Assembly: GCA_021775355.1 (NCBI GenBank)
Contig: JAJFHZ010000022.1
Location: 62,001-126,000 of the forward strand
DNA from: Amylibacter sp.
GTDB lineage: Bacteria > Pseudomonadota > Alphaproteobacteria > Rhodobacterales > Rhodobacteraceae
DNA length: 64,000 nt
Reading direction: 5' to 3'
This document shows positions 1 to 64,000 of the stretch, piece by piece (the stretch's first letter is position 1; each line of letters begins with the position of its first letter). The position numbers and the translations under genes are program-made. Under the pieces are notes generated by a model. The model was given only the letters and a program-made list of their open reading frames with translations. It was not told where the DNA came from and made no database searches.

Positions 1-2
1 CG

Positions 3-359
3 CGGTCCATTGGGTTGAAACCTGATCTTCTGAAAGTGATTTTTTTTACGTTGTTATCCGCGTCTTGTGTTGCCGCTCTACAAACTGTTGGTGCATTCTT
101 GGTGATTGCAATGGTTGTAACACCTGGGGCGACTGCCTACTTGCTAACTGACAGATTTCCACGTTTGCTTGTGCTTAGTGTTGCCATCGGTTCAATCACC
201 AGTTTTGTTGGCGCTTACATAAGTTTCTTTCTTGACGGGGCCACTGGTGGTCTGATCGTTTCCCTGCAAACAATAATCTTCCTAATCGTCTTTTTCGTAG
301 CTCCGAAACATGGATACTTGGCAGCGCGTCGGCGCGCGGCAGAAGCATTGGCGGCGTAA
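3..359 (+). CDS. sitC: Metal ABC transporter permease, SitC/MntC type (5' truncated by window edge)
   Basis: This is the C-terminal part of an inner-membrane permease of the ABC-3 family that imports Mn2+/Fe2+ or Zn2+. The reading frame is open to the window edge, so the gene starts upstream; the TTG at 15 is internal. About three hydrophobic segments are visible, with the family stretch TVGAFLVIAMVVTPGATAYL, and a basic Ala-rich tail. The next permease gene starts 2 bp after the stop, the usual sitC-sitD arrangement of two permeases forming a heterodimer. Family membership is clear; the metal is inferred from the family and not visible in the sequence. Confidence 0.88.
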   Translation, partial: RSIGLKPDLLKVIFFTLLSASCVAALQTVGAFLVIAMVVTPGATAYLLTDRFPRLLVLSVAIGSITSFVGAYISFFLDGATGGLIVSLQTIIFLIVFFVAPKHGYLAARRRAAEALAA

Positions 360-361
360 TT

Positions 362-1177
362 ATGGACACTTTATTACAACCATTCCAATTCGCATTCATG
401 AACAAAGCCTTTATAATGATGGCGGTCATTGCCCTACCGACCAGCCTGCTATCATGTTATCTTGTGCTTAAAGGGTGGTCGTTGATGGGGGATGCTATCA
501 GTCACGCTGTTTTGCCTGGTATTGTAGTGGCTTATTTGCTGAACATTCCACTTATCATAGGGGCGTTTTGTGCAGGCATGATTTGCGCTTTATCTACTGG
601 GTTTTTGGCTGAAAACAGCCGTGTTAAGCAAGACACTATTATGGGGATTGTTTTCTCTGGCATGTTTGGGTTCGGGATCGTGCTTTATACGAAAATTACA
701 ACCGATGTGCATCTGGACCATATTTTGTTTGGAAACATGTTGGGCATTGGTACATCGGATCTTTTGATTGCGGGGCTGATTGCTGCTTTTGTTACAGTCG
801 TAATCATTGCAAAACGTCAAGACTTTTTACTACATGCATTTGATCCAATTCAGGCCCAAGCAGTCGGTCTGCGCGTTGGATGGCTGCACTATGGTTTACT
901 GTCATTAATATCTTTGACGATAGTGGCGACACTGTCTGCAGTGGGGATAATTTTAGCAATCGGTCTGTTGATCGCCCCGGGTGCAATCGCATTTCTATGG
1001 ACAAAACGGTTTGAACGTATGTTACCAATTGCAGTATGTGTAACGATGGTATCAGGATTTTTAGGTGTGAATATTAGCTTTCATATCGATAGCGCACCCG
1101 CGCCGACAGTAATCTTGGTCCTAACCATAATTTTTATTGTTGCATTTATTAGATATAACACAATTAGAACACAATGA
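362..1177 (+). CDS. sitD: Metal ABC transporter permease, SitD type
   Basis: This 271-residue integral membrane protein of the ABC-3 (zinc/manganese/iron) permease family has 7-8 hydrophobic segments. Characteristic family stretches are GDAISHAVLPGIVVAYLLN near residues 46-64, the DHILFGNMLGI segment after the central periplasmic loop, and SAVGIILAIGLLIAPGAIAFL near residue 200, which matches the homologous segment in the upstream permease. It starts 2 bp after the sitC stop and would pair with it as the transmembrane half of the importer; the ATPase and binding protein should lie left of the window. Length is normal. It is the last gene of its operon and the tRNA-Lys fragment begins 13 bp after its stop codon. 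Confidence 0.92.
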   Translation: MDTLLQPFQFAFMNKAFIMMAVIALPTSLLSCYLVLKGWSLMGDAISHAVLPGIVVAYLLNIPLIIGAFCAGMICALSTGFLAENSRVKQDTIMGIVFSGMFGFGIVLYTKITTDVHLDHILFGNMLGIGTSDLLIAGLIAAFVTVVIIAKRQDFLLHAFDPIQAQAVGLRVGWLHYGLLSLISLTIVATLSAVGIILAIGLLIAPGAIAFLWTKRFERMLPIAVCVTMVSGFLGVNISFHIDSAPAPTVILVLTIIFIVAFIRYNTIRTQ

Positions 1178-1189
1178 GCCTTTAGTTTG

Positions 1190-1211
1190 TTGGTGAGCTG
1201 GCCGGGATCCG
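1190..1211 (-). repeat. Orphan copy of the tRNA-Lys 3' end (att-like direct repeat)
   Basis: These 22 bases match the 3' end (CCA, acceptor strand and part of the T arm) of the intact tRNA-Lys gene at 15146-15167, in the same orientation, with one mismatch (T at 1199 instead of C). The match ends abruptly inside the T arm, so there is no second tRNA gene here. A copy of a tRNA 3' end at the far side of a block that starts at the tRNA 3' end is the classic left or right attachment site of an integrated island. No integrase gene remains in between, so this would be an old or degraded insertion. Alternative: remnant of a duplicated tRNA. Confidence 0.8.
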
Positions 1212-1226
1212 CCTATCTTTTGTAGT

Positions 1227-1300
1227 GCATGTATTTTTCGTAGCGTATGTATTTGTTTTAAAGTATGTATTAGTATACTAAAATATGTATTTTGATACTG
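1227..1300. repeat. Four 18-20 bp tandem direct repeats next to the tRNA fragment
   Basis: Four copies of the core RYATGTATTW-like unit (gcatgtattt, gtatgtattt, gtatgtatta, atatgtattt) begin at about 1227, 1245, 1263 and 1283, that is with 18, 18 and 20 bp periodicity. They start 15 bp after the tRNA-Lys fragment. Spaced direct repeats beside an attachment site recall arm-type sites of tyrosine integrases, or an operator array for a regulator of the island; neither can be decided from sequence alone. Confidence 0.6.
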
Positions 1301-1320
1301 TTGTGGACTTGGCCTGAAGC

Positions 1321-1381
1321 AAGTCAAACCTCAGTTGACTTACAGTGTGAGTATTTCGAGCGCCAAAACAAAAATTGGCGC
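1321..1381. promoter_or_regulatory. Two inverted repeats upstream of the multihaem cytochrome operon
   Basis: Two dyads lie in the leader of the cytochrome/porin operon. The first has 7-bp arms aagtcaa/ttgactt at 1321-1327 and 1335-1341. The second has 7-bp arms gcgccaa/ttggcgc at 1360-1366 and 1375-1381. A third stem (atcggaa/ttccgat, 1517-1523 and 1532-1538) lies just before the preferred cytochrome start. They could be operators or RNA hairpins; no T-tract follows, so they are not clear terminators. No convincing -35/-10 pair was found. Confidence 0.4.
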
Positions 1382-1574
1382 ACAACAAATAACTTAGGCA
1401 GTCGCGCAGGAGAGTCTAGATTGGGATGTAAGGCTTATACTCGTATTAACGGCACGTTAATTTAAAATGCATAAACTACTGCATAAAATTAATCTATACC
1501 GATCTGGCAACACATTATCGGAACATACGCTTTCCGATGAGTATTTGCCTATACCGTATATAAGAATATGTTTC

Positions 1575-2897
1575 ATGTCGGTCGCACTGAAGTCTGCTTG
1601 CTTTGCTTTGCTTTGCATAGTGCTGATGTTTTCTATGACTGCATTGGCATTTTCACAAGACACCAGTCCGTCCGTCTCGCCATTTATAGATTTCAACCAT
1701 AGTGCAACAAATTTTCCGCTTAAAGGCGCCCATACTGATGTTGCTTGTGATGGTTGCCATGTTAACGGTAATTTGACGGACACCCCAACCACCTGTGTCG
1801 ATTGCCACGATAACGGCATCGCAAAAGGAAAATCTGTAAGGCACCCACCATCTAGCAGCGCATGTTCAGATTGCCACACTACCAACAACTGGACAGCTTT
1901 TGCATTTGACCACACATTTGTGACTGGGAATTGCAGCGACTGCCACAATGGCAAGGTTTCAACGGGGAAAAGCCAAAACCACATTAAGACTACAAACAAA
2001 TGTGATTCTTGCCACATTACTTCAAATTGGGTGAATATTCGATTTGATCATAAAGCAGTAGTTGGCACTTGTTCGAGCTGTCACAACGGGGTGACGGCGA
2101 CGGGCAAGAGTGCCAACCACATTCCGTCGTCGAACACTTGCGATGACTGCCACGTCACCACCAACTGGACTTCGGTACGGTTTGATCACGCATCGGTCAG
2201 CGGTGCCTGTTCGAGCTGTCACAACGGGGTGACGGCGACCGGCAAGAGCGCCAACCACATTCCAACGTCGAATACCTGCGATGACTGTCACGTCACCACC
2301 AACTGGACAAATGTGCGCTTCGATCACAACGCTGTCAGCGGCAGTTGTGTGACCTGTCATAACGGAACTCTGGCAACGGGTAAAAATGCGGCACATATCT
2401 TATCATCGAATAGCTGTGACAGCTGCCATGTCACCACAGGCTGGGCGAATGTGCGCTTCGATCATAACGAAGTGACCGGCAGTTGTTCCAGTTGCCATAA
2501 TGGGGTTACCGCTACAGGAAAACCAAACGGGCACTTTTTAACAAATCAACAATGCGATACTTGCCACCGAACAACCGGGTGGTCAACTGTCAGGTATTCG
2601 CATGCGTCAGGCGCATTCCCGTCGGGCCATAACGCAAACAATTGTATTGATTGCCACATTGGTAATTCCGAAACTTCTGCATGGCGCTTCCCCGCTTACC
2701 GCCCAGATTGTGCGGGATGCCATGCAAATGACTACGAACCGGGGGAACATAGAAAAACCGAAAACCCGAGGACGCTTTACCGCGTGGATGAACTACGGGA
2801 TTGTTCAGGATCATGCCATATATATACAGATGCATCCGAAACGACTATAAAAGAACGGCGCAACAGTGAACACAGATCAAGTGACGGGGGTTTCTAA
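1575..2897 (+). CDS. Multihaem c-type cytochrome with strictly periodic 23-residue haem modules
   Basis: An exported electron-transfer protein with 15 CxxCH motifs and one CxxxCH (CSGSCH) near the C-terminus. The frame is open from an ATG at 1467, but a Sec signal peptide starts at the ATG at 1575 (440 residues; cleavage near ALAFS), so this start is preferred. Twelve consecutive CxxCH motifs are exactly 23 residues apart, and each is followed 16 residues after its first Cys by a second His, so every haem can be bis-His ligated. Modules alternate between CxxCHNG...TGK..NHI and CxxCH.T.NW..VRFDH types, giving a 46-residue di-haem repeat. No lipobox. The gene abuts a beta-barrel gene with no intergenic bases, pointing to a porin-cytochrome pair. 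Specific family not identified; 'multihaem c3/c7-like' is as far as the sequence goes. Confidence 0.9.
   Translation: MSVALKSACFALLCIVLMFSMTALAFSQDTSPSVSPFIDFNHSATNFPLKGAHTDVACDGCHVNGNLTDTPTTCVDCHDNGIAKGKSVRHPPSSSACSDCHTTNNWTAFAFDHTFVTGNCSDCHNGKVSTGKSQNHIKTTNKCDSCHITSNWVNIRFDHKAVVGTCSSCHNGVTATGKSANHIPSSNTCDDCHVTTNWTSVRFDHASVSGACSSCHNGVTATGKSANHIPTSNTCDDCHVTTNWTNVRFDHNAVSGSCVTCHNGTLATGKNAAHILSSNSCDSCHVTTGWANVRFDHNEVTGSCSSCHNGVTATGKPNGHFLTNQQCDTCHRTTGWSTVRYSHASGAFPSGHNANNCIDCHIGNSETSAWRFPAYRPDCAGCHANDYEPGEHRKTENPRTLYRVDELRDCSGSCHIYTDASETTIKERRNSEHRSSDGGF
1794..2621 (+). repeat. Twelve tandem 69-bp coding repeats (haem modules)
   Basis: The CxxCH-encoding positions recur at exact 69-bp steps twelve times from the TGT at 1794. 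Within this array two 138-bp di-haem units, 2070-2207 and 2208-2345, are still close at DNA level (about 115 of 138 identical by hand count, with the first 102 bases nearly identical) and are more GC-rich than the flanking units. That pattern suggests recent duplication or gene conversion inside the array and possible copy-number change between strains. Confidence 0.85.
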
Positions 2898-5204
2898 TTG
2901 GTCAAACAAGAATACCGAACAATAAAAGTCTTTAAAAAACTCAGGTTCGGTGCAGATATACTTGGGCTTTGTGCAGGCATACTGTGCTTTAGCACTGTGG
3001 CACTACCGGCCCAAACCAGACAGCTTATAGACCGAGCGCAAGTTATCGGTGGTAGTGGAACAAACTGCCCTGCGGTTTTCTTTAACTTCAGCGCGCCTTT
3101 GACCTATATATCACATTTTTCCTCGAATAATGGAAAGGTGCTTTCAATCCGTCTTAGAAGTGACTTGGCTGCGACAGCGGATAAAGGCACCCCGGATCTG
3201 GCCGAATCGCATTCTAATCTGGACATTCCGGGGCTTGGGGTTGTCATTGTTGATATGGGTTCCAGCAGCATCGCGCCGATATTAAATTTGCGTTTCACAC
3301 AACCCGTGTTAGCGCAAGTTACCCAATCCGGTGAAAGCTCAATTGTTGTGTCGGGCCTGACATCCATTGGGTCAAACGCTTGCGGTGTTACACTGCAGGA
3401 TACTATAGACTTAGACATTGCATCCATTGGCTTGCCAGACAGATTATCACCAGGCGATATAGCAACACAACCGATTGATGCGGATATTGATGATGTCGAA
3501 TTTACTTTTGCAAATGCAAGGATTGCGATCACGGCGGGGGAGTACAGTCAGGCTACACAACTTTTGACAAAGCTTGTCGGGATGCCGGATCACGCCCGCA
3601 GTGCCGATGCTCAGGAATTGCTTGGTGTTGTGCGTGAGCGCAATGGGCAGCTTGCCCACGCCAAAGCAGAATACGAAATTTATTTGGAAAAATATCCTGA
3701 CAGTGAAGGTGCGGATCGCGTACGCCAACGTCTGGCTGCAATACTGACAGCCGAAGCCGAACCTCCGGAAAAATTGCGCGAAGCAGGCCCTGGGTATGAC
3801 GGGCCAACAGATCAAGTCTCCACTATACGCAGTATTCCGCGCAGGTCTGATCGTTATCGCGGCGCCAATGAAACCGAATTACCACCGGAAAAATCCACCT
3901 TTTCAGCTACAGTATCGTCATTCTACTACTTCAATCAGGGGTCAACACGGTTTAGTGAATTTGAAATTGGTACGGTAGATGAAAACGAAGAGGTTTTTCA
4001 AAACTCGATTGTAACCACCCTTGATGCATCGGGGACATATAACACTGAAGGCTATAATTTTTCCTGGCGTGTCGCTGGTGATCACGAATACGAATTCGAT
4101 ATCGATCAAAACAAATTCCGGTTTTCACGTATTTATGGTGATATTGAATCCAAGGAAAACGGTCTTGCTTTCAGATTTGGTCGTCAGACCCGTTATGATG
4201 GCGGTGTTTTCGGCCGCTTTGATGGTGCAATGCTGACCTTCCCAATAACAGAAACCATGACAAGCAAATTTATTATTGGCCAAAACGTAGACACGACCTC
4301 CGATGACCTGTTTGACTCTGACCAGATTATTTACGGGGCCAGTCTGCATTTCGATGATATCTTGGAAGGCGTCGATACATCGATCTATTTCATTCAGCAA
4401 AATGTTGGTTCCTACACAGATCGTCAGGCTATCGGGTTCGATGCCCAGTACCTGAATAACAATACCTCTGTTTTTGCCTTGCTGGATTACGATTTGACTT
4501 TCGGGCGCATCGGCACCGCACGGATTTCTGGAACACATATATTTGCAGACCAGTCATCACTTACGTTAAGTGCTGATATTACGCATTCGCCCTATTTGAC
4601 ACTTAGTAACGCCTTGCAGGGGCAAATGGCTACCACGCTTGATGAATTGCGGGCTACGTTTTCTTTGGACCAGATTGAACAGCTTGCACTTGACCGAACC
4701 ACAACCACCAAATCATTTACATCCGCGTATTCCATACCTTTGAATGAAAAATGGCGGTTCAGTATCGACGGTTCACTTTTCTCCACATCGGGTAATCCCG
4801 CTTCTGGTGGGGTTGCAGCAGTTCCATCCCCAGGGCTGGAGTTTTATACATCTACACAATTTGTCGGAACAGGCATATTCTCCGATACGGATGTTGTCAG
4901 TGCGGCCCTGCGACTAGCCGATACTGCACAATCAAAACTGGTTCAGGTGGATGTGTACCGACGGTTTAATGTTTCCGATAAATTGCGACTAAAACCACGC
5001 GCGAAAATCGGTTATCGAGATTTAACCACAGCAGACGGACAAGAGTTGTTTTTACTCCCATCGCTCACGGCCAATTACAAATTGAACAAAACCACCGATT
5101 TTGAAGTAGAAATCGGCGGGCGGATATCCTCATTGGAAACCCCTGCTTTCAAAGAAGAACGTAATGAGTTTTATATATTTGCCGGTTTCTGGAAAGAATT
5201 TTAG
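2898..5204 (+). CDS. Outer-membrane beta-barrel protein with periplasmic beta-rich and TPR domains
   Basis: 768 residues. The start is a TTG immediately after the cytochrome stop, with gacggggg as ribosome site 8 bases upstream, so translation is probably coupled. Layout: signal peptide (1-38), a beta-rich AMIN-like region (about 50-180), TPR-type helices (about 200-285), a proline-rich linker, then about 435 residues of alternating amphipathic beta strands ending in FYIFAGFWKEF; a C-terminal Phe is typical of barrels inserted by BamA. There is no CxxCH. With the adjacent multihaem cytochrome this fits the porin partner of a porin-cytochrome conduit, as in the MtrAB/PioAB idea, though it is not recognisably homologous to MtrB by eye. 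Alternatives: a barrel exporting a polymer, as in TPR-barrels such as PgaA or BcsC. Confidence 0.75.
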   Translation: MVKQEYRTIKVFKKLRFGADILGLCAGILCFSTVALPAQTRQLIDRAQVIGGSGTNCPAVFFNFSAPLTYISHFSSNNGKVLSIRLRSDLAATADKGTPDLAESHSNLDIPGLGVVIVDMGSSSIAPILNLRFTQPVLAQVTQSGESSIVVSGLTSIGSNACGVTLQDTIDLDIASIGLPDRLSPGDIATQPIDADIDDVEFTFANARIAITAGEYSQATQLLTKLVGMPDHARSADAQELLGVVRERNGQLAHAKAEYEIYLEKYPDSEGADRVRQRLAAILTAEAEPPEKLREAGPGYDGPTDQVSTIRSIPRRSDRYRGANETELPPEKSTFSATVSSFYYFNQGSTRFSEFEIGTVDENEEVFQNSIVTTLDASGTYNTEGYNFSWRVAGDHEYEFDIDQNKFRFSRIYGDIESKENGLAFRFGRQTRYDGGVFGRFDGAMLTFPITETMTSKFIIGQNVDTTSDDLFDSDQIIYGASLHFDDILEGVDTSIYFIQQNVGSYTDRQAIGFDAQYLNNNTSVFALLDYDLTFGRIGTARISGTHIFADQSSLTLSADITHSPYLTLSNALQGQMATTLDELRATFSLDQIEQLALDRTTTTKSFTSAYSIPLNEKWRFSIDGSLFSTSGNPASGGVAAVPSPGLEFYTSTQFVGTGIFSDTDVVSAALRLADTAQSKLVQVDVYRRFNVSDKLRLKPRAKIGYRDLTTADGQELFLLPSLTANYKLNKTTDFEVEIGGRISSLETPAFKEERNEFYIFAGFWKEF

Positions 5205-5207
5205 AGA

Positions 5208-6698
5208 TTAGTCCAGCAATTTCGTAAGATCTTGGAACCCTGCCGCAATCGCAATATCGCGCGCCCGTTCGCGCTTTTTGTTCCGCAAGCCAGCATCCGC
5301 CCCTGCATCAAGCAAAGTTGAAAATATTTCTTTGTGACCCGTTTGGGCGGCCAACATCAAAGCCGAATAGCCAAATTTATTTCGGTGATCTATATCCGCA
5401 CCCGCATCAAGCAAGGCTGTTATCATTTCCAAACTGCCTTTGCGTGCTGCAATCAATAATGCAGTATTACCACTTTTTGAATAGGTGTTCGGTTGTGAAC
5501 CTGCTCTTAGAATTGTGGCCGCAATATCAAAATGACCAACAGTTAAAGCGACCATCAATGGGGACATTCCCTGTTTATCGGCTTTGTCCGCCGAAACCCC
5601 AAGCCGGATTAGATACGAAACATTTGTTGCATTTCCAACAGCAATGGCATGCCAGATTAAACTTCGTCCAGCCTCATCTATGAAATCCGGTGAATACCCT
5701 TTTGCAAAAAATTCATTCAAGACAGAAACGCTGCATTTTCGCACAGCATTCGAAAGAAGGAATCCTTGCTGTGATTTATCAAGAGGTGGTGTCAAATAGC
5801 GAAGTAATTCAAGTGCCGTTTCCGAGCGACCGGCAATCACTGCCTTTTCTAGTAATTCCAAAACACTTGCATCAATGATCGAAGAGTGTGGCGAAGCTGA
5901 TAGCAACAACTTCAATCCGGAAACGTTGTCTGCATTTGCAGCGTAGGCAATGGCCGTGTTACCATTTCTATCCTGAATGCCTGTTTTCGCTCCTGCTTCA
6001 ACCAATAACGCAAGAGTATTTTGTGCACCTGTTTGCGCCGCATGCATAATTGCTGTGCGTCCCTGTTGGTCTTGTACATCCAATTGTACATCTGCAGAAA
6101 TCAACTGCTTCAACATTTTGTCCTGACCCCGGCGTGCTGCTTCCATCAGAACGGTCCAGCCATGCTTTTCAGATATATCAGATTTTTGAATTTTATGGAC
6201 TTCAGATTGTGATATTTTGTTATCAGTTTCCTGCTGCGCGGAGGTTCTCTTTTTTGCGTGATTTGTTTGTATAAGTTTTGCAAGTAGGATCGTGGCTTTT
6301 GGATGGCCCGCTTCAGCAGCACGCGCAACCCACTTTGCCCCTTCTTCCCGATTAACATCGGTTCCACGACCGGAAAGAAATAACTTTCCTAAACTATACT
6401 GTGCTTCAACAAGTTCCAGTTCTGCAGCTGAGTACATAAGCCCAAACGCTTTTTTATCATTTTTTTGCACACCCCGACCACTGCGATAAAGTGTGGCTAA
6501 CAGATAATACGCCTTGGCATTCTCCGATAGTGACGCTTTGGATAGAATCTCCGCTGCGCCCACATAATCACGTTGCCTTATAGCAGTTTCCGCTTGTTGA
6601 ATACTTTCATCAGGGGTCTGGGCCATCCCCACTGGCACAGAAAAACCAATCGAGATCGCCAACACTGTTTTTATCAGAAAATTTTTATTCCGTACCAT
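5208..6698 (-). CDS. Exported Sel1-like and ankyrin repeat protein
   Basis: 496 residues with a signal peptide (cleavage after about residue 26, GMA-QT). Residues about 65-145 form two to three Sel1-like repeats (for example YRSGRGVQKNDKKAFGLM). Residues about 175-495 are ankyrin repeats of about 33 residues, the best in the C-terminal half (GNTALLIAARKGSLEMITAL, GYSALMLAAQTGHKEIFSTL). Both repeat types bind proteins, so it is probably a periplasmic scaffold. It is the last gene of the ccmF-ccmG-ccmH-ccmI-oxidoreductase operon, its start overlapping the preceding stop by 14 bp, and it ends 3 bp from the convergent barrel gene. A role in assembling the polyhaem cytochromes or the conduit is inferred from context only. 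Confidence 0.85.
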   Translation of the reverse strand: MVRNKNFLIKTVLAISIGFSVPVGMAQTPDESIQQAETAIRQRDYVGAAEILSKASLSENAKAYYLLATLYRSGRGVQKNDKKAFGLMYSAAELELVEAQYSLGKLFLSGRGTDVNREEGAKWVARAAEAGHPKATILLAKLIQTNHAKKRTSAQQETDNKISQSEVHKIQKSDISEKHGWTVLMEAARRGQDKMLKQLISADVQLDVQDQQGRTAIMHAAQTGAQNTLALLVEAGAKTGIQDRNGNTAIAYAANADNVSGLKLLLSASPHSSIIDASVLELLEKAVIAGRSETALELLRYLTPPLDKSQQGFLLSNAVRKCSVSVLNEFFAKGYSPDFIDEAGRSLIWHAIAVGNATNVSYLIRLGVSADKADKQGMSPLMVALTVGHFDIAATILRAGSQPNTYSKSGNTALLIAARKGSLEMITALLDAGADIDHRNKFGYSALMLAAQTGHKEIFSTLLDAGADAGLRNKKRERARDIAIAAGFQDLTKLLD

Positions 6699-7989
6699 AT
6701 TTTGTTTCTATTTCTACACCTGCCGATTTTAGGAATTGTGTTGGCAAAATACCACCTGCGCAAACGATTACAGCATTATTTACAAGGGCCACAACCTGTC
6801 CTGAATGATTAATATCCACAGAATTTTGATGAATTTCCACAACATTGGAGCCGAGTAATACATCCAGATTTCCCGATGCCTGCATCATATCAACCTTATC
6901 GCGGTTTTTTAGTTTCGCACGTGAAAAACCATCGCTACGGTACGATATTGTGACTTTTGTATCGGGTATTTCCGCAATACTGGTGGCCGCTTCCAAAGCA
7001 CTATCGCCACCGCCCACCACAAGAACATTTTTCCCGCGGTACTGTTCTGCATCAATCAGCCTGTAAACGACTTTACTGTTTTCTTCCCCGGCCACCCCGA
7101 GTTTCCTTGGTGTACCACGGCGCCCGATGGTCAATAAAATCGACTTGGCAATATGGTTGCCTTTTGAAGTTGTAAGATGAAACCCGTCTGCTTTTTTTTC
7201 AATCCCGTCAACGCGCTCTTCAAAATTTATTTTCAATCCGGTATCCGCAACAACCTTATTCCAAAATTCCAGTAAAGCTTCTTTGGTTGTTTCGCGAAAA
7301 TTCACTTGTCCGTGCATTGGCAAGTAAGCAGGCGCTGTCATCACTAGTTTACCACGTGGAAAATGCGACACAGTACCGCCAAGACTGTCCTGCTCTATAG
7401 TAATGAATTTCAATCCCGCTTCAGTCGCTGCAAGACTGGCCGAAAGACCGGCTGGCCCTGCGCCAACTATAGCAACATCCAGAATTTCACCATTTTGTTC
7501 AGGTTTATTTTTGGCAATTTCTACCATCGCTTGGCGCCCTTGCTCAATCGCGTTGCGGATCAAGCCCATGCCACCAAGTTCACCTGCGATATAAATATCA
7601 GGGACATTGGTTTGAAAATTCGGATCGACAAAAGGAATATCAATGCCGCGTTGTTCTGTGCCGAAAACCAGTTTTATCGCACCCATCGGGCAAGCCGTCG
7701 CACAAGCCCCATGCCCTATGCAATGTGATGGTTCAATCAATTGCGCTTTACCTTTGACCAGCCCCAGAATTTTCCCCTCCGGGCATGCGTTGACACAAGC
7801 CCCACAGCCAATACAAAATTCGGGGTCAATCACCGGATGAAGCGATGACGGTTCAATCAACCCTGCCTCAATAGCTGCTTCTTGTACTTTAACCACACGA
7901 CTTTCACGGTATTTTCCCCATCCGGCAACACCTACCCAAACCAGCAGTAAAGGCATTATGTAAGTTGCTATCAATAAGCCGCTTGTCAT
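6685..7989 (-). CDS. Membrane-anchored [4Fe-4S]/FAD/NAD(P) oxidoreductase
   Basis: 434 residues. An N-terminal membrane segment (about 4-23) is followed by two ferredoxin-type motifs: C59xxC62xxC65xxxC69P, and C90xxH93xxC96xxxC100P, where His takes the place of the second Cys. Residues 171-183 (VAIVGAGPAGLSA) bind FAD and 322-332 (VLVVGGGDSAL) bind NAD(P)H, in a thioredoxin-reductase-like fold that lacks the CxxC dithiol. With the anchor at the N-terminus and no signal cleavage, the body should be cytosolic. It would move electrons between NAD(P)H and a membrane carrier, plausibly the cytochrome b-like protein at 12549. It is co-transcribed with the ccm genes, 19 bp after ccmI. The fold is clear; substrate and direction are inferred. 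Confidence 0.82.
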   Translation of the reverse strand: MTSGLLIATYIMPLLLVWVGVAGWGKYRESRVVKVQEAAIEAGLIEPSSLHPVIDPEFCIGCGACVNACPEGKILGLVKGKAQLIEPSHCIGHGACATACPMGAIKLVFGTEQRGIDIPFVDPNFQTNVPDIYIAGELGGMGLIRNAIEQGRQAMVEIAKNKPEQNGEILDVAIVGAGPAGLSASLAATEAGLKFITIEQDSLGGTVSHFPRGKLVMTAPAYLPMHGQVNFRETTKEALLEFWNKVVADTGLKINFEERVDGIEKKADGFHLTTSKGNHIAKSILLTIGRRGTPRKLGVAGEENSKVVYRLIDAEQYRGKNVLVVGGGDSALEAATSIAEIPDTKVTISYRSDGFSRAKLKNRDKVDMMQASGNLDVLLGSNVVEIHQNSVDINHSGQVVALVNNAVIVCAGGILPTQFLKSAGVEIETKYGTE

Positions 7990-8008
7990 TTAATCAACCT
8001 TACTTTTA

Positions 8009-9232
8009 CTAATCTGGCACCAACCCTAGTTGTCGCGCTGTATCGCTTACCTGAGATAATTCCAATGGTTGACCGGCAAATACATCACTTGCGCGAAGAT
8101 ATGCACTTAACGCCGCATCCTTTTCGCCCAAAACCAAGCGTGATCGTATCAATTTCATCCAACCTTCCACGTCATTTGGATTGTCTTCTAAACGTGCAGC
8201 CAACTTATCAACCATCCCGACAATCATCGCTTGACGATCTTCGTTTGTCATTTTCTGGGCGGCATTTATGTCTTCCTGTGTTGGGCCGTTTGCTGGTTCT
8301 GGCGGTAAAAGCGATGCGCTGTTCTGATCTAGAAATCCTGTTTCACCAAACCTGCCCCCCAGTTCATAACCTGATGCTGCTGCCAATTCCTGTACTCGCA
8401 GTTCCAACCCAGCGATCCAATCCGCATTCGCAGGCGCATCATCAAGTATGGCCAGCCAAAGATCTATGGCAGCTTTCGAGTTGCCTGATTGCTCTAACGC
8501 CATCCCTTTGAAAAAACGGGCACGTGGTTCTGATGGATTCAAAGCCAAGACATCATCAAATACCGATTGGGCTTTTTCACTAACCAACCCCTTTTGCGCC
8601 CGAACCAGCGTTTCACCATAAGCAGCCAGTACCGCAGGGTCACTGGCGTCAATGGCTACAGATTTTTCGTAAGCCTTAGACGCAAGATCATAACGCTGAG
8701 TATTAAAATATGACCACCCCAGCATCCGCCAACCCTCGGCATCATCAGGGTTTCCTGCCAATCGCGTCTCAAGACCGGCAATCAGACTATCAACTTCGCC
8801 AACAGCAGACGTTGCGTTTCCAGTCTGTGACACAGGTTGTTGTGTCTTCACAGCTGTAGCAATAAATGGCCGCGAAGGAAGCTCCGGTCGTCCTATTAAC
8901 GCATAAAGCCCTGTTGCCCCGACGACTACCCAGCCAACAACAATGGTCAAAGTCCAAATTTGACCTTTTTCAGAACCAAATGAAAATCCTTTATTGGGAG
9001 TTTTTGCTGCCATTAAAATACGCCGTTCAATTTCCACTTTTGCTGCTGCTGCTTCATCCTTACCGATTAAACCACGTTCCACATCACCCTTTAATTCATC
9101 CAATTGATCCCGACCAACTTGTAAAGATTGCTCTTCATTTAAGTGTGATATTTCGTGGTGCCGAATAAAAGGAATTGCAACTACCACTGCAGCCACTGCT
9201 GTCAAAAGTGTTAAGATTATCCATAAGATCAT
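8009..9232 (-). CDS. ccmI: Cytochrome c biogenesis protein CcmI (CycH)
   Basis: 407 residues: an N-terminal membrane helix, a cytosolic loop with the typical ELKGDVERGLIGKDEAAAAK region, a second helix near 95-115, then TPR repeats (for example GWRMLGWSYFNTQRYDLASKAYEKS) in the periplasm. CcmI holds apocytochrome c for the CcmF/CcmH haem ligation complex of system I. Its start overlaps the ccmH stop by 4 bp. Length and two-helix topology match family members with both membrane and TPR parts. Presence in the same operon as an oxidoreductase and next to two polyhaem cytochromes suggests a set dedicated to those clients. Confidence 0.93.
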   Translation of the reverse strand: MILWIILTLLTAVAAVVVAIPFIRHHEISHLNEEQSLQVGRDQLDELKGDVERGLIGKDEAAAAKVEIERRILMAAKTPNKGFSFGSEKGQIWTLTIVVGWVVVGATGLYALIGRPELPSRPFIATAVKTQQPVSQTGNATSAVGEVDSLIAGLETRLAGNPDDAEGWRMLGWSYFNTQRYDLASKAYEKSVAIDASDPAVLAAYGETLVRAQKGLVSEKAQSVFDDVLALNPSEPRARFFKGMALEQSGNSKAAIDLWLAILDDAPANADWIAGLELRVQELAAASGYELGGRFGETGFLDQNSASLLPPEPANGPTQEDINAAQKMTNEDRQAMIVGMVDKLAARLEDNPNDVEGWMKLIRSRLVLGEKDAALSAYLRASDVFAGQPLELSQVSDTARQLGLVPD

Positions 9233-9720
9233 GTCTTATCCTTCGGTTCAATAATTGAAGCAAGCAATGCTTTATCCGCTTCGGTTAATTCTGATTGTTC
9301 GGGTTGATCCACTGTTGATTTGCGCCATAAGGTCTGAAATCCGAAAACGGCCGCAATAAGTATCAACAATGGGCCAACCCACAATAAAAATGTAACCGTT
9401 TGAAATGGTGGCTTAAGAAGAATATATGCGCCGTATCTGTCCACCAAATACGCAATCGCTTCCTGATCGGAGTCACCAGCTGAAATTCTTTCTCTTAAAA
9501 CAATGCGCAAATCACGGGCTATTTCGGCATTACTGTCATCAATGCTTTGATTGCGGCAAACCACACAACGCAATCCTTTGCTGAGTTCGCGCGCGCGCGC
9601 TTCTTGCAGCGGATCAGACAACATCTCATCTGGTTCAACCGCGAACGATGTTTGCGGGGTAATGCAGGTCAGTAAAAGCAGCATCGTGACTAAGATATAT
9701 CGCATAAACCACATCATCAT
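9229..9720 (-). CDS. ccmH: Cytochrome c biogenesis protein CcmH (CycL)
   Basis: A periplasmic, membrane-anchored thiol-redox protein that reduces or holds the CxxCH cysteines of apocytochromes before haem ligation. It shows a signal or anchor helix at the N-terminus, the LRCVVC active-site motif (family LRCxxC), the RDLRIVLRERI helix and VDRYGAYILLKPPF, then a C-terminal membrane helix. The frame is open to a TTG at 9753, but the ATG at 9720 gives an ATGA overlap with the ccmG stop and a GGGGGC ribosome site, so I chose it; two further in-frame ATGs follow directly. Confidence 0.93.
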   Translation of the reverse strand: MMMWFMRYILVTMLLLLTCITPQTSFAVEPDEMLSDPLQEARARELSKGLRCVVCRNQSIDDSNAEIARDLRIVLRERISAGDSDQEAIAYLVDRYGAYILLKPPFQTVTFLLWVGPLLILIAAVFGFQTLWRKSTVDQPEQSELTEADKALLASIIEPKDKT

Positions 9721-10256
9721 GAGCCCCCACGTAATCTTAGAATCAAGGGCCAAAGTGTTTGTTCCCAGATTTTTCCTGTCATTGGCCCGATGTGGCGATA
9801 GCGGATTCGGCCTGTGCCATCGACGACATAGGTTTCAGGTACGCCGGTAACATTTAGCTGATCACCTAAAACACCTGAGCTGTCATCACCAACCGCCAGA
9901 TACGGGTTACCTGTGCGTGTCAGAAAAAACTTGCCACCCCCTTTGCGATCTTTCCAGTTCAGTCCATAAATTGGGACATCTGTTGTGGCGGCAAGTTCCA
10001 TCAGATATGGATGCTCTTTTTTACACACCGTACACCACGATGCAAAAACATTAACCATTGTTACTTCGCCCGACAAATCCTGGCGAGAAAACCCGGTGTC
10101 AGTACCAATCATCGGTTGTAAATCAAAATCTGGAAGCGGGCGATCAAGATATCCAAGGCCAGTTATTTTGGTTTCAGACTTAGCACCGAACATAAATACT
10201 GCGGCCAACGTAGAGAAAGCAAGTGCGGGAATAAGCTTGAAAAAGTTACGCATCAT
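9717..10256 (-). CDS. ccmG: Thiol:disulfide interchange protein CcmG/DsbE
   Basis: 179 residues: an uncleaved N-terminal signal anchor, then a thioredoxin fold facing the periplasm with the active site ASWCTVCKKEHP and the cis-proline segment VTGVPETYVVD. It keeps apocytochrome haem-site cysteines reduced for CcmF/H. It starts one base after the ccmF stop (10258) with two consecutive ATGs and overlaps ccmH by 4 bp at the chosen ccmH start. Length is normal for the family. Confidence 0.94.
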   Translation of the reverse strand: MMRNFFKLIPALAFSTLAAVFMFGAKSETKITGLGYLDRPLPDFDLQPMIGTDTGFSRQDLSGEVTMVNVFASWCTVCKKEHPYLMELAATTDVPIYGLNWKDRKGGGKFFLTRTGNPYLAVGDDSSGVLGDQLNVTGVPETYVVDGTGRIRYRHIGPMTGKIWEQTLWPLILRLRGGS

Positions 10257-10257
10257 A

Positions 10258-12246
10258 TTAGCCTTTCACCCCTTCAGCTAGCGGCGCGATACCCGCCGCC
10301 CGCTTGGGGGCGCCAACCCGGAAACGTCGATCTGAAAGTGAGACAAAGCCACCGAACGCCATAATCAATGGGCCGATCCAGATCAAAAGTGCCAATGGAT
10401 GAAAGTAAATACGAACGACCCACTGCCCGTTATCATTCGGCTCACCGATAGCCAGATAGAGGTTATTAAGATCCCGCATCTTGATACCAGCCTCGGTCGT
10501 GACGCGTTGGCTGACAGTAAAAAAACGACGCTCTGATGTCATCACGGCAATTTCACGCCCGGCTTTCGTTATTTTAAACGTACCCCGTTCTGCCTGAAAA
10601 TTCGCACCTTGTATCAAGTCTACCTTTTGCATTTGAACCATATAACCAGCAATTTCTACTTGCTCATTTGGGGCCATTACAACAATGCGTTCCTGTTCCC
10701 AAGCGGAAACACAAGTGATCCCTGCGACAGCAAGGCCAAGACCCAAATGTGCCAAAATCATTCCATAAACTGATCTTGGTGTATTTTTTGCAAGGCTAAC
10801 TGAGCGAGCAAACGGTGCTTGGAAAAGTTTGATGCGTTGTGTCAAAATCGTAACCGAACCGAATATTAGCCACAAAGCAATGCCCAAACCGCCCGCCGCC
10901 AATATGTATTTCCCGCCGCCTGAAATGACAATTATCAGCGTAAATGCAATGGATAGAATTGCAGGTGTTCGCGCACGTTGGAGCGCTGCCCATAGCGTAT
11001 CACGTTTCCAACGTAAAAATGGACCGATGACAACTGCCAGTAATAGCGGAATCATTAACGGAACAAAGGTTTGGTTGAAATACGGCGCGCCAACCGAAAT
11101 TTTATCAGGCCCGACCATCTCTACAAAAAGCGGATAGAATGTACCAAGAAATACCGTTCCCGCCGCCGTCAGCAAAATAATATTATTCAAAACAAGGCCA
11201 CCTTCGCGGCTGACGATTTTGAACACAACCGGATGACTGAACTTCTGACTGCGCATTGCAAAAAGTGTTAATGCACCACCAGTAGTCAATAGTAATAACA
11301 ATAACACTCCCATCCCTCGCGCGGGATCAGATGTGAAAGCATGCACACTGGTCAGAACACCTGAACGCACAATAAATGTGCCGATTAGGCTAAGTGAAAA
11401 TGTCATAATCGCCAAAAGCAGGGTCCATACCACAAGTGCTTGTCTGCGTTCCATCACCAAAGCAGAATGCAATAACGCTGTACCCACTAGCCAAGGCATG
11501 AAACTTGCGTTTTCAACCGGATCCCAAAACCACCAACCGCCCCAACCGAGTTCATAATACGCCCAGTAACTTCCCAAGGTGATGCCGATGGTTAAAAAAC
11601 ACCATGCCGCCAAAACCCAAGGCCGCACAAATCGTGCCCAGCTGGCATCAATTCGACCCTCAATTAATGCGGCAACAGCAAAGGCGAATGTAATAGAAAA
11701 ACCGACATATCCAAGATACAGAAATGGCGGATGAATTGCCAAACCAATATCTTGCAGCAACGGATTTAATTCCTGGCCGTCAAGGGCAGCCGGTGACATC
11801 CTCTCAAACGGGTTGGATGTGAAAATAACCAGTGCCAGAAAACCGAATGAGATCGCGCTTTGAATAGACAGAACGCGTGCCTTCAAGGTGAGCGGCAAAT
11901 TTCGTCCTGTCAATGCAACGGCTGCCCCAAACAAAGTCAGGATCAAAATCCATAATAATAAAGAGCCCTCGTGATTTCCCCAAACGGCTGTAACTTTATA
12001 CAAAGTCGGCATCATAGAATTGGAATTCATCGTGACGATAAGCATCGAAAAGTCAGATGTAACAAACCCATATGTAAGGCATGAAAAAGCCAATGCAATT
12101 AGCATGAACTGCGCTACAGCGGTGTAATTTGCGAAGGTAATCATCCCAAGATTTCGCCGGTGCGCCCCAATAAGGGGAATGATGGCTTGTGCCAAAGAAA
12201 TTACAAGTGCAAGCACCAATGAAAATTGGCCGATTTCAGCTTCCAT
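10258..12246 (-). CDS. ccmF: Haem lyase CcmF (cytochrome c synthetase core)
   Basis: 662 residues, a polytopic membrane protein of the haem-handling family. The WWD motif (WGWGGWWFWDPVENASF-like, residues about 235-250) is intact, with flanking conserved His residues (H172 in AIHPPFLYLGY, H260) expected to hold haem; a large periplasmic loop lies near 510-610 before the last helix. It attaches haem to CxxCH motifs together with CcmH and CcmI. It is the first gene of a six-gene minus-strand operon and diverges from the cytochrome b/18-haem operon. ccmABCDE are not in the window, so they must be elsewhere; whether a second ccmF exists in the genome cannot be seen. Confidence 0.95.
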   Translation of the reverse strand: MEAEIGQFSLVLALVISLAQAIIPLIGAHRRNLGMITFANYTAVAQFMLIALAFSCLTYGFVTSDFSMLIVTMNSNSMMPTLYKVTAVWGNHEGSLLLWILILTLFGAAVALTGRNLPLTLKARVLSIQSAISFGFLALVIFTSNPFERMSPAALDGQELNPLLQDIGLAIHPPFLYLGYVGFSITFAFAVAALIEGRIDASWARFVRPWVLAAWCFLTIGITLGSYWAYYELGWGGWWFWDPVENASFMPWLVGTALLHSALVMERRQALVVWTLLLAIMTFSLSLIGTFIVRSGVLTSVHAFTSDPARGMGVLLLLLLTTGGALTLFAMRSQKFSHPVVFKIVSREGGLVLNNIILLTAAGTVFLGTFYPLFVEMVGPDKISVGAPYFNQTFVPLMIPLLLAVVIGPFLRWKRDTLWAALQRARTPAILSIAFTLIIVISGGGKYILAAGGLGIALWLIFGSVTILTQRIKLFQAPFARSVSLAKNTPRSVYGMILAHLGLGLAVAGITCVSAWEQERIVVMAPNEQVEIAGYMVQMQKVDLIQGANFQAERGTFKITKAGREIAVMTSERRFFTVSQRVTTEAGIKMRDLNNLYLAIGEPNDNGQWVVRIYFHPLALLIWIGPLIMAFGGFVSLSDRRFRVGAPKRAAGIAPLAEGVKG

Positions 12247-12548
12247 TTACTATCCTTTTTCACCCAGAAGGCCTGAACTTTCGATCACACGGTAATCGAA
12301 ACCTAACTTTATTGCGCCTTAATCGTGCTACAACCAGTATACTGTATTTATGCGCGTATCGGTGAAAAATCGCCTGTTAAAACCCGTATTCTCATGAATT
12401 TCGGCTGGATTTTGCTTAATCTTATTGTGGCATAAAAATATCACGAAAAAGACACCATTTTGATGGAAAAGGGATGTTTAACACAGCGTGTCCAAATCGA
12501 CAATTAGGACACGGAAAAGCAGTGAACAAATTTAAATAGGATTTACCG
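12247..12548. promoter_or_regulatory. Divergent promoter region with dyad operator candidate
   Basis: This 302-bp AT-rich region separates the divergent ccmF and cytochrome b operons and must hold both promoters. A dyad with 7-bp perfect arms cgtgtcc/ggacacg sits at 12487-12493 and 12507-12513; including the inner bases (aaat/atta) it is a near-perfect 27-bp palindrome centred at 12500, about 36 bp before the cytochrome b start, a good position for a repressor or activator site. A TATACT at 12338-12343 resembles a -10 box but has no well-spaced -35. A weak ribosome site (aggat) precedes the ATG at 12549. Confidence 0.5.
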
Positions 12549-13499
12549 ATGCCAGCTCCATCAGACGCGCACGTTTCCCTGTCGCCAGAAACGGCCAATC
12601 CACTGGTATTTCAAACGCTCAAATCCAAAGTTCTAACTGCGGCCGCAACCAAAAAGCCTATAAAAGTTCGCCGCGCGGGATCGTTGGAAATACCGATCCT
12701 TACGTTTGTTGCCGCAGCAGCGATTCTCTACGGATGGCTTCAGCGCAGCGAAGGTCACATCACGGCCGAAACCGGCATAGGTTACTACCTTGGAATTACC
12801 GGCAGTGTTATGATGTTAATGTTGTTGTTATATCCCTTGCGCAAGCGCATGTCGTCATTGCGGTTTATCGGAGATGTTCGGAGTTGGTTTCGGATCCATA
12901 TGATCCTTGGGGTCATTGGCCCGACATTGATACTCTTGCACTCCAATTTCATTTTGGGTTCTTTGAACAGTACGGTGGCACTTATGACCATGTCGATTGT
13001 GGCTCTCAGCGGTTTTGTCGGGCGTTTTCTTTACGCCCGCATTCACCGCGGATTGTATGGTCGCAAACATAGCGCAAGTGAACTGGCCAACGATGTTGCA
13101 GATGCGAAATGCACACTTAATCTGGGCGAAAGTTTCCGCACGGAGATGGTAGATCAACTCAGCATATACGAAGAAACGCGGTTGGCCGGGCATCACGGAT
13201 TTTGGCGGTCTTTCTGCTTCGTTTTTACCGGTCCCTTCGTGCGTCGCGGATTGAAAAACCGTTTGATAAAACGCGCAAGGGTATCTTTGAAAGACAGAGG
13301 GCTTTCAAACCGTGCCCGCCGGAATCAACTACTTGGTTTCAAGGCCAATCTCGATCAGTATTTTATGGCCTTCGGGCGCGCTGAGGCCTTTTCATTTTAC
13401 GAGCGCCTATTTGCGTTATGGCATTTGCTGCACCTGCCACTTTTTGCAATTCTTGTGTTGGCAGCCCTTGCACATGTCCTTGCAGTCCATCTATTCTAA
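12549..13499 (+). CDS. Membrane cytochrome b-like protein (putative di-haem)
   Basis: 316 residues. After a 45-residue polar N-terminus come membrane helices at about 46-63, 76-96, 115-134, 141-165 and 288-314, with a 110-residue basic cytosolic or periplasmic loop between the fourth and fifth. His residues sit inside or at the ends of helices (H117, H131, H166; H292, H295, H309, H314), the pattern expected for one or two bis-His b haems as in cytochrome b561 or ferric-reductase-like proteins. It lies 22 bp upstream of the 18-haem cytochrome and opposite the FAD/[4Fe-4S] oxidoreductase operon. The likely role is to carry electrons across the inner membrane between them. Haem binding and direction are inferred. 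Confidence 0.68.
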   Translation: MPAPSDAHVSLSPETANPLVFQTLKSKVLTAAATKKPIKVRRAGSLEIPILTFVAAAAILYGWLQRSEGHITAETGIGYYLGITGSVMMLMLLLYPLRKRMSSLRFIGDVRSWFRIHMILGVIGPTLILLHSNFILGSLNSTVALMTMSIVALSGFVGRFLYARIHRGLYGRKHSASELANDVADAKCTLNLGESFRTEMVDQLSIYEETRLAGHHGFWRSFCFVFTGPFVRRGLKNRLIKRARVSLKDRGLSNRARRNQLLGFKANLDQYFMAFGRAEAFSFYERLFALWHLLHLPLFAILVLAALAHVLAVHLF

Positions 13500-13521
13500 C
13501 CTCGAATGAGGGGGCTTTTAC

Positions 13522-14883
13522 ATGTCAAGGTTTCTGACACTTTTGATTGTCACGATTTTTCTTGGGTTGTCGTCCGCTCTTCCGATTGCTGCACAAAGCC
13601 TATTTGAAAGATTGGTTATGCCGGGTGACCTCATCGAAGGCCACGCCGATTTACAAAAAGAATGCGACAACTGCCACACGTCCTTTTCTAAAGGTGCGCA
13701 GGTTCAGCTATGCCTTGATTGCCATAAAGAGGTTGCAAAAGATATTACCGAAAAAACCGGCTTTCACGGGCTAACCACCGAAACCCAGGCATCCGAATGC
13801 AACCATTGCCACACCGATCATAAAGGGCGTGATGCCAAGGTCGCCGCCTTTGACGCTGAAACCTTCAGCCATGAAACAACCGACTTCAAACTGAACGGAT
13901 CGCACCAAAATGTACCCTGCGCTGACTGTCACAAAGAGAGTAAAAAATATCGGGATGCTCCTAAGAATTGTATTGATTGTCATAAAGAAAATGAGCCTCA
14001 TGAAGGCAGCTTGGGCAAGGACTGCGCCACCTGTCACCGTGAAACCGATTGGACCGATACGCTGGAATTCGACCACTCAAAGACCAAGTTCCCGCTTGAA
14101 AAAGCGCATAACGACGTCAAATGTAACGCCTGCCACGTGGGCGAGGTGTATGTCGAACTGCCCCTCACATGTATTGGCTGTCACCGCATTCAGGACGTTC
14201 ATGAAAATAGATTTGGCGAAAAATGCGAAAAATGCCATGCGCCGGATAAATGGACGGAAGTACGCTTTGATCATGACAAGGACACCGATTTCACCTTGCT
14301 TGGAAAGCATCAGAAAGTGGATTGCAGTGCTTGCCATAAAGTCAATGTATACCAACACGATACAGTATCATCTTGCATTGGATGCCACCAACAAGACGAC
14401 GTCCACGAAGCAAAAATGGGGACGGATTGCAAGACCTGCCACTCATCGGACGGTTGGTTGGAAAATGTCGCCTTCGATCACGATATAACATCATTTCCGT
14501 TGATAGGCTTACATGTCATCGTTCCATGCGAGGAGTGCCATTCAGACAGCACGTTCCAAAGCCCAAAAGATTGCCAATCCTGCCATAAGGACAGCGATAT
14601 TCATAAAGGTTCATTAGGGCCCAATTGTGCATCCTGTCATAATCCCAACGGTTGGGAATTTTGGATGTTCAATCATAACCACCAAACCGAATTTCCTTTG
14701 GTAGGAAAACATGACGGGGTGAAATGCAATGCATGTCATAAGCCTAGCCGTAATGCAGATTCAAAAATACCTACGGCTTGCGTTGCATGTCATAGGGATG
14801 ACGATAAACATCGTGGAAAATTTGGAACCAAATGCAGTATTTGTCACAGTACTTCCAGTTTCAAAGGTGCCAAGCTTCGTTAA
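13522..14883 (+). CDS. Periplasmic 18-haem c-type cytochrome
   Basis: 453 residues with a Sec signal peptide (cleavage near AAQ, residue 25) and 18 CxxCH motifs, first Cys at residues 48, 64, 93, 133, 150, 168, 201, 217, 235, 268, 285, 303, 336, 351, 369, 402, 420 and 438. From residue 133 on, five tri-haem modules repeat every 66-68 residues, each with an FDH or FNH and a KH/AH/LH element supplying distal His ligands, like polymeric cytochrome c7. A strong ribosome site (gaggggg) precedes the ATG. It is the second gene after the cytochrome b-like protein. It is probably the periplasmic bridge between the inner-membrane cytochrome b and the outer-membrane cytochrome/barrel pair. No lipobox or membrane anchor beyond the signal peptide. 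Confidence 0.92.
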   Translation: MSRFLTLLIVTIFLGLSSALPIAAQSLFERLVMPGDLIEGHADLQKECDNCHTSFSKGAQVQLCLDCHKEVAKDITEKTGFHGLTTETQASECNHCHTDHKGRDAKVAAFDAETFSHETTDFKLNGSHQNVPCADCHKESKKYRDAPKNCIDCHKENEPHEGSLGKDCATCHRETDWTDTLEFDHSKTKFPLEKAHNDVKCNACHVGEVYVELPLTCIGCHRIQDVHENRFGEKCEKCHAPDKWTEVRFDHDKDTDFTLLGKHQKVDCSACHKVNVYQHDTVSSCIGCHQQDDVHEAKMGTDCKTCHSSDGWLENVAFDHDITSFPLIGLHVIVPCEECHSDSTFQSPKDCQSCHKDSDIHKGSLGPNCASCHNPNGWEFWMFNHNHQTEFPLVGKHDGVKCNACHKPSRNADSKIPTACVACHRDDDKHRGKFGTKCSICHSTSSFKGAKLR

Positions 14884-15037
14884 ATTATCCCAATTACATG
14901 GAACAATTAGAAGCAATTGAAAGGTGCCGTCAGGCAAGTTCAACCAACTTCAAGTAGGCGTAAAACCCCAAAAGCCATGTGCCTTTAAAAATTAGGTAGG
15001 TACTATGTGAAAGCATGGGTTGTCAGGTGGTCAGTTA

Positions 15038-15105
15038 TACACTTTTCAAGTGTAAATTATTGCGTGCCCGCGAGATATTTAAGAGGCTAAAAGGAGACTA
15101 GTCTC
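15038..15105. terminator. Two short dyads between the 18-haem gene and tRNA-Lys
   Basis: A hairpin with perfect 7-bp arms tacactt/aagtgta and a TTC loop (15038-15044, 15048-15054) is followed by an AT-rich run, and a perfect 12-bp palindrome gagactagtctc (15094-15105) is followed by TTT. Either could end transcription of the cytochrome operon or of the tRNA from the other side; both are weak because of low GC content or no loop. Nothing else is recognised in 14884-15146. Confidence 0.3.
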
Positions 15106-15146
15106 TTTCATCGTTTGTAGTATCTCTTCTAAAAAATTGATTATAT

Positions 15147-15222
15147 TGGTGAGCCGGCCGGGATCCGAACCCGGGACCTACTGATTAAAAGTCAGTTGCT
15201 CTACCAACTGAGCTACCGGCCC
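15147..15222 (-). tRNA. tRNA-Lys (anticodon TTT)
   Basis: A complete 76-nt tRNA on the minus strand with encoded CCA. The acceptor stem pairs GGGCCGG with CCGGCTC (one G-U), the D arm is normal (AGCTCAGTTGGTAGAGC), the anticodon stem ACTGA/TCAGT holds loop CTTTTAA with anticodon TTT, and the T arm is CCGGG-TTCGGAT-CCCGG. A second copy of its last 21 bases plus one flanking base lies at 1190-1211, so the tRNA 3' end may be the insertion site of the block between them. Confidence 0.97.
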
Positions 15223-15234
15223 ACCATTGGGCGG

Positions 15235-15263
15235 GTATTATGCGTATGGGGCTATCTGGTCAA
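15235..15263 (-). promoter_or_regulatory. Sigma-70 type promoter of tRNA-Lys
   Basis: On the minus strand TTGACC (15263-15258) and TAATAC (15240-15235) are separated by exactly 17 bases, with the tRNA 5' end 12 bases after the -10 box. This is a near-consensus housekeeping promoter and shows the tRNA gene is expressed as an independent unit. Confidence 0.75.
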
Positions 15264-15327
15264 GTGCTTATCTATAAGAAAATTGCTACATCTGGATTGA
15301 TTGTTACGACTCGGTTATACGGACGCA

Positions 15328-16173
15328 ATGAGAGACGCGAATTTACATACTAAAGGGCTGCCCTTTTTAAAGATGCATGGGCTGGGTAACGATTTTGTCG
15401 TTATTGATGCGCGTGGGGTTGAGAATCCTATAACACCTGCAATTGCAAAAGCGATTGGCAATAGGTCTATGGGTGTGGGCTTTGATCAATTGGCTGTGAT
15501 TTCAACTGATAGTGAATCAGATGCGCATCTGATTTTTTATAACGCAGATGGATCATTTTCTGCGGCGTGTGGGAATGCCACACGTTGTATTGCGCGCTTG
15601 ATCATGACGGAAACAGGCCAAAGCAATTTAACTTTGCGCACACAACGTGGAATACTTGCCTGTGAAGATGCAGGTGGTGGGCTGACACGGATTAATATGG
15701 GCCAACCCATTTTTGATTGGCAATCTATTCCGCTGGCAAAGGGCGTTGATACGCTTGAATTGCCGATTGAAGGTGCCCCAAGTGCGATGGGCATGGGGAA
15801 CCCGCATTGTACGTTTATTGTGGAAGATGCCGAAGCGGTAGATTTGGTGGCCTTGGGTACTAAATATGAGACGCATGAATTGTATCCAGAACGCACGAAT
15901 GTAGAGTTTATCTCGCTGTTGGGCGCAGATGAAATTCGGATGCGAATTTGGGAACGCGGCGTTGGTGTGACTATGGCATCAGGTTCCGGATCTTGTGCCA
16001 GTGCGGTTACGGCTGCACGGCGAGGTCTGACAGGTCGCAAGGTTAAAGTACACACAGACGGTGGCGTTTTGGAAATTGACTGGTGCGATGATGGCGTGTG
16101 GATGACAGGGCCGACAATGTTGGTATTTTCCGGTGAATTTAGCGCTCAATTTCTGAGCTCTATTGATGGTTAA
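15328..16173 (+). CDS. dapF: Diaminopimelate epimerase DapF (second catalytic Cys replaced by Ser)
   Basis: Converts LL- to meso-diaminopimelate for lysine and peptidoglycan. The ATG at 15328 gives 281 residues and the usual LPFLKMHGLGNDFVVIDARG opening; a TTG at 15301 would add nine residues. The first catalytic Cys is present in AACGNATRC (C81). The second, normally in the ACGxG motif, reads ASGSGSCA: codon TCA at 15979-15981 encodes Ser218, and the conserved Glu of the preceding GET is Val. Length and the two-lobed repeat are otherwise normal. It overlaps mtaB by 8 bp. Function in the same pathway is likely but the altered active site deserves attention. Confidence 0.9.
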   Translation: MRDANLHTKGLPFLKMHGLGNDFVVIDARGVENPITPAIAKAIGNRSMGVGFDQLAVISTDSESDAHLIFYNADGSFSAACGNATRCIARLIMTETGQSNLTLRTQRGILACEDAGGGLTRINMGQPIFDWQSIPLAKGVDTLELPIEGAPSAMGMGNPHCTFIVEDAEAVDLVALGTKYETHELYPERTNVEFISLLGADEIRMRIWERGVGVTMASGSGSCASAVTAARRGLTGRKVKVHTDGGVLEIDWCDDGVWMTGPTMLVFSGEFSAQFLSSIDG

Positions 16174-17428
16174 ACCCCCGATATTTGCCACCTTCGGATG
16201 TCGACTGAACGCCTATGAAACCGAAGCGATGAAAGAACTGTCTTTACAGGCGGGGCTGGATGGGGCTGTGATTGTGAATACCTGTGCTGTGACAGCCGAA
16301 GCAGTGCGCACATCCAAACAACGCATCCGTAAATTGCGCCGTGAAAACCCGGATGCGAAACTGATCGTAACGGGGTGTGCCGCACAAACTGAACCCGAAA
16401 CCTATGCCGAAATGGCAGAGGTTGATCTGGTTATGGGCAACATCCAAAAAATGCAGGCGGACACTTGGAATGCGCTTGCCAAAGGCCCCGATTTTATTGG
16501 TGAGGCTGAGAAGGTCCAGATCGACGATATTATGTCTGTCACTGAAACCGCCGGCCATCTGATTGATGGGTTCGGCACCCGTGCGCGGGCCTATGTGCAA
16601 GTGCAAAACGGCTGTGATCATCGCTGTACATTTTGTATCATTCCTTACGGTCGCGGAAATTCACGTTCTGTGGCCGCGGGGGTTGTTGTGGAACAGATTA
16701 AAAGGCTGGTTGATAAGGGCTACCAAGAGGTTGTACTGACCGGCGTTGATATGACAAGCTGGGGGGCTGATCTGCTGATGGGCCCGAAGCTGGGTGATTT
16801 GGTGCAGCGGATTTTGAAACTTGTGCCTGACCTGCCGCGCTTGCGGATTTCATCGATAGACTCAATTGAGGCCGATCCGGCTTTGATCGATGCGATAGCG
16901 TCTGAACGCCGTCTGATGCCGCATTTGCATCTGTCGCTGCAAGCGGGTGACAACATGATCCTGAAACGAATGAAACGGCGGCATTCGCGTGACGATGCGA
17001 TCGCGTTTTGTGAGGCCATGCGCAAAGCGCGGCCAGACATTGTTTATGGGGCTGATATTATCGCGGGGTTCCCAACGGAGACCGATGCGATGTTCGAAAA
17101 TTCGCTGCGGTTGATTGAGGATTGTAAACTGACTTGGTTACATGTTTTCCCGTATTCGGCGAGAGAGGGAACACCTGCAGCAAGAATGCCGCAACTGGAT
17201 CGCGGGATCATCAAGGAACGCGCGGCGCGGTTACGGGCGGCAGGTGAGAGCCGCGTGCGCGCGCACCTGATGTCCCAGGTAGGACAAACACATAACGTTC
17301 TGATAGAAAATGAGAAAATGGGTAGAACCGAAGGATTTACAGAAGTAAGTTTTGCAACACCCCAGCCTGTCGGCCAGATTATTCAGGCGCAAATCAAAGG
17401 CCGATCTGATACGCAGTTGGTCGCGTAA
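16166..17428 (+). CDS. mtaB: tRNA t6A37 methylthiotransferase MtaB
   Basis: A radical-SAM enzyme that converts t6A37 to ms2t6A37 in tRNAs decoding ANN codons. The N-terminal [4Fe-4S] domain has FGCRLN, NTCAVT and TGCAAQ cysteines; the radical-SAM cluster motif is CDHRCTFCIIPYGRG near residue 150; IAGFPTETDAMF follows, and a short TRAM-like C-terminus. 420 residues is normal. The ATG at 16166 overlaps the end of dapF by 8 bp (a TTG just before is also possible), and a glutathione transferase gene starts one base after its stop, so dapF-mtaB-GST are probably co-transcribed. Confidence 0.94.
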   Translation: MVKPPIFATFGCRLNAYETEAMKELSLQAGLDGAVIVNTCAVTAEAVRTSKQRIRKLRRENPDAKLIVTGCAAQTEPETYAEMAEVDLVMGNIQKMQADTWNALAKGPDFIGEAEKVQIDDIMSVTETAGHLIDGFGTRARAYVQVQNGCDHRCTFCIIPYGRGNSRSVAAGVVVEQIKRLVDKGYQEVVLTGVDMTSWGADLLMGPKLGDLVQRILKLVPDLPRLRISSIDSIEADPALIDAIASERRLMPHLHLSLQAGDNMILKRMKRRHSRDDAIAFCEAMRKARPDIVYGADIIAGFPTETDAMFENSLRLIEDCKLTWLHVFPYSAREGTPAARMPQLDRGIIKERAARLRAAGESRVRAHLMSQVGQTHNVLIENEKMGRTEGFTEVSFATPQPVGQIIQAQIKGRSDTQLVA

Positions 17429-17429
17429 A

Positions 17430-18086
17430 ATGATCCATCCGGTCCTATATTCTTTCCGGCGCTGCCCCTACGCGATGCGCGCGCGTCTTGCACTGGAAGC
17501 GGGGGATATCGAAGTTGTCTTGCGAGAGATTGTTTTGCGCGACAAAGCCCCAGAGTTTCTGGCGGCTTCAGAAAAGGCAACTGTGCCCGTTTTGGTGTTG
17601 GATGACGGCACAATTTTAGAGGAAAGCCTAGACGTTATGCGCTGGGCTTTGGACACGTCTGATGCGGGCGAGAAACTGACACCCGATCAGGGAAGTATGC
17701 AGGGCGCTTTGACCTTGATCGAACGTATGGATGCTGATTTCAAACCGCATTTGGACGCTTATAAATACCTGTATCGCAGTGATCAGGTAGCTGCATTTGC
17801 GGCGCGTGATAAGGCTGTGGATTTTCTGCGCGAACTGGATGAAATGCTGGCGGGGCAGGATTATTTAATGGGTCAGAAACGATCTGTTGCGGACATCGGC
17901 GTGGCCCCGTTCGTGCGCCAATTTGCCCATGTGGATCGGGACTGGTTTTACGGGCAGGATTGGGAAAACCTGAAGCCTTGGTTAAAGGTTTTTCTAGAGT
18001 CGGATGTGTTTAAGCGGATCATGAAGAAGTACCCGAAATGGGTGGTGGGGGATGATGTGACAGTTTTTCCACCTGAGGTTATTTGA
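17430..18086 (+). CDS. Glutathione S-transferase family protein
   Basis: 218 residues: an N-terminal thioredoxin-like domain beginning SFRRCPYAMRARLAL (a CPYA motif as in omega/GrxB-like transferases, giving a possible catalytic Cys), the TVPVLVLDDGTILEESLDVM segment that binds the gamma-glutamyl part of glutathione, and an all-helical C-terminal domain. The ATG at 17430 was chosen because the protein then begins at the first beta strand; the longer frame from 17352 lies inside mtaB. Substrate unknown. Confidence 0.85.
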   Translation: MIHPVLYSFRRCPYAMRARLALEAGDIEVVLREIVLRDKAPEFLAASEKATVPVLVLDDGTILEESLDVMRWALDTSDAGEKLTPDQGSMQGALTLIERMDADFKPHLDAYKYLYRSDQVAAFAARDKAVDFLRELDEMLAGQDYLMGQKRSVADIGVAPFVRQFAHVDRDWFYGQDWENLKPWLKVFLESDVFKRIMKKYPKWVVGDDVTVFPPEVI

Positions 18087-18125
18087 GGTATATCTTATGT
18101 CGGGTGAGCAGGCTGAAGCTGGCAT

Positions 18126-18713
18126 TCAGCGGCTGGAAATTTCTGCATTAAGCTGCCTTGATTTGATTTCTGCCCTAAGTTCTTCAATGAATGCGCGAGC
18201 GTAATCTTTTCGAGCTTCATATGTGCTGCGTCCAATGGGTGTTCGAAAAACCAACTTATCTAAATTTGCTTCAAATATTTCCAGAGTGCGTTCGTAAGTT
18301 TGATTGAAACTCCCGCCTACGGTAAAGGCTTTGGCGATGCCAAATCGCCCTGTCACTTCGAAGAAATTCGCATCATGTACAATCATCTCCTCAGTTGTTT
18401 GAGGTGCAAAAAGGTGCCTTTCGAGTGCTGCAAAAGCTTCTGATATGTCGCCATTTTCCCACCCAAGTTGCCTTAGAAAATTATTGACCTGATTTTGAAA
18501 GCAGATGTCCGTTCCCAACCTTTTAACAAGGCCGTGAAATGCGGCAATAAAGTACAACTTGTGAAATTCTGGTTCGGGAACGCAACCCACTGATAACTCT
18601 TCCAAGCGGTCAAAAATACGTGCAATATGGTGAAAGTCATGGCCAGCGTCTCGACCATGGTAATATGGACGAACAAAGTCGTAATACGATTTGATCTCAC
18701 ACATCTTTAACAT
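18126..18713 (-). CDS. HD-domain-like protein with altered HD dyad
   Basis: 195 residues, resembling small HD-superfamily phosphohydrolases: GHDFHHIARI (H25, D26, H29) matches the first metal motif, AAFHGL (H60, G61) lies where AALLHD is expected, and VHDANFFEVTGRFGIAKA (D114) matches the third. The Asp of the HD dyad is therefore Gly. The protein may have lost hydrolase activity or use a different metal arrangement. It stands alone on the minus strand between the GST and paiB genes. Its substrate cannot be told; start at the ATG at 18713 or 18704. Confidence 0.6.
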   Translation of the reverse strand: MLKMCEIKSYYDFVRPYYHGRDAGHDFHHIARIFDRLEELSVGCVPEPEFHKLYFIAAFHGLVKRLGTDICFQNQVNNFLRQLGWENGDISEAFAALERHLFAPQTTEEMIVHDANFFEVTGRFGIAKAFTVGGSFNQTYERTLEIFEANLDKLVFRTPIGRSTYEARKDYARAFIEELRAEIKSRQLNAEISSR

Positions 18714-18856
18714 TCATACATCATGGCGACTATGAAATCACAGCGCAAGGCTGATATAATTTTGGTTGGACTGACAACTGACATTAAATACTTGCACACC
18801 CGCGATAAAGCACTTCAATGGCAATCCTTACACCTTAGCTAACCGGAGAAACCAAA

Positions 18857-19477
18857 ATGCACCCGAACCCCGTGTTTCGCAAAACTGAAAAAGCACAAAA
18901 TCTAGCGTTTGCCCGTGACCGCAGTTTCGGGGTCTTGTCGATCAATGCGGATGGTGGTCCGCTGATTGCGCATATTCCGTTTCAATTGTCGAAAGACGGG
19001 TCATATCTTGAGGCGCACTTGGTGCGTTCCAATCCGATTGCGCGCGCCTTGAAAGAACCGCAAAAAGCGGTGATCGCTGTCAGTGGCGGGGATGGCTATA
19101 TTTCGCCCGATTGGTACGGGGCGGATGATCAGGTGCCGACATGGAATTACGTGGCGGTGCATTTGCGCGGGATTTTGCGGTTGCAGCCTGACGCGGAATT
19201 GGGTGGAGTTCTGGAACGTTTGTCGGAGGCGATGGAAGCGCGGTTAACCCCGAAACCGATCTGGAAGATGGATAAGGTTTCAACGGATGCTTTAAGTAAA
19301 ATGATGCGTCAGATCGTACCGATTGCAATGGATATTGATGATGTTGACGGTACTTGGAAGCTGGCACAGAATAAACCTGATGCGGCGCGTTTAGGGGCAG
19401 CGGATGCTTTGGCGGAAACGGGGTTTGGGGCAGAATATGGAGTTATAGCCCAGTTGATGAAAAATCCACCCGGTTAA
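18857..19477 (+). CDS. FMN-binding PaiB-family protein
   Basis: 206 residues with a split-barrel flavin-binding fold of the PaiB (negative transcriptional regulator/FMN-binding) family: MHPNPVFRKTEKAQNLAFA, then FGVLSINADGGPLIAHIPFQL, YISPDWYGADDQVPTWNYVAVH and KMMRQIVPIAMDI...GTWKLAQNK. The PTWNY and KL.QNK elements are typical. A good ribosome site (ccggag) precedes the ATG. In Bacillus PaiB is linked to sporulation and protease genes; in proteobacteria the role is unclear. Confidence 0.9.
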   Translation: MHPNPVFRKTEKAQNLAFARDRSFGVLSINADGGPLIAHIPFQLSKDGSYLEAHLVRSNPIARALKEPQKAVIAVSGGDGYISPDWYGADDQVPTWNYVAVHLRGILRLQPDAELGGVLERLSEAMEARLTPKPIWKMDKVSTDALSKMMRQIVPIAMDIDDVDGTWKLAQNKPDAARLGAADALAETGFGAEYGVIAQLMKNPPG

Positions 19478-19695
19478 AGCCACAATTTGTTAGGGCAAAT
19501 GAACTATGAAAGCCCAAGCCTTAAGGTCAGAGTGACGATGCCGTCTAAGCGGTTCTGTATGGCTGACGTTTTCCGTCTTGTGAATTGGACGTATTGTTAT
19601 CATTGATAAAAAACTTGTAAAAGTTTGGCGGGTTCGCAAAGTTGTGGTAAGCTAATATAACTTAGTAAGTAAAATGTGACTTAGGAGGTTTATTG

Positions 19696-19959
19696 ATGGC
19701 ATTGCCTATTCTCCCGTTTGCGCTTGTCGCAGGGGCGATTGCGTTAGCGCGTAATGTTCAAATATCACCTATTGTACAATCTGTTGAAGACAGTCTGGAT
19801 TTGGTGCCCGAGGGTATGGCGGCACGCCGCGATCCGACCGGCCAGCAGATCAACGGCAGTTACCGTTGGAAACGAACAGTGCGGTTCGGGAAGATCGGCG
19901 CGGGTTTGGAAATTGATGCCTCTGCCCTTGGGCGAATTAAATTTAGGAAAATTAATTGA
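19696..19959 (+). CDS. Conserved hypothetical small protein
   Basis: 87 residues starting at the ATG at 19696, 7 bases after a strong aggagg site. A short N-terminal hydrophobic helix (MALPILPFALVAGAIALAR) is followed by a polar, basic region with GSYRWKRTVRFGKIGAGLEIDASALGRIKFRKI. Its stop shares one base with the start of the next GST gene, so both are co-translated. I do not recognise a family with known function; it looks like a membrane-tethered accessory protein. Confidence 0.65.
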   Translation: MALPILPFALVAGAIALARNVQISPIVQSVEDSLDLVPEGMAARRDPTGQQINGSYRWKRTVRFGKIGAGLEIDASALGRIKFRKIN

Positions 19960-20564
19960 TGCGATTATATTCTGCGACGGCTTCGCCGTTTGCGCGCAAA
20001 GTGCGTGTTTGTTTATTGGAATTGGGATTATCCGATCAGGTAGAACTGTTGGATGCGGCAAGTACGCCGATTGCGCCGAGCGATGTTTTGATTTTGCAAA
20101 ACCCGTTGGGAAAAATACCGTGCCTGGTGGGTGCGGATGGGGCAGCACTATACGACAGCCGTGTAATTACCCGCTATCTGAATGATCTTGTAGATGGGGA
20201 TTTGTATCCATCGGGGCCGCAATTATGGGATACTCTGACATTGGAAGCGACCACTGACGGGATGATGGAAGCAGCAGTTCTGATGGTTTATGAAAAACGT
20301 GTGCGCCCGGAAGAGAAGGTCTACAATGTTTGGATCGAAGCGCAATGGGATAAGATTTCACGCTCACTTGATGCAATTGAAAGCGGTTGGATCGGCCATT
20401 TGGACGGGCCGTTGGACATGGCGCAAATCGGGGCCGGCGTTGTGTTGGAATATCTGGATTTTCGGCACGGGGACCGGGATTGGCGCAAGGGGCGTTATGG
20501 GCTGACAAGATGGCAGACGGAATTCGCCAAGCGCGTTGTGATGGAAAAGACGCAACCTGTATAG
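19959..20564 (+). CDS. Glutathione S-transferase family protein (YibF-like)
   Basis: 201 residues. The N-terminal thioredoxin fold begins MRLYSATASPFARKVRVCLLELGL, with a Ser/Ala-Ser-Pro in place of a CPxx catalytic motif; NPLGKIPCLVGADGAALYDSRVI is the glutathione-binding segment and an alpha-helical C-terminal domain follows. The start shares one base with the upstream stop (TGATG), showing coupling to the 87-residue protein. Substrate not known. Confidence 0.87.
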   Translation: MRLYSATASPFARKVRVCLLELGLSDQVELLDAASTPIAPSDVLILQNPLGKIPCLVGADGAALYDSRVITRYLNDLVDGDLYPSGPQLWDTLTLEATTDGMMEAAVLMVYEKRVRPEEKVYNVWIEAQWDKISRSLDAIESGWIGHLDGPLDMAQIGAGVVLEYLDFRHGDRDWRKGRYGLTRWQTEFAKRVVMEKTQPV

Positions 20565-20573
20565 ATTTCAGGG

Positions 20574-21176
20574 CTATTTGCGGCGAAGAATGATGCCAAT
20601 ATGGATTGCTTTTATTATAACTAAAACGGCAAGCCAGCCAAGGACCTGATCAAGGAAGAAATCAAACAATAACCAGTGGCCGAATGTAAGGGCTGTGGCT
20701 GGGTAGATCCATTGGTGCAGGCGTTTCCAGTTGCTTTTCAGTCGGCTGACAGAGGCGTTGTTGGAGGTAATGGCAAGCGCTGCAAAAATCAGGAGTGCAA
20801 GCCATGCGATGGTCAGTTCAAAATCGAACGCTTCATATAACACATTTTCCATATCATTGATCTGACGGGTGTAATGAATCAGGTGCAGGCTGGCGTAATA
20901 GAAACTGCCAAGGCCGAAATAGCGACGGCGCGTGATTAACCAACGGCCAACGGCCAAACCCCAAGGTAAGTGTTTCATCAGCAGGGTGAGCGGGGTGATG
21001 GCGAGGGTCAGAACCAGTAAAAAGATTGAGATAACACCTGATGTGTGCATCATCTGTGCGTAATACCGATCACCATAGACAAGGTCCGCAACCAGTTCAT
21101 AGGACGGGATTGCCATGACTGCATAAAGCAGGAAAACGGAATGTAAGGCACGTTGCATTTCGCGGTTATACCCCAT
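20574..21176 (-). CDS. YedZ/MsrQ-like ferric reductase-type membrane haem protein
   Basis: 200 residues, about six membrane helices. His residues placed for b-type haem include those in MMHTSG, SLHLIHY, KRLHQWIYPAT and TFGHWLLF, as in the YedZ/MsrQ family, which passes quinol electrons to a periplasmic methionine sulfoxide reductase (MsrP). No msrP is adjacent; instead a cytochrome P460-type protein is divergently encoded 140 bp away. It may be an electron donor to a periplasmic acceptor other than MsrP. Family call is good, partner uncertain. Confidence 0.8.
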   Translation of the reverse strand: MGYNREMQRALHSVFLLYAVMAIPSYELVADLVYGDRYYAQMMHTSGVISIFLLVLTLAITPLTLLMKHLPWGLAVGRWLITRRRYFGLGSFYYASLHLIHYTRQINDMENVLYEAFDFELTIAWLALLIFAALAITSNNASVSRLKSNWKRLHQWIYPATALTFGHWLLFDFFLDQVLGWLAVLVIIKAIHIGIILRRK

Positions 21177-21316
21177 TGGATTTTTAGTGCAATTTACGGT
21201 CTGACAGTGACATAAATCTCACAACATTGTTATTCTATGGGGGTATCTTGAAGATGTGGAGTGCGTAATATGTATGCTTGAAAAACACGTCTTTGGACGC
21301 AATAGGAGTGTATGAT

Positions 21317-21907
21317 ATGAAAAGAGAATTAATCAGTTTTGGTGTGGTCAGTGCAGCATTGTTGGGCTTTTCCGGGGTTGCACAGGCTGCGTGCACGACA
21401 ACGACGGCAAAAGACGATCTGACCGATGAACAGGTCGTGGAGCTATATGAATGTATCAAAGGTGAGTTGCGCGAAGGCTATGCGGCATTGGGCGACGAAT
21501 GGGCAACAGCCTATCCGGAATGGGGTGTTACCTCAACTGTTCCGGGCGGTGTCGGCAATCACGGCTCTCGGTTTTTGATGACATTCGTGAATGAGACCGG
21601 TTTTGCGGAATATGTAAAATTCAGCGATGAAGGTGTCAAAATGCCTGTCGGTACAGTGATTGCCAAGGAATCATTTAACGTCAGCAAAAAGGGTGAAGTC
21701 AAAAAAGGCCCGCTTTTCTTTATGGAAAAAGTCGCCGCGGGTGAAGCGGATGAGTTTGGCAACTGGAAGTATTCAGCGCTTCAATCAAAAGGCAAACCGA
21801 TGAAGATCAAGCAATCATTTTGCCATAATTGCCATGTGAATTTCGAAGATCAGGACGCGCTTGGTTACCCCGAAGAAGATTACCGCATTAAGGTTGCTGC
21901 CGAGTAA
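21317..21907 (+). CDS. Periplasmic cytochrome P460-family protein
   Basis: 196 residues from the ATG at 21317 (aggag site 8 bases upstream; an earlier ATG at 21278 would put a polar extension in front of the signal peptide). Signal peptide with cleavage near AQA-AC, an N-terminal Cys-containing segment, then the P460-like beta domain (GSRFLMTFVNETGFAEYVKF, GTVIAKESFNVSKKGEVKKGPLFFMEK) and one C-terminal haem c site CHNCH. In nitrifiers and methanotrophs cytochrome P460 oxidises hydroxylamine; here activity is not established. A terminator follows. Confidence 0.85.
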   Translation: MKRELISFGVVSAALLGFSGVAQAACTTTTAKDDLTDEQVVELYECIKGELREGYAALGDEWATAYPEWGVTSTVPGGVGNHGSRFLMTFVNETGFAEYVKFSDEGVKMPVGTVIAKESFNVSKKGEVKKGPLFFMEKVAAGEADEFGNWKYSALQSKGKPMKIKQSFCHNCHVNFEDQDALGYPEEDYRIKVAAE

Positions 21908-21932
21908 GCAACGGCACAACTGGAACTTCAAG

Positions 21933-21965
21933 CCCGCTACAGACATCTGTGGTGGGTCTTTTTTA
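21933..21965 (+). terminator. Rho-independent terminator after cytochrome P460
   Basis: A 10-bp stem (cccgctacag / ctgtggtggg, with three G-U pairs) and an ACAT loop are followed by tcttttttat. It lies 25 bp after the P460 stop and runs up to the stop of the convergent YjbR gene. Confidence 0.75.
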
Positions 21966-22319
21966 TTCTAAGTCCAGCTCGCGCCGTTTTTTTTTGGATA
22001 AAGCGGCGACGATCATTTGGTGGGAATAAGTGATGTGGTTTTCCAATTCTTCATCCGACAATCCCGGTTCCGCGTAATGCTGCAACCACTTGAACCCGCG
22101 TGATGCCAGATAGGGTGCGGGGCGAATGCCAGGCATATCGCGCAACACTTCAAAGGCTATTTCAGAGACTTTGAAGGTGAACGCGTCAACCCCATCATTC
22201 CAGCCACAGATCGCAAAGACCTTACCGCCGACCTTCCAGACATCCGCATTACCCCATTGTACTACATGGGTCGTGGCAGGCAGGTTTTTGCAGAATGTGT
22301 TGAATTCATCGCGGGTCAT
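21963..22319 (-). CDS. MmcQ/YjbR family protein
   Basis: 118 residues matching the MmcQ/YjbR (CyaY-like fold, putative DNA-binding) family: MTRDEFNTFCKNLPATTHVVQW, VGGKVFAICGW, FKVSEIAFEVLRDMPGIRPAPYLASRGFKWL, and the C-terminal LENHITYSHQMIVAALSKKKR. Small and single-domain. Function is not known beyond the family. It is convergent with the P460 gene and stands alone. Confidence 0.87.
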   Translation of the reverse strand: MTRDEFNTFCKNLPATTHVVQWGNADVWKVGGKVFAICGWNDGVDAFTFKVSEIAFEVLRDMPGIRPAPYLASRGFKWLQHYAEPGLSDEELENHITYSHQMIVAALSKKKRRELDLE

Positions 22320-22555
22320 AAAGGTCAGTTTACGGGGGAATGGAATTGTCGGAAAGGGGTTCTATGAAGGCAATTCAGTTTACACGTAAATTATAAAACC
22401 ATATACCTAGATTTATTGAAGCATAGGTATCAAAATGAAACTCACAATAGTTGCTGATGGTTTTTAACCATGGGATCAGAACCCCCGTTGGAAGTTTTGC
22501 AAACACTGACTGAATATATTCTGCAAAAGTGTTGTTCAGAATGTAGATTAGCACC

Positions 22556-23758
22556 ATGAGGGGCCTTAATGATCGGGCTATTGTGCTGCTTGCTTTGGGG
22601 CAAACATTTGCATGGGCCGGGATATTTTACACATTTCCAGCCTTACTTTTGCGGTGGGAGCAGGGCTTGGGATGGACTAAGTCTGATCTTACGGCGGCCA
22701 TTACCCTTGCGATCTTGATCTCGGGGCTTGCCGCGCCCATTTCCGGTAAGATTATTGATGCAGGGTACGGTGCCATTATGATGGCCGGGTCAGCCGTACT
22801 TGGCGGGATCGGTCTTATTTTGTTGTCAAACGTCAATACGCTTTGGCAGTTCTACGGGGTTTGGGCGTTACTTGGAATAACCATGGCCGGGTGTCTTTAT
22901 GTCCCGTGTTTTGCGGTTGTGACACGGGCGCGGGGTAAAGATGCGAAACAGGGAATTATATTCATAACGTTGGTCGCAGGTTTTGCAAGTACGATTAGCT
23001 TTCCCTTGGCAAACACATTGTCGCAAGAGCTTGGGTGGCGTGCATCGGTCGCCATTTTTGGCCTGATGGTGATTATACTGGCCGCTCCCGCACTTTGGTT
23101 TGGTACGCTTGGTTTAGAGAGAACCCGTCAGGAGGATAATGCCCCAACTGTGTCTGTTGACGCCCATCCTGCTTTCCTGCGAAATCCTGCGTTTTGGTTT
23201 TTAGCTATCGGGTTGGCATGTGTGGCAGTTGTGCATGGCGCGATACTGAACCATTTTCTGTCTATTTTACACGAGAACGGAGTATCCAGCAAAATGGCTG
23301 TTCTGGCCGCGTCATTCATTGGCCCGATGCAAATCGCCGGGCGTTTGGCGATGATGGCATCGGATAGGTTTATTTCGCATCATGGCGTGACCGTCACGGC
23401 CTTTATCTTGATGGCTGTATCCGTTGTTCTGCTGATGATCATAGGGATGTCACCTGCATTTTTGATTGCATTCGTTATTTTATTTGGCAGTGCCAATGGT
23501 ATTGTCAGTATTTTGCGCCCGCTGATCGCCCAAGATATTCTTGGGGCTAAAAACTTCGGGGCAAAGTCGGGTGCTTTGGCTCTGCCATATCTGGTTGGAT
23601 CAGCATCAGGGCCTTATTTGGGATCTATTGTCTGGAATTTTGGAGGATATGCCCTGATGCTTGGCATTCTTGTCGCTCTCGCTGCATTGGGGTGCGTCAT
23701 GTATTTAATTGCACACAGGATTTCGATAAATGTGCAAGTAGACATAAACGGTGTTTAA
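22556..23758 (+). CDS. Major facilitator superfamily transporter
   Basis: 400 residues with 12 predicted membrane helices and a short central loop (about 185-205). The conserved MFS loop between helices 2 and 3 is recognisable as SGKIIDAGYGA. It is a secondary carrier in the inner membrane; the best resemblance is to the oxalate/formate or monocarboxylate-like group, but the substrate cannot be inferred. No co-directional partner; trmL is convergent 24 bp downstream. Confidence 0.85.
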   Translation: MRGLNDRAIVLLALGQTFAWAGIFYTFPALLLRWEQGLGWTKSDLTAAITLAILISGLAAPISGKIIDAGYGAIMMAGSAVLGGIGLILLSNVNTLWQFYGVWALLGITMAGCLYVPCFAVVTRARGKDAKQGIIFITLVAGFASTISFPLANTLSQELGWRASVAIFGLMVIILAAPALWFGTLGLERTRQEDNAPTVSVDAHPAFLRNPAFWFLAIGLACVAVVHGAILNHFLSILHENGVSSKMAVLAASFIGPMQIAGRLAMMASDRFISHHGVTVTAFILMAVSVVLLMIIGMSPAFLIAFVILFGSANGIVSILRPLIAQDILGAKNFGAKSGALALPYLVGSASGPYLGSIVWNFGGYALMLGILVALAALGCVMYLIAHRISINVQVDINGV

Positions 23759-23782
23759 TATTCTGGATTGTTGACTTTAACC

Positions 23783-24223
23783 CTAACGCACTTGCCTTAA
23801 CCCCTCTGACACTGCCATGCCTGCGCACATGGCCACGTTCAGGCTGCGTGCGGTGCCTGACATAGCTAGTTTGATGTGGGCATTGCAAGCGTCATGCACC
23901 GCTTCAGGCACGCCAGCACTTTCGCGGCCCATCACAATTGTATCTGTCGGCTGAAATCGGAAATCCCACAGGGTTTCCGTGGCTTTCGTGGTCATTAGTA
24001 CCAAACGACCCTTTGTGCGCGCGGCCAAGTAGGTTTCCCACGAATCGTGGCGTGTCATGTCGGCAATATCTGCGTAATCCATCGCGGTACGACGCAGGGT
24101 TTTCAGTGACAGGGGGAAGCCGCAAGGCTCGATAATATCCAAAGGCACGCCAAAACAGGCCGAAAGACGGATCATTGCGCCCACATTTGGGGCAATATCC
24201 GGTTGATATGCACATAAACGCAT
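23783..24223 (-). CDS. trmL: tRNA (cytidine/uridine-34 2'-O)-methyltransferase TrmL
   Basis: 146 residues from the ATG at 24223 (MRLCAYQPDIAPNVGAMIRLSACF, the normal family start). A SPOUT methyltransferase with a trefoil knot: TIVMGRESAGVPEAVHDAC and MSGTARSLNVAMCAGMAVSEGLRQ are the SAM-binding motifs 2 and 3. It methylates the wobble nucleotide of tRNA-Leu. Length is normal for this minimal SPOUT enzyme. Confidence 0.93.
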   Translation of the reverse strand: MRLCAYQPDIAPNVGAMIRLSACFGVPLDIIEPCGFPLSLKTLRRTAMDYADIADMTRHDSWETYLAARTKGRLVLMTTKATETLWDFRFQPTDTIVMGRESAGVPEAVHDACNAHIKLAMSGTARSLNVAMCAGMAVSEGLRQVR

Positions 24224-24367
24224 TGATTTTTGCCTTTTCAAGTGTCTGCGGCGCAAAGTCTGCTAGACGTAGTGGAATGTGGCGTGTAGTTACGCCGCAG
24301 TATGCCTGATTTTAAATCGGGCTATCGGTTTAATTAGGCCCTAAATGCAGGGCATGGCAAGGGAGAG

Positions 24368-24928
24368 ATGTTAGTGTCTACCGACAGTGATCCACAAGGT
24401 AACCGCCGCGACTTTTTATATGTCGCAACTGCAGCAACTGGTGCAGTAGCAGGTGGGGCGGCAGTTTGGCCGCTTATCAACCAAATGAACCCAAGTGCGG
24501 ATGTTGCAGCACTTTCATCCATCGAAGTTGACATATCCGGCGTAGAGCTGGGTACGCAGCTGACAGTTAAATATTTGGGCAAGCCCGTTTTTATCCGTCG
24601 TCGTACAGCGGATGAAATCGAAGCTGCACGCAATCTGGATCTGGCTGAACTTCACGACGGTGAAAGCCGCAATGCAAATGCACCCGGTGACGCGTCCGAC
24701 GCGAACCGTGCAATGGACGAAGCCGGCGAGTGGCTGGTGATGGTCGGCGTTTGTACCCACCTTGGCTGCGTACCTTTGGGTGAAGCGGGTGACTTTGGTG
24801 GCTGGTTCTGCCCATGTCACGGGTCACATTATGACACGGCCGGTCGTATCCGTAAGGGTCCGGCACCGGAAAATTTACCAATTCCGTTGACAAGCTTCGT
24901 CAACGATACAACCATTAAGCTGGGCTAA
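24368..24928 (+). CDS. petA: Ubiquinol-cytochrome c reductase Rieske iron-sulfur subunit
   Basis: 186 residues; a twin-arginine-like N-terminus ([25 protein letters not shown]) serves as Tat signal and membrane anchor. Cluster-binding motifs are CTHLGC and CPCHGSHYD, giving the [2Fe-2S] Cys/His ligands and the disulfide. It takes electrons from ubiquinol at the Qo site and hands them to cytochrome c1. First gene of petABC, 12 bp before petB. Confidence 0.97.
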
Positions 24929-24940
24929 GGGGGAAAGATC

Positions 24941-26221
24941 ATGGCTGGAATTCCACACGATCATTACGAGCCAAAAACTGGCATTGAAAAATGGTTGCAC
25001 AAACGTTTACCCGTTGTGGGTCTGATGTATGACACATTGATGATCCCGACACCGAAGAACCTGAACTGGATGTGGATTTGGGGCATTGTCCTGACATTCT
25101 GTCTAGCGCTGCAAATCATTACCGGCATCGTTTTGGCGATGCATTATACACCGCACGTATCAATGGCGTTCGACAGTGTTGAACACATTATGCGCGATGT
25201 GAAAGGCGGTTGGGCCTTGCGGTATATCCATGCAAATGGCGGCTCATTGTTTTTCTTCGCGGTTTATATCCATATTTTCCGTGGTCTTTACTATGGGTCA
25301 TACAAAGCCCCGCGTGAAATCACGTGGATCGTCGGTATGTTGATCTATCTTGCAATGATGGCAACAGGGTTCTTGGGCTACGTTTTGCCTTGGGGTCAAA
25401 TGTCATTCTGGGGTGCGACGGTTATCACCGGTTTGTTCGGGGCAATCCCCGGTATTGGGCCGATCATTCAGGAATGGCTGCTTGGCGGGCCGGCGGTGGA
25501 TAATGCCACGCTGAACCGTTTCTTCAGCCTGCATTATCTGATCCCGTTTGTAATCGTTGGCCTTGTGGCTGTGCACATCTGGGCATTCCACACAACCGGC
25601 AACAACAACCCGACGGGTGTTGAGGTGCGGCGCAAATCAAAAGCCGAAGCCAACAAAGATACGGTTCCGTTCTGGCCATATTTTGTGATCAAAGATCTGT
25701 TCGCGCTGGTTTTGATTTTGGTGATCTTTTTTATGTTCGTCGGTTTCATGCCAAATTATCTGGGCCATCCGGACAACTATATTCCGGCCAATCCGCTGGT
25801 GACACCGGCGCATATTGTGCCTGAATGGTACTATTTGCCGTTCTACGCAATCTTGCGCGCCATTACATTTGACGTGTTGTTCCTGGATGCAAAATTTCTG
25901 GGTGTGCTGATGATGTTCGGTTCTATCGGTGTTATGGCTTTGGTGCCTTGGCTGGATACATCGCCTGTGCGTTCCGGTCGTTACCGGCCAGCGTTCAAAT
26001 GGTGGTTCCTGATACTGGTCATCGACTTTGTTGTGTTGATGTGGTGTGGATCACGGCCAGCAGAAGGTTTGGTTCCTACAATTAGCCTGATCGGGGCTAT
26101 TTACTGGTTCGGTTATTTTCTGGTGATCTTGCCTGTCCTTGGCTTTATGGAAAAAACCAAAGCCGTCCCTGAAACCATTGAAGCTGATTTCGATGCGCAT
26201 TATCCGCCAAAATCGAAATGA
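24941..26221 (+). CDS. petB: Cytochrome b of the bc1 complex
   Basis: 426 residues, eight membrane helices. The two b-haem His pairs lie in helices B and D (for example MHYTPHVSM region and [19 protein letters not shown], then [23 protein letters not shown]). The Qo-site motif PEWY is present ([17 protein letters not shown]). It forms the quinol-oxidising core. Length matches full-length alphaproteobacterial cytochrome b; a ribosome site (aaggggg) precedes the ATG. Confidence 0.98.
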
Positions 26222-26244
26222 TCAGATCAAGAAGGATTGATGAA

Positions 26245-27036
26245 ATGATGAAGAAAACACTCCTTACAGCGCTTATCGCACTTGGTTTGGGTCTAGGCGG
26301 TACAGCGGCAAATGCTGCTGGCGGTGAACAGCATGTCGAAGATTTTGCGTTCTCTTTCGAAGGGCCTTTCGGCAAGTATGACCAAAATCAATTGCAACGC
26401 GGGCTAAAGGTTTACACCGAAGTCTGTGCCGCCTGTCACGGGCTGCGCCATGTTGCGTTTCGCACATTGGGCGATGAAGGCGGGCCGCAGTTCCCTGCGG
26501 ATCAGGTGAAAGCTTATGCTTCCGGGTTTGAGGTGTATGACGCTGAACTGGACGACACACGTGCAGCGAAACCGTCTGACAAGTTCCCGGGCAGTGCATT
26601 GGAAACAGCACCTGATCTGTCTTTGATGGCAAAAGCGCGTGCAGGTTTTCACGGGCCTTACGGCTTGGGGATCAACCAGATGATCAAAGGTATGGGTGGT
26701 GCGGAATATATTGCCTCTATTCTGATTGGTTATACCGGCGAGGAAAAAGAACAAGCCGGCACGACATTCTATGAAAATACGGCATTTCCGGGCGGTTGGA
26801 TTTCAATGCCGCCACCGATGGAAGACGAGCAAGTTGAATTTGATGACGGTCATAAAAATGATCTGCACCATATGTCAGCAGACGTATCAGCATTCTTAAT
26901 GTGGACAGCCGAGCCGAAAATGATGGCGCGTAAGCATCTTGGTCTGTTGGCGGTTCTGTTTTTGAGCCTCTTTACAGTGCTGCTGTATCTGACAAATAAA
27001 AAGCTATGGGCGCCGATCAAACGCAAAGACGCTTAA
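26245..27036 (+). CDS. petC: Cytochrome c1 of the bc1 complex
   Basis: 263 residues from the ATG at 26245, preceded by agaagga at a normal distance; a GTG/ATG-type start at 26218 overlapping petB would add nine polar residues before the signal peptide. Signal peptide to about residue 25, haem site CAACHGLRH, the [14 protein letters not shown] region, methionine ligand in [10 protein letters not shown] context, and a C-terminal membrane anchor ([20 protein letters not shown]). It transfers electrons from Rieske to soluble or membrane cytochrome c. A terminator follows. Confidence 0.96.
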
Positions 27037-27057
27037 GGGTTTGTATCATAATTATGG

Positions 27058-27085
27058 AAAGGCGGGTTTGAACCCGCCTTTTTTA
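27058..27085 (+). terminator. Rho-independent terminator of petABC
   Basis: An 8-bp GC-rich stem ggcgggtt/aacccgcc (27061-27068, 27071-27078) is followed by TTTTTTAT. It starts 24 bp after the petC stop. Confidence 0.85.
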
Positions 27086-27116
27086 TGCGCTAATGATATC
27101 GTGAAGGAGCCGTAAA

Positions 27117-28214
27117 ATGTTCAATAGTTTTGGTCATCTTTTCCGCGTTACCACCTGGGGTGAAAGCCATGGGCCTGCGCTGGGTGCCACTGTGGATGGT
27201 TGTCCGCCCAATATTCCGCTGAATGCGGACATGTTGCAGGTCTGGCTGGACAAACGCAAACCGGGGCAAAACAAATACACCACGCAGCGGCAAGAGGCCG
27301 ATCAGGTTGAAATCCTATCGGGTGTGTTTGAAGGCAAAACGACGGGGACACCGATCCAATTGATGATCCGCAATACGGACCAGCGATCTAAGGATTACGG
27401 CGATATTCTGGACAAGTTTCGCCCGGGCCATGCCGATATTACCTACTGGCAAAAATATGGTATACGCGATTACCGTGGTGGTGGACGGTCATCAGCGCGT
27501 GAAACGGCCGCACGGGTGGCCGCAGGCGGTGTTGCGCGGGCTGTGTTGGATGTACTGATGCCTAAGCTTCAAATTTTGGGTTATATGGCGCAGATGGGCG
27601 ATAAGCGCATTGATCGCGATAAATTCGATTTGGCCGAGATTGAAAACAATCCGTTTTGGACACCCGATGCGGTAGCCGCGAAAATTTGGGCAACCTATCT
27701 GGATAATTTACGCAAGTCCGGCAATAGCGTAGGGGCTGTGGTCGAGGTGATAGCACAAGGTGCCCCTGCGGGTCTGGGTGCGCCAGTTTATGCAAAGCTG
27801 GACACGGACATTTCCAGCGCGATGATGTCGATCAACGCCGTGAAAGGTGTCGAGATCGGTGCGGGCATGGGCGCGGCAGAGCTGACAGGTGAAGACAATG
27901 CCGATGAAATATCCATGGGGCCAGACGGGCCCGTTTATTCATCAAACCATGCGGGTGGTATTTTGGGCGGCATTTCCACGGGTCAGGATATTGTTTGTCG
28001 TTTCGCGGTAAAACCGACGTCGTCAATTTTGATGCCGCGCAAGACAATTACCAAAAGCGGTGAAGATACGGAAATAATCACCAAGGGTCGTCACGACCCT
28101 TGTGTCGGTATTCGGGCGGTTCCTGTGGGTGAAGCGATGATGGCTTGCGTGATTTTGGATCACATGCTGTTGCACCGTGGGCAAATAGGTGTGAACCAAG
28201 GAACAATCGGCTGA
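27117..28214 (+). CDS. aroC: Chorismate synthase
   Basis: 365 residues. It makes chorismate from 5-enolpyruvylshikimate-3-phosphate with reduced FMN, the last step of the shikimate pathway. The three family signatures are visible: [17 protein letters not shown] at the start, [20 protein letters not shown], and near the C-terminus [19 protein letters not shown]. It has its own ribosome site (aaggag) and terminators on both sides, so it is a single-gene unit. Confidence 0.97.
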
Positions 28215-28220
28215 CGCAAT

Positions 28221-28248
28221 AAAAAAGGCCGCTTCAAGCGGCCCTTTA
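28221..28248. terminator. Bidirectional terminator between aroC and the HU gene
   Basis: An A6 run, the stem ggccgctt/aagcggcc (28227-28234, 28236-28243) and a following cttta run allow termination of aroC on the plus strand and of the HU gene on the minus strand. Confidence 0.8.
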
Positions 28249-28267
28249 AAGAATTCTGTATGATGGT

Positions 28268-28558
28268 TTAAGCGTTGATTACGTCTTTCAAAGCTTTTGC
28301 AATCGTTACTTTTGCCACACGGTCAGCACCTTTCAGGAACTGTTCGCCTGTTGCCGGGTTGCGCACCATGCGTTCAGGGCGGGCACGACAAGCAAATTTG
28401 CCAAGGCCAGGAAGTGTGACAGCGCCGCCTGCGGCCACTTCATTTGTAATAATAGATGTCAAAGTGCCTAGAAATGCGTCGGCTGTTTTCTTGTCAGAAC
28501 CCATGCCTTCGGCAATCGCTGAAACAAGTTGGGTTTTTGTCATTGGTTTTTGTGACAT
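28268..28558 (-). CDS. HU/IHF-family DNA-binding protein
   Basis: 96 residues from the ATG at 28558, preceded by aggagcag; the open frame extends further upstream but without family similarity. Typical HU layout: helical dimerisation part (MTKTQLVSAIAEGMGSDKKTADAFLGTL), then GAVTLPGLGKFACRARPERMVRNPATGEQF, the beta-arm region with the RNPATG minor-groove loop, and a C-terminal helix. It bends and packages DNA. It stands alone with a long upstream region. Confidence 0.9.
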   Translation of the reverse strand: MSQKPMTKTQLVSAIAEGMGSDKKTADAFLGTLTSIITNEVAAGGAVTLPGLGKFACRARPERMVRNPATGEQFLKGADRVAKVTIAKALKDVINA

Positions 28559-29074
28559 ATCACTGCTCCTGTTGAAATAATTGCTTCGAATTATGAAGCC
28601 TGTGGTAAATAAACTCGATTTTGCAGGAAGTTTCAACAAAAGACAGCTATAAAATAAGCGAAAACCACAATATTTAGGTTAAAAATACCAGTTTTTATCC
28701 AATTGTTGTACTGCCGTCTAATTTCTTTGGTCTAATGTATAAAACACGACATGAATGAATAGGACTGATTATTGTCACTTTACGGGGGATAAACTCCTTA
28801 CCATCCTACAGAACTGATACCAAGTGATATGATGTTCAGTAAGGGTTTGTCCGTATAACCCGAGTTTGCATAACGCATATTCGAAAAATTTGGGGCTTCA
28901 GCAAGCAACCCAAAAGCAGCAAAGTAGTTGCAGATAAATTAGGAGTATTATGAAAATGGTTGCCATTGGCACGATATAATAGCCTGCACTGGCATTTAAA
29001 ATTCCAACTTTTATAGAATATGCGAAAAAGGTACATTCCTGCGCTTGTTGAAGCCATTATAAATCACTAGGTCT
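28559..29074. other. Intergenic region between divergent HU and S49 peptidase genes
   Basis: About 516 bp, AT-rich, and expected to carry the promoters of both genes. I see no tRNA, no long inverted repeat and no coding frame with convincing composition. A nine-codon frame at 28950-28979 (preceded by aggag) is too short to call. An HU leader may be under regulation, but no specific element is recognised. Confidence 0.5.
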
Positions 29075-29884
29075 ATGTGCATGATACCTATTCTTAAAAA
29101 ATTAAAGCGCGGCAGTGTTGTTAATGTTGTTCGCCTTTCTGGTGTAATTGCCGAATCTGGTCGTTTTGGGGGTGGCGCGTTAAATGATGCAACACTTGCC
29201 CCAATATTGGAGCGGGCATTCCGTAAGGGTAAGCCCAAAGCTGTTGCGATTGCATTGAATTCACCGGGGGGGTCGCCTGTGCAATCATCTCTGATCGGTG
29301 CACGAATTCGGCGATTGTCAGAAGAAATGGACGTTCCCGTTTATGCTTTTTGTGAAGATGTGGCGGCATCCGGTGGATATTGGCTGGCTTGTGCCGCAGA
29401 TGAAATCTACGTTGATGACAGTTCCATCATCGGTTCCATAGGTGTCATTTCTGCATCTTTTGGCTTCCATGAACTGATGCAAAAGCAAGGTGTTGAACGG
29501 CGGGTTCATACGGCGGGGCAGGATAAAAGCATGCTGGATCCGTTTCGCCAGGAACGTCCGGCGGATGTGAAGCGGCTGAAAGCGTTGCAAAAGAAAATTC
29601 ACGATAATTTCATTGCACATGTCCAAACACGGCGTGGTGATCGTTTGACTAGTGATAAACTTTTCACAGGCGAAGTTTGGATCGGCAAAGATGCGGTTGA
29701 TAACGGTCTGGTGGATGGGATCGCGCATTTGGGGCCGAAGATGAAGCAGATGTTTGGCGAGGATGCGCGGTTGAATGTCTTTGGTCAAAGAAAATCGCTT
29801 TTCAAGCGATTTGGCTTCGGCAGCTCCGTTAATGTGCTTTCTGACATAGAAGAGCGCACCTTTTGGTCGCAGTTCGGGTTGTAA
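29075..29884 (+). CDS. S49-family peptidase (SppA-like)
   Basis: 269 residues. The Ser-Lys protease core has SPGGSPVQSSLIGARIR (first crotonase-like turn), VAASGGYWLACAADEIYVD with the nucleophile Ser, and GSIGVISASFGF; GQDKSMLDPF holds the probable general-base Lys. It would degrade signal peptides or membrane protein fragments. Unlike E. coli SppA it has no N-terminal membrane helix and is a single-unit short form, so location may be cytoplasmic. Its neighbour downstream is a 59-residue membrane protein 6 bp away. Confidence 0.88.
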   Translation: MCMIPILKKLKRGSVVNVVRLSGVIAESGRFGGGALNDATLAPILERAFRKGKPKAVAIALNSPGGSPVQSSLIGARIRRLSEEMDVPVYAFCEDVAASGGYWLACAADEIYVDDSSIIGSIGVISASFGFHELMQKQGVERRVHTAGQDKSMLDPFRQERPADVKRLKALQKKIHDNFIAHVQTRRGDRLTSDKLFTGEVWIGKDAVDNGLVDGIAHLGPKMKQMFGEDARLNVFGQRKSLFKRFGFGSSVNVLSDIEERTFWSQFGL

Positions 29885-29890
29885 ATTATC

Positions 29891-30070
29891 ATGGTTAAGG
29901 TCGTCACATTTTTTTTGATTGCTATGATGGTGTTGGCACTTTTCGGAAAATTGCGCCTGCCGCGCCTGCCTAAAATAAAGCGACGCAAGTCTATTGAAAC
30001 TACCAGTAAATGCAATAAATGCGGGGCCTATAAAATAGGAAATAAGCCTTGTATGTGCGGTAAAAAATAA
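29891..30070 (+). CDS. 59-residue membrane protein with C-terminal cysteine knuckle
   Basis: Starts at the ATG at 29891, 6 bp after the peptidase stop. One N-terminal membrane helix (VVTFFLIAMMVLALFG), a basic proline-rich linker (KLRLPRLPKIKRRK), then four Cys arranged CNKCGAYKIGNKPCMCG, which looks like a small zinc ribbon. The stop lies 14 bp before the antiporter start, so it appears to be in an operon. I recognise the general plan from short Rhodobacteraceae proteins but know no function. Confidence 0.75.
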   Translation: MVKVVTFFLIAMMVLALFGKLRLPRLPKIKRRKSIETTSKCNKCGAYKIGNKPCMCGKK

Positions 30071-30084
30071 AGAACGGGACGGTC

Positions 30085-31020
30085 TTGGATATTCTATATG
30101 TCATAGGCGGTTTTGTTATCCTGTTGATTGCCGGCGATGCATTGGTTCGCGGGGCGGTCGGGCTTAGCCTGAAGTTGGGAATTCCGGCCCTTATCGTCAG
30201 CCTGACAATTGTGGCTTTCGGGACTTCTGCACCGGAACTGCTGATATCTATCAAAGCGGCATTGGATGATGCGGCCGGATTGGCTTTGGGCAATATTGTT
30301 GGTTCAAACATTGCAAATGTATTGCTGGTGCTTGGGCTACCGGCCTTGTTCTTTGGTATCTCAACCCAAGATGCATCATGTAGACAGAACTACATGTACA
30401 TGATTCTTGCATCCGTGGTTTTTGTAGTGATGGGCCTACTGGGGTCATTTACGTTTATAAATGGAGCGCTGATGCTGTTCATGCTGGCTGCGATTTTATT
30501 CCAGGCATACAGACATGCAAGCCAATCGCGTGCGGCGTTAAAGGCTGCAACAGACGAAATTCCGCAAACCGACGGTGTGTGGTGGAAAATTATTATCATG
30601 CTGGCAGTTGGCGTGATAGGGTTGCCGCTTGGCGCGAACCTGTTGGTCGAAGGGGCGGTGAATATCGCGCAAAGAGCCGGTATTGACGAGGCGGTTATAG
30701 GGTTAACGATGGTTGCAATTGGCACCTCTTTACCCGAGCTTGCAACCACGGTCATGGCAGCTTACCGCAAAGAGGCGGATGTGGCGATTGGCAACGCTAT
30801 AGGCTCGAATATATTCAATCTGCTGGGCGTGATCGGGATCACAAGTTTGATCACAGCACTTCCGGTATCACCGGCGTTTATATCGTTTGACTTTTGGGTC
30901 ATGCTGGCCTCTTCCTTAGTGCTTTTCCCGTTCATTTGGTTCAAATTTGATTTAGGTAAAATTTGGGGGGCATTATTTTTGGTCGTTTACGCGGCCTATA
31001 TCTGGATGTTGTTTGTCTGA
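30085..31020 (+). CDS. Calcium/sodium antiporter (CaCA family, YrbG type)
   Basis: 311 residues, about ten membrane helices in two inverted halves. Each half has an alpha repeat: GTSAPELLISIKAAL...GNIVGSNIANVLLVLG (about residues 50-90) and GTSLPELATTVMAAY...GNAIGSNIFNLLGVIG (about residues 210-255), with the ion-binding Glu and Ser/Asn residues. The start is TTG at 30085 (MDILYVIGGFVILLIAGD). It exchanges Ca2+ for Na+ or H+ across the inner membrane. Confidence 0.92.
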   Translation: MDILYVIGGFVILLIAGDALVRGAVGLSLKLGIPALIVSLTIVAFGTSAPELLISIKAALDDAAGLALGNIVGSNIANVLLVLGLPALFFGISTQDASCRQNYMYMILASVVFVVMGLLGSFTFINGALMLFMLAAILFQAYRHASQSRAALKAATDEIPQTDGVWWKIIIMLAVGVIGLPLGANLLVEGAVNIAQRAGIDEAVIGLTMVAIGTSLPELATTVMAAYRKEADVAIGNAIGSNIFNLLGVIGITSLITALPVSPAFISFDFWVMLASSLVLFPFIWFKFDLGKIWGALFLVVYAAYIWMLFV

Positions 31021-31553
31021 AAAAATGGCACATGACGTTGAAGCGACCTAGTTGTGGGAGGTGCGTAATGGCGGAGAAGCTTGGTAAGAGTGGCATTGTG
31101 GCTATCTAGAGCAGACGGAAACGCTTATCGCATGCGCTGGTAAAACACAGGGGGCAACCATTGGATTGTCTGATAAGTGCAAATTTTGTTCCCTGACAAT
31201 ATTTTTGCATTGATGTAGACCAATATCTTGTCTGGAAAACGCCTGATATTATTAGCGCATAAGATTGACTGCCCATATGGTTGTCCACTTACGTTACGGA
31301 ACTGTCCCAATGGAAAATATTTTTCTAATAAAAACAAAGATTTGAACAGTGAATAAAAATATTACGTTTAAAATCAACGATTTAAAAATGTGCCTAAAAA
31401 ATAGGCAATCCATAGAAGTCTGCCAAATCAAACGAAAAAACCCAAATGGGGTGAAGTTATCCGCAGAGTTATCCACAGGTTTAGTGGACAGGTTTTTTCT
31501 TGTTTGTAATGCTTTTGTGTGCAGTTCAGATAAGAATCATCTAAAACGCATAT
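31021..31553. other. Intergenic region upstream of uvrC
   Basis: 533 bp, AT-rich in its second half. It contains two DnaA-box-like sites (listed separately), a 13-codon frame at 31068 with a good gggagg site, and no convincing larger gene; the frames seen here have no family-like composition. The uvrC promoter should lie here but no clear -35/-10 pair is visible. Confidence 0.5.
31457..31477 (+). promoter_or_regulatory. Tandem DnaA boxes upstream of uvrC
   Basis: A TTATCCGCA (31457-31465, one mismatch) and a perfect consensus TTATCCACA (31469-31477) lie in direct orientation 12 bp apart, about 77 bp upstream of the uvrC start. The spacing places both on nearly the same face of the helix. DnaA might regulate uvrC here, or this may be a DnaA-titration or accessory replication site. 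Only two boxes are present, so an origin is not supported. Confidence 0.5.
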
Positions 31554-33461
31554 ATGTCTGATAGTTCTTCCAAATCTGAAATACCCGAAGAGGGTAAAAA
31601 CGGCCCGCGCAAAGACGGTTTGCGTGGCTATCAGATCATTCACGGCTATTTGCGCAGTTTGGACAACAGTCCCGGTGTATACCGCATGTTGGGCGAACAG
31701 GGCGAAGTTTTATATGTCGGCAAAGCGCGTAATCTGGTTAAGCGGGTCTCAAGTTATGCGAAACAAACAGGGCATACGGCGCGCATAGGGCGGATGATTT
31801 CTGCTACGGCATCAATGATGTTCCTGACGACGCGCACGGAAACCGAAGCTTTGTTGCTAGAACAAAATCTGATTAAGCAACTGAAGCCAAAATATAATGT
31901 TTTGCTGCGCGACGATAAAAGCTTTCCCAATATTGTCGTGACCAAAGCGCATGATTTTCCGATGATCAAAAAACATCGTGGTCGGCGATCAGAGGTAGGC
32001 AGCTACTTTGGTCCGTTTGCATCGGCCGGGGCTGTGAACCGGACATTGAACCAGTTGCAAAAGATTTTCCTGCTGCGCAATTGTACTGACAGCATGTTTG
32101 CATCCCGTACGCGGCCCTGCCTGCAATATCAAATTGCGCGTTGTTCAGGGCCATGTGTCGGCCATATTTCAAAAGAAGATTATGCAAGATCGGTGACAGA
32201 TGCAGAAAACTTTCTGAAGGGCAGAACCACGTCTATACAAAACAAATTGGCAACGGAAATGGCCGATGCTAGTAAAGCGATGGAATTTGAACGTGCTGCC
32301 GGCTTGCGCGACCGTATTCGCGCCCTGACCCAAGTGCAATCAACACAAGGTGTGAACCCGCGCATTGTTGAACAGGCGGATGTAATTGCTTTACACATGT
32401 CCGGTGGGCAGGCCTGCGTACAGGTGTTTTTTATCCGCGCACATCAAAACTGGGGAAATCGCGCGTATTTTCCGAACACGGGAACGGGGGCTGAAGCGCC
32501 TGAGATTCTGGAAGCATTTGTCGGACAATTTTATACGACAAAACAACCACCCAAACAGGTGTTGTTATCCCACGGCATTGAGAATGATGATTTGATGCAG
32601 GAGTTTTTGACTGAAAAACTGGGAAAAAAGGTAGAGGTATTGGTGCCGCAACGTGGTGAAAAGTTTGAACTGATCGCCAATGCCATGCGCAATGCCAAAG
32701 AGTCTTTGGCACGGAAATTGGCAGATAGTGCGACACAGACAAAATTGTTGGCTGGATTGGCTGAAGCATTCGATCTGGACCACGCGCCAAAACGGATTGA
32801 GATTTACGATAACTCACATATTCAGGGTGCACATGCAGTGGGCGCGATGGTTGTGTCAGGTCCTGAAGGTTTTGAAAAATCATCTTATCGCAAGTTCAAT
32901 ATCAAAGGAACTGAGCTGACGCCGGGGGATGATTTCGGCATGATGAAAGAAGTGCTGAACCGCCGGTTCAAACGCCTGTTGAAAGAAGACCCTGATCGGG
33001 CATCTGGGCTGTGGCCTGACTTGTTGTTGATTGACGGTGGTGCGGGGCAGGTCTCTGCGGTAGCGGAAATTTCGCAAGAACTGGGCGTTGATGATGTACC
33101 CTTTATCGGTGTTGCCAAAGGTGTTGACCGAGATGCGGGTAAAGAGGAGTTCCATCGCCCACAACGACGGCCATTTGCCTTGCGGCGCAATGATCCCGTG
33201 TTGTACTTTATTCAACGCCTGCGCGATGAAGCACACCGATTTGCTATTGGTACGCATCGTGCGAAACGTGCAAAAGCCTTTACCGCAACCCCTTTGGATG
33301 AAGTGCCGGGCGTGGGAGCAATGCGAAAACGTGCTTTGCTGGCACATTTTGGGTCAGCCAAGGCGGTTTCGCGTGCAGGTTTCCAGGATTTATGTTCTGT
33401 GGAAGGGGTTTCGGATACGCTTGCACGTTCGATTTATGACTTCTTTCATGACAAAGGTTAA
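31554..33461 (+). CDS. uvrC: Excinuclease ABC subunit C
   Basis: 635 residues. It makes the two incisions in nucleotide-excision repair: the N-terminal GIY-YIG domain ([23 protein letters not shown]), a Cys-rich link ([13 protein letters not shown]), the UVR domain binding UvrB (about residue 235), the RNase H-like C-terminal nuclease ([28 protein letters not shown]) and the terminal helix-hairpin-helix pair. Typical length. It is followed by pgsA, moaD and moaE in one direction. Confidence 0.96.
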
Positions 33462-33482
33462 ATGATCGGATAGAGGGGTTAT

Positions 33483-34172
33483 ATGCGTTGGAATGTACCA
33501 AATATATTGACCATTATTCGCCTGTTTGCAGCACTTGGTGTTGCGATTATGTTTTTGTACTTCGCCCGCCCGTGGGCGGATTGGTATGCGATGATACTTT
33601 TCATACTGGCAGCGATTACCGACTTTTTTGACGGATATCTGGCCCGCAAATGGGGTCAAGAAAGTAACTTCGGTGCCATGCTTGATCCAATTGCAGACAA
33701 GGCAATGGTGGTTATCGCATTGCTGGTCATTACCGGACTGTCTTCAGGATCATCTGGGTTCAGATCGGCGATGGATCCCTATATCCTGATGCCCGCAACG
33801 GTTATCTTGTTTCGAGAGGTTTTTGTATCGGGCCTAAGGGAATTTCTGGGTGACAAGGCGCGCAACCTGAAGGTGACCAATCTTGCGAAATGGAAAACCA
33901 CAGTACAGATGATTGCCATATCGGTGCTTTTCGCAAAAGGCGTTTTCGAGCATTATGCCGGGATGTTGTCATACGGCATGGATCAAACGATTTTCAACGG
34001 TGTCATGGCGGGTGAAGTCGAAGATGTGAATCATCTTGTCTGGTATGTTCAGGGCATGAATATCAGTTGGTCACTGGGCGTTGTACTGCTTTGGATTGCC
34101 GCGATTCTGACTTTTGTCACGGGTCTTGATTATTTTCGGAAGGCGTTGCCTTTCCTGCGCGAGGACAAATGA
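33483..34172 (+). CDS. pgsA: CDP-diacylglycerol-glycerol-3-phosphate 3-phosphatidyltransferase
   Basis: 229 residues, membrane enzyme of phosphatidylglycerol synthesis. It carries the CDP-alcohol phosphotransferase motif DG-x2-AR-x8-G-x3-D-x3-D (DFFDGYLARKWG...GAMLDPIADK). About six membrane helices. Somewhat longer than the usual 180-190 residues because of an insertion in the C-terminal half (GVMAGEVEDVNHLVWYVQGM). Its stop overlaps the moaD start by 4 bp. Confidence 0.94.
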   Translation: MRWNVPNILTIIRLFAALGVAIMFLYFARPWADWYAMILFILAAITDFFDGYLARKWGQESNFGAMLDPIADKAMVVIALLVITGLSSGSSGFRSAMDPYILMPATVILFREVFVSGLREFLGDKARNLKVTNLAKWKTTVQMIAISVLFAKGVFEHYAGMLSYGMDQTIFNGVMAGEVEDVNHLVWYVQGMNISWSLGVVLLWIAAILTFVTGLDYFRKALPFLREDK

Positions 34173-34426
34173 CGATGCAACTGGATGTTTTGTATTTTGC
34201 GTGGGTACGCGAACGCATTGGTATCGCAAAAGAACAAGTGTCTACGGATGCGCGTACCGTTGCTGATCTGGTCAAGGAACTGTCAGCGCGTGAAGAACGC
34301 TATCAGGTGGCATTTCAGGATATGACTGTTGTCAAAGTTGCTGTTGATCAGGTTCTGGTGTCTTTGGAAACCCCGCTTGGCCGCGCAAAGGAAGTAGCTT
34401 TTTTCCCACCGATGACAGGTGGCTAG
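34169..34426 (+). CDS. moaD: Molybdopterin synthase sulfur carrier subunit
   Basis: 85 residues, ubiquitin-like fold ending in the required Gly-Gly (PPMTGG), which is activated and thiocarboxylated to donate sulfur to precursor Z. It overlaps pgsA by 4 bp (ATGA) and moaE starts on the base after its stop, so the two synthase subunits are translated together. Confidence 0.95.
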   Translation: MTMQLDVLYFAWVRERIGIAKEQVSTDARTVADLVKELSAREERYQVAFQDMTVVKVAVDQVLVSLETPLGRAKEVAFFPPMTGG

Positions 34427-34873
34427 ATGAGCATTTCTGTACAATCGGACGATTTTGATCTGGGTGCTGAAGTGGCTGCGCTGGCAGATGGAAATGGTGA
34501 TATCGGTGCGGTTGTGACTTTTGTCGGATTGGTGCGGGACACGACGGGCGGTGCGCTGTTGTCGATGGAACTGGAACATTATCCCGGCATGACGGAACAG
34601 GCATTGGCTGAAATTGAATTGGCTGCGACCAAACGATGGTCGTTAAGCGCAAGCCGCGTTATTCATCGTTACGGAAACCTGAAAACCGGTGAACAGATTA
34701 TGATGGTTGCAACGGCATCACCGCACCGCAAAGATGCGTTTGAGGCGGCTGAATTTCTGATGGATTATCTGAAAACCGATGCGCCGTTCTGGAAGAAAGA
34801 ACATTTCAAAGACAGTACAAAATGGGTAGACAGCAAAGCTGACGACGATGCTGCCAAAGACCGTTGGTCTTAA
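34427..34873 (+). CDS. moaE: Molybdopterin synthase catalytic subunit
   Basis: 148 residues. Typical MoaE motifs: VVTFVGLVRD, MELEHYPGMTE, RVIHRYGNLKTGEQIMMVATAS, HRKDAFEAAEFLMDYLKTDAPFWKKEH, with the active-site lysines near the end. It combines with MoaD to make molybdopterin. The C-terminal acidic tail is normal. Its stop interlocks with that of the convergent coiled-coil protein (TTAA). Confidence 0.96.
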   Translation: MSISVQSDDFDLGAEVAALADGNGDIGAVVTFVGLVRDTTGGALLSMELEHYPGMTEQALAEIELAATKRWSLSASRVIHRYGNLKTGEQIMMVATASPHRKDAFEAAEFLMDYLKTDAPFWKKEHFKDSTKWVDSKADDDAAKDRWS

Positions 34874-35196
34874 CTGCGTTGTAATTCATCCAGCTCGCGG
34901 CGTAATGCACCCGCTTCACGCCGTGCCGACCCCAAACCTTGCATTGCGGCATCCAGTTCCGCTTCAGCCTGTGCCGCTTTGTTGACCAATTCGCGTTCAC
35001 GTTGGTGCAGGTATGTGATCGTTTCATCGCGTTGCTCTTCGGCTTCGTGCAGGCGTGTTGCCAGATCATCGATTTCATCAACATTGGTTGAATTGATGCG
35101 GCGCAGACGGCCATAACCCATGCGGGCAATCCAGCCCAAGGCAAAAAAGATCATAAAGGCGGCTGATATGGCAGTGATCAGTTCATTCTTGTCCAT
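34870..35196 (-). CDS. Membrane-anchored coiled-coil protein, conserved hypothetical
   Basis: 108 residues: an N-terminal membrane helix (TAISAAFMIFFALGWIARM) followed by a long Glu/Arg-rich coiled coil (about 40-105). It overlaps the upstream OmpA-family gene by 14 bp and is therefore co-expressed with it. Proteins of this shape sit in the inner membrane and often link to the envelope or division machinery, but no function is known for this one. Confidence 0.75.
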   Translation of the reverse strand: MDKNELITAISAAFMIFFALGWIARMGYGRLRRINSTNVDEIDDLATRLHEAEEQRDETITYLHQRERELVNKAAQAEAELDAAMQGLGSARREAGALRRELDELQRS

Positions 35197-37033
35197 CGTC
35201 GGTATCCTTATTGATCAGTTTAAACTCGATGCGCCGATTTTTGGCGCGACCTTCTTCAGTTCCGTTATCGGCTATGGGCGATGTCTCACCGTAGCCTTTT
35301 GACACCATCTTGCTTGTCCGTATGCGGCGTTCCAGCAATGCACTTAAAACAGCGTCGGCGCGCCCCTGACTTAATGCGGCATTGGTCCCTTCACTGCCTT
35401 GACTGTCGGTATGACCGCCAACTTCGAATTCTGCATCAGGACATTCTGCAAGAATTTCCGCTATACTGTCAATTACGCCCAAGCTGGCTTGCTCTATACT
35501 TGCGGAAGAGGGCGCAAAGTCAATTCTACTGGCACCTAACACAGCCGTTATTTGTTTTTCACAATCCTGTGGATTTATAAAGTTTTCTTCTGGTAGAATT
35601 GCCACCAGATTTTCGTCAAATTCCACATCAACAGTGTAATTTGCATTGGTGCCAACACGGGTGGCAAAAATACGTGAGATAATTGAAGATATATCTTTCT
35701 TAGCACTTTTGCCTTTAATGATAACTGTATCGGGCAACACAACAACACTGCCGTTGCGCATATGGGACATGGCTTCAAGCCCTGCCATAGAACGCACTGT
35801 CCAGCCTTCAGGCAGATTTTCCACAATGCGTGTCTGGTTGTAGATGTTGTCTTTGCCAAACAAGGAAGCTGCATAGGCTGAAATCGTATCTTTGCGCAGT
35901 TGATCCGAAAGGCGGCCACGCATTTGAATCAAACCTTCGGGGCTTTTTGTGACGGTAAAATCCGGCAAGATAATTTCGCCTGTCTGACCATCAATAAGGG
36001 GTTTGGGTGTTAGGATCGCCTGTAATGAAAATAGCTTTGGCAAAGCGTTTTCCAGTTTTGCCACGGCGGTATCAAATGTAGTCTGTGTTACATCCGCTGA
36101 TGCAATCAGTGAAATATCAGAATCCGATAGTGTGATCGTGCCGGAACCAATGTCTTTCATCGCTTCAATTGACAGAATAACTGCCGCACCCCATTCGGTC
36201 GTCGGCACACCGAGACCAACCTGACACGGGATATTGCCGGTAAGTTTAACACGGTAAAGGGCGCGGGTAATTTTGGCACCCGCAAAGTTTGTATCGGCTG
36301 AACAAGCTTCCAGTGTACCCTGCCCATCAATCACCTTCAGCCTGAATAGAAAAGGGGTAATCACGGGTCGCGGTGCCGATATATCCAGGACCAGTTTCAG
36401 GATGTCAGGTTTGTTTTTTGCCAAAGATTTTTGTAGGCTCTGCTGTTCTTTAGGTGTGTCCGATACCGCGATGACCTTGACCCGTTTTGGTGTCACGCTG
36501 ATTTTTGAGCGCGGCACTTGTTTCAGGCGCGATAAGCCAAAATCAACCGCGTCTTTCCATCCTTCAGGTGCTGGATAATCGGCCTGTTCAAGCATGTCTG
36601 TAATTTGTGTATCTGCATGCAGGTTACGAACCTGCGCCAGAATATATTCACGCCCTGTTGACGTCGGGATCAGACCAATGAGCGATACACGTTCCGAATT
36701 GCGCAAAATCTCCAACGAGAATTTTGGCGGTTGCAATCCATCCGGCTGTGAAACTCTGGTACGGTCATAAACCCGCCCTTCATTGATGTTACCACTGATC
36801 AGTTGCAAGGTTCTGAAACGTGTGGCTTCATTTTCAGCCAGCCCGCCGACAATAACCTGAAAGCCGTCGGCGCGAACCGTTGCCCAACTTTCGCTGGCCC
36901 CGTTTAAAAGAGTAACCAGTTGGCGCACTGTGTGGCGTTCTATATGGTCAACAAGCTTGGCTGCGCTGAATATGGCCAAAGCACATGAAAGTACGAAACT
37001 GATCGCTGCTGTTAGTAGGGCGGTTCGCCGCAT
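35183..37033 (-). CDS. OmpA-family envelope protein with BON-like repeats
   Basis: 616 residues. N-terminal hydrophobic segment (7-26), a long periplasmic part with several BON-like/OsmY-like units (for example TRFRTLQLISGNINEGRVYDRTRV, LRKDTISAYAASLFGKDNIYNQTR), then a C-terminal OmpA peptidoglycan-binding domain with GGHTDSQGSEGTNAALSQGRAD and GYGETSPIADN..EEGRAKNRRIEF. It should bridge inner membrane to peptidoglycan. It is followed by the coiled-coil gene in the same operon. Confidence 0.88.
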   Translation of the reverse strand: MRRTALLTAAISFVLSCALAIFSAAKLVDHIERHTVRQLVTLLNGASESWATVRADGFQVIVGGLAENEATRFRTLQLISGNINEGRVYDRTRVSQPDGLQPPKFSLEILRNSERVSLIGLIPTSTGREYILAQVRNLHADTQITDMLEQADYPAPEGWKDAVDFGLSRLKQVPRSKISVTPKRVKVIAVSDTPKEQQSLQKSLAKNKPDILKLVLDISAPRPVITPFLFRLKVIDGQGTLEACSADTNFAGAKITRALYRVKLTGNIPCQVGLGVPTTEWGAAVILSIEAMKDIGSGTITLSDSDISLIASADVTQTTFDTAVAKLENALPKLFSLQAILTPKPLIDGQTGEIILPDFTVTKSPEGLIQMRGRLSDQLRKDTISAYAASLFGKDNIYNQTRIVENLPEGWTVRSMAGLEAMSHMRNGSVVVLPDTVIIKGKSAKKDISSIISRIFATRVGTNANYTVDVEFDENLVAILPEENFINPQDCEKQITAVLGASRIDFAPSSASIEQASLGVIDSIAEILAECPDAEFEVGGHTDSQGSEGTNAALSQGRADAVLSALLERRIRTSKMVSKGYGETSPIADNGTEEGRAKNRRIEFKLINKDTDDGQE

Positions 37034-37091
37034 TTCTTAACCTTTATGAATAGGTAACAGTTTGGGTTTTTAATCTATGCCAGATAGGCAT

Positions 37092-38087
37092 TCAAGCACC
37101 AATCCCCAAGCCCTGCAGGATAAGCAATAATCCCCAGAATACCACGGGGATCAGGCCTGCATCGCGGTTTTCACGGAATAATTTCAGGCAAACATCAGGA
37201 TCGTCTATGTCCAGACGCCTAAGCTGCCACATCAAGTGCATACCAAAGGCCCAAATGCCGATTAATGCAATGCTCAAGGTTATGGGATTGGCATGATCCA
37301 GAATTGCGAAAAGCAGTGCGAAGGTCATTAGAATGATTGTGCCGATCTGGAATTTTGACAACCATGCATATGTGCGGTTTCCAAACAGCCGCGCAGTGGA
37401 TTTGACCCCGATTAGCGCGTCATCATCTTTATCCTGATGGGCATAGATGGTGTCATAAAACAACGTCCAGCTAATACCTGCCAGATATAACAAAACAGGT
37501 GCCCATGTCAGGCTGCCCATATGGGCAGCCCAGCCCAGCAACGCCCCCCAGTTGAAAGCGATACCCAAGAAAACCTGCGGCCACCACGTAAAGCGTTTGG
37601 CAAAAGGATAGATCACCACAGGTACAAGCGCGATGATACCTAAAAGGATTGCAAAGCTGTTAAAAGTCAGCAAAACGCCAAAGGCAATGGCCGCTTGGAT
37701 AAACATCCAATACGCGGCTTGTGTTGTAGTGACTTGACCAGACGGGATCGGGCGTGATTTTGTGCGTTCGACCTTGTCATCAATATCGCGGTCGGAAATG
37801 TCATTCCAAGTACATCCTGCACCGCGCATCAGAAAAGCGCCAATAGCGCAGGCGATGAAATACCACACGTCATTCCAGTTGGCCCCGTTCGGATCGCCAA
37901 GTGCTGCCATAAATAGCCCCCACCAGCATGGGATCAGCAGCAACCACGTACCGGCGGGCCGATCTGCGCGCGACAGGCGCAAATAGGGGCGTGACCAAGC
38001 TGGGCAAAATCGGTCAACCCAGTTTTTGTCGGTGGCGTCTGCCACACGGCCTGCAACTTGGGCTGGTTTCTTTTGGTGTTCAGACAT
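37092..38087 (-). CDS. ubiA: 4-hydroxybenzoate octaprenyltransferase
   Basis: 331 residues, about nine membrane helices. The two Asp-rich motifs are present: NDISDRDIDDKVERTKSRPIPSG and YDTIYAHQDKDDD, binding the polyprenyl diphosphate through Mg2+. It prenylates 4-hydroxybenzoate in ubiquinone synthesis. A 40-residue polar N-terminal extension is longer than in E. coli. Its start codon lies only 11 bp from the divergent rsmE start. Confidence 0.95.
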   Translation of the reverse strand: MSEHQKKPAQVAGRVADATDKNWVDRFCPAWSRPYLRLSRADRPAGTWLLLIPCWWGLFMAALGDPNGANWNDVWYFIACAIGAFLMRGAGCTWNDISDRDIDDKVERTKSRPIPSGQVTTTQAAYWMFIQAAIAFGVLLTFNSFAILLGIIALVPVVIYPFAKRFTWWPQVFLGIAFNWGALLGWAAHMGSLTWAPVLLYLAGISWTLFYDTIYAHQDKDDDALIGVKSTARLFGNRTYAWLSKFQIGTIILMTFALLFAILDHANPITLSIALIGIWAFGMHLMWQLRRLDIDDPDVCLKLFRENRDAGLIPVVFWGLLLILQGLGIGA

Positions 38088-38098
38088 AAGTTCAGGCC

Positions 38099-38830
38099 AT
38101 GACAGTTAAAGCTAAAATCAGACTCTATGTAGACGTGCCTTTAGTCAAAGGGCAATCCCTATCGCTATCCAAAGATCAGGCACATTACATAACGGGTGTG
38201 ATGCGTCAGAAAGCGGGGGCGAAAGTGGCCCTGTTTAACGGGTGTGACGGTGAATGGCAGGCAGAATTGATTGAGGTTGGAAAACGTCGCGCGGTGTTGA
38301 TCTGTTTGGAGCAGTCCAAGGCCCAGAAAATCCCGCCCGATGTCTGGCTGTATTTTGCGCCGATCAAAAAGGTTCGCACTGATTTTATCGTCGAAAAGGC
38401 GGCGGAATTGGGTGCAGCCCGGATCTGCCCCGTGCAAACCGATTTCACCAATGCGGAACGGATCAGACAGGATCGCCTGCAAGCACATGCCGTCGAAGCG
38501 GCGGAACAATGCGGTGAGACATTTGTGCCCCCTGTAGAGGCTTTGCAAAAGCTGGATACGATTTTGGCGAGCTGGCCAACTGATCGCAAATTGCTGTTTT
38601 GTGATGAAACATTGGTGAATGACACGACACAGGGATTGGCAGGTGCGAAAGGTGAAAAATGGGCTATTCTTATCGGCCCCGAGGGCGGGTTTTCCGATAA
38701 AGAGATTGCGAAGCTTCGGGCGATGGAGGCAACCCATCCGATCAGCCTTGGCCCGCGTGTGTTACGCGCGGATACGGCAGCGGTTGCGGCCCTGACACTA
38801 TGGCAGAACACATTAGGAGACTGGCGATGA
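38099..38830 (+). CDS. rsmE: 16S rRNA (uracil1498-N3)-methyltransferase
   Basis: 243 residues, SPOUT family with an N-terminal PUA-like domain. SAM-knot motifs ILIGPEGGFSDKEI and LGPRVLRADTAAVAALTLWQ are intact. It methylates U1498 of 16S rRNA. The ATG is only 11 bp from the ubiA start, leaving no room for a normal leader. Its stop overlaps the next gene by 4 bp (ATGA). Confidence 0.95.
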   Translation: MTVKAKIRLYVDVPLVKGQSLSLSKDQAHYITGVMRQKAGAKVALFNGCDGEWQAELIEVGKRRAVLICLEQSKAQKIPPDVWLYFAPIKKVRTDFIVEKAAELGAARICPVQTDFTNAERIRQDRLQAHAVEAAEQCGETFVPPVEALQKLDTILASWPTDRKLLFCDETLVNDTTQGLAGAKGEKWAILIGPEGGFSDKEIAKLRAMEATHPISLGPRVLRADTAAVAALTLWQNTLGDWR

Positions 38831-39339
38831 GTTTCATCAGGCCATCCGTTGCAACGCATTTTACCAAATGGCGTGAAGCGTATTTTGTCGTATTTTTTTT
38901 GATACTGGGCGTCTGGTTTTTCTTGCGCGGCACAGCTACCCTTAATCTTGTGCTTCAGGCACTGGGCTTGGTTATCTCGCTTGTCGGGATAATCTTGTTG
39001 CGCACAACCATTCAACGCATTCGGTTCAGGCGCACACAAAAGGCCCCCGGCATGGTGGATGTAACCGAACGCGAGATCAGTTATTTCGGACCAATGTCGG
39101 GTAAAACGGTATCTTTGGAAAGCTTGAATAAAATTGAACTGCGCGAAAGTGAAGCCTATGCTGCGATCTGGGTTTTGCATCATTCTGAAGGTGACCCGAT
39201 GATTGTGCCGACAACAGCCAAAGGCGCGGACCGCCTATTTGATGCTTTTACCAGTCTGTCCGGGGTTAAAGTGGATGCGCTTGTGGTGGCGCTTAACAAG
39301 ACCCCGATACACAATCAGGTGATTTGGGAACGCAACTGA
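38827..39339 (+). CDS. Conserved membrane protein, hypothetical
   Basis: 170 residues from the ATG at 38827 overlapping the rsmE stop (ATGA). Two membrane helices (about 20-36 and 42-62) then a cytoplasmic beta-rich domain (MVDVTEREISYFGPMSGKTV, LESLNKIELRESEAYAAIWVL) that looks like a PH-like or bPH-type fold. Not recognised as a named family. Coupled to rsmE. Confidence 0.7.
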   Translation: MSFIRPSVATHFTKWREAYFVVFFLILGVWFFLRGTATLNLVLQALGLVISLVGIILLRTTIQRIRFRRTQKAPGMVDVTEREISYFGPMSGKTVSLESLNKIELRESEAYAAIWVLHHSEGDPMIVPTTAKGADRLFDAFTSLSGVKVDALVVALNKTPIHNQVIWERN

Positions 39340-39412
39340 CGTATCATATCCGCTTGACAGATTGGCATGAAACTGGCCCTGTCGGAACAAACAGATATTA
39401 GGAATATTAGAT

Positions 39413-40783
39413 ATGTCGATCCCACAAACAGGCGGCGGCCCGATTGAGCATCATGATCAGTTGGCACAGTACTTGGCCGAAGGCTGCAAGCCCAAAGAAG
39501 ACTGGCGCATAGGCACCGAGCATGAAAAATTCGGTTATGACAAGGATACCCTGCTACCTTTGCCCTATGACGGGCCCCGTTCAGTCAAGGCAATGCTGGA
39601 AGGCTTGCGTGACGAATTCAACTGGGCGCCGGTTCTGGAGGCCGGCAATATTATCGGTCTGGAAAAAAATGGTGCTAACGTATCATTGGAACCTGGCGGG
39701 CAGTTGGAGTTGTCAGGAGCGCCGCTGGAAACCATCCATGAAACCTGCGATGAGGTTAATGTACACCTGAAAGAGGTGCAAACCATCGCAGACCGTATTG
39801 GTGTGGGTTACATCGGGCTGGGGGCATCACCCGATTGGACACATGAACAAGTGCCGATGATGCCCAAAGGCCGCTACCGTTTGATGACTGATTACATGGG
39901 GCGCGTTGGTACGCATGGCACCCAAATGATGTATCGCACTTGTACGGTGCAGGTGAACTTGGATTTCGGTTCCGAAGCTGACATGGTCCAAAAAATGCGT
40001 GTAGCACTTGCATTGCAGCCCGTAGCCACGGCACTTTTTGCCAATTCACCGTTCTTTGAAGGCAGGGAAAACGGCCATAAAAGTTGGCGTGCACGTATTT
40101 GGCGCGACCTTGATGCGGCGCGCACAGGTATGTTGCCGTTCGTGTTCGAAGATGGCATGGGTTTTGAAGCATGGGTGCAATACATGCTGGATGTGCCGAT
40201 GTATTTTGTCTACCGCGACGGTAAATATATCAATGCGCTGGGCCAGTCGTTCCGCGACTTTCTAAAAGGTGAACTGCCCGCCTTGCCGGGTGAAAAACCA
40301 ACACTGTCTGATTGGGCCGACCATCTGACGACATGTTTCCCCGAGGCACGGCTGAAGAAATTCATCGAAATGCGCGGGGCCGATGGTGGCCCTTGGCGGC
40401 GCATTTGTGCGTTACCTGCCTACTGGGTCGGATTGATCTATGACCAAACCGCGTTGGATGCGGCGTGGGACCTGTGCAAAGACTGGGATGCCGAAACTCG
40501 TGACGCGCTGCGTGTGGCCGCATCTGTGGACGGTATTGCCGCCAAGGTCGGCAACATTTCGATGCTTGATCTGGCCCGTGAAACCGTGGCGATTTCCAAA
40601 GCGGGTCTGGCGGCGCGTGCACGTCCCGGTGCAGGCGGGATGATCCCTGACGAGACACATTTTTTGAATGCTTTAGAAGAGGTTGTTGAGACGGGTATGT
40701 CCCCTGCATGCGAACTGACCGAAAAGTTTCACGGTGAATGGGGCGGTGATCTGAAACGGATTTACGCGGATTACAGCTACTAA
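39413..40783 (+). CDS. gshA: Glutamate-cysteine ligase (GCS2/plant type)
   Basis: 456 residues; first enzyme of glutathione synthesis, joining Glu and Cys with ATP. The sequence is of the alphaproteobacterial/plant type: IGTEHEKFGY near residue 38, LEPGGQLELSGAPLETIH, MYRTCTVQVNLDFGSEADMVQKM with the substrate-binding region, and a C-terminal RPGAGGM(I)PDETHFL. A terminator follows. Full length. Confidence 0.95.
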   Translation: MSIPQTGGGPIEHHDQLAQYLAEGCKPKEDWRIGTEHEKFGYDKDTLLPLPYDGPRSVKAMLEGLRDEFNWAPVLEAGNIIGLEKNGANVSLEPGGQLELSGAPLETIHETCDEVNVHLKEVQTIADRIGVGYIGLGASPDWTHEQVPMMPKGRYRLMTDYMGRVGTHGTQMMYRTCTVQVNLDFGSEADMVQKMRVALALQPVATALFANSPFFEGRENGHKSWRARIWRDLDAARTGMLPFVFEDGMGFEAWVQYMLDVPMYFVYRDGKYINALGQSFRDFLKGELPALPGEKPTLSDWADHLTTCFPEARLKKFIEMRGADGGPWRRICALPAYWVGLIYDQTALDAAWDLCKDWDAETRDALRVAASVDGIAAKVGNISMLDLARETVAISKAGLAARARPGAGGMIPDETHFLNALEEVVETGMSPACELTEKFHGEWGGDLKRIYADYSY

Positions 40784-40784
40784 A

Positions 40785-40812
40785 TAAAAAGGCCGCATTC
40801 AGCGGCCTTTCA
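40785..40812 (+). terminator. Terminator between gshA and DUF805
   Basis: Stem aggccgc/gcggcct with loop attca, preceded by AAAAA and followed by ttcatc. Likely serves gshA and, on the opposite strand, the DUF805 gene (A-run becomes T-run). Confidence 0.75.
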
Positions 40813-40832
40813 TCAATTCATGGTTGTTGGGT

Positions 40833-41183
40833 TTATACCAGTGGGTCAGGGCCGAAACGGTTCTCGCCTTCGGTTCCGCGTGTCACGAACAGATATAGAA
40901 GGTAGAGCGCGCCAATAATTGGCACGAGCCCGATCAGAAGCCACCAACCGCTTTTATCTTTGTCGTGCATGCGGCGAATTGCAACGCAAATGGATGGTGC
41001 AAGTGTCGCCAAAACAAAGATCAAATAGAAAATTGGAACCCCAAGTGCTGCATCGATAACCGATGCAATGATAGCGATGATAAATGTAAACAGCGCATAC
41101 CACCAATATTGTGATCTTTGTGCACGCCCTTGTATCGTAAAATAATTGCTGAAACAGAATTTAACGGCTGTCATGAAATCCAT
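40833..41183 (-). CDS. DUF805 family membrane protein
   Basis: 116 residues with the DUF805 plan: MDFMTAVKFCFSNYFTIQGRAQRSQYWWY, then helices and the RRMHDKDKSGWWLLIGLVPIIG motif, and a terminal GENRFGPDP typical of the family. Inner membrane; function unknown. It lies 2 bp from the plsY stop in the same direction, so it may be the last gene of the pyrB-pyrC'-plsY operon. Confidence 0.9.
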   Translation of the reverse strand: MDFMTAVKFCFSNYFTIQGRAQRSQYWWYALFTFIIAIIASVIDAALGVPIFYLIFVLATLAPSICVAIRRMHDKDKSGWWLLIGLVPIIGALYLLYLFVTRGTEGENRFGPDPLV

Positions 41184-41185
41184 TA

Positions 41186-41794
41186 TTATCCCCTTTTTCC
41201 TATTTTGGGCTCGGTGCCCTTTAAAATACGTTTTATGTTTTCCTTATGCTTGACCCAAATCAGCAGGGTCATTATGAGAACGAACAATACACCAGATTTG
41301 GTATCAATCAAGTATAACCACACAGGGGCTAGTAGGGATGCTACCAGCGCTGAGGCTGAAGAGATGCGTATAATGATGGCGGTAACAAGCCAGGTCAGAC
41401 AAGCGGCAAGCCCGGCCCAGAAATTTATTGCCAGCAATATACCCAGAAAAACCGCAACTCCCTTACCACCCTTGAACTTTAGCCAGATGGGGTAAAGGTG
41501 GCCCAGAAAGGCGAACAGCCCTGCAATTTGTGCGGCGGTTTCTCCAAAGAAATAGTTTGCCAACAACACGGCGACCACCCCTTTGCCTGCGTCAAATACC
41601 ACCGTCAGAAAAGCCGCCAGTTTGTTGCCGGTACGTAAAACATTGGTGGCTCCGATATTGCCCGAACCGATGTCGCGCAGATTGCCAAGCCCCATGACCT
41701 TGGCGATCACCATGCCAAAGGGGATCGAGCCCATAAGATATGCAAAGCTGGCAACAGCTATGATGGCCGTTGGAGTTATATCAAGATTTAGCAT
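41186..41794 (-). CDS. plsY: Acyl-phosphate glycerol-3-phosphate acyltransferase
   Basis: 202 residues from the ATG at 41794 (MLNLDITP). Motifs GSIPFGMV, GSGNIGATNVLRTG and FKGGKGVAVFLG are the three PlsY active-site loops. It makes lysophosphatidate from acyl phosphate at the inner membrane. It overlaps pyrC' by 14 bp; pyrB-pyrC'-plsY is a familiar Rhodobacterales gene order. Confidence 0.94.
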   Translation of the reverse strand: MLNLDITPTAIIAVASFAYLMGSIPFGMVIAKVMGLGNLRDIGSGNIGATNVLRTGNKLAAFLTVVFDAGKGVVAVLLANYFFGETAAQIAGLFAFLGHLYPIWLKFKGGKGVAVFLGILLAINFWAGLAACLTWLVTAIIIRISSASALVASLLAPVWLYLIDTKSGVLFVLIMTLLIWVKHKENIKRILKGTEPKIGKRG

Positions 41795-43049
41795 AAATTT
41801 CCTGCCCTCCAAGGAACGTGCGCAACACGACCCCTTGCATCCGCCGCCCGTCAAACGGCGTGTTTTTGGATTTTGATCGCAGCGTAGTGCGATCCAGCAC
41901 AAAAGGTTTATCAGGGTCAAACAGCACCAGATCGGCAGGTGCGCCTTTGGTCAGACGCCCGCCATTCAAACCCAACAGTTTTGCAGGGTTCAATGACAAT
42001 GCCCGCCACAGGGTCGGCATATCCATATAACCACCATGCACCAGTTGCATTGCGGCGGGTAGCAGGGTCTCTAAACCCACAGCCCCCGATGCGGCCTCTT
42101 CAAATGGCAGGCGCTTGCTTTCTTCATCTTGGGGTGTGTGCATCGAACTGATGATGTCTATCAAACCACTCGCAACCGCTTCTACCGTTGCAATGCGATC
42201 TGTCTCATGGCGCAAGGGTGGTTTGACTTTAAAGAATGTACGATAGCCCTCAACATCCAGCTCATTTAGTGTCAGGTGATGGATTGACGCGCCCGCCGTT
42301 ACATTTAATCCAGCGGCTTTGGCGCGTTCCAATACGGGCAGGGCTACGGCGGTGGAAATCTGGTCAACATGATAATGCACACCCGTCATTTCCACCAATG
42401 CCATGTCGCGTTCCAGCTGAATACGTTCAGCCATAGGTGACGCCCCCGGCAAGCCCAGTTTTGTTGCAAACGGGCCGGAAGTTACGGCAGAACCCTTACT
42501 AAGGGATGGTTCCTGAATGTGCCCCATGACCAAAGCGCCCAACCCCTTGGCATAGGTCAGGCAACGGCCAAATATCTTATTGTCTGCGATCACACTGTCG
42601 GCGTCGGAAAACGCCACAGCACCTGCATCTTGCAAAAAGCCGATCTCGGCCATTTCTTTGCCGCCACGCCCACGAGTCATGGCGGCCATTGATAGAACGT
42701 TCACACAAGCATCTTCCACCGCACGACTAAGGGCAAAGTGTAGGGTTTCGGGGCTGTCTATCGCAGGCTTCGTATCGGGACGGATCACCATCGTTGTCAC
42801 ACCACCTGCCGCCGCTGCGCGCCCGGCAGAGGCAAAACTTTCCTTGTGCCGTTCACCCGGCTCGCACACCTTCACCCCGATGTCGACGATGCCGGGTGCC
42901 AAGCACTTGCCACTACAATCGATAGCTTCACCTTTGGGCGCATCGTCATAGCTGATTTCGGTAATCTTATCGTTCTGGATGACAAGAGAGCCAAGTTTGT
43001 CCGTACCGACTTCGGGATCAATCAGGCGAGCGTTGGTAAGGATCAGCAT
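41781..43049 (-). CDS. Dihydroorotase-like protein, probably non-catalytic (PyrC'/PyrX)
   Basis: 422 residues with the amidohydrolase fold and overall similarity to type I dihydroorotase ([47 protein letters not shown]). However the metal-binding HxH of strand 1 is GVK (residues 58-60), and the late Asp of the DHAPH motif is missing, reading SSMHTP (Met303). Such pseudo-dihydroorotases form a complex with aspartate carbamoyltransferase in many proteobacteria, so it is better viewed as PyrC' than active PyrC. Overlaps pyrB by 7 bp. A second, active dihydroorotase should be elsewhere in the genome. Confidence 0.9.
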
Positions 43050-43996
43050 GTTGCATCCTCCTTTTTCGTCGATCGCAACCCATCCGCCAGCAAATGCATT
43101 GCCGCCATCCTGACAGCGACCCCCATTTCAACCTGTTCCTGAATAACTGAACGTGTCACGTCGTCGGCAATGTCGCCATCTATTTCAACGCCCCTATTCA
43201 TCGGGCCGGGGTGCATGACAATCGCATCCGGTTTGGCATTGGCCAGTTTCTTTACATCCAGCCCCCAGCGGTGGTAATATTCGCGCTCACTTGGGATGAA
43301 CGCGCCATCCATTCGTTCGCGTTGCAGGCGCAACATCATCACCACATCCACGTCTGTCAGGCCTTCGTTCATATCGTGAAATACTTCAACCCCGAACTTG
43401 TCGATGCCCGATGGCAACAGGGTTTGCGGGGCAATCAGTCGAATGCGACTTTCCATTTTGTTCAGTAAAAAGATGTTGGATCGGGCCACACGGCTGTGTG
43501 CAATATCACCGCAAATCGCCACCGACAGGCGGTGCAATCGCCCCTTGGCACGCCGAATGGTCAGCGCGTCCAGCAGGGCTTGTGTCGGGTGTTCGTGTCG
43601 GCCGTCACCTGCGTTCAGCACAGCGCAATTCACCTTTTCCGACAACAGATCAACCGCACCGGATTGCGGGTGGCGCATGACCAAAAGATCGGGGTTCATC
43701 GCGTTCAATGTCAAAGCGGTATCAACGAGGGTTTCACCCTTTTTAATGGATGATGCACCCAAGGCCATGTTCATCACATCTGCCCCCAGCCGTTTGCCGG
43801 CTAGCTCAAAACTGGCTTGTGTGCGGGTGGAATTTTCAAAGAACATGTTGATCTGGGTGAGGCCGTTTAGCACATTGGAATGCTTGTTGGCTTGTCGATT
43901 CAGGTCAACGTAACTTTCGGCCAGATCAAGAATGGTTGTAATATCGGCAGGGGACAGCTGTTCTATCCCTAAAAGGTGGCGCACCGAAATTCCCAT
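43043..43996 (-). CDS. pyrB: Aspartate carbamoyltransferase catalytic subunit
   Basis: 317 residues. Carbamoyl phosphate-binding [11 protein letters not shown] motif, [22 protein letters not shown] and the terminal [10 protein letters not shown] are intact. First committed step of pyrimidine synthesis. Upstream of the pseudo-dihydroorotase with a 7-bp overlap; no pyrI. Normal length. Confidence 0.96.
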
Positions 43997-44108
43997 GAAG
44001 GCCCTCGTATATTATTTTGCCGCTTATAAGATGGGACGGTTTCAGAAACAAGGGATTTACGCCGCGTGGCAGAGTTTCTATTCTGTAATAGAATCTGGGA
44101 TTTGATGA

Positions 44109-44897
44109 ATGACGCCTGACTTTGACTATATCGCTGCCAAAGCAGCCTTAGAATGGCAGATCGAGCTGGGTGTGGATGAATGTATCGGTGAGGTTCCGAT
44201 CAATCGCTATGATGTGAAGCCGCAAAAGCTGAAACTGGGAGCAACATCGAATATCGCACCAGTCAGTGCGATGCCGTCGGTTATTCCGGTTCAGGAAAGT
44301 GCGGCTGATATTGCGGGTATTATGGCGGGTCGCTGTAACGATCTGGCTGCATTGCGCGATGCAATGGCAGTGTTTGATCAATGCGCATTGAAAAAAGGGG
44401 CTAAAAATCTGGTATTTGCAGACGGAAACCCAAGTGCGCGGGTGATGATTGTGGGCGAAGCCCCCGGTCGGGATGAGGACGTGCAGGGCCTACCATTTGT
44501 AGGGGCCGCAGGGCAGCTGCTGGATAAGATGTTCGCGGCCATTGATATGATGCGCACGGGTGAAACCGAAAAAGACGCACTTTACATCACCAATGTGATG
44601 CCTTGGCGACCACCGCAAAACCGGGACCCAGAGCCGACCGAAATACAGATGATGCTGCCGTTCCTGAAACGCCATATAGAATTGGTGAACCCCGATATGA
44701 TCGTGTTGATGGGAAATACGGCATGTCAGGCGGTATTGGGGCGTAAAGGCATTACGCGCCTACGCGGCAATTGGACATCTGCCTTTGATAAGCCGGTGAT
44801 GCCAATGTTCCACCCAGCAGCTTTGTTGCGTGATGGATCTAAAAAAGCCGATGCTTGGGCTGATCTGTTGTCAATTCAGGCCAAATTAAAGGAATAA
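44109..44897 (+). CDS. Uracil-DNA glycosylase, family 4/5-like
   Basis: 262 residues. The UDG fold is shown by [47 protein letters not shown], and MFHPAALLR. An about 70-residue N-terminal extension precedes the catalytic core. In 4Fe-4S family-4 enzymes a CxxC lies before the core; here only the second Cys is present (FDQC: Phe89, Cys92), so a cluster bound in the classic way is doubtful. It removes uracil from DNA. It starts an operon with moaB and a Nudix gene. Confidence 0.88.
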
Positions 44898-44900
44898 GTT

Positions 44901-45434
44901 ATGAGTGAACCGCGTGAATTTGTCCCCATCACGATCGCTGTGCTGACCGTATCGGATACGCGCAAACTGGAAGATGACCGTTCGGGCGATATTCTGGTCG
45001 GCCGGATTGAGGCTGCGGGGCATATGCTGGCGGATCGCAAGATCATTCAGGATGAACGTGATCAGGTTGCGGATCAATTACGCACTTGGTGCAAAGATAA
45101 ATCGGTGGACGTAATCATCTCTACAGGTGGCACTGGCCTGACAGGGCGCGATGTAACCGTAGAAGCGCACCGCGATGTTTATGAAAAACAGATCGATGCG
45201 TTTTCCACATTGTTCACAATCATTTCGATCAAAAAAATAGGTACCTCTGCAGTACAATCCCGGGCTTGTGCCGGAGTGGCGTATGGCACATATATGTTTG
45301 CCCTGCCGGGTAGCCCGGGAGCATGCAAGGATGGGTGGGATGAAATCCTGCAACATCAGCTGGATTACCGCCATATGCCGTGCAACTTTATCGAAATGAT
45401 GCCGCGTCTTGACGAACATCTACGTCGCAAATAA
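44901..45434 (+). CDS. moaB: Molybdenum cofactor protein MoaB
   Basis: 177 residues of the MoaB/Mog family: ITIAVLTVSDTR, DVIISTGGTGLTGRDVTVEA and FALPGSPGACKDGWDEIL. It adenylates molybdopterin or acts as the MogA-like enzyme in cofactor assembly. It lies 3 bp after the UDG stop and 2 bp before the Nudix start. moaD/moaE lie about 10 kb upstream, so molybdenum cofactor genes are scattered. Confidence 0.93.
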   Translation: MSEPREFVPITIAVLTVSDTRKLEDDRSGDILVGRIEAAGHMLADRKIIQDERDQVADQLRTWCKDKSVDVIISTGGTGLTGRDVTVEAHRDVYEKQIDAFSTLFTIISIKKIGTSAVQSRACAGVAYGTYMFALPGSPGACKDGWDEILQHQLDYRHMPCNFIEMMPRLDEHLRRK

Positions 45435-45436
45435 CG

Positions 45437-45886
45437 ATGAGTGATGAATTTTATACGTTAGGCAGTTGGGAGAATCCCGGCAGTCTCAAGGCTGCGATTG
45501 TTTTACTAAGGGACAAGCACAGGCGTGTATCCATCCAATTCCGCGATGATTTCGAAGGTGTCAAGCTGGGTGGTCTTTGGGGATTTTTTGGGGGCGAAAT
45601 TGAAACCGGTGAAACCGCGAGGCAAGCTGTAGTACGTGAATTGGCAGAGGAAACCAGCATTGTGGTGGATCAGGATGCTATGATCCCTTTCGTTAAAACC
45701 CTATCGGAAACCAGTGGGAACGGGCAGTATTATGTGTTTCTTTGCTCGCGGATAGTTGACGTATCAGACCTATCTTTGCACGAAGGGGCAGGTTTTGCTT
45801 TTATCCATCATGGCCAACTTGATCAGTTTAACCTGATCCCAGCTGCACGCCGTGTGCTGTCCTATTACTTTGCGGACCATGGTTAA
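45437..45886 (+). CDS. Nudix hydrolase
   Basis: 149 residues with the Nudix box GGEIETGETARQAVVRELAE followed by ET; the box Gly before the last hydrophobic residue is Ser. Metal-dependent hydrolase of a nucleoside diphosphate derivative. Coupled to moaB (2 bp). Substrate not known. Confidence 0.88.
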   Translation: MSDEFYTLGSWENPGSLKAAIVLLRDKHRRVSIQFRDDFEGVKLGGLWGFFGGEIETGETARQAVVRELAEETSIVVDQDAMIPFVKTLSETSGNGQYYVFLCSRIVDVSDLSLHEGAGFAFIHHGQLDQFNLIPAARRVLSYYFADHG

Positions 45887-45977
45887 TTGCGAAAAATCAT
45901 TTGTCGGACACCGACGTAATGTTAGTTTACAAACGTATAAAACCTGAACAACCCTAACAAAGTGCACAGAGGGTATA

Positions 45978-47282
45978 ATGAGATTTATGATACGTGGCCT
46001 GTTTGGCCTGTTCCTTGCCACAATTACAGCGGCGCTGATATTGACCGCCGTGACCGTTGTGATGTCTGCACTGAAAGATGACCCGTCCGGTGCGCGGCAC
46101 GGCGGCGGCCCGCGCGAACGTATTTTTGCGGTGAATGTGGCAAAGGTTGTGCCGATTTCAGCCACACCCGTTATTGAAACTTTTGGCGAAGTAATTAGTG
46201 GGCGTACATTGGAATTGCGCGCGGCGTCTAACGGGGCATTGGTGCAAATATCGGATAATTTCCGCGAAGGTGGTGTAGTGCAACAGGATGAGTTGTTGTT
46301 TCAAACTGACCCCGCGACCGCTTCGGCAAACGCAAAACTGTCACAAGCGGCTCTTGATGAAGCGAAAGCGGAATTGACGGAAGCCAATGAAGCGCTGGGT
46401 TTGGCTGGGGATGAACTGGTGGCGGCACAGCATCAATATACATTGCGCCAGCAGGTTTTAACACGCCAGACATCGTTGCGCGAACGTGGTGTCGGAACTG
46501 AAACTGCACTGGAAACAGCAGCCTTGGCTGCGTCTGCGGCAGAGCAGGCCACGTTAGTTAAACGTCAGGCGTTCGCCAATGCAAAAGCGCGTATCAATCG
46601 TGCAAAAATTGCCCTGTCGCGCAGTTATATCAATTACACCGAAGCTAGGCGAATATTGGCCGAAACCGCGATTGCGGCAAAGTTCGACGGTGTCCTAAGT
46701 GATGTCACAGGTGACTTGGGCGCGCTGGTAAACGCAGGCGAACGTTTGGCAAAATTGATCGACCCGAGCGCGCTGGAAGTGGCTTTTCGCATTTCAAATA
46801 CTGAATTTAATCATCTTACGGCCAGTGGTCAGCCCATTGGCCAGGCCAAAGTGACGGTGCGTTTTGTTGGTATCGATGCCGAAATACCCGCGATCATTGA
46901 TCGTGTTAGTGCTGCCGTAGGCGAAGGGCAAACGGGGCGCGAATTATATGCATCACTTGAAGCGGATAAGGTTGCAACCGTGCGCCCCGGTGATTTTGTT
47001 TCGGTGCGATTGGAAGAACCGGCTCTTGATAATGTAACTATTTTACCTGCTACAGCGGTTTCCGCGGCGGGCGAAGTTATGGTCTTGGGGCAAGGTGATC
47101 GTTTGGAAGCGTTAAATGTTAAGGTTCTGCGCAAACAGGGTGATGCGGTTATTGTTGCGATCGGAAAACTGTCAGGGCGCGAGGTTATTCTAGAACGTGC
47201 GCCACAGCTAGGTGCAGGTATCAAGGTCGATCCGCGGCGTACTGATAACACGCCGTTGCAAGTGAAAACGACGGGTGGCTAG
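45978..47282 (+). CDS. RND efflux periplasmic adaptor (HlyD/MFP family)
   Basis: 434 residues. An N-terminal membrane anchor (about 7-30), then the lipoyl-like half (RTLELRAASNGALVQI), a long helical hairpin (about 105-195, heptad-rich), the second lipoyl half (LAETAIAAKFDGVLSDV), and beta-barrel and membrane-proximal domains. It bridges the inner-membrane pump and an outer-membrane channel. The pump gene starts 3 bp after its stop. Confidence 0.92.
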   Translation: MRFMIRGLFGLFLATITAALILTAVTVVMSALKDDPSGARHGGGPRERIFAVNVAKVVPISATPVIETFGEVISGRTLELRAASNGALVQISDNFREGGVVQQDELLFQTDPATASANAKLSQAALDEAKAELTEANEALGLAGDELVAAQHQYTLRQQVLTRQTSLRERGVGTETALETAALAASAAEQATLVKRQAFANAKARINRAKIALSRSYINYTEARRILAETAIAAKFDGVLSDVTGDLGALVNAGERLAKLIDPSALEVAFRISNTEFNHLTASGQPIGQAKVTVRFVGIDAEIPAIIDRVSAAVGEGQTGRELYASLEADKVATVRPGDFVSVRLEEPALDNVTILPATAVSAAGEVMVLGQGDRLEALNVKVLRKQGDAVIVAIGKLSGREVILERAPQLGAGIKVDPRRTDNTPLQVKTTGG

Positions 47283-47285
47283 GTC

Positions 47286-50200
47286 ATGGCGATGCGGCAA
47301 CTTCCAAAATCTGCGGGCGGTATCCTGTCATATTTTACCCGCCATGGTACAGCGGCGAACCTGTTGTTGGTTATTATGCTGGTTCTGGGGTTTACCGCTT
47401 CTACCCAAATCCGTTCACAGTTTTTCCCCGATGTTATTGTCAATAATGTCACTGTCACTGTCGAATGGGACGGTGCAGGGCCGGTAGAAATTGATGACGG
47501 GGTCGTGGCCTTGTTAGAGCCTGTGTTTCTTGCGATTGAAGGCGTTGAAAGCAGTTCATCCAACGCCAGCGAAGGCCGCGCCACAATTTTTCTGGAGTTT
47601 GAACCGGATTGGGATATGGCACGTGCCGATGATGATGTGAATGCGGCAGTGGATAGCGTGACCGATCTGCCCGACGGTATAGATGACCCGGTTGTACGTC
47701 GTGGCGCGTGGCGTGACCGTGTGACGGATGTGGTGATCACAGGGTCGGTGCCGCCCGAACAACTGGGCCGTTTTGCCGATGAATTTGTGGCGCGATTGTT
47801 CCGCGAAGGGGTGACGCGCACTACTATTCGCGGGGTTTCTGCCCCTGAAATTGTGGTGTCCGCACCTGAGCTGTCCCTAATTCAGCATGATGTAACTTTA
47901 CGCCAAATCGCCGAGGTTATTGCGGGTGAAGTGAATACGGACCCTGCGGGCGATGTGGCGGGTGGTTCGGCGCGGGTGAAAACCGGGATTGAAAAACGTA
48001 CGGCTGAAGACATTCAATCCATTGTGGTGAAATCAAATCCAGATGGCTCTAAAATACGAATTTTGGATGTGGCATCGGTTGAAGCTTTGGACAGTGATAG
48101 GGATCGTGCGTATTTTGTCGGTGATAAACCTGCGATTTCCATTCGCGTTGACCGCGCCGATCAGGGCGATGCGATTCAGATGCAGGCCACCGTGCAGCAG
48201 GTTGCCGACATGATGCAACAGATCCTGCCTAACGGTGTTACGATTGATCTGATCCGCACCCGTTCTCAAGCCATTTCGGACCGTCTGGGTATTCTTCTGG
48301 ACAACGGTATTATGGGATTGGCCTTGGTCATTATGTTGTTGTTTTTGTTTTTGAATGCCCGCACCGCATTTTGGGTGGCCGCAGGTATTCCTGCTGCAAT
48401 GTTTGCCGCAATTGCCGCTATGTATATGGCCGGGTTGACCATTAACATGGTGTCCTTGTTTGGCCTGATCATTTGCCTTGGTATCGTTGTGGACGATGCA
48501 ATTGTGGTGGGGGAACACGCAGATTTTCGCACCCGCATACTAGGTGAAGATGCTGTAACGGCCTCGGAAAATGCAGCACGGCGCATGGCCCCGCCGGTGT
48601 TTGCGGCAACCGTGACAACCGTGTTGGCATTCTGGAGCCTGACTTTTGTAGGGGGCCATTTCGGCACTTTAATCATTGATATCCCCCTAACTGTGATTAT
48701 TGTTTTGCTGGCGTCACTGGTGGAATGTTTTGTGATCTTGCCAAATCACATGAGCCACTCCATCGGGAAACAAGCTGATAAATGGTACGATTTGCCTAGC
48801 AAATTGTTTAACCGCTTTTTCAAAAAATTTCGCGATACGGCGTTCAAGTTTTTCATGTATTGGGTCTTGGTGTTCCGCTATCCCGTACTTGCGTTGGTCT
48901 GTTTGGTTCTGGCCTCGCAGCTTGCATTGTTTTTCAATGGTGATGTGAAATGGTGGTTCTTTAATGCACCTGAACGCGGCTCAATATCTGCCAATATAGC
49001 AATGTTGCCGGGGGCCGATCGTGACGATACTTTGGAAATGGTGCGCGAATTACAGCGCACGGTGCAGGTAACCGCGAAACAATATGAAGACAAATACGGT
49101 GTGAATCCCGTGACCTATGTGATGGCCGAGATCGGTGGCAATACCGGGCGGGGCTTGTCGGGTACGGAAACAAAAGATAAAGATCTTCTGGGTTCAATAG
49201 CGGTGGAATTGATCGATGCGGACTTTCGTCCCTACACGTCTTTCGTGTTTTTGGGCAGTGTCAAAGAAGCCGTGCGCAATCACGCGCAACTGGAAACCAT
49301 CAGCTTTCGCCGTTGGCGCTCTGGCCCGGGCGGTGATGCATTGGACGTACAGTTTTTTGGCGCCAGTACCGAAGTTTTAAAACAGGCCGCCGAAGCGTTG
49401 AAAACGGAAATGTCCAAATCCTCGGAAGTGTCGTCACTGGAAGATACTTTGGCTTACGACAAAGAAGAACTGATCTTGGAACTGACCCCGCAGGGTCAAG
49501 CGCTGGGCTTTACCATTGATGCAATAGGCCGCGAATTGCGGGATCGTTTGAACGGTATCACGGCGGCTTCTTTTCCCGTTGGCGGGCGTACATCCGATGT
49601 GATAGTGCGATTGGTTGAAACGGAACTGACAGCGGATTTTCTTGATAAAACCCAAATGCGCACCACAACCGGTGAATATGTAAACCTGTCCGATATTGTG
49701 TCGGTGCAAACCAAGTCTGGGTTTTCCACGGTGCGTCGTGAAAACGGTATTCGGGTGGTTACTGTGACGGGGGATATTTCTGAAGATGATCCTGCACGTG
49801 CGCAGGAGATCGTTGATAGCTTGCGCAGTAATATACTGCCTGAAATAGCATCAAAAATGGGGGTAAAATGGCGTTTATCGGGTCTGGCAGAACAGGAACA
49901 GGATTTTTTGACTGACGCGTTGAAGGGTTTTATCCTATGTCTGCTTGGTATTTATCTGGCACTGACATGGATTTTTGCAAGCTGGTCGCGCCCCATCGTG
50001 GTGATGTCGATCATTCCTTTTGGGTTGGTTGGTGCTATTTATGGTCATTATGTCTGGGATACACCTTTATCGATCTTTTCGGTTGTCGGTTTGTTGGGAA
50101 TGAGCGGGATCATTATTAACGATTCGATTGTTCTGATAACAACGATTGATGAGTACGCGCAAAAACGCGGGCTGCTCCCTGCGATTGTGGATGCCACTGC

Positions 50201-50696
50201 GGATCGTTTGCGCCCTGTTTTACTGACGACACTGACGACTGTGCTTGGCCTTATGCCGCTTTTGTTCGAAACCTCGCGTCAGGCGTTGTTTCTGAAACCA
50301 ACCGTGATCACCCTGTGTTACGGCTTGGGTTTCGGCATGTTGCTGGTGTTGTTGATTGTGCCGTCATTGGTTGTGGTGCAAAAAGATGTGTCCAGCCTAT
50401 TTATTACGTTACGCCGTATCTTGCAGGCAAATAAAATGCCCGCAAAGTTCCGTGCCCTGTTCATTGCTGCCGCTCTTGCCTCGACCCTTTTGCTGGCAAT
50501 CAGTTCGGGTTATCTGGCGGTGACGCAAACCGCAGCACCCTGGATTGCGAAAGTTCTGCCGGATCAATTGGCGGGTATTGCGCAAACTGCGCCGATCATG
50601 GCGACATTGTTATGCGTATTGATCGGATTGTTGGGAATTATGCTGCTGACAAGTGTTGCATTGGTATTTTTGGTCCGTGGGCACAAAACAATCTAA
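47286..50696 (+). CDS. RND-family efflux pump permease
   Basis: 1136 residues, twelve membrane helices and two large periplasmic loops. TM4 carries the proton-relay Asp pair (GIVVDDAIVVGEHADF), and the second half has GIIINDSIVLITTIDE. It exports hydrophobic compounds by proton motive force, with the adaptor just upstream. A TolC-type partner is not in the operon. A C-terminal extension adds two more hydrophobic segments (about 1055-1080 and 1105-1130) beyond the normal RND end. Its stop interlocks with the convergent DsbD-like gene. Confidence 0.94.
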   Translation: MAMRQLPKSAGGILSYFTRHGTAANLLLVIMLVLGFTASTQIRSQFFPDVIVNNVTVTVEWDGAGPVEIDDGVVALLEPVFLAIEGVESSSSNASEGRATIFLEFEPDWDMARADDDVNAAVDSVTDLPDGIDDPVVRRGAWRDRVTDVVITGSVPPEQLGRFADEFVARLFREGVTRTTIRGVSAPEIVVSAPELSLIQHDVTLRQIAEVIAGEVNTDPAGDVAGGSARVKTGIEKRTAEDIQSIVVKSNPDGSKIRILDVASVEALDSDRDRAYFVGDKPAISIRVDRADQGDAIQMQATVQQVADMMQQILPNGVTIDLIRTRSQAISDRLGILLDNGIMGLALVIMLLFLFLNARTAFWVAAGIPAAMFAAIAAMYMAGLTINMVSLFGLIICLGIVVDDAIVVGEHADFRTRILGEDAVTASENAARRMAPPVFAATVTTVLAFWSLTFVGGHFGTLIIDIPLTVIIVLLASLVECFVILPNHMSHSIGKQADKWYDLPSKLFNRFFKKFRDTAFKFFMYWVLVFRYPVLALVCLVLASQLALFFNGDVKWWFFNAPERGSISANIAMLPGADRDDTLEMVRELQRTVQVTAKQYEDKYGVNPVTYVMAEIGGNTGRGLSGTETKDKDLLGSIAVELIDADFRPYTSFVFLGSVKEAVRNHAQLETISFRRWRSGPGGDALDVQFFGASTEVLKQAAEALKTEMSKSSEVSSLEDTLAYDKEELILELTPQGQALGFTIDAIGRELRDRLNGITAASFPVGGRTSDVIVRLVETELTADFLDKTQMRTTTGEYVNLSDIVSVQTKSGFSTVRRENGIRVVTVTGDISEDDPARAQEIVDSLRSNILPEIASKMGVKWRLSGLAEQEQDFLTDALKGFILCLLGIYLALTWIFASWSRPIVVMSIIPFGLVGAIYGHYVWDTPLSIFSVVGLLGMSGIIINDSIVLITTIDEYAQKRGLLPAIVDATADRLRPVLLTTLTTVLGLMPLLFETSRQALFLKPTVITLCYGLGFGMLLVLLIVPSLVVVQKDVSSLFITLRRILQANKMPAKFRALFIAAALASTLLLAISSGYLAVTQTAAPWIAKVLPDQLAGIAQTAPIMATLLCVLIGLLGIMLLTSVALVFLVRGHKTI

Positions 50697-51505
50697 TCTG
50701 CGTTTAGGCAGCCGTTTATTTCAATTGCTTGCGTGTCACCGATCAGTGTGACACGCAACTTGTTTTGATCCAGAATAAATGGTGTATCGGAATAGGACAT
50801 AAGCTCGGCTTGTGCCATCACAACGGTTTCAGTGCGTTTCAGGTCCGTTTGTACTATCCATATGTCAGGTGCTGCAAACTCAATGACGGTTAGGTCAATG
50901 TCGGGTACGGTGTCTTTAAATGTGATATTTGCAGCAATATTCAGACCATCCTTTATGGGCTCGACCTTGCATGATACCGATTGAACCCCACTGTCTTTTG
51001 CCGAACGTGGCCCTGCCGCAAGGGCTGTTTTTATCAGGGAATGATCCATGGAATTGTTGTCTGTCAATACCGCTTCAATGGTGGCACTTGCAGGAATACA
51101 GACTTCGTTGCAAAGGCCATAATCGATCTGTGATTTAATCTTGACAGGCTTGCCATCCACAGATGGTTTAATCTCAATCGGCAAGATGAAATCACCCTTA
51201 TAGCCAAGGGTGTTGATACCATTTTGGATATACAGCTTGGGCGAAGGCCAATGAAACGTTACCGTGGACAGGTTTTTAGACCCTGCCCAATCAAAGCTTG
51301 GTGGAATACCACTTGCCCCCGGTGCGCGCCAATAGGTTTTCCAGCCGTCTTCCAACGTAAAATGAACAGCTGCCATATACGTCCCGTTTGCCGTATGCCA
51401 GCCCTGTATAACTTCAATATTTTTCAGCCCCATTTGCGCTGACGCGTCCTGCGCCGCAACGGGTGTTGCCAGCATGGCAATGGCACTGATTGTCTTTATC
51501 ATCAT
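50693..51505 (-). CDS. DsbD alpha-domain-like exported protein
   Basis: About 270 residues from the ATG at 51505 (alternatives at 51502 or 51526). Signal peptide (cleavage near AAQDA), then an immunoglobulin-like fold resembling the N-terminal alpha domain of DsbD: WRAPGASGIPPSFDWAGSKN and a disulfide motif YGLCNEVCIPASA. It has no membrane or thioredoxin part, so it is a stand-alone periplasmic redox partner. What reduces it is not visible; CcdA-like genes are not nearby. It could serve cytochrome c maturation or protein disulfides. Confidence 0.78.
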   Translation of the reverse strand: MMIKTISAIAMLATPVAAQDASAQMGLKNIEVIQGWHTANGTYMAAVHFTLEDGWKTYWRAPGASGIPPSFDWAGSKNLSTVTFHWPSPKLYIQNGINTLGYKGDFILPIEIKPSVDGKPVKIKSQIDYGLCNEVCIPASATIEAVLTDNNSMDHSLIKTALAAGPRSAKDSGVQSVSCKVEPIKDGLNIAANITFKDTVPDIDLTVIEFAAPDIWIVQTDLKRTETVVMAQAELMSYSDTPFILDQNKLRVTLIGDTQAIEINGCLNAD

Positions 51506-51636
51506 AGGGTGCGGGCCTTGTATCATTCTGCCTATTTATATCTTTATCGATGAACTGGAAATCACATTTTGGCGACTTCCCGCACGTGGCAAGATCATCT
51601 CTTGCGCATCGGGGCATTCTATCCCATCTTCAATAT

Positions 51637-52212
51637 ATGAACAAGAAAACAGAATTACCACATTTGGACGGAAAACTTCTGATCGCAATGCCGGGCATGG
51701 GCGACCCAAGGTTTGATAAAGCTCTTATTTATATGTGTGCCCATTCTGCAGACGGGGCGATGGGATTGATTGTGAATAAGCCTGCAATTGATTTGCAATT
51801 CTCTGATCTGCTTGATCAGCTGGATATTACACCGGCCAAATCCTTTCGCCCGATAGAAGTGCATTTTGGTGGACCGGTCGAACATGGCCGCGGGTTTGTG
51901 CTGCATTCAAAAGACTACATTGCCAAAGATTCGACCCTAGAGGTCAATGACGAATTCGGTATGACCGCAACATTGGATATTCTGGAAGACATATCGCAAG
52001 GCAATGGTCCGAATTCTTGCCTTTTGGCCCTAGGATATGCCGGTTGGGGGCCGGGGCAGTTAGAAGATGAAATTCGCGCTAACGGCTGGCTGACCTGTGA
52101 TGCGGATGCGGCATTGATATTCTCTGACAAAAATAAGGGTAAATGGGGTGGGGCGATCGAAAGCCTTGGCATCGATCCGCGTCTATTGTCGGCAGAGGGT
52201 GGCACGGCTTAG
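51637..52212 (+). CDS. YqgE/AlgH family protein
   Basis: 191 residues from the ATG at 51637 (MNKKTELPHLDGKLLIAMPGM); the longer frame from 51550 is less likely. Family signatures LLIAMPGMGDPRFDKALIYM, GLIVNKPAIDLQFSDLL, HFGGPVEHGRGFVLHSKDY and LLALGYAGWGPGQLEDEIRANGWL are complete. Function of the YqgE/AlgH family is unclear (linked to alginate regulation in Pseudomonas). Stop interlocks with the convergent tsaC gene. Confidence 0.92.
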   Translation: MNKKTELPHLDGKLLIAMPGMGDPRFDKALIYMCAHSADGAMGLIVNKPAIDLQFSDLLDQLDITPAKSFRPIEVHFGGPVEHGRGFVLHSKDYIAKDSTLEVNDEFGMTATLDILEDISQGNGPNSCLLALGYAGWGPGQLEDEIRANGWLTCDADAALIFSDKNKGKWGGAIESLGIDPRLLSAEGGTA

Positions 52213-53168
52213 GGTCGTGGTGCAGCAGCCCGCTTCAAACGATCATTGATTGCAAGCCCAAGTCCCGACATTGGGATGGGGCTGATTGCTATTCCGTCTA
52301 GTGCCAGTGCATCCATTTTGCGCAGATACGAAAATAGATTGGCTGCGGCTTCGATCAGATCGCCTGTGGGTGACAGGTTCAGAGCCGCATCCGCGCAATC
52401 GGGGCCAAACCCCAGCAAAACCTCATGGTCTTTAACGGCGCCGACATTCAATCGCACCTGCGCCTTTGGCGCATAATGGGATTTTAATTGCCCTGGTGAT
52501 TGCGGCGTTTTCGGATCACTTGACGTAGCAATACCCTGTCCTAAAACGTTTGTAATTTGTTCGACCGATACTCCGCCAGCGCGTAACAGGGACACTTTCG
52601 ATCCTTCGATTTTCAAAATAGTCGATTCCAGCCCTACAGTGCAATTCCCGCCATCAAGAACTGCGTTAATTTTACCGTTCATGTCGGCTATAACATGGGC
52701 TGCTTGCGTTGGGCTGATACGCCCCGACGGGTTGGCTGAAGGTGCTGCAAGCGGGCCATTGAAAGCATTCAACAAAGCCTGTGCAACAGGATGCTGCGGA
52801 ATGCGAATTGCAACACTGTCCAGACCGGCAGTGACCAGTTCAGATAGGTCATGATTTTTTGTCAGGGGTAATACCAGCGTTAATGGCCCGGGCCAAAATT
52901 CTGCCGCCAAAGATAACGCCAGATCATTAAATCCGGCATATCGTTTTGCCGTATCCAGATCTGCCACATGCACAATCAACGGATTAAAACTAGGCCTGCC
53001 TTTGGCTGCATAAACACTGGCCACCGCGTGACCGTTGCGTGCGTCGGCCCCAAGCCCGTAAACAGTTTCGGTCGGGAACGCGACAAGCCCGCCCGCAGAC
53101 AAAATTGTGGCAGCCCGGTTCACACCACATTGATCGGCAGTTAAAACCTTGGTCTGCAAATCAGCCAT
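52209..53168 (-). CDS. tsaC: L-threonylcarbamoyladenylate synthase (Sua5/TsaC)
   Basis: 319 residues, the Sua5 form with a C-terminal extension. The YrdC domain begins AATILSAGGLVAFPTETVYGLGADA and contains AAKGRPSFNPLIVHV, AAPSANPSGRISPT and GLESTILKIEG; the PGQLKSHYAPK sequence marks the linker to the Sua5 domain. It makes the threonylcarbamoyl-AMP used for t6A37, the substrate of the MtaB enzyme at 16166. Single gene, convergent with yqgE. Confidence 0.94.
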   Translation of the reverse strand: MADLQTKVLTADQCGVNRAATILSAGGLVAFPTETVYGLGADARNGHAVASVYAAKGRPSFNPLIVHVADLDTAKRYAGFNDLALSLAAEFWPGPLTLVLPLTKNHDLSELVTAGLDSVAIRIPQHPVAQALLNAFNGPLAAPSANPSGRISPTQAAHVIADMNGKINAVLDGGNCTVGLESTILKIEGSKVSLLRAGGVSVEQITNVLGQGIATSSDPKTPQSPGQLKSHYAPKAQVRLNVGAVKDHEVLLGFGPDCADAALNLSPTGDLIEAAANLFSYLRKMDALALDGIAISPIPMSGLGLAINDRLKRAAAPRP

Positions 53169-53287
53169 CTGACGTTAATTCCATGTTGTCGGCGCCGCAT
53201 CATCGCGCTACCGTGCAAAAGTTGGCCAGTCTTAAACTGACATCAGACAGGATGCAAAGACTCTGTTTCTAATGGAAGTGTAATCGG

Positions 53288-54328
53288 ATGAATAAAATGT
53301 TTGGAAATATCGACTTTCCATTTGCAACCCCACCTGAAGAGGGTGAGGCTATTGAGATTGCGAAAGGTATCCTGTGGATACGCCTACCACTACCGATGGC
53401 ACTTAATCATGTTAATATCTATGCGCTGGATGACGGTGATGGTTGGTTGATCATTGACACGGGCTATCATTCCAAACGTGGGGTGAAGCTGTGGGAAACC
53501 CTATTGGCAGGGCCATTACAGGGTAAGCCTGTGAAAAAAGTACTGATGACGCATCACCACCCCGATCATATCGGCAATGTCGGCTGGTTTCAAAAACATC
53601 ACAATGTTGAACTAATCTCAACCCGTACCGCATGGCTTTATTCGCGTATGATGACCCTGGACGTGCAGGAAGAATGGCCACATGAACTGGCCGCTTATTA
53701 TAAATCAACGGGCATGGATAAAGCGGCCTATGAAGAACGTTTGAACAATAGACCGTTTAATTACGCTGATATTGTACACCCCATGCCACTTGGCTTTACA
53801 CGTATTTGTCAGAATGATGTGCTGACAATCGGTGACCGTACATGGACGGTTCACGTTGGAAACGGCCATGCGCCTGCACATGCAACACTATGGTGTAATG
53901 AAGAACCGCTGGTGCTTGCCGGTGATCAAATTCTACCGGGCATTTCTTCAAATATAGGGGTTTATGCAACGGAACCGGATGCCGACCCACTATCGGAGTG
54001 GTTGGAAAGTTGTACCCGCTTATCGACAATTGCGTCCGAGGATCATTTTGTATTTCCGGGCCACAAACTGCCCTTTACCGGGCTTCCCGCACGCCTGAAC
54101 CAATTGATTGAAAACCACCATAGTTGCCTTGACCGGTTAGAAAAGTTCCTCAAAGAACCTAAAACTGCGGTGGACTGTTTTCCGATGCTGTTCAAACGTA
54201 AAATCGAAGGTGGCAATTACGGACTGGCGATGGTTGAAGCGATGGCGCATTTGAACCATTTGTTGATGGCGGGCAAGGTAACAAGAACAGCCGATGATGA
54301 TGGGGTTTGGATTTGGCAAAGCAAATAA
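53288..54328 (+). CDS. Metallo-beta-lactamase fold hydrolase
   Basis: 346 residues. The zinc-binding motif is THHHPDHIGNVGW, with GNGHAPAH, LVLAGDQILPG and FPGHKLP giving the remaining ligands; a C-terminal helical domain follows (about 270-346). Resembles the glyoxalase-II-like or lactonase-like group. Substrate is not known. The next gene (DUF6173-like) starts 8 bp after its stop. Confidence 0.9.
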   Translation: MNKMFGNIDFPFATPPEEGEAIEIAKGILWIRLPLPMALNHVNIYALDDGDGWLIIDTGYHSKRGVKLWETLLAGPLQGKPVKKVLMTHHHPDHIGNVGWFQKHHNVELISTRTAWLYSRMMTLDVQEEWPHELAAYYKSTGMDKAAYEERLNNRPFNYADIVHPMPLGFTRICQNDVLTIGDRTWTVHVGNGHAPAHATLWCNEEPLVLAGDQILPGISSNIGVYATEPDADPLSEWLESCTRLSTIASEDHFVFPGHKLPFTGLPARLNQLIENHHSCLDRLEKFLKEPKTAVDCFPMLFKRKIEGGNYGLAMVEAMAHLNHLLMAGKVTRTADDDGVWIWQSK

Positions 54329-54336
54329 AAACGAAC

Positions 54337-54807
54337 ATGTCCGATCAGATTAAAACTACCGCAGAAGCAATAGAGGCGGCCGCTTTACCCGAAGCCTATG
54401 CCGTGAGGATTGATTCTGAAACGGGCGAACGCGTTGCCCCGAAACCGTTGCCTGCAGGGATAACCCAAAAGTCACTGGAAGAAAAATCACCCGCTGAATG
54501 GGCCTATGAACGCATCGTGCTTTATATCAAAGACTTTGAAGAGCAACTGGATAGCGAACATGAAGTGGCCATGGGGTTTACAGGCGGTGATGTTGGAACG
54601 CTGAAAATCCAGGGCATGGGCTACTTTGCCCCTGATATCCTTACGTTTTATGGCGAAGATCCTAATGGATCGAAGGTACAGCTGGTTCAGCATGTCAGCC
54701 AGTTAAGCGTAATGCTGGTTGCCGCCACGAAAGAGAATAAACAGGAAGAACCAAACCGTATAGGGTTTCAATTGGCAAAAGATTTGGAAGAAGCAACCAT
54801 TGGATAA
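54337..54807 (+). CDS. DUF6173-like conserved protein
   Basis: 156 residues from the ATG at 54337 (a TTG at 54307 would overlap the previous gene). Core signature PAEWAYERIVLYIKDFEEQLD, HEVAMGFTGGDVGTLKIQGMGYFAPDILTFYGED and QLVQHVSQLSVMLVA. I associate it with a Rhodobacterales-type family (DUF6173) of unknown function. Cytosolic, no signal or membrane segment. Coupled to the MBL gene. Confidence 0.8.
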   Translation: MSDQIKTTAEAIEAAALPEAYAVRIDSETGERVAPKPLPAGITQKSLEEKSPAEWAYERIVLYIKDFEEQLDSEHEVAMGFTGGDVGTLKIQGMGYFAPDILTFYGEDPNGSKVQLVQHVSQLSVMLVAATKENKQEEPNRIGFQLAKDLEEATIG

Positions 54808-54883
54808 GAAAATACGCATCATGGCTTTGCAAAAGCACGAAATTGTGAAATACACGTCAAAAAAAATAAGATAGGAAATGGTC

Positions 54884-55018
54884 ATGGCAAAATATGTACA
54901 CGGCGAAATGAATGTAACAGCACAAGAAGCTGCCTTTAACGGGTTTATCCGTTGGGTTATACGGGTTTCATGTATCAGTATCGCCGTTTTGATTTTTCTG
55001 GCGATTTTTAACTCGTAA
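54884..55018 (+). CDS. aa3-type cytochrome c oxidase subunit IV (44 residues)
   Basis: Begins ATG at 54884 with ribosome site ataggaa. The polar head MAKYVHGEMNVTAQEAAFNGF is followed by one membrane helix (VIRVSCISIAVLIFLAIF) and a short tail. This is the bacterial aa3 oxidase subunit IV family, a single-helix accessory subunit in Rhodobacterales and Paracoccus. It lies apart from the main oxidase subunit genes, as is common for this subunit. Confidence 0.8.
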   Translation: MAKYVHGEMNVTAQEAAFNGFIRWVIRVSCISIAVLIFLAIFNS

Positions 55019-55042
55019 ATAATTCGTGTTTGGGGGAATTTT

Positions 55043-55624
55043 ATGAAACTGTTGCGTTATGCCGCGCTTTTTTGCATGGCGATTTTTTTAACAGCCTGTG
55101 GCTATGGTACAAAAGACAAGTACGCGTCTTTGAATCATGTTGAGCAATACTCTTATAGTAGCAAAGAAGCTCCGTCTTTGACATTGATGACAATGATCAG
55201 CAACAGAACGGGTGCTGGCGGACATTCATCTTTGTTGATAAATGGAAGCCAAACCGTAATGTATGATCCAGCTGGCCGTTGGTCACACGCGCAAGTGCCG
55301 GAACGGCATGATTTCCTTTATGGGCTGACCCCACAGGTTATGAAGAAATATAAATCGTTTCATGCGCGCAAAACCCACCATGTGGTATCGCAAAAAGTCT
55401 ATGTGTCCCCTGAAGTCGCGGAACAGGCTATAGCAGCCGCACAACGCCAAGGGCGGGCAAAAGACGCCACTTGTGCGGTCAATACACTTGATATTCTGCA
55501 CCAACTTGTAGGTTTTAATGGTGTGAAGTCCACCTTTTTTCCGGCAAAGTTGATGAAGCGTTTTGGCGAACTTGAAGGTGTTGAAACCACCAAATTCTAC
55601 GAAAATGACGAAGGTCAGAATTAA
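55043..55624 (+). CDS. Lipoprotein, possible permuted papain-like fold
   Basis: 193 residues with a lipoprotein signal ending LTAC-GYG (lipobox). The body has GGHSSLLINGSQTVMYDPAGRW (His near residue 61) and a later ATCAVNTLDIL (Cys near residue 142). The order His then Cys is that of circularly permuted NlpC/P60-like or LRAT-like proteins; without a structure this is only suggestive. It is followed by a strong terminator. No known function. Confidence 0.7.
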   Translation: MKLLRYAALFCMAIFLTACGYGTKDKYASLNHVEQYSYSSKEAPSLTLMTMISNRTGAGGHSSLLINGSQTVMYDPAGRWSHAQVPERHDFLYGLTPQVMKKYKSFHARKTHHVVSQKVYVSPEVAEQAIAAAQRQGRAKDATCAVNTLDILHQLVGFNGVKSTFFPAKLMKRFGELEGVETTKFYENDEGQN

Positions 55625-55651
55625 AGCCAACAAGCCGTTATAGCTAAAAAT

Positions 55652-55684
55652 AAACCCCCGTAAGCTTGTGCTTGCGGGGGTTTT
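55652..55684 (+). terminator. Rho-independent terminator after the lipoprotein gene
   Basis: A 14-bp stem, aaacccccgtaagc/gcttgcgggggttt with one T-G pair, and loop TTGT, followed by TTTT. It is one of the strongest hairpins in the window. Confidence 0.88.
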
Positions 55685-55688
55685 AATT

Positions 55689-55712
55689 GGTCTTGGGGGA
55701 ACCCCCAAGACC
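55689..55712 (-). terminator. Near-perfect palindrome, terminator of rpsU
   Basis: A 24-bp sequence with 11-bp perfect arms (ggtcttggggg/cccccaagacc) and only two bases between them. On the minus strand it follows the rpsU stop by 17 bp. It could terminate rpsU as a hairpin or act as a DNA-level site; it stands 5 bp from the neighbouring plus-strand terminator. Confidence 0.7.
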
Positions 55713-55729
55713 GATATATGTTTGTGGTC

Positions 55730-55936
55730 TTAAATTAGACCTTCACGCTGGGCTTTTTTACGAGCCAGTTTGCGCGCACGACGAATTGATTCGGCCTTTT
55801 CACGGGCACGTTTAACGCTTGGTTTTTCGTAATGTTGCCGAAGCTTCATTTCACGAAAGACACCTTCACGTTGCAATTTCTTCTTGAGGGCACGAAGTGC
55901 CTGATCAACATTGTTGTCGCGTACTGATACCTGCAT
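55730..55936 (-). CDS. rpsU: Small ribosomal subunit protein S21
   Basis: 68 residues: [46 protein letters not shown] split by the usual basic helix, ending in [11 protein letters not shown] highly basic protein of the 30S platform needed for natural initiation. Single gene with its own palindromic terminator. Confidence 0.97.
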
Positions 55937-56033
55937 GTGGTTACACCACCTTTCTAGGGTTAGAGTTTGCAGAATTGCAGGAATGCGCCGTATAACAGGG
56001 GCAACCCTATTTGTCTAGTCATCCGAGGATTCC

Positions 56034-56738
56034 ATGACCGAAACGAAGAAAACCGAAAAAGACTATATTTCATTGGCGTTAGAACAGTTGGTAACAGCAG
56101 CTTTGCCACATGTTTCATTTGATGGATGGTCTGCTGTTACACTGGATTCGGCGATTGCGGATGCGAGTGTAGATGTGGGGCTTGCGCAGCAAGCCTGCCC
56201 GCGCGGTGCGGTTGATCTGGCATTGGCATTTCACCGCATGGGGGATGCGAAAATGGAAATGGCTTTGGCCAAGGCCGATTTGTCGAATATACGGTTTCGC
56301 GATCGTATCGCCAAAGCGGTGCAATTGCGCATTCAAGCGGTTGCAGATGAAAAAGAAGCCGTGCTTCGTGGTGTGACGTTCTTTGCCCTGCCGCTTCATG
56401 CAACAGAAGGCGCGCAAGCCCTTTGGGCCACAACCGATAAAATCTGGAATGCGCTGGGTGACACATCTGAAGATGTAAACTGGTACACGAAGCGCGCCAC
56501 ATTATCGGCGGTTTATTCTGCAACATTGTTGTTCTGGCTCGGCGATGACAGCGAAAGATCTGCCGATACATGGGCATTTCTGGATCGGCGCATAGACAAC
56601 GTCATGCAGTTCGAAACTGTAAAAGCCAAGTTAAAAGACAATCCGATTGCCAAGGGGTTTGCAGCGATATTTCCGGACATCCACAAACCTGCAACTCATG
56701 TGCCTGACGATTTGCCGGGCAAAACAAAGGCTTCATAA
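56034..56738 (+). CDS. COQ9-family ubiquinone biosynthesis protein
   Basis: 234 residues of the COQ9 (TetR-like fold) family: ALEQLVTAALPHVSFDGWSAVTL near the N-terminus, ARGAVDLALAFHRMGDAKM-like segment, and the C-terminal domain ALWATTDKIWNALGDTSEDVNWYTKRATLSAVYSATLLFWL. COQ9 binds lipids and helps COQ7 hydroxylation in ubiquinone synthesis. Separate from ubiA at 37092. Confidence 0.9.
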   Translation: MTETKKTEKDYISLALEQLVTAALPHVSFDGWSAVTLDSAIADASVDVGLAQQACPRGAVDLALAFHRMGDAKMEMALAKADLSNIRFRDRIAKAVQLRIQAVADEKEAVLRGVTFFALPLHATEGAQALWATTDKIWNALGDTSEDVNWYTKRATLSAVYSATLLFWLGDDSERSADTWAFLDRRIDNVMQFETVKAKLKDNPIAKGFAAIFPDIHKPATHVPDDLPGKTKAS

Positions 56739-56886
56739 ATTGCGTGAACCTATGCAGTTTATATAAGTTCCAAAAAGCGGACACAGCACAAGGGTAATTA
56801 TATGGCTATTTTCCATGTTACCCATGTTGTGACTTGAGTGAGGCGCGAAATAAAGTTACCCAAAATAAAATCAAAGGGATTAAGAC

Positions 56887-57765
56887 ATGGGCTTAGGCGG
56901 AAAAATAGTCACCTATTACGAAGGTAAATGGCATGAAGGCAACGCACCGATCATAGGCGCGGCCGATCACGCTGCGTGGCTGGGCAGTCAGGTTTTTGAC
57001 GGTGCGCGCCAATTTGAAGGTGTGCGCCCCGATCTTGTTCTGAACTGTCAGCGGATCATTAATTCTGCCGAAGTGATGGGCATGATTTCACCCGTCGATG
57101 CCGACACGGTCTTTGGTTTGTGCGAAGAGGGTTGCAAAATGTTTACCCCTGATGCCGAATTATATATACGTCCGATGATGTGGTCAAAAGAAGGTACGCC
57201 CGGCATCATTGACGTTGACGCTGAAAGCACAGGCTTCTCGATCTGCATCGAAGAATTGCCCATGCCGAAAATCGGCACATTTTCCCTGACCACTTCTCCG
57301 TTCTGTCGCCCACGGCAAGACATGGCGATGACAACGGCAAAAGCGGGATCACTTTATGCCAATAACGGGCGCATCATGGCCGATGCCCGCAAGCGTGGGT
57401 TCAACAATGCGCTGTCTTTGGATATTGACGGAAATGTCGCCGAAACCGCTTCAACCAATGTGTTTACGGTGCGCGACGGTGAAGTTTTTACCCCCGTTCC
57501 CAACGGCACATTCCTAAACGGTCTGAATCGCCAACGGGTGATCAAACTGCTGTTGGCAGAAGGTGTAAAAGTCACCGAAACAACAATGACACTGGATGAT
57601 TTCGACAAGGCGGATGAGATTTTCTGCACAGGCAATATCGCCAAGGTCATGCCCGTGGCAAAATATCAGGATCGCATCATGCCAGATTGTCCAGTCACAA
57701 TGCGGGCGCGTGAAATTTACTGGGATTATTCCCATTCGCGGTATCGCCAGCAGGATGTCGCATAA
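56887..57765 (+). CDS. ilvE: Branched-chain amino acid aminotransferase (class IV)
   Basis: 292 residues. PLP-dependent fold type IV: AAWLGSQVFDGARQFEGV at the start, AKAGSLYANNGRIMADARKRGFNNALSLD with the PLP Lys, GNVAETASTNVF and NRQRVIKLL. It transfers the amino group between glutamate and branched-chain keto acids, or related substrates such as D-amino acids. Its stop overlaps the start of the next gene by one base. Confidence 0.9.
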   Translation: MGLGGKIVTYYEGKWHEGNAPIIGAADHAAWLGSQVFDGARQFEGVRPDLVLNCQRIINSAEVMGMISPVDADTVFGLCEEGCKMFTPDAELYIRPMMWSKEGTPGIIDVDAESTGFSICIEELPMPKIGTFSLTTSPFCRPRQDMAMTTAKAGSLYANNGRIMADARKRGFNNALSLDIDGNVAETASTNVFTVRDGEVFTPVPNGTFLNGLNRQRVIKLLLAEGVKVTETTMTLDDFDKADEIFCTGNIAKVMPVAKYQDRIMPDCPVTMRAREIYWDYSHSRYRQQDVA

Positions 57766-58751
57766 TGATGCGCGTTGTTGAAATTTCAAAACATGGCGCG
57801 CCCGAAGTTTTAACAATGGGTGAACGGAACAAGTCGTTACCAACTTACGGTCAAGTCTTGATCGAAAACCATTACGCAGGCGTTAATCGTCCCGATTGTC
57901 TGCAACGTGCAGGGCTTTATAATCCACCCAAAGGGGCGTCTGATCTGTTGGGATTGGAAAGTGCAGGCGTAATAGTCGCTGTGGGGGCAGGTGTCACGAA
58001 TTGGGCTGTGGGCGATGCAGTCTGCGCCCTGTTGCCTGGTGGCGGCTATGCGGACTATTCACTGACCCATGCAGACCACGTTTTGCCAGTGCCAAAGGGT
58101 ATGAATATGGCCGCTGCCGCTGCATTGCCGGAAACGTTTTTTACGGTCTGGTTCAACCTGTTTATGAAGGCGAAATTACAAGCGGGTGAATCCCTGTTGA
58201 TCCACGGTGGCACCAGTGGGATCGGCACAACCGCGATTATGTTGGCTAAGTTATATGGCGCACGCGTGATTGTCACCGCAGGGTCGGCGGATAAATGTGC
58301 CAAGTGTCTGGAAATAGGTGCAGATGTAGCAGTGAACTACCGCGAAGAGGATTTCGTCAAAGCTGCTTTAGATGCAACAGACGGGCGTGGCGTTGACGTG
58401 GTTCTGGATATGGTCGGTGGTGACTATACCCCGCGTAATATCAAGGTCTTGGGGCGTGGTGGCCGACTGGTTAATATCGCGTTTTTGCATGGCCCCAAAG
58501 TATCGGTTGATCTGGTACAAGTCATGGCCAAAGAACTGACCCTGACAGGTTCATTCCTGCGCCCACAAAACACGCTGCAAAAGGCACGGATTACAGATGA
58601 TCTGCGCACCAAAGTCTGGCCCCTTATTGAAGCAGGCCGCCTGACCCCCGTGATGGATCAAGTGTTTGATCTATCGGATGCAAGTGCCGCGCATGCACGT
58701 ATGGAAGCGGGTGCGCACATCGGAAAAATAGTGCTGTGTGCGCAAGGTTAA
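57765..58751 (+). CDS. NAD(P)H:quinone oxidoreductase, zinc-independent
   Basis: 328 residues of the medium-chain dehydrogenase family without zinc residues: NHYAGVNRPDCLQRAGLY, LGLESAGVIVAVGAGV, the Rossmann motif GGTSGIGTTAIMLAKLYGARV and a C-terminal AHARMEAGAHIGKIVL. It overlaps the aminotransferase stop (TAATG). Its stop interlocks with that of the convergent RNase T2 gene. Reduces quinones in the cytosol. Confidence 0.92.
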   Translation: MMRVVEISKHGAPEVLTMGERNKSLPTYGQVLIENHYAGVNRPDCLQRAGLYNPPKGASDLLGLESAGVIVAVGAGVTNWAVGDAVCALLPGGGYADYSLTHADHVLPVPKGMNMAAAAALPETFFTVWFNLFMKAKLQAGESLLIHGGTSGIGTTAIMLAKLYGARVIVTAGSADKCAKCLEIGADVAVNYREEDFVKAALDATDGRGVDVVLDMVGGDYTPRNIKVLGRGGRLVNIAFLHGPKVSVDLVQVMAKELTLTGSFLRPQNTLQKARITDDLRTKVWPLIEAGRLTPVMDQVFDLSDASAAHARMEAGAHIGKIVLCAQG

Positions 58752-59383
58752 CGCATCTTCCCCATCTCCGCATCCCTTAGCGCACAATCCCGCGATACGT
58801 CATATCCGCATTTCATCAATTCCATATCCTTGGTCAGACAAATCCGCACTTCCTGGATTTTACGGGCCTGACAGGTGATGGTGATATGGGTTTGCAATAA
58901 TGTTGGATTTGTCTCCATAAACGCGGCTTCCACTACGGAGGCGGGCAGGGTGATATCCGTTTTCAATTTGCGAAAAATCGCGGGGCGGTTCACGGTTGCA
59001 TAGGCTTTACGGGCAAGTGCGTAATAGTCGGCGGCACTTAGCCCCGAACAGCGCCCGTGTTTTTCCCATTGATACCACGCTAAGCCGCTTGTCCCCATAA
59101 TGTCGGCCATATCATTCGTCATAGTGTGTGACGGATTACGCTGCAATGTGCGGCAATAACTGGGGTAACCGCCTTGCGTATATTGCGGCCATAACCCGTG
59201 CAATGTGAAACCATTGCCTTTGCCTGTTGCGCATTGCGGTGATTGGCGTACGTCACCTGTCAAATCACACCAAGTGGGTGTCCATGATAACGACATGACA
59301 TAATAGTCAAAATCACCCGCGCGCTCCCCATCTGCATGCGCTGGCAACGCGAAGAACCAAAGGGTCATAATCCAGCGTAACAT
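58748..59383 (-). CDS. Ribonuclease T2 (exported)
   Basis: 211 residues with a signal peptide (cleavage near AHA-DG). The two catalytic segments are FTLHGLWPQ (CAS1) and WYQWEKHGRCSG (CAS2), with six or more Cys for disulfides. A periplasmic or secreted RNase that cleaves single-stranded RNA. It is convergent with the quinone oxidoreductase. Confidence 0.93.
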   Translation of the reverse strand: MLRWIMTLWFFALPAHADGERAGDFDYYVMSLSWTPTWCDLTGDVRQSPQCATGKGNGFTLHGLWPQYTQGGYPSYCRTLQRNPSHTMTNDMADIMGTSGLAWYQWEKHGRCSGLSAADYYALARKAYATVNRPAIFRKLKTDITLPASVVEAAFMETNPTLLQTHITITCQARKIQEVRICLTKDMELMKCGYDVSRDCALRDAEMGKMR

Positions 59384-59516
59384 TTAAGACTTTTCCTTTT
59401 GATGATTCCCCTCTATATAGGCATTGAATTCCCCTCTTGAAACGGAAAATTCACTGGCCAAAGCGGCTGGTACCCGATTCTCGGCATGGGACAGATGTAT
59501 GAAAAAGGAATGCAAA

Positions 59517-60251
59517 ATGGCACTACCGATTATGGCAAAAGCGACCGCTGTTTGGCTGGTCGATAACACAACTTTAAGCTTCAAACAGATCTCGGATTTC
59601 TGCGGATTGCATGAGTTGGAGGTGAACGGCATTGCCGATGGTGAAGTGGCGCAAGGTATCAAGGGTTTTGATCCGATTGCCAATCATCAGCTGACCCGTG
59701 AAGAGATCAAAAAAGGTGAAGACAGCCCGATCCACAAGCTGGAACTGATGTATTATGCCGCAGCTGAAGGCGAACAAAAACGCCGAGGCCCGCGTTATAC
59801 ACCGTTGTCAAAACGCCAAGATCGCCCTGCTGCTATTTTATGGCTGGTGAAATTTCACCCTGAATTATCTGATGGGCAAATCTCGAAACTGGTTGGCACC
59901 ACAAAGCCTACAATAATGGCGATGCGTGAGCGCACCCACTGGAATATCGCGAATATCCAACCGATTGACCCTGTTGCGTTGGGATTGTGTAAACAACTGG
60001 AGCTGGATGCAGTCGTACAAAAAGCCGCCAAGAAAAAAGCCAAAGAAGGCGGCGTGATGTCCGAAGAAGAGCGCATGAAGCTGATCTCGACAGAACAGTC
60101 TTTGCATATGTCTGATGAGCCATCAGTGCCAGGTGCCCTAAGTGCATTTGAAAACTTCACGTTGAAGGATGATGCCGACAAGAAAGAAGAACCGGCACTT
60201 GATGCGGACAGTCTGTTCAATCTACCAAAAGACGGCAGTGATAAAAAATAA
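59517..60251 (+). CDS. trcR: TrcR, DUF1013 cell-cycle transcriptional regulator
   Basis: 244 residues from the ATG at 59517 (MALPIMAKATAVWLVDNTTL); the longer frame from 59424 has no conserved extension. It has the DUF1013 core (LSFKQISDFCGLHELEVNGIADGE, RPAAILWLVKFHPELSDGQISKLVGTTKPTIMAMRERTHWN) with helix-turn-helix features, and an acidic tail. In Caulobacter TrcR promotes transcription of cell-cycle genes. A terminator follows. Confidence 0.93.
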   Translation: MALPIMAKATAVWLVDNTTLSFKQISDFCGLHELEVNGIADGEVAQGIKGFDPIANHQLTREEIKKGEDSPIHKLELMYYAAAEGEQKRRGPRYTPLSKRQDRPAAILWLVKFHPELSDGQISKLVGTTKPTIMAMRERTHWNIANIQPIDPVALGLCKQLELDAVVQKAAKKKAKEGGVMSEEERMKLISTEQSLHMSDEPSVPGALSAFENFTLKDDADKKEEPALDADSLFNLPKDGSDKK

Positions 60252-60277
60252 TCAGTAATTTGTTGTTAAATAGATAT

Positions 60278-60306
60278 AACCCCTGCCGATTGGCGGGGGT
60301 TTTTTA
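60278..60306 (+). terminator. Terminator between trcR and the SDR gene
   Basis: A 10-bp stem aacccctgcc/ggcgggggtt (one T-G pair) with GATT loop is followed by TTTTTT. It also overlaps the 3' end of the SDR gene, so it serves both strands poorly for the minus one. Confidence 0.83.
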
Positions 60307-61110
60307 ATAAGCCACTGTTTCAAGCGGATCGATGAGCGTGCGTCCGCCATCCACATTCAAAACCTGTCCGGTGACAAAGCTAGAGCTGTCTGCCGCCAGA
60401 AATTGTGCGACTTCGGCGACTTCTTGCGATTCAGCAATACGGCCAAGAGGTGTAATGTTAATCATCCGGTCGCGCAGGTCTATGTCAGTGCTGAAAACCT
60501 GTTGCAGGTTGGCCGACATAACAGAGCCAAGAGCAATGGCGTTAACCCGGATACGGTCTTTTGCAAGGCTGACAGCCAATGATCGTGTCATTTGGTTCAA
60601 AGCTGCACAGCTGACTGAATAGGCAAGTAGATCGGGTTGGGTGCGATCAGATGCAATTGAGCTAAGATTGACGATTGTGCCGATGGTTTTGGAGTCAGTA
60701 TCTGCGTCTGCTTTGGCTTGTTTTAACATCAGTTTGGCAACCGATCTTGTTAGACGCAGATTGGCCAACACATTTTGCTGAAACAGAACGCCAACACTGT
60801 CTTCTTTAATGTCCAAAGGGTTGGTCGGTATTATCTGACGACTGGCATTTACCAGAATATCAACACGGTCAAATGCATCTATTGTTGCAGATTGAAGATT
60901 TGCGATGGTTAGTCTTTGGCTCAGGTCTCCACCAAAGCATTGGGCTTGCTCTGACCCTATCGCATCACTTTCCTCGCATAGTTTATCTTCATCAATATCG
61001 GCCAGCATAACATTCGCGCCCTGGTCAATGAAATGCCTGGCGATAGCCAGGCCAATGCCGTTGGCGGCACCCGTTACAATAGCGGTTTTACCTTTGATTG
61101 AAAAAGACAT
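60304..61110 (-). CDS. Short-chain dehydrogenase/reductase lacking the catalytic Lys
   Basis: 268 residues. The cofactor motif TGAANGIG is present, the NADP/NAD-distinguishing acidic residue follows (ADIDEDK), and Ser150 or Ser151 and Tyr164 fall in the active site. The catalytic YxxxK, however, reads YSVSC (Tyr164, Cys168), so the Lys is Cys. Other SDR features such as NAIALG and ITGQxLxxDGG (FVTGQVLNVDGGR) are intact. Substrate unknown; activity may be lost or altered. Single gene. Confidence 0.9.
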   Translation of the reverse strand: MSFSIKGKTAIVTGAANGIGLAIARHFIDQGANVMLADIDEDKLCEESDAIGSEQAQCFGGDLSQRLTIANLQSATIDAFDRVDILVNASRQIIPTNPLDIKEDSVGVLFQQNVLANLRLTRSVAKLMLKQAKADADTDSKTIGTIVNLSSIASDRTQPDLLAYSVSCAALNQMTRSLAVSLAKDRIRVNAIALGSVMSANLQQVFSTDIDLRDRMINITPLGRIAESQEVAEVAQFLAADSSSFVTGQVLNVDGGRTLIDPLETVAY

Positions 61111-61189
61111 GGGGTATCGTACTCCGTCCGGTGATTCTGTTTATGTAAGTTAGGGGAAACGATGCGCCTGTGCCAGTTTGCACTTTCGT

Positions 61190-62191
61190 TTACTTAGGGC
61201 GGCGGGCATGAATAATCTTAAACTGTGTTGATTGTGCGCTATAGGACCACGTATTGAAATGCGCATCAAGACTGGCCTCATATGGCAGTTGTTTGTTTGC
61301 AACCATCCATAGCCGTCCTTTGGGATTCAGTAACTTTGCGGCTTTTGCGATAAAATCACACCCTATAGATGGATCGGCTTTGCGCGATACATGAAATGGC
61401 GCGTTCATTATGATGAAATCATAAGTCGCAGTTGCCGGCATCGTCTGAATATCCTGCCAATGATATTGCGCTCTTGCATCAGTGATATTTTTTTGTGCAC
61501 AATTCAGGCTGATTTGTTCGGCTTCAAACAAATTAATCTCGGTGATGTCTGGGTATGTTTGTAAAGCGTGGTGGCTAAGATAACCCCAACCAGCCCCTAA
61601 ATCAGCACCTTTGCCTTTTAGCGGGACAGTAATGTTATCGCACAGCATTGCACTTGCCGGATCAATAGCGTCAGCGCTGAAAATACCGGGAACCGTCCAA
61701 AACCCGTCTTTGTTCTTTGTGCAGTCCGCCAAGCTAAGCCAATCCTGAAACGGATTATTATCCTGGTTTTTAACCAGCCAAATTGTTTTCCCATGTGCCT
61801 TGGCAAAACTACCGTCTATGGCAGTCAGTTTTTTAACCGCCTTTAGAATACTGTCGATACCGTCTGTTTTTGCGCCATCAATATATAACGTGGCTTCGTT
61901 CTGTAATGCTGCATATGCCTTGGCAATATTTGCAAGGTTTTCAGGTTTTGAACGGGTCAATTCGACAATTGCCGATGTTGCGTTTTCAGGTAAATTTTCA
62001 AATGCTGACAAGCCCGCGCGTTGCAATTCATCAAAACTGGGTTTGAAACTTTGGATGCAATGAAACAGCTTTGGGTCAAGCGTATGGTATAGTGGATTGT
62101 CAGTTGCACGGATGATCAGGATTGGCCCGCTGGTGGGCAGAGCATTTGTAACTGTATCAAACAGTTTTGAAAGGCGTGAGTTTTGGGGCAT
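61190..62191 (-). CDS. RsmC-like class I methyltransferase
   Basis: 333 residues. An N-terminal divergent methyltransferase-like domain is followed by a SAM domain with GKGADLGAGWGYLSHHAL and the NPPF-like catalytic motif NAPFHVSR (NAPFH) used for N2-guanine methylation, and a GRLWMVANKQLPYEASLD C-terminus. In the RsmC/RlmG group, which methylate G1207 of 16S or G1835 of 23S rRNA; the precise target cannot be told. Confidence 0.88.
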   Translation of the reverse strand: MPQNSRLSKLFDTVTNALPTSGPILIIRATDNPLYHTLDPKLFHCIQSFKPSFDELQRAGLSAFENLPENATSAIVELTRSKPENLANIAKAYAALQNEATLYIDGAKTDGIDSILKAVKKLTAIDGSFAKAHGKTIWLVKNQDNNPFQDWLSLADCTKNKDGFWTVPGIFSADAIDPASAMLCDNITVPLKGKGADLGAGWGYLSHHALQTYPDITEINLFEAEQISLNCAQKNITDARAQYHWQDIQTMPATATYDFIIMNAPFHVSRKADPSIGCDFIAKAAKLLNPKGRLWMVANKQLPYEASLDAHFNTWSYSAQSTQFKIIHARRPK

Positions 62192-62210
62192 ATTCGGGTC
62201 AGGCTGAAGC

Positions 62211-62546
62211 CTATTCCTTTTCCATAGTGCACTGAAGCGGGTGTTCGTTTTTGCGGGCGAGATTCATCACTTGGGTGACTTTGGTTTCTGCGATGTCGTG
62301 TGAAAAAACACCAACCACAGCTGCCCCTTTTTTATGCACCGTCATCATAATCTCGATCGAGGTTTGATGATCAATAGCAAAATAAATCTCCAAAAAATGG
62401 ACTACGAACTCCATCGGCGTGTAGTCGTCATTCAATAAAAGCACTTTATACAGAGGCGGTTTAGCGGTTTTTGTCTTTGTCTTCGTGACAACACCGGTTT
62501 CGCTATCTGGCGTATCTTCATTTGATGATGTGATCTTGGTTTTCAT
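62211..62546 (-). CDS. clpS: ATP-dependent Clp protease adaptor ClpS
   Basis: 111 residues from the ATG at 62546 (MKTKITSS); a longer frame to 62612 has no family similarity. The core [25 protein letters not shown] and [19 protein letters not shown] matches the ClpS adaptor that delivers N-end-rule substrates to ClpAP. The N-terminal tail of about 35 residues is flexible. Single gene. Confidence 0.95.
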
Positions 62547-62868
62547 AGGCTCAAATATTCTATGCAGGTTGCCAGCAATTATATATCCTGAATTGGAAAG
62601 AAAAAAGCTCATTTAAAGGAAAATTAGGCTTTTAAAGGAAAATCAGGCTTTTTTAAGGCGGAACTTCTAGTAGTTGAATTTTAGGAAACCACAAAATGTA
62701 GTGTTTACTGGATAATTATGAAGAACACGCGGCGAAATTGTTACTGGAACAATAATAATTAAGGTTCTGATAAATAAATATTTTCTGTACTTGGGCGCTA
62801 TGTTATGCTTTTAGTGTGGGAACCGCGAAAAGCGGACGAGGCAGTAACAGAAGATATCGGAGCAACCG
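62547..62868. other. AT-rich intergenic region with a 19-bp tandem repeat
   Basis: 322 bp between divergent clpS and the carboxypeptidase gene. A tandem 19-bp repeat (18 of 19 identical; tttaaaggaaaatTaggct then ...tCaggct) lies at 62612-62630 and 62631-62649, about 70 bp upstream of the clpS start. A frame at 62805-63017 overlaps the real carboxypeptidase start and is not a gene. No convincing promoter was found. Confidence 0.55.
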
Positions 62869-64000
62869 ATGCTAAGGCAGATACAACACTGGTTTACGGC
62901 CGTGGTCGTTTCCATATTTATGACCGCAGTCACTATAAACAGCGCATATGCTGCACCTTATGCAGCGGTTGTTATGGACGCACGAACCGGTCAGATACTA
63001 CATTCACGCAATGCTGACACACGCCTGCACCCTGCATCATTGACAAAAATGATGACGCTTTATGTGGTGTTTCAGGCGATCGAGCGCGGCGAGATAACCT
63101 TAGACACAAAGGTTAAAGTTTCTAGAAATGCTACAAATGAACCTCCGTCAAAATTAGGACTGAGAGTCGGTCAAAAAATAGCTCTGCGCTATCTTATCCG
63201 TGCATCTGCTGTAAAGTCCGCCAATGATGCGGCCACTGCAATGGGTGAGGCAATATCAGGCAGTGAAGCTGCTTTTGCGCGACGTATGACAGAAACAGGC
63301 CGCCGTTTGGGAATGAAGAACACGACGTTCAAGAATGCGCATGGCCTGACCCGTTCCGGGCATTTGTCCACAGCACGCGATATGACGCTGTTGGGACGTC
63401 GCCTGTTTTATGATTACCCGCAATATTATAATTTGTTCTCTCGTAAAACGACGGACGCGGGGATCAAACAAGTTTACAATACAAACCGTAAGTTGCTGGG
63501 TAATTACCGTGGTGCGGATGGCATCAAAACCGGTTATACGAATGCGGCCGGCTTTAATCTGGTGGCCTCGGCTCACCGTGGCAGAAAACGTGTGATTGCC
63601 ACTGTTTTTGGCGGTAGAACATCGTCGTGGCGCAATGCGCGTGTGGCGGAATTGCTTGATATGGGGTTTAAGCGTGTGAATACACGACTGGCCGAGCAGA
63701 AACCTGCCAAGATCGCGCCTGTAATCGAGACGGCACCCAAAATAATTAAAGTGGCGGCTGTTGGTGCTGTGCGCAAAAGTCCCGTGCCTAAGATGCGGGC
63801 AACGGTTGCACCGGTACTTGTTGCAAAAAATGACAGGTCAGCGGTAGAAAATGCGATCCTGCAAGCTGTAAATGACGACAAGCCAACACAACCCCAAACC
63901 ACAAAACCGTTGATGCGGGCAGAAGATATCATACCGGTTGCCCTTGTAACACCACCAACGCCGGCAGAGCCGCGCGTTGTCACGCGCACATCGAAATCCG
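62869..64000 (+). CDS. D-alanyl-D-alanine carboxypeptidase (3' truncated by window edge)
   Basis: Open from the ATG at 62869, preceded by cggagc, to the last base of the window (377 codons visible). The signal peptide (28 residues, cut near AYA-APY) is followed by the penicillin-binding serine peptidase core: SLTK (active-site Ser57), the SAN triad (KSANDAATAMGE) and GIKTGYTNAAGF. It trims peptidoglycan pentapeptides in the periplasm (PBP5/DacC type). The C-terminal domain is Pro/Lys/Thr-rich and incomplete. Confidence 0.92.
   Translation, partial: MLRQIQHWFTAVVVSIFMTAVTINSAYAAPYAAVVMDARTGQILHSRNADTRLHPASLTKMMTLYVVFQAIERGEITLDTKVKVSRNATNEPPSKLGLRVGQKIALRYLIRASAVKSANDAATAMGEAISGSEAAFARRMTETGRRLGMKNTTFKNAHGLTRSGHLSTARDMTLLGRRLFYDYPQYYNLFSRKTTDAGIKQVYNTNRKLLGNYRGADGIKTGYTNAAGFNLVASAHRGRKRVIATVFGGRTSSWRNARVAELLDMGFKRVNTRLAEQKPAKIAPVIETAPKIIKVAAVGAVRKSPVPKMRATVAPVLVAKNDRSAVENAILQAVNDDKPTQPQTTKPLMRAEDIIPVALVTPPTPAEPRVVTRTSKS

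Follow-up and report, generated by a model that had tools for sequence, protein, structure and literature searches.

The gene at positions 1467-2897 very probably encodes the extracellular-type multihaem cytochrome (eMHC) of a PCC3 porin-cytochrome cluster. The middle of this protein strings two-haem units together, and haem-bearing caps close both ends. It lies in a 64,000-nucleotide stretch of an Amylibacter sp. contig (JAJFHZ010000022.1, positions 62,001 to 126,000), hereafter the window. PCC3 was named as a porin-cytochrome cluster in 2017 (PMC5566968), and its parts, namely eMHC, a porin-like ORF, an inner-membrane protein (IMP) and a periplasmic-type multihaem cytochrome (pMHC), all lie inside 14 kb in the window (Table 1). 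The 23-residue pattern of haem motifs in the eMHC is real, and the protein is a regular member of this known system.

Table 1. Features of the PCC3-type cluster in the window.
Feature	Position	Strand	Basis
Extracellular-type multihaem cytochrome (eMHC), 476 aa, 15 CxxCH and 1 CX3CH	1467..2897	+	ORF, motif scan, synteny
N-cap haem motif CDGCH (residue 94), 16 residues N-terminal of array	1746..1760	+	motif scan
Array of twelve 23-residue haem modules, i.e. six 46-residue A+B units	1794..2621	+	motif scan, lag analysis
138-nt DNA repeat in three copies (100/82/63% to first), the most plainly recent duplications	2040..2453	+	DNA comparison
C-cap haem motif CIDCH (residue 393)	2643..2657	+	motif scan
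C-cap haem motif CAGCH (residue 415)	2709..2723	+	motif scan
C-cap CX3CH motif CSGSCH (residue 446)	2802..2819	+	motif scan, homologues
Putative porin-like outer-membrane protein, 768 aa, TTG start, ends in Phe	2898..5204	+	ORF, synteny
Sel1/ankyrin-repeat protein, N-terminal hydrophobic segment	5208..6698	-	Pfam; matched in 25/47 loci
FdFAD: N-terminal anchor, two ferredoxin-type Fe-S motifs, FAD/NAD(P) domain	6685..7989	-	Pfam, PDB matches
FdFAD His93 codon, second Fe-S motif CIGHGAC...CP, where Cys is usual	7711..7713	-	sequence, homologues
ccmI-like (CycH) cytochrome c maturation protein	8009..9232	-	PF23914, 94.5 bits
ccmH	9229..9753	-	PF03918, 157.4 bits
ccmG-like thioredoxin (redoxin)	9717..10256	-	PF08534, 45.8 bits
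Presumed ccmF-like protein	10258..12246	-	ORF; beside ccmG/H/I in 11/47 loci
PCC3-type inner-membrane protein (IMP), 316 aa	12549..13499	+	motifs, synteny
Periplasmic-type multihaem cytochrome (pMHC), 453 aa, 18 CxxCH	13522..14883	+	motif scan, Pfam

Haem Motifs and Two-Haem Units of the eMHC

The eMHC has 16 haem motifs in total, or 29.8 residues per haem. Numbered from the ATG at 1467, the first cysteines of its CxxCH motifs are residues 94, 110, 133, 156, 179, 202, 225, 248, 271, 294, 317, 340, 363, 393, and 415, with gaps of 16, then eleven times 23, then 30 and 22 residues, and the CX3CH motif begins at 446. The initial annotation had described twelve CxxCH motifs at an exact 23-residue period, and the eleven equal gaps from Cys110 to Cys363 bear this out. 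The distal histidine of each module, likewise said to recur every 23 residues, is found at +16 from the first cysteine in all twelve (126 to 379), and the array was correctly placed on the codons of residues 110-385. The four flanking motifs, CxxCH at 94, 393, and 415 and CX3CH at 446, had been omitted. The 16-residue spacing of the N-cap is repeated in homologues; on the other side of the array, the Cys, Ala, and His of CAGCH are almost invariant in A1, and CSGSCH sits in a conserved tail with the consensus ELRDCxGxCHxYTD. Positions 2820-2894 encode a tail conserved in many eMHC proteins, with Phe or Trp as the last residue and one residue more in some; this Phe/Trp-ending tail is possibly a docking signal.

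The signal-like hydrophobic segment comprises residues 44-62 and follows a long N-terminus (1467-1650 in the window). This long form seems to be real, since the homologue in locus L021 has no Met at the position of Met37. PF14522 matches the eMHC with 65.1 bits against a cut-off of 24.8. The genome of the window (G000; 3.49 Mb, 99.99% complete) contains no second strong eMHC copy, further matches to the eMHC query falling on the pMHC gene, and a close homologue is present in two of the 32 other genomes of the genus.

Alternation of two module kinds, also noticed at first reading, was confirmed; the real repeat therefore spans 46 residues and carries two haems. Module A has the form CxxCHNG...GK...H and module B CxxCH...W...FDH, and the mean amino-acid identity between modules is 0.61 at lag 2 versus 0.25 at lag 1. 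When 15 motifs were placed at random in 412 residues, no more than four successive gaps were equal in 200,000 trials, versus the eleven observed. Equal gaps, however, come free with tandem duplication, and therefore the age of the units matters more than the odds of chance. The spacing might be a mere trace of recent tandem duplication with no functional meaning, as the DNA of units 3 and 4 agrees to 83% and that of units 4 and 5 to 69%. Third-codon-position identity is also higher in these two pairs (0.67 and 0.52, respectively), in units 1-2 (0.54) and in units 1-6 (0.46). In the remaining 11 of the 15 pairs of 46-residue units, however, it is 0.26-0.37, to be read against 0.25 for random equal bases rather than a computed baseline, and identity at codon positions 1 and 2 is 0.54-0.73, yet all 11 intervals of the array are 23 residues. 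In addition, runs of 23 persist in homologues that are 47-76% identical. A mere trace of recent duplication without functional meaning is thus very improbable; unit length has outlasted silent change, and from these comparisons the 23-residue spacing seems to be old and kept.

Conservation of the Period and of the Motif Number

Homologues of the eMHC were collected by a scan of genome_contigs (84,980 species), which yielded 47 loci, and five of 397 independently drawn Pseudomonadota genomes, that of the window among them, had matches at E <= 1e-40. These sets contain near-duplicates (L026-L029, L065/L067), and their counts are not independent. In the first set, module A is 23 residues long in 459 of 461 typed cases and 24 in the other two, while module B is 23 in 311, 24 in 107, 25 in five, and 26 in 12; this typing covered intervals of 23-26 only, and 77 modules fitted neither kind. 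Accordingly, 124 of the 126 typed modules longer than 23 belong to module B, with one to three residues added. The sole further histidine stands at +17 in 90 of the 107 B modules of 24 residues, indicating that the extra residue precedes the distal histidine.

The initial annotation had left its reading open to refutation by homologues with a freely varying period, and here the outcome is divided. Near relatives in Alphaproteobacteria mostly hold strictly to 23, the exceptions with 24s being L046 and L056. From the independent draw, G199 has mostly 23, with exceptions late in the array; its module A is 23 in nine of 12 (counted by eye), and an invariable length of module A therefore fails as a rule and remains a strong tendency. 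Distant PCC3 homologues in G262 and G370, on the other hand, have spacings from 21 to 38 (cap intervals included, the first 16 excluded). Two short, weakly similar proteins of G368 carry 12 and 13 motifs spaced by 22-34, and G101 has 23/24 spacing in one piece and 23-45 in another. Judged from the sequences, the strict period is the mark of a subgroup or lineage and not of PCC3 as a whole. The passages covered of PMC5566968 and PMC10734462 state no fixed 23-residue period; the phrase "23 amino acid" occurs in two papers that, by their titles, deal with cytochrome 579 and with a methacrylate redox system, and in neither of these two PCC3 papers.

Motif numbers were counted in the ORFs of the 47 loci and the window, of which 30 have both caps and 20 others were set aside. 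All 30 capped proteins have an even number, ranging from 14 to 68. Among 40 ORFs with the N-cap spacing, none of them touching a contig end, the number is even in 33. Seven are odd, among them a mis-sorted pMHC (L062) and an ORF that runs into masked sequence. Odd-count proteins of L039, L041, and L055 lack the C-cap, and the real exceptions are L078 (35 motifs) and one of two L107 proteins (13). Evenness is thus no universal rule and breaks down beyond near relatives with both caps. In the literature, some eMHC counts are odd, 63 and 85 for example (PMC5566968), and those in Gallionellaceae extend from 11 to 35 (PMC10734462). The 68-motif proteins are encoded at 6743-11833 of L065 and 6878-11833 of L067, in records titled Candidatus Thiodiazotropha endoloripes and symbiont of Stewartia floridana. 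Locus L029, labelled Deltaproteobacteria, is identical in spacing and order to L026-L028 (two labelled Marinicaulis and one Alphaproteobacteria, all labels being those of the records) and may be mis-binned.

Components and Order of the Cluster

The published PCC3 IMP is about 300 aa long with two WX3HX13H motifs and SGXXG, and the IMP of the window has WX3HX13H at 113-131 and 291-309 and SGFVG at 154-158. Its five transmembrane helices, with the motifs on helices 3, 4, and 5, agree with the published ones by hydropathy, eight peaks having been merged by hand into five segments. For the eMHC class, PMC5566968 describes many haem motifs, one per 22-39 residues, in a repetitive sequence whose every unit bears one motif or more, and proposes a wire; the protein of the window, presumably extracellular, falls within this range. 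The pMHC has an N-terminal hydrophobic segment and is probably periplasmic. The same set of parts recurs in alpha- and gammaproteobacterial loci as well as in records that bear the labels Nitrospinaceae, Nitrospirae, and Myxococcota; the Nitrospira-labelled locus stops short of any porin.

The porin-like protein has an N-terminal hydrophobic segment and a weak TPR match at 205-269 below the Pfam cut-off, and its Pfam matches at E <= 0.001 are TPR families only, with no porin family. The ORF adjoins the eMHC gene in homologous loci too, and the protein would form the barrel. A SPOR domain precedes the TPR in the corresponding protein of L026 (11753-14305; 28.5 bits against a cut-off of 21), SPOR domains being peptidoglycan-binding. 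In the window, the eMHC-porin pair is separated from the IMP-pMHC pair by the ankyrin, FdFAD, and ccm genes, the ORF taken as ccmF-like being named from its sequence and the gene order; this split distinguishes the window from published PCC3. In L026, the order is FdFAD-ccm-IMP-pMHC-eMHC-porin. Upstream of the cluster, positions 362-1177 encode what reads, on sequence alone, as a membrane permease resembling a metal ABC transporter.

The pMHC is built on a different repeat, with three haem motifs per about 67 residues at spacings near 16, 18, and 33. Its motif number is a multiple of three in all 30 proteins past the completeness filter and in all nine set aside, in agreement with values of 21, 24, and 27 in Gallionellaceae (PMC10734462). 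The range is 18-27, plus one protein of 12 (L043) and a 9-motif piece (L062). Some pMHC matches of about 80-110 bits in the table of 47 loci are cross-matches to eMHC, and the pMHC total of 42 was therefore not used. In L043, an eMHC of 50 motifs is accompanied by two pMHC genes, one with 21 motifs (5014-6660) and one with 12 (7134-8180).

Location and Possible Structure of the Haem Chain

A narrow range in pMHC against a wide one in eMHC fits an element limited by the periplasm and one that is not. The converse arrangement, with a periplasmic or barrel-enclosed array and the pMHC as the outer cytochrome, is unlikely: both proteins have hydrophobic, signal-like N-termini, which would suit it, but capped eMHC proteins vary from 14 to 68 motifs, as if the periplasm limited the pMHC only, and in many loci pMHC follows IMP whereas eMHC precedes the porin.

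Of the interpretation in the initial annotation, a regular multihaem conductor beside a porin is well supported by the place of the gene in a PCC3-type cluster, and the wire-like stack of haems is plausible. The protein probably carries sixteen haems on a very regular chain. Each array haem would be ligated by its motif histidine and by the distal histidine 12 residues further on (bis-His), and the haems would be closely packed along the array. Conserved haem-bearing caps close both ends of the two-haem-unit string, and units seem to be gained or lost two haems at a time, so that the wire would vary in reach while the A/B alternation stayed intact. AlphaFold models were too poor to use, both for the mature eMHC with 28 homologues (29 rows; pLDDT 50.5, pTM 0.23) and for a 143-residue, seven-motif piece with a 113-row repeat-window alignment (pLDDT 51.2, pTM 0.36). 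For PCC3 of Gallionellaceae, long and mostly linear AlphaFold models have been reported (PMC10734462).

It is improbable that the eMHC polymerizes into free nanowires outside the cell, as OmcS, OmcE, and OmcZ do, and uses the porin for export only. A strict repeat and a length varying from 14 to 68 motifs in capped homologues would suit a rod, but the conserved, non-repeating caps at both ends fit a monomer of defined length better. In addition, none of the nine matches in a profile search of PDB sequences (E <= 0.1) is labelled OmcS, OmcE, or OmcZ; they are 6r2q, 2e84, 28pb (Cytochrome c), a small tetrahaem cytochrome, and five artificial nucleotide-binding proteins. We take 6r2q to be MtrA, for which the results table gives another name. 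The nanowire triheme domain of c7 type (TIGR04257) scores 20.8 bits, below its cut-off of 40.

Relation to Known Porin-Cytochrome Systems

The window shares with PCC3 of Sideroxydans, Leptothrix, and others (PMC5566968, PMC10734462) a putative porin-like protein, the published IMP motifs, and both types of multihaem cytochrome with many motifs and few residues per haem. Its eMHC is smaller than the published ones (16 motifs versus a median of 34) and differs from PCC3 generally in its strict 23-residue period. Systems of the MtrA/DmsE type (MtrAB, MtoAB, and PioAB) resemble it in having a multihaem cytochrome beside a porin-like gene. Similarity to this decahaem family (TIGR03508) is weak, 61.8 bits being far under the cut-off of 192.2, and membership was rejected.

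Some observations count against the main reading, besides the poor structure models and the odd motif numbers given above. First, on Fe(II)-citrate both PCC3 clusters of Sideroxydans ES-1 are below their level on thiosulfate (PMC8788666). Second, a proteome table with eight columns gives the eMHC Slit_1448 of this strain as 0 throughout (PMC12016527). Third, the cluster is split in the window. The function of PCC3 is stated in a 2025 paper never to have been tested (PMC12442390).

FdFAD and the Proposed Direction of Electron Flow

The product of the FdFAD gene has an N-terminal hydrophobic anchor, strong in 28 of 35 such proteins, and the FAD/NAD(P)-binding domain behind its Fe-S motifs is thioredoxin-reductase-like. 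Its best PDB matches are 7a76 (thioredoxin reductase), 7a7b (Bdr), and 8c16 and 6gas (ferredoxin-NADP reductases). The FAD/NAD(P) domain is shared with thioredoxin-reductase-like proteins, YpdA/Bdr, and ferredoxin-NADP reductases, whereas in FdFAD it is joined to a membrane anchor and two Fe-S motifs, and the YpdA score of FdFAD (146.7 bits) lies under the cut-off of 339.9. Histidine replaces the usual cysteine of the second Fe-S motif in all 39 FdFAD proteins obtained from 53 loci, that of the window included (35 scored by pattern and four by eye).

FdFAD accompanies the IMP closely. The IMP is found in 32 of the 47 loci and FdFAD in 29 of these 32, in L062 only in part; the three loci without it are short (4.9-5.6 kb). 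Among 397 Pseudomonadota genomes, apparently the same as those of the eMHC draw because the listed handles agree, FdFAD, pMHC, and IMP are each present in six, and the six are identical (G000, G101, G199, G262, G368, and G370), with thresholds fixed per query at E <= 1e-60, 1e-20, and 1e-15, respectively. The eMHC passes its threshold in five of them. FdFAD is on another contig than IMP and pMHC in G101 and G370, and in G370 both contigs break within an eMHC-like frame. In the passages covered of the PCC3 papers, no such partner is mentioned, the word "ferredoxin" being absent or used in other contexts; the protein could appear there under another name or in figures. The co-occurrence of FdFAD with IMP and pMHC suggests NAD(P)H-linked electron transfer.

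The proposed route runs from NAD(P)H through FdFAD, the b haems of the IMP, pMHC, and the porin to eMHC, most likely outward. FdFAD would feed or drain the IMP at the cytoplasmic face, and the chain would connect the cell exterior with NAD(P)H or ferredoxin. An outward flow appears likely from the NAD(P) domain, the lack of obvious energy coupling, and the lack of matches to the RuBisCO large chain (PF00016) or photosynthetic reaction centre (PF00124) in G000, which also weakens autotrophic uptake. He et al. (PMC5566968), by contrast, proposed that electrons pass from a donor outside the cell to quinone, the IMP being quinone-active. In Sideroxydans CL21, the IMP of one PCC3 copy is significantly up when iron oxidation is possible (PMC12442390), which favours this inward flow and argues against a role in export only.

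We tentatively suggest, as a possibility somewhat short of even, that FdFAD is an undescribed fifth core part of PCC3 and that the system serves mainly to export electrons and not to oxidize iron. FdFAD would then be an NAD(P)H-flavin protein anchored in the membrane, with an invariant histidine in place of a cluster-ligand cysteine in its ferredoxin module. Together, FdFAD and the two-b-haem IMP would be a split counterpart of NADPH oxidases and ferric reductases. Electrons from the cytoplasm would be pushed into a haem chain crossing the periplasm and then into an outer wire, whose length would be set, in this lineage, by two-haem steps.

In the papers covered, PCC3 figures as a possible iron oxidase whose function has yet to be tested; if the above proposal is true, it would be mainly an electron exporter instead. 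FdFAD is the most useful new lead and would allow a direct test of the direction of electron flow. Finally, a short and very regular version of PCC3, in a probable Rhodobacterales genome without a RuBisCO match, would be a tractable model of a dense haem chain.
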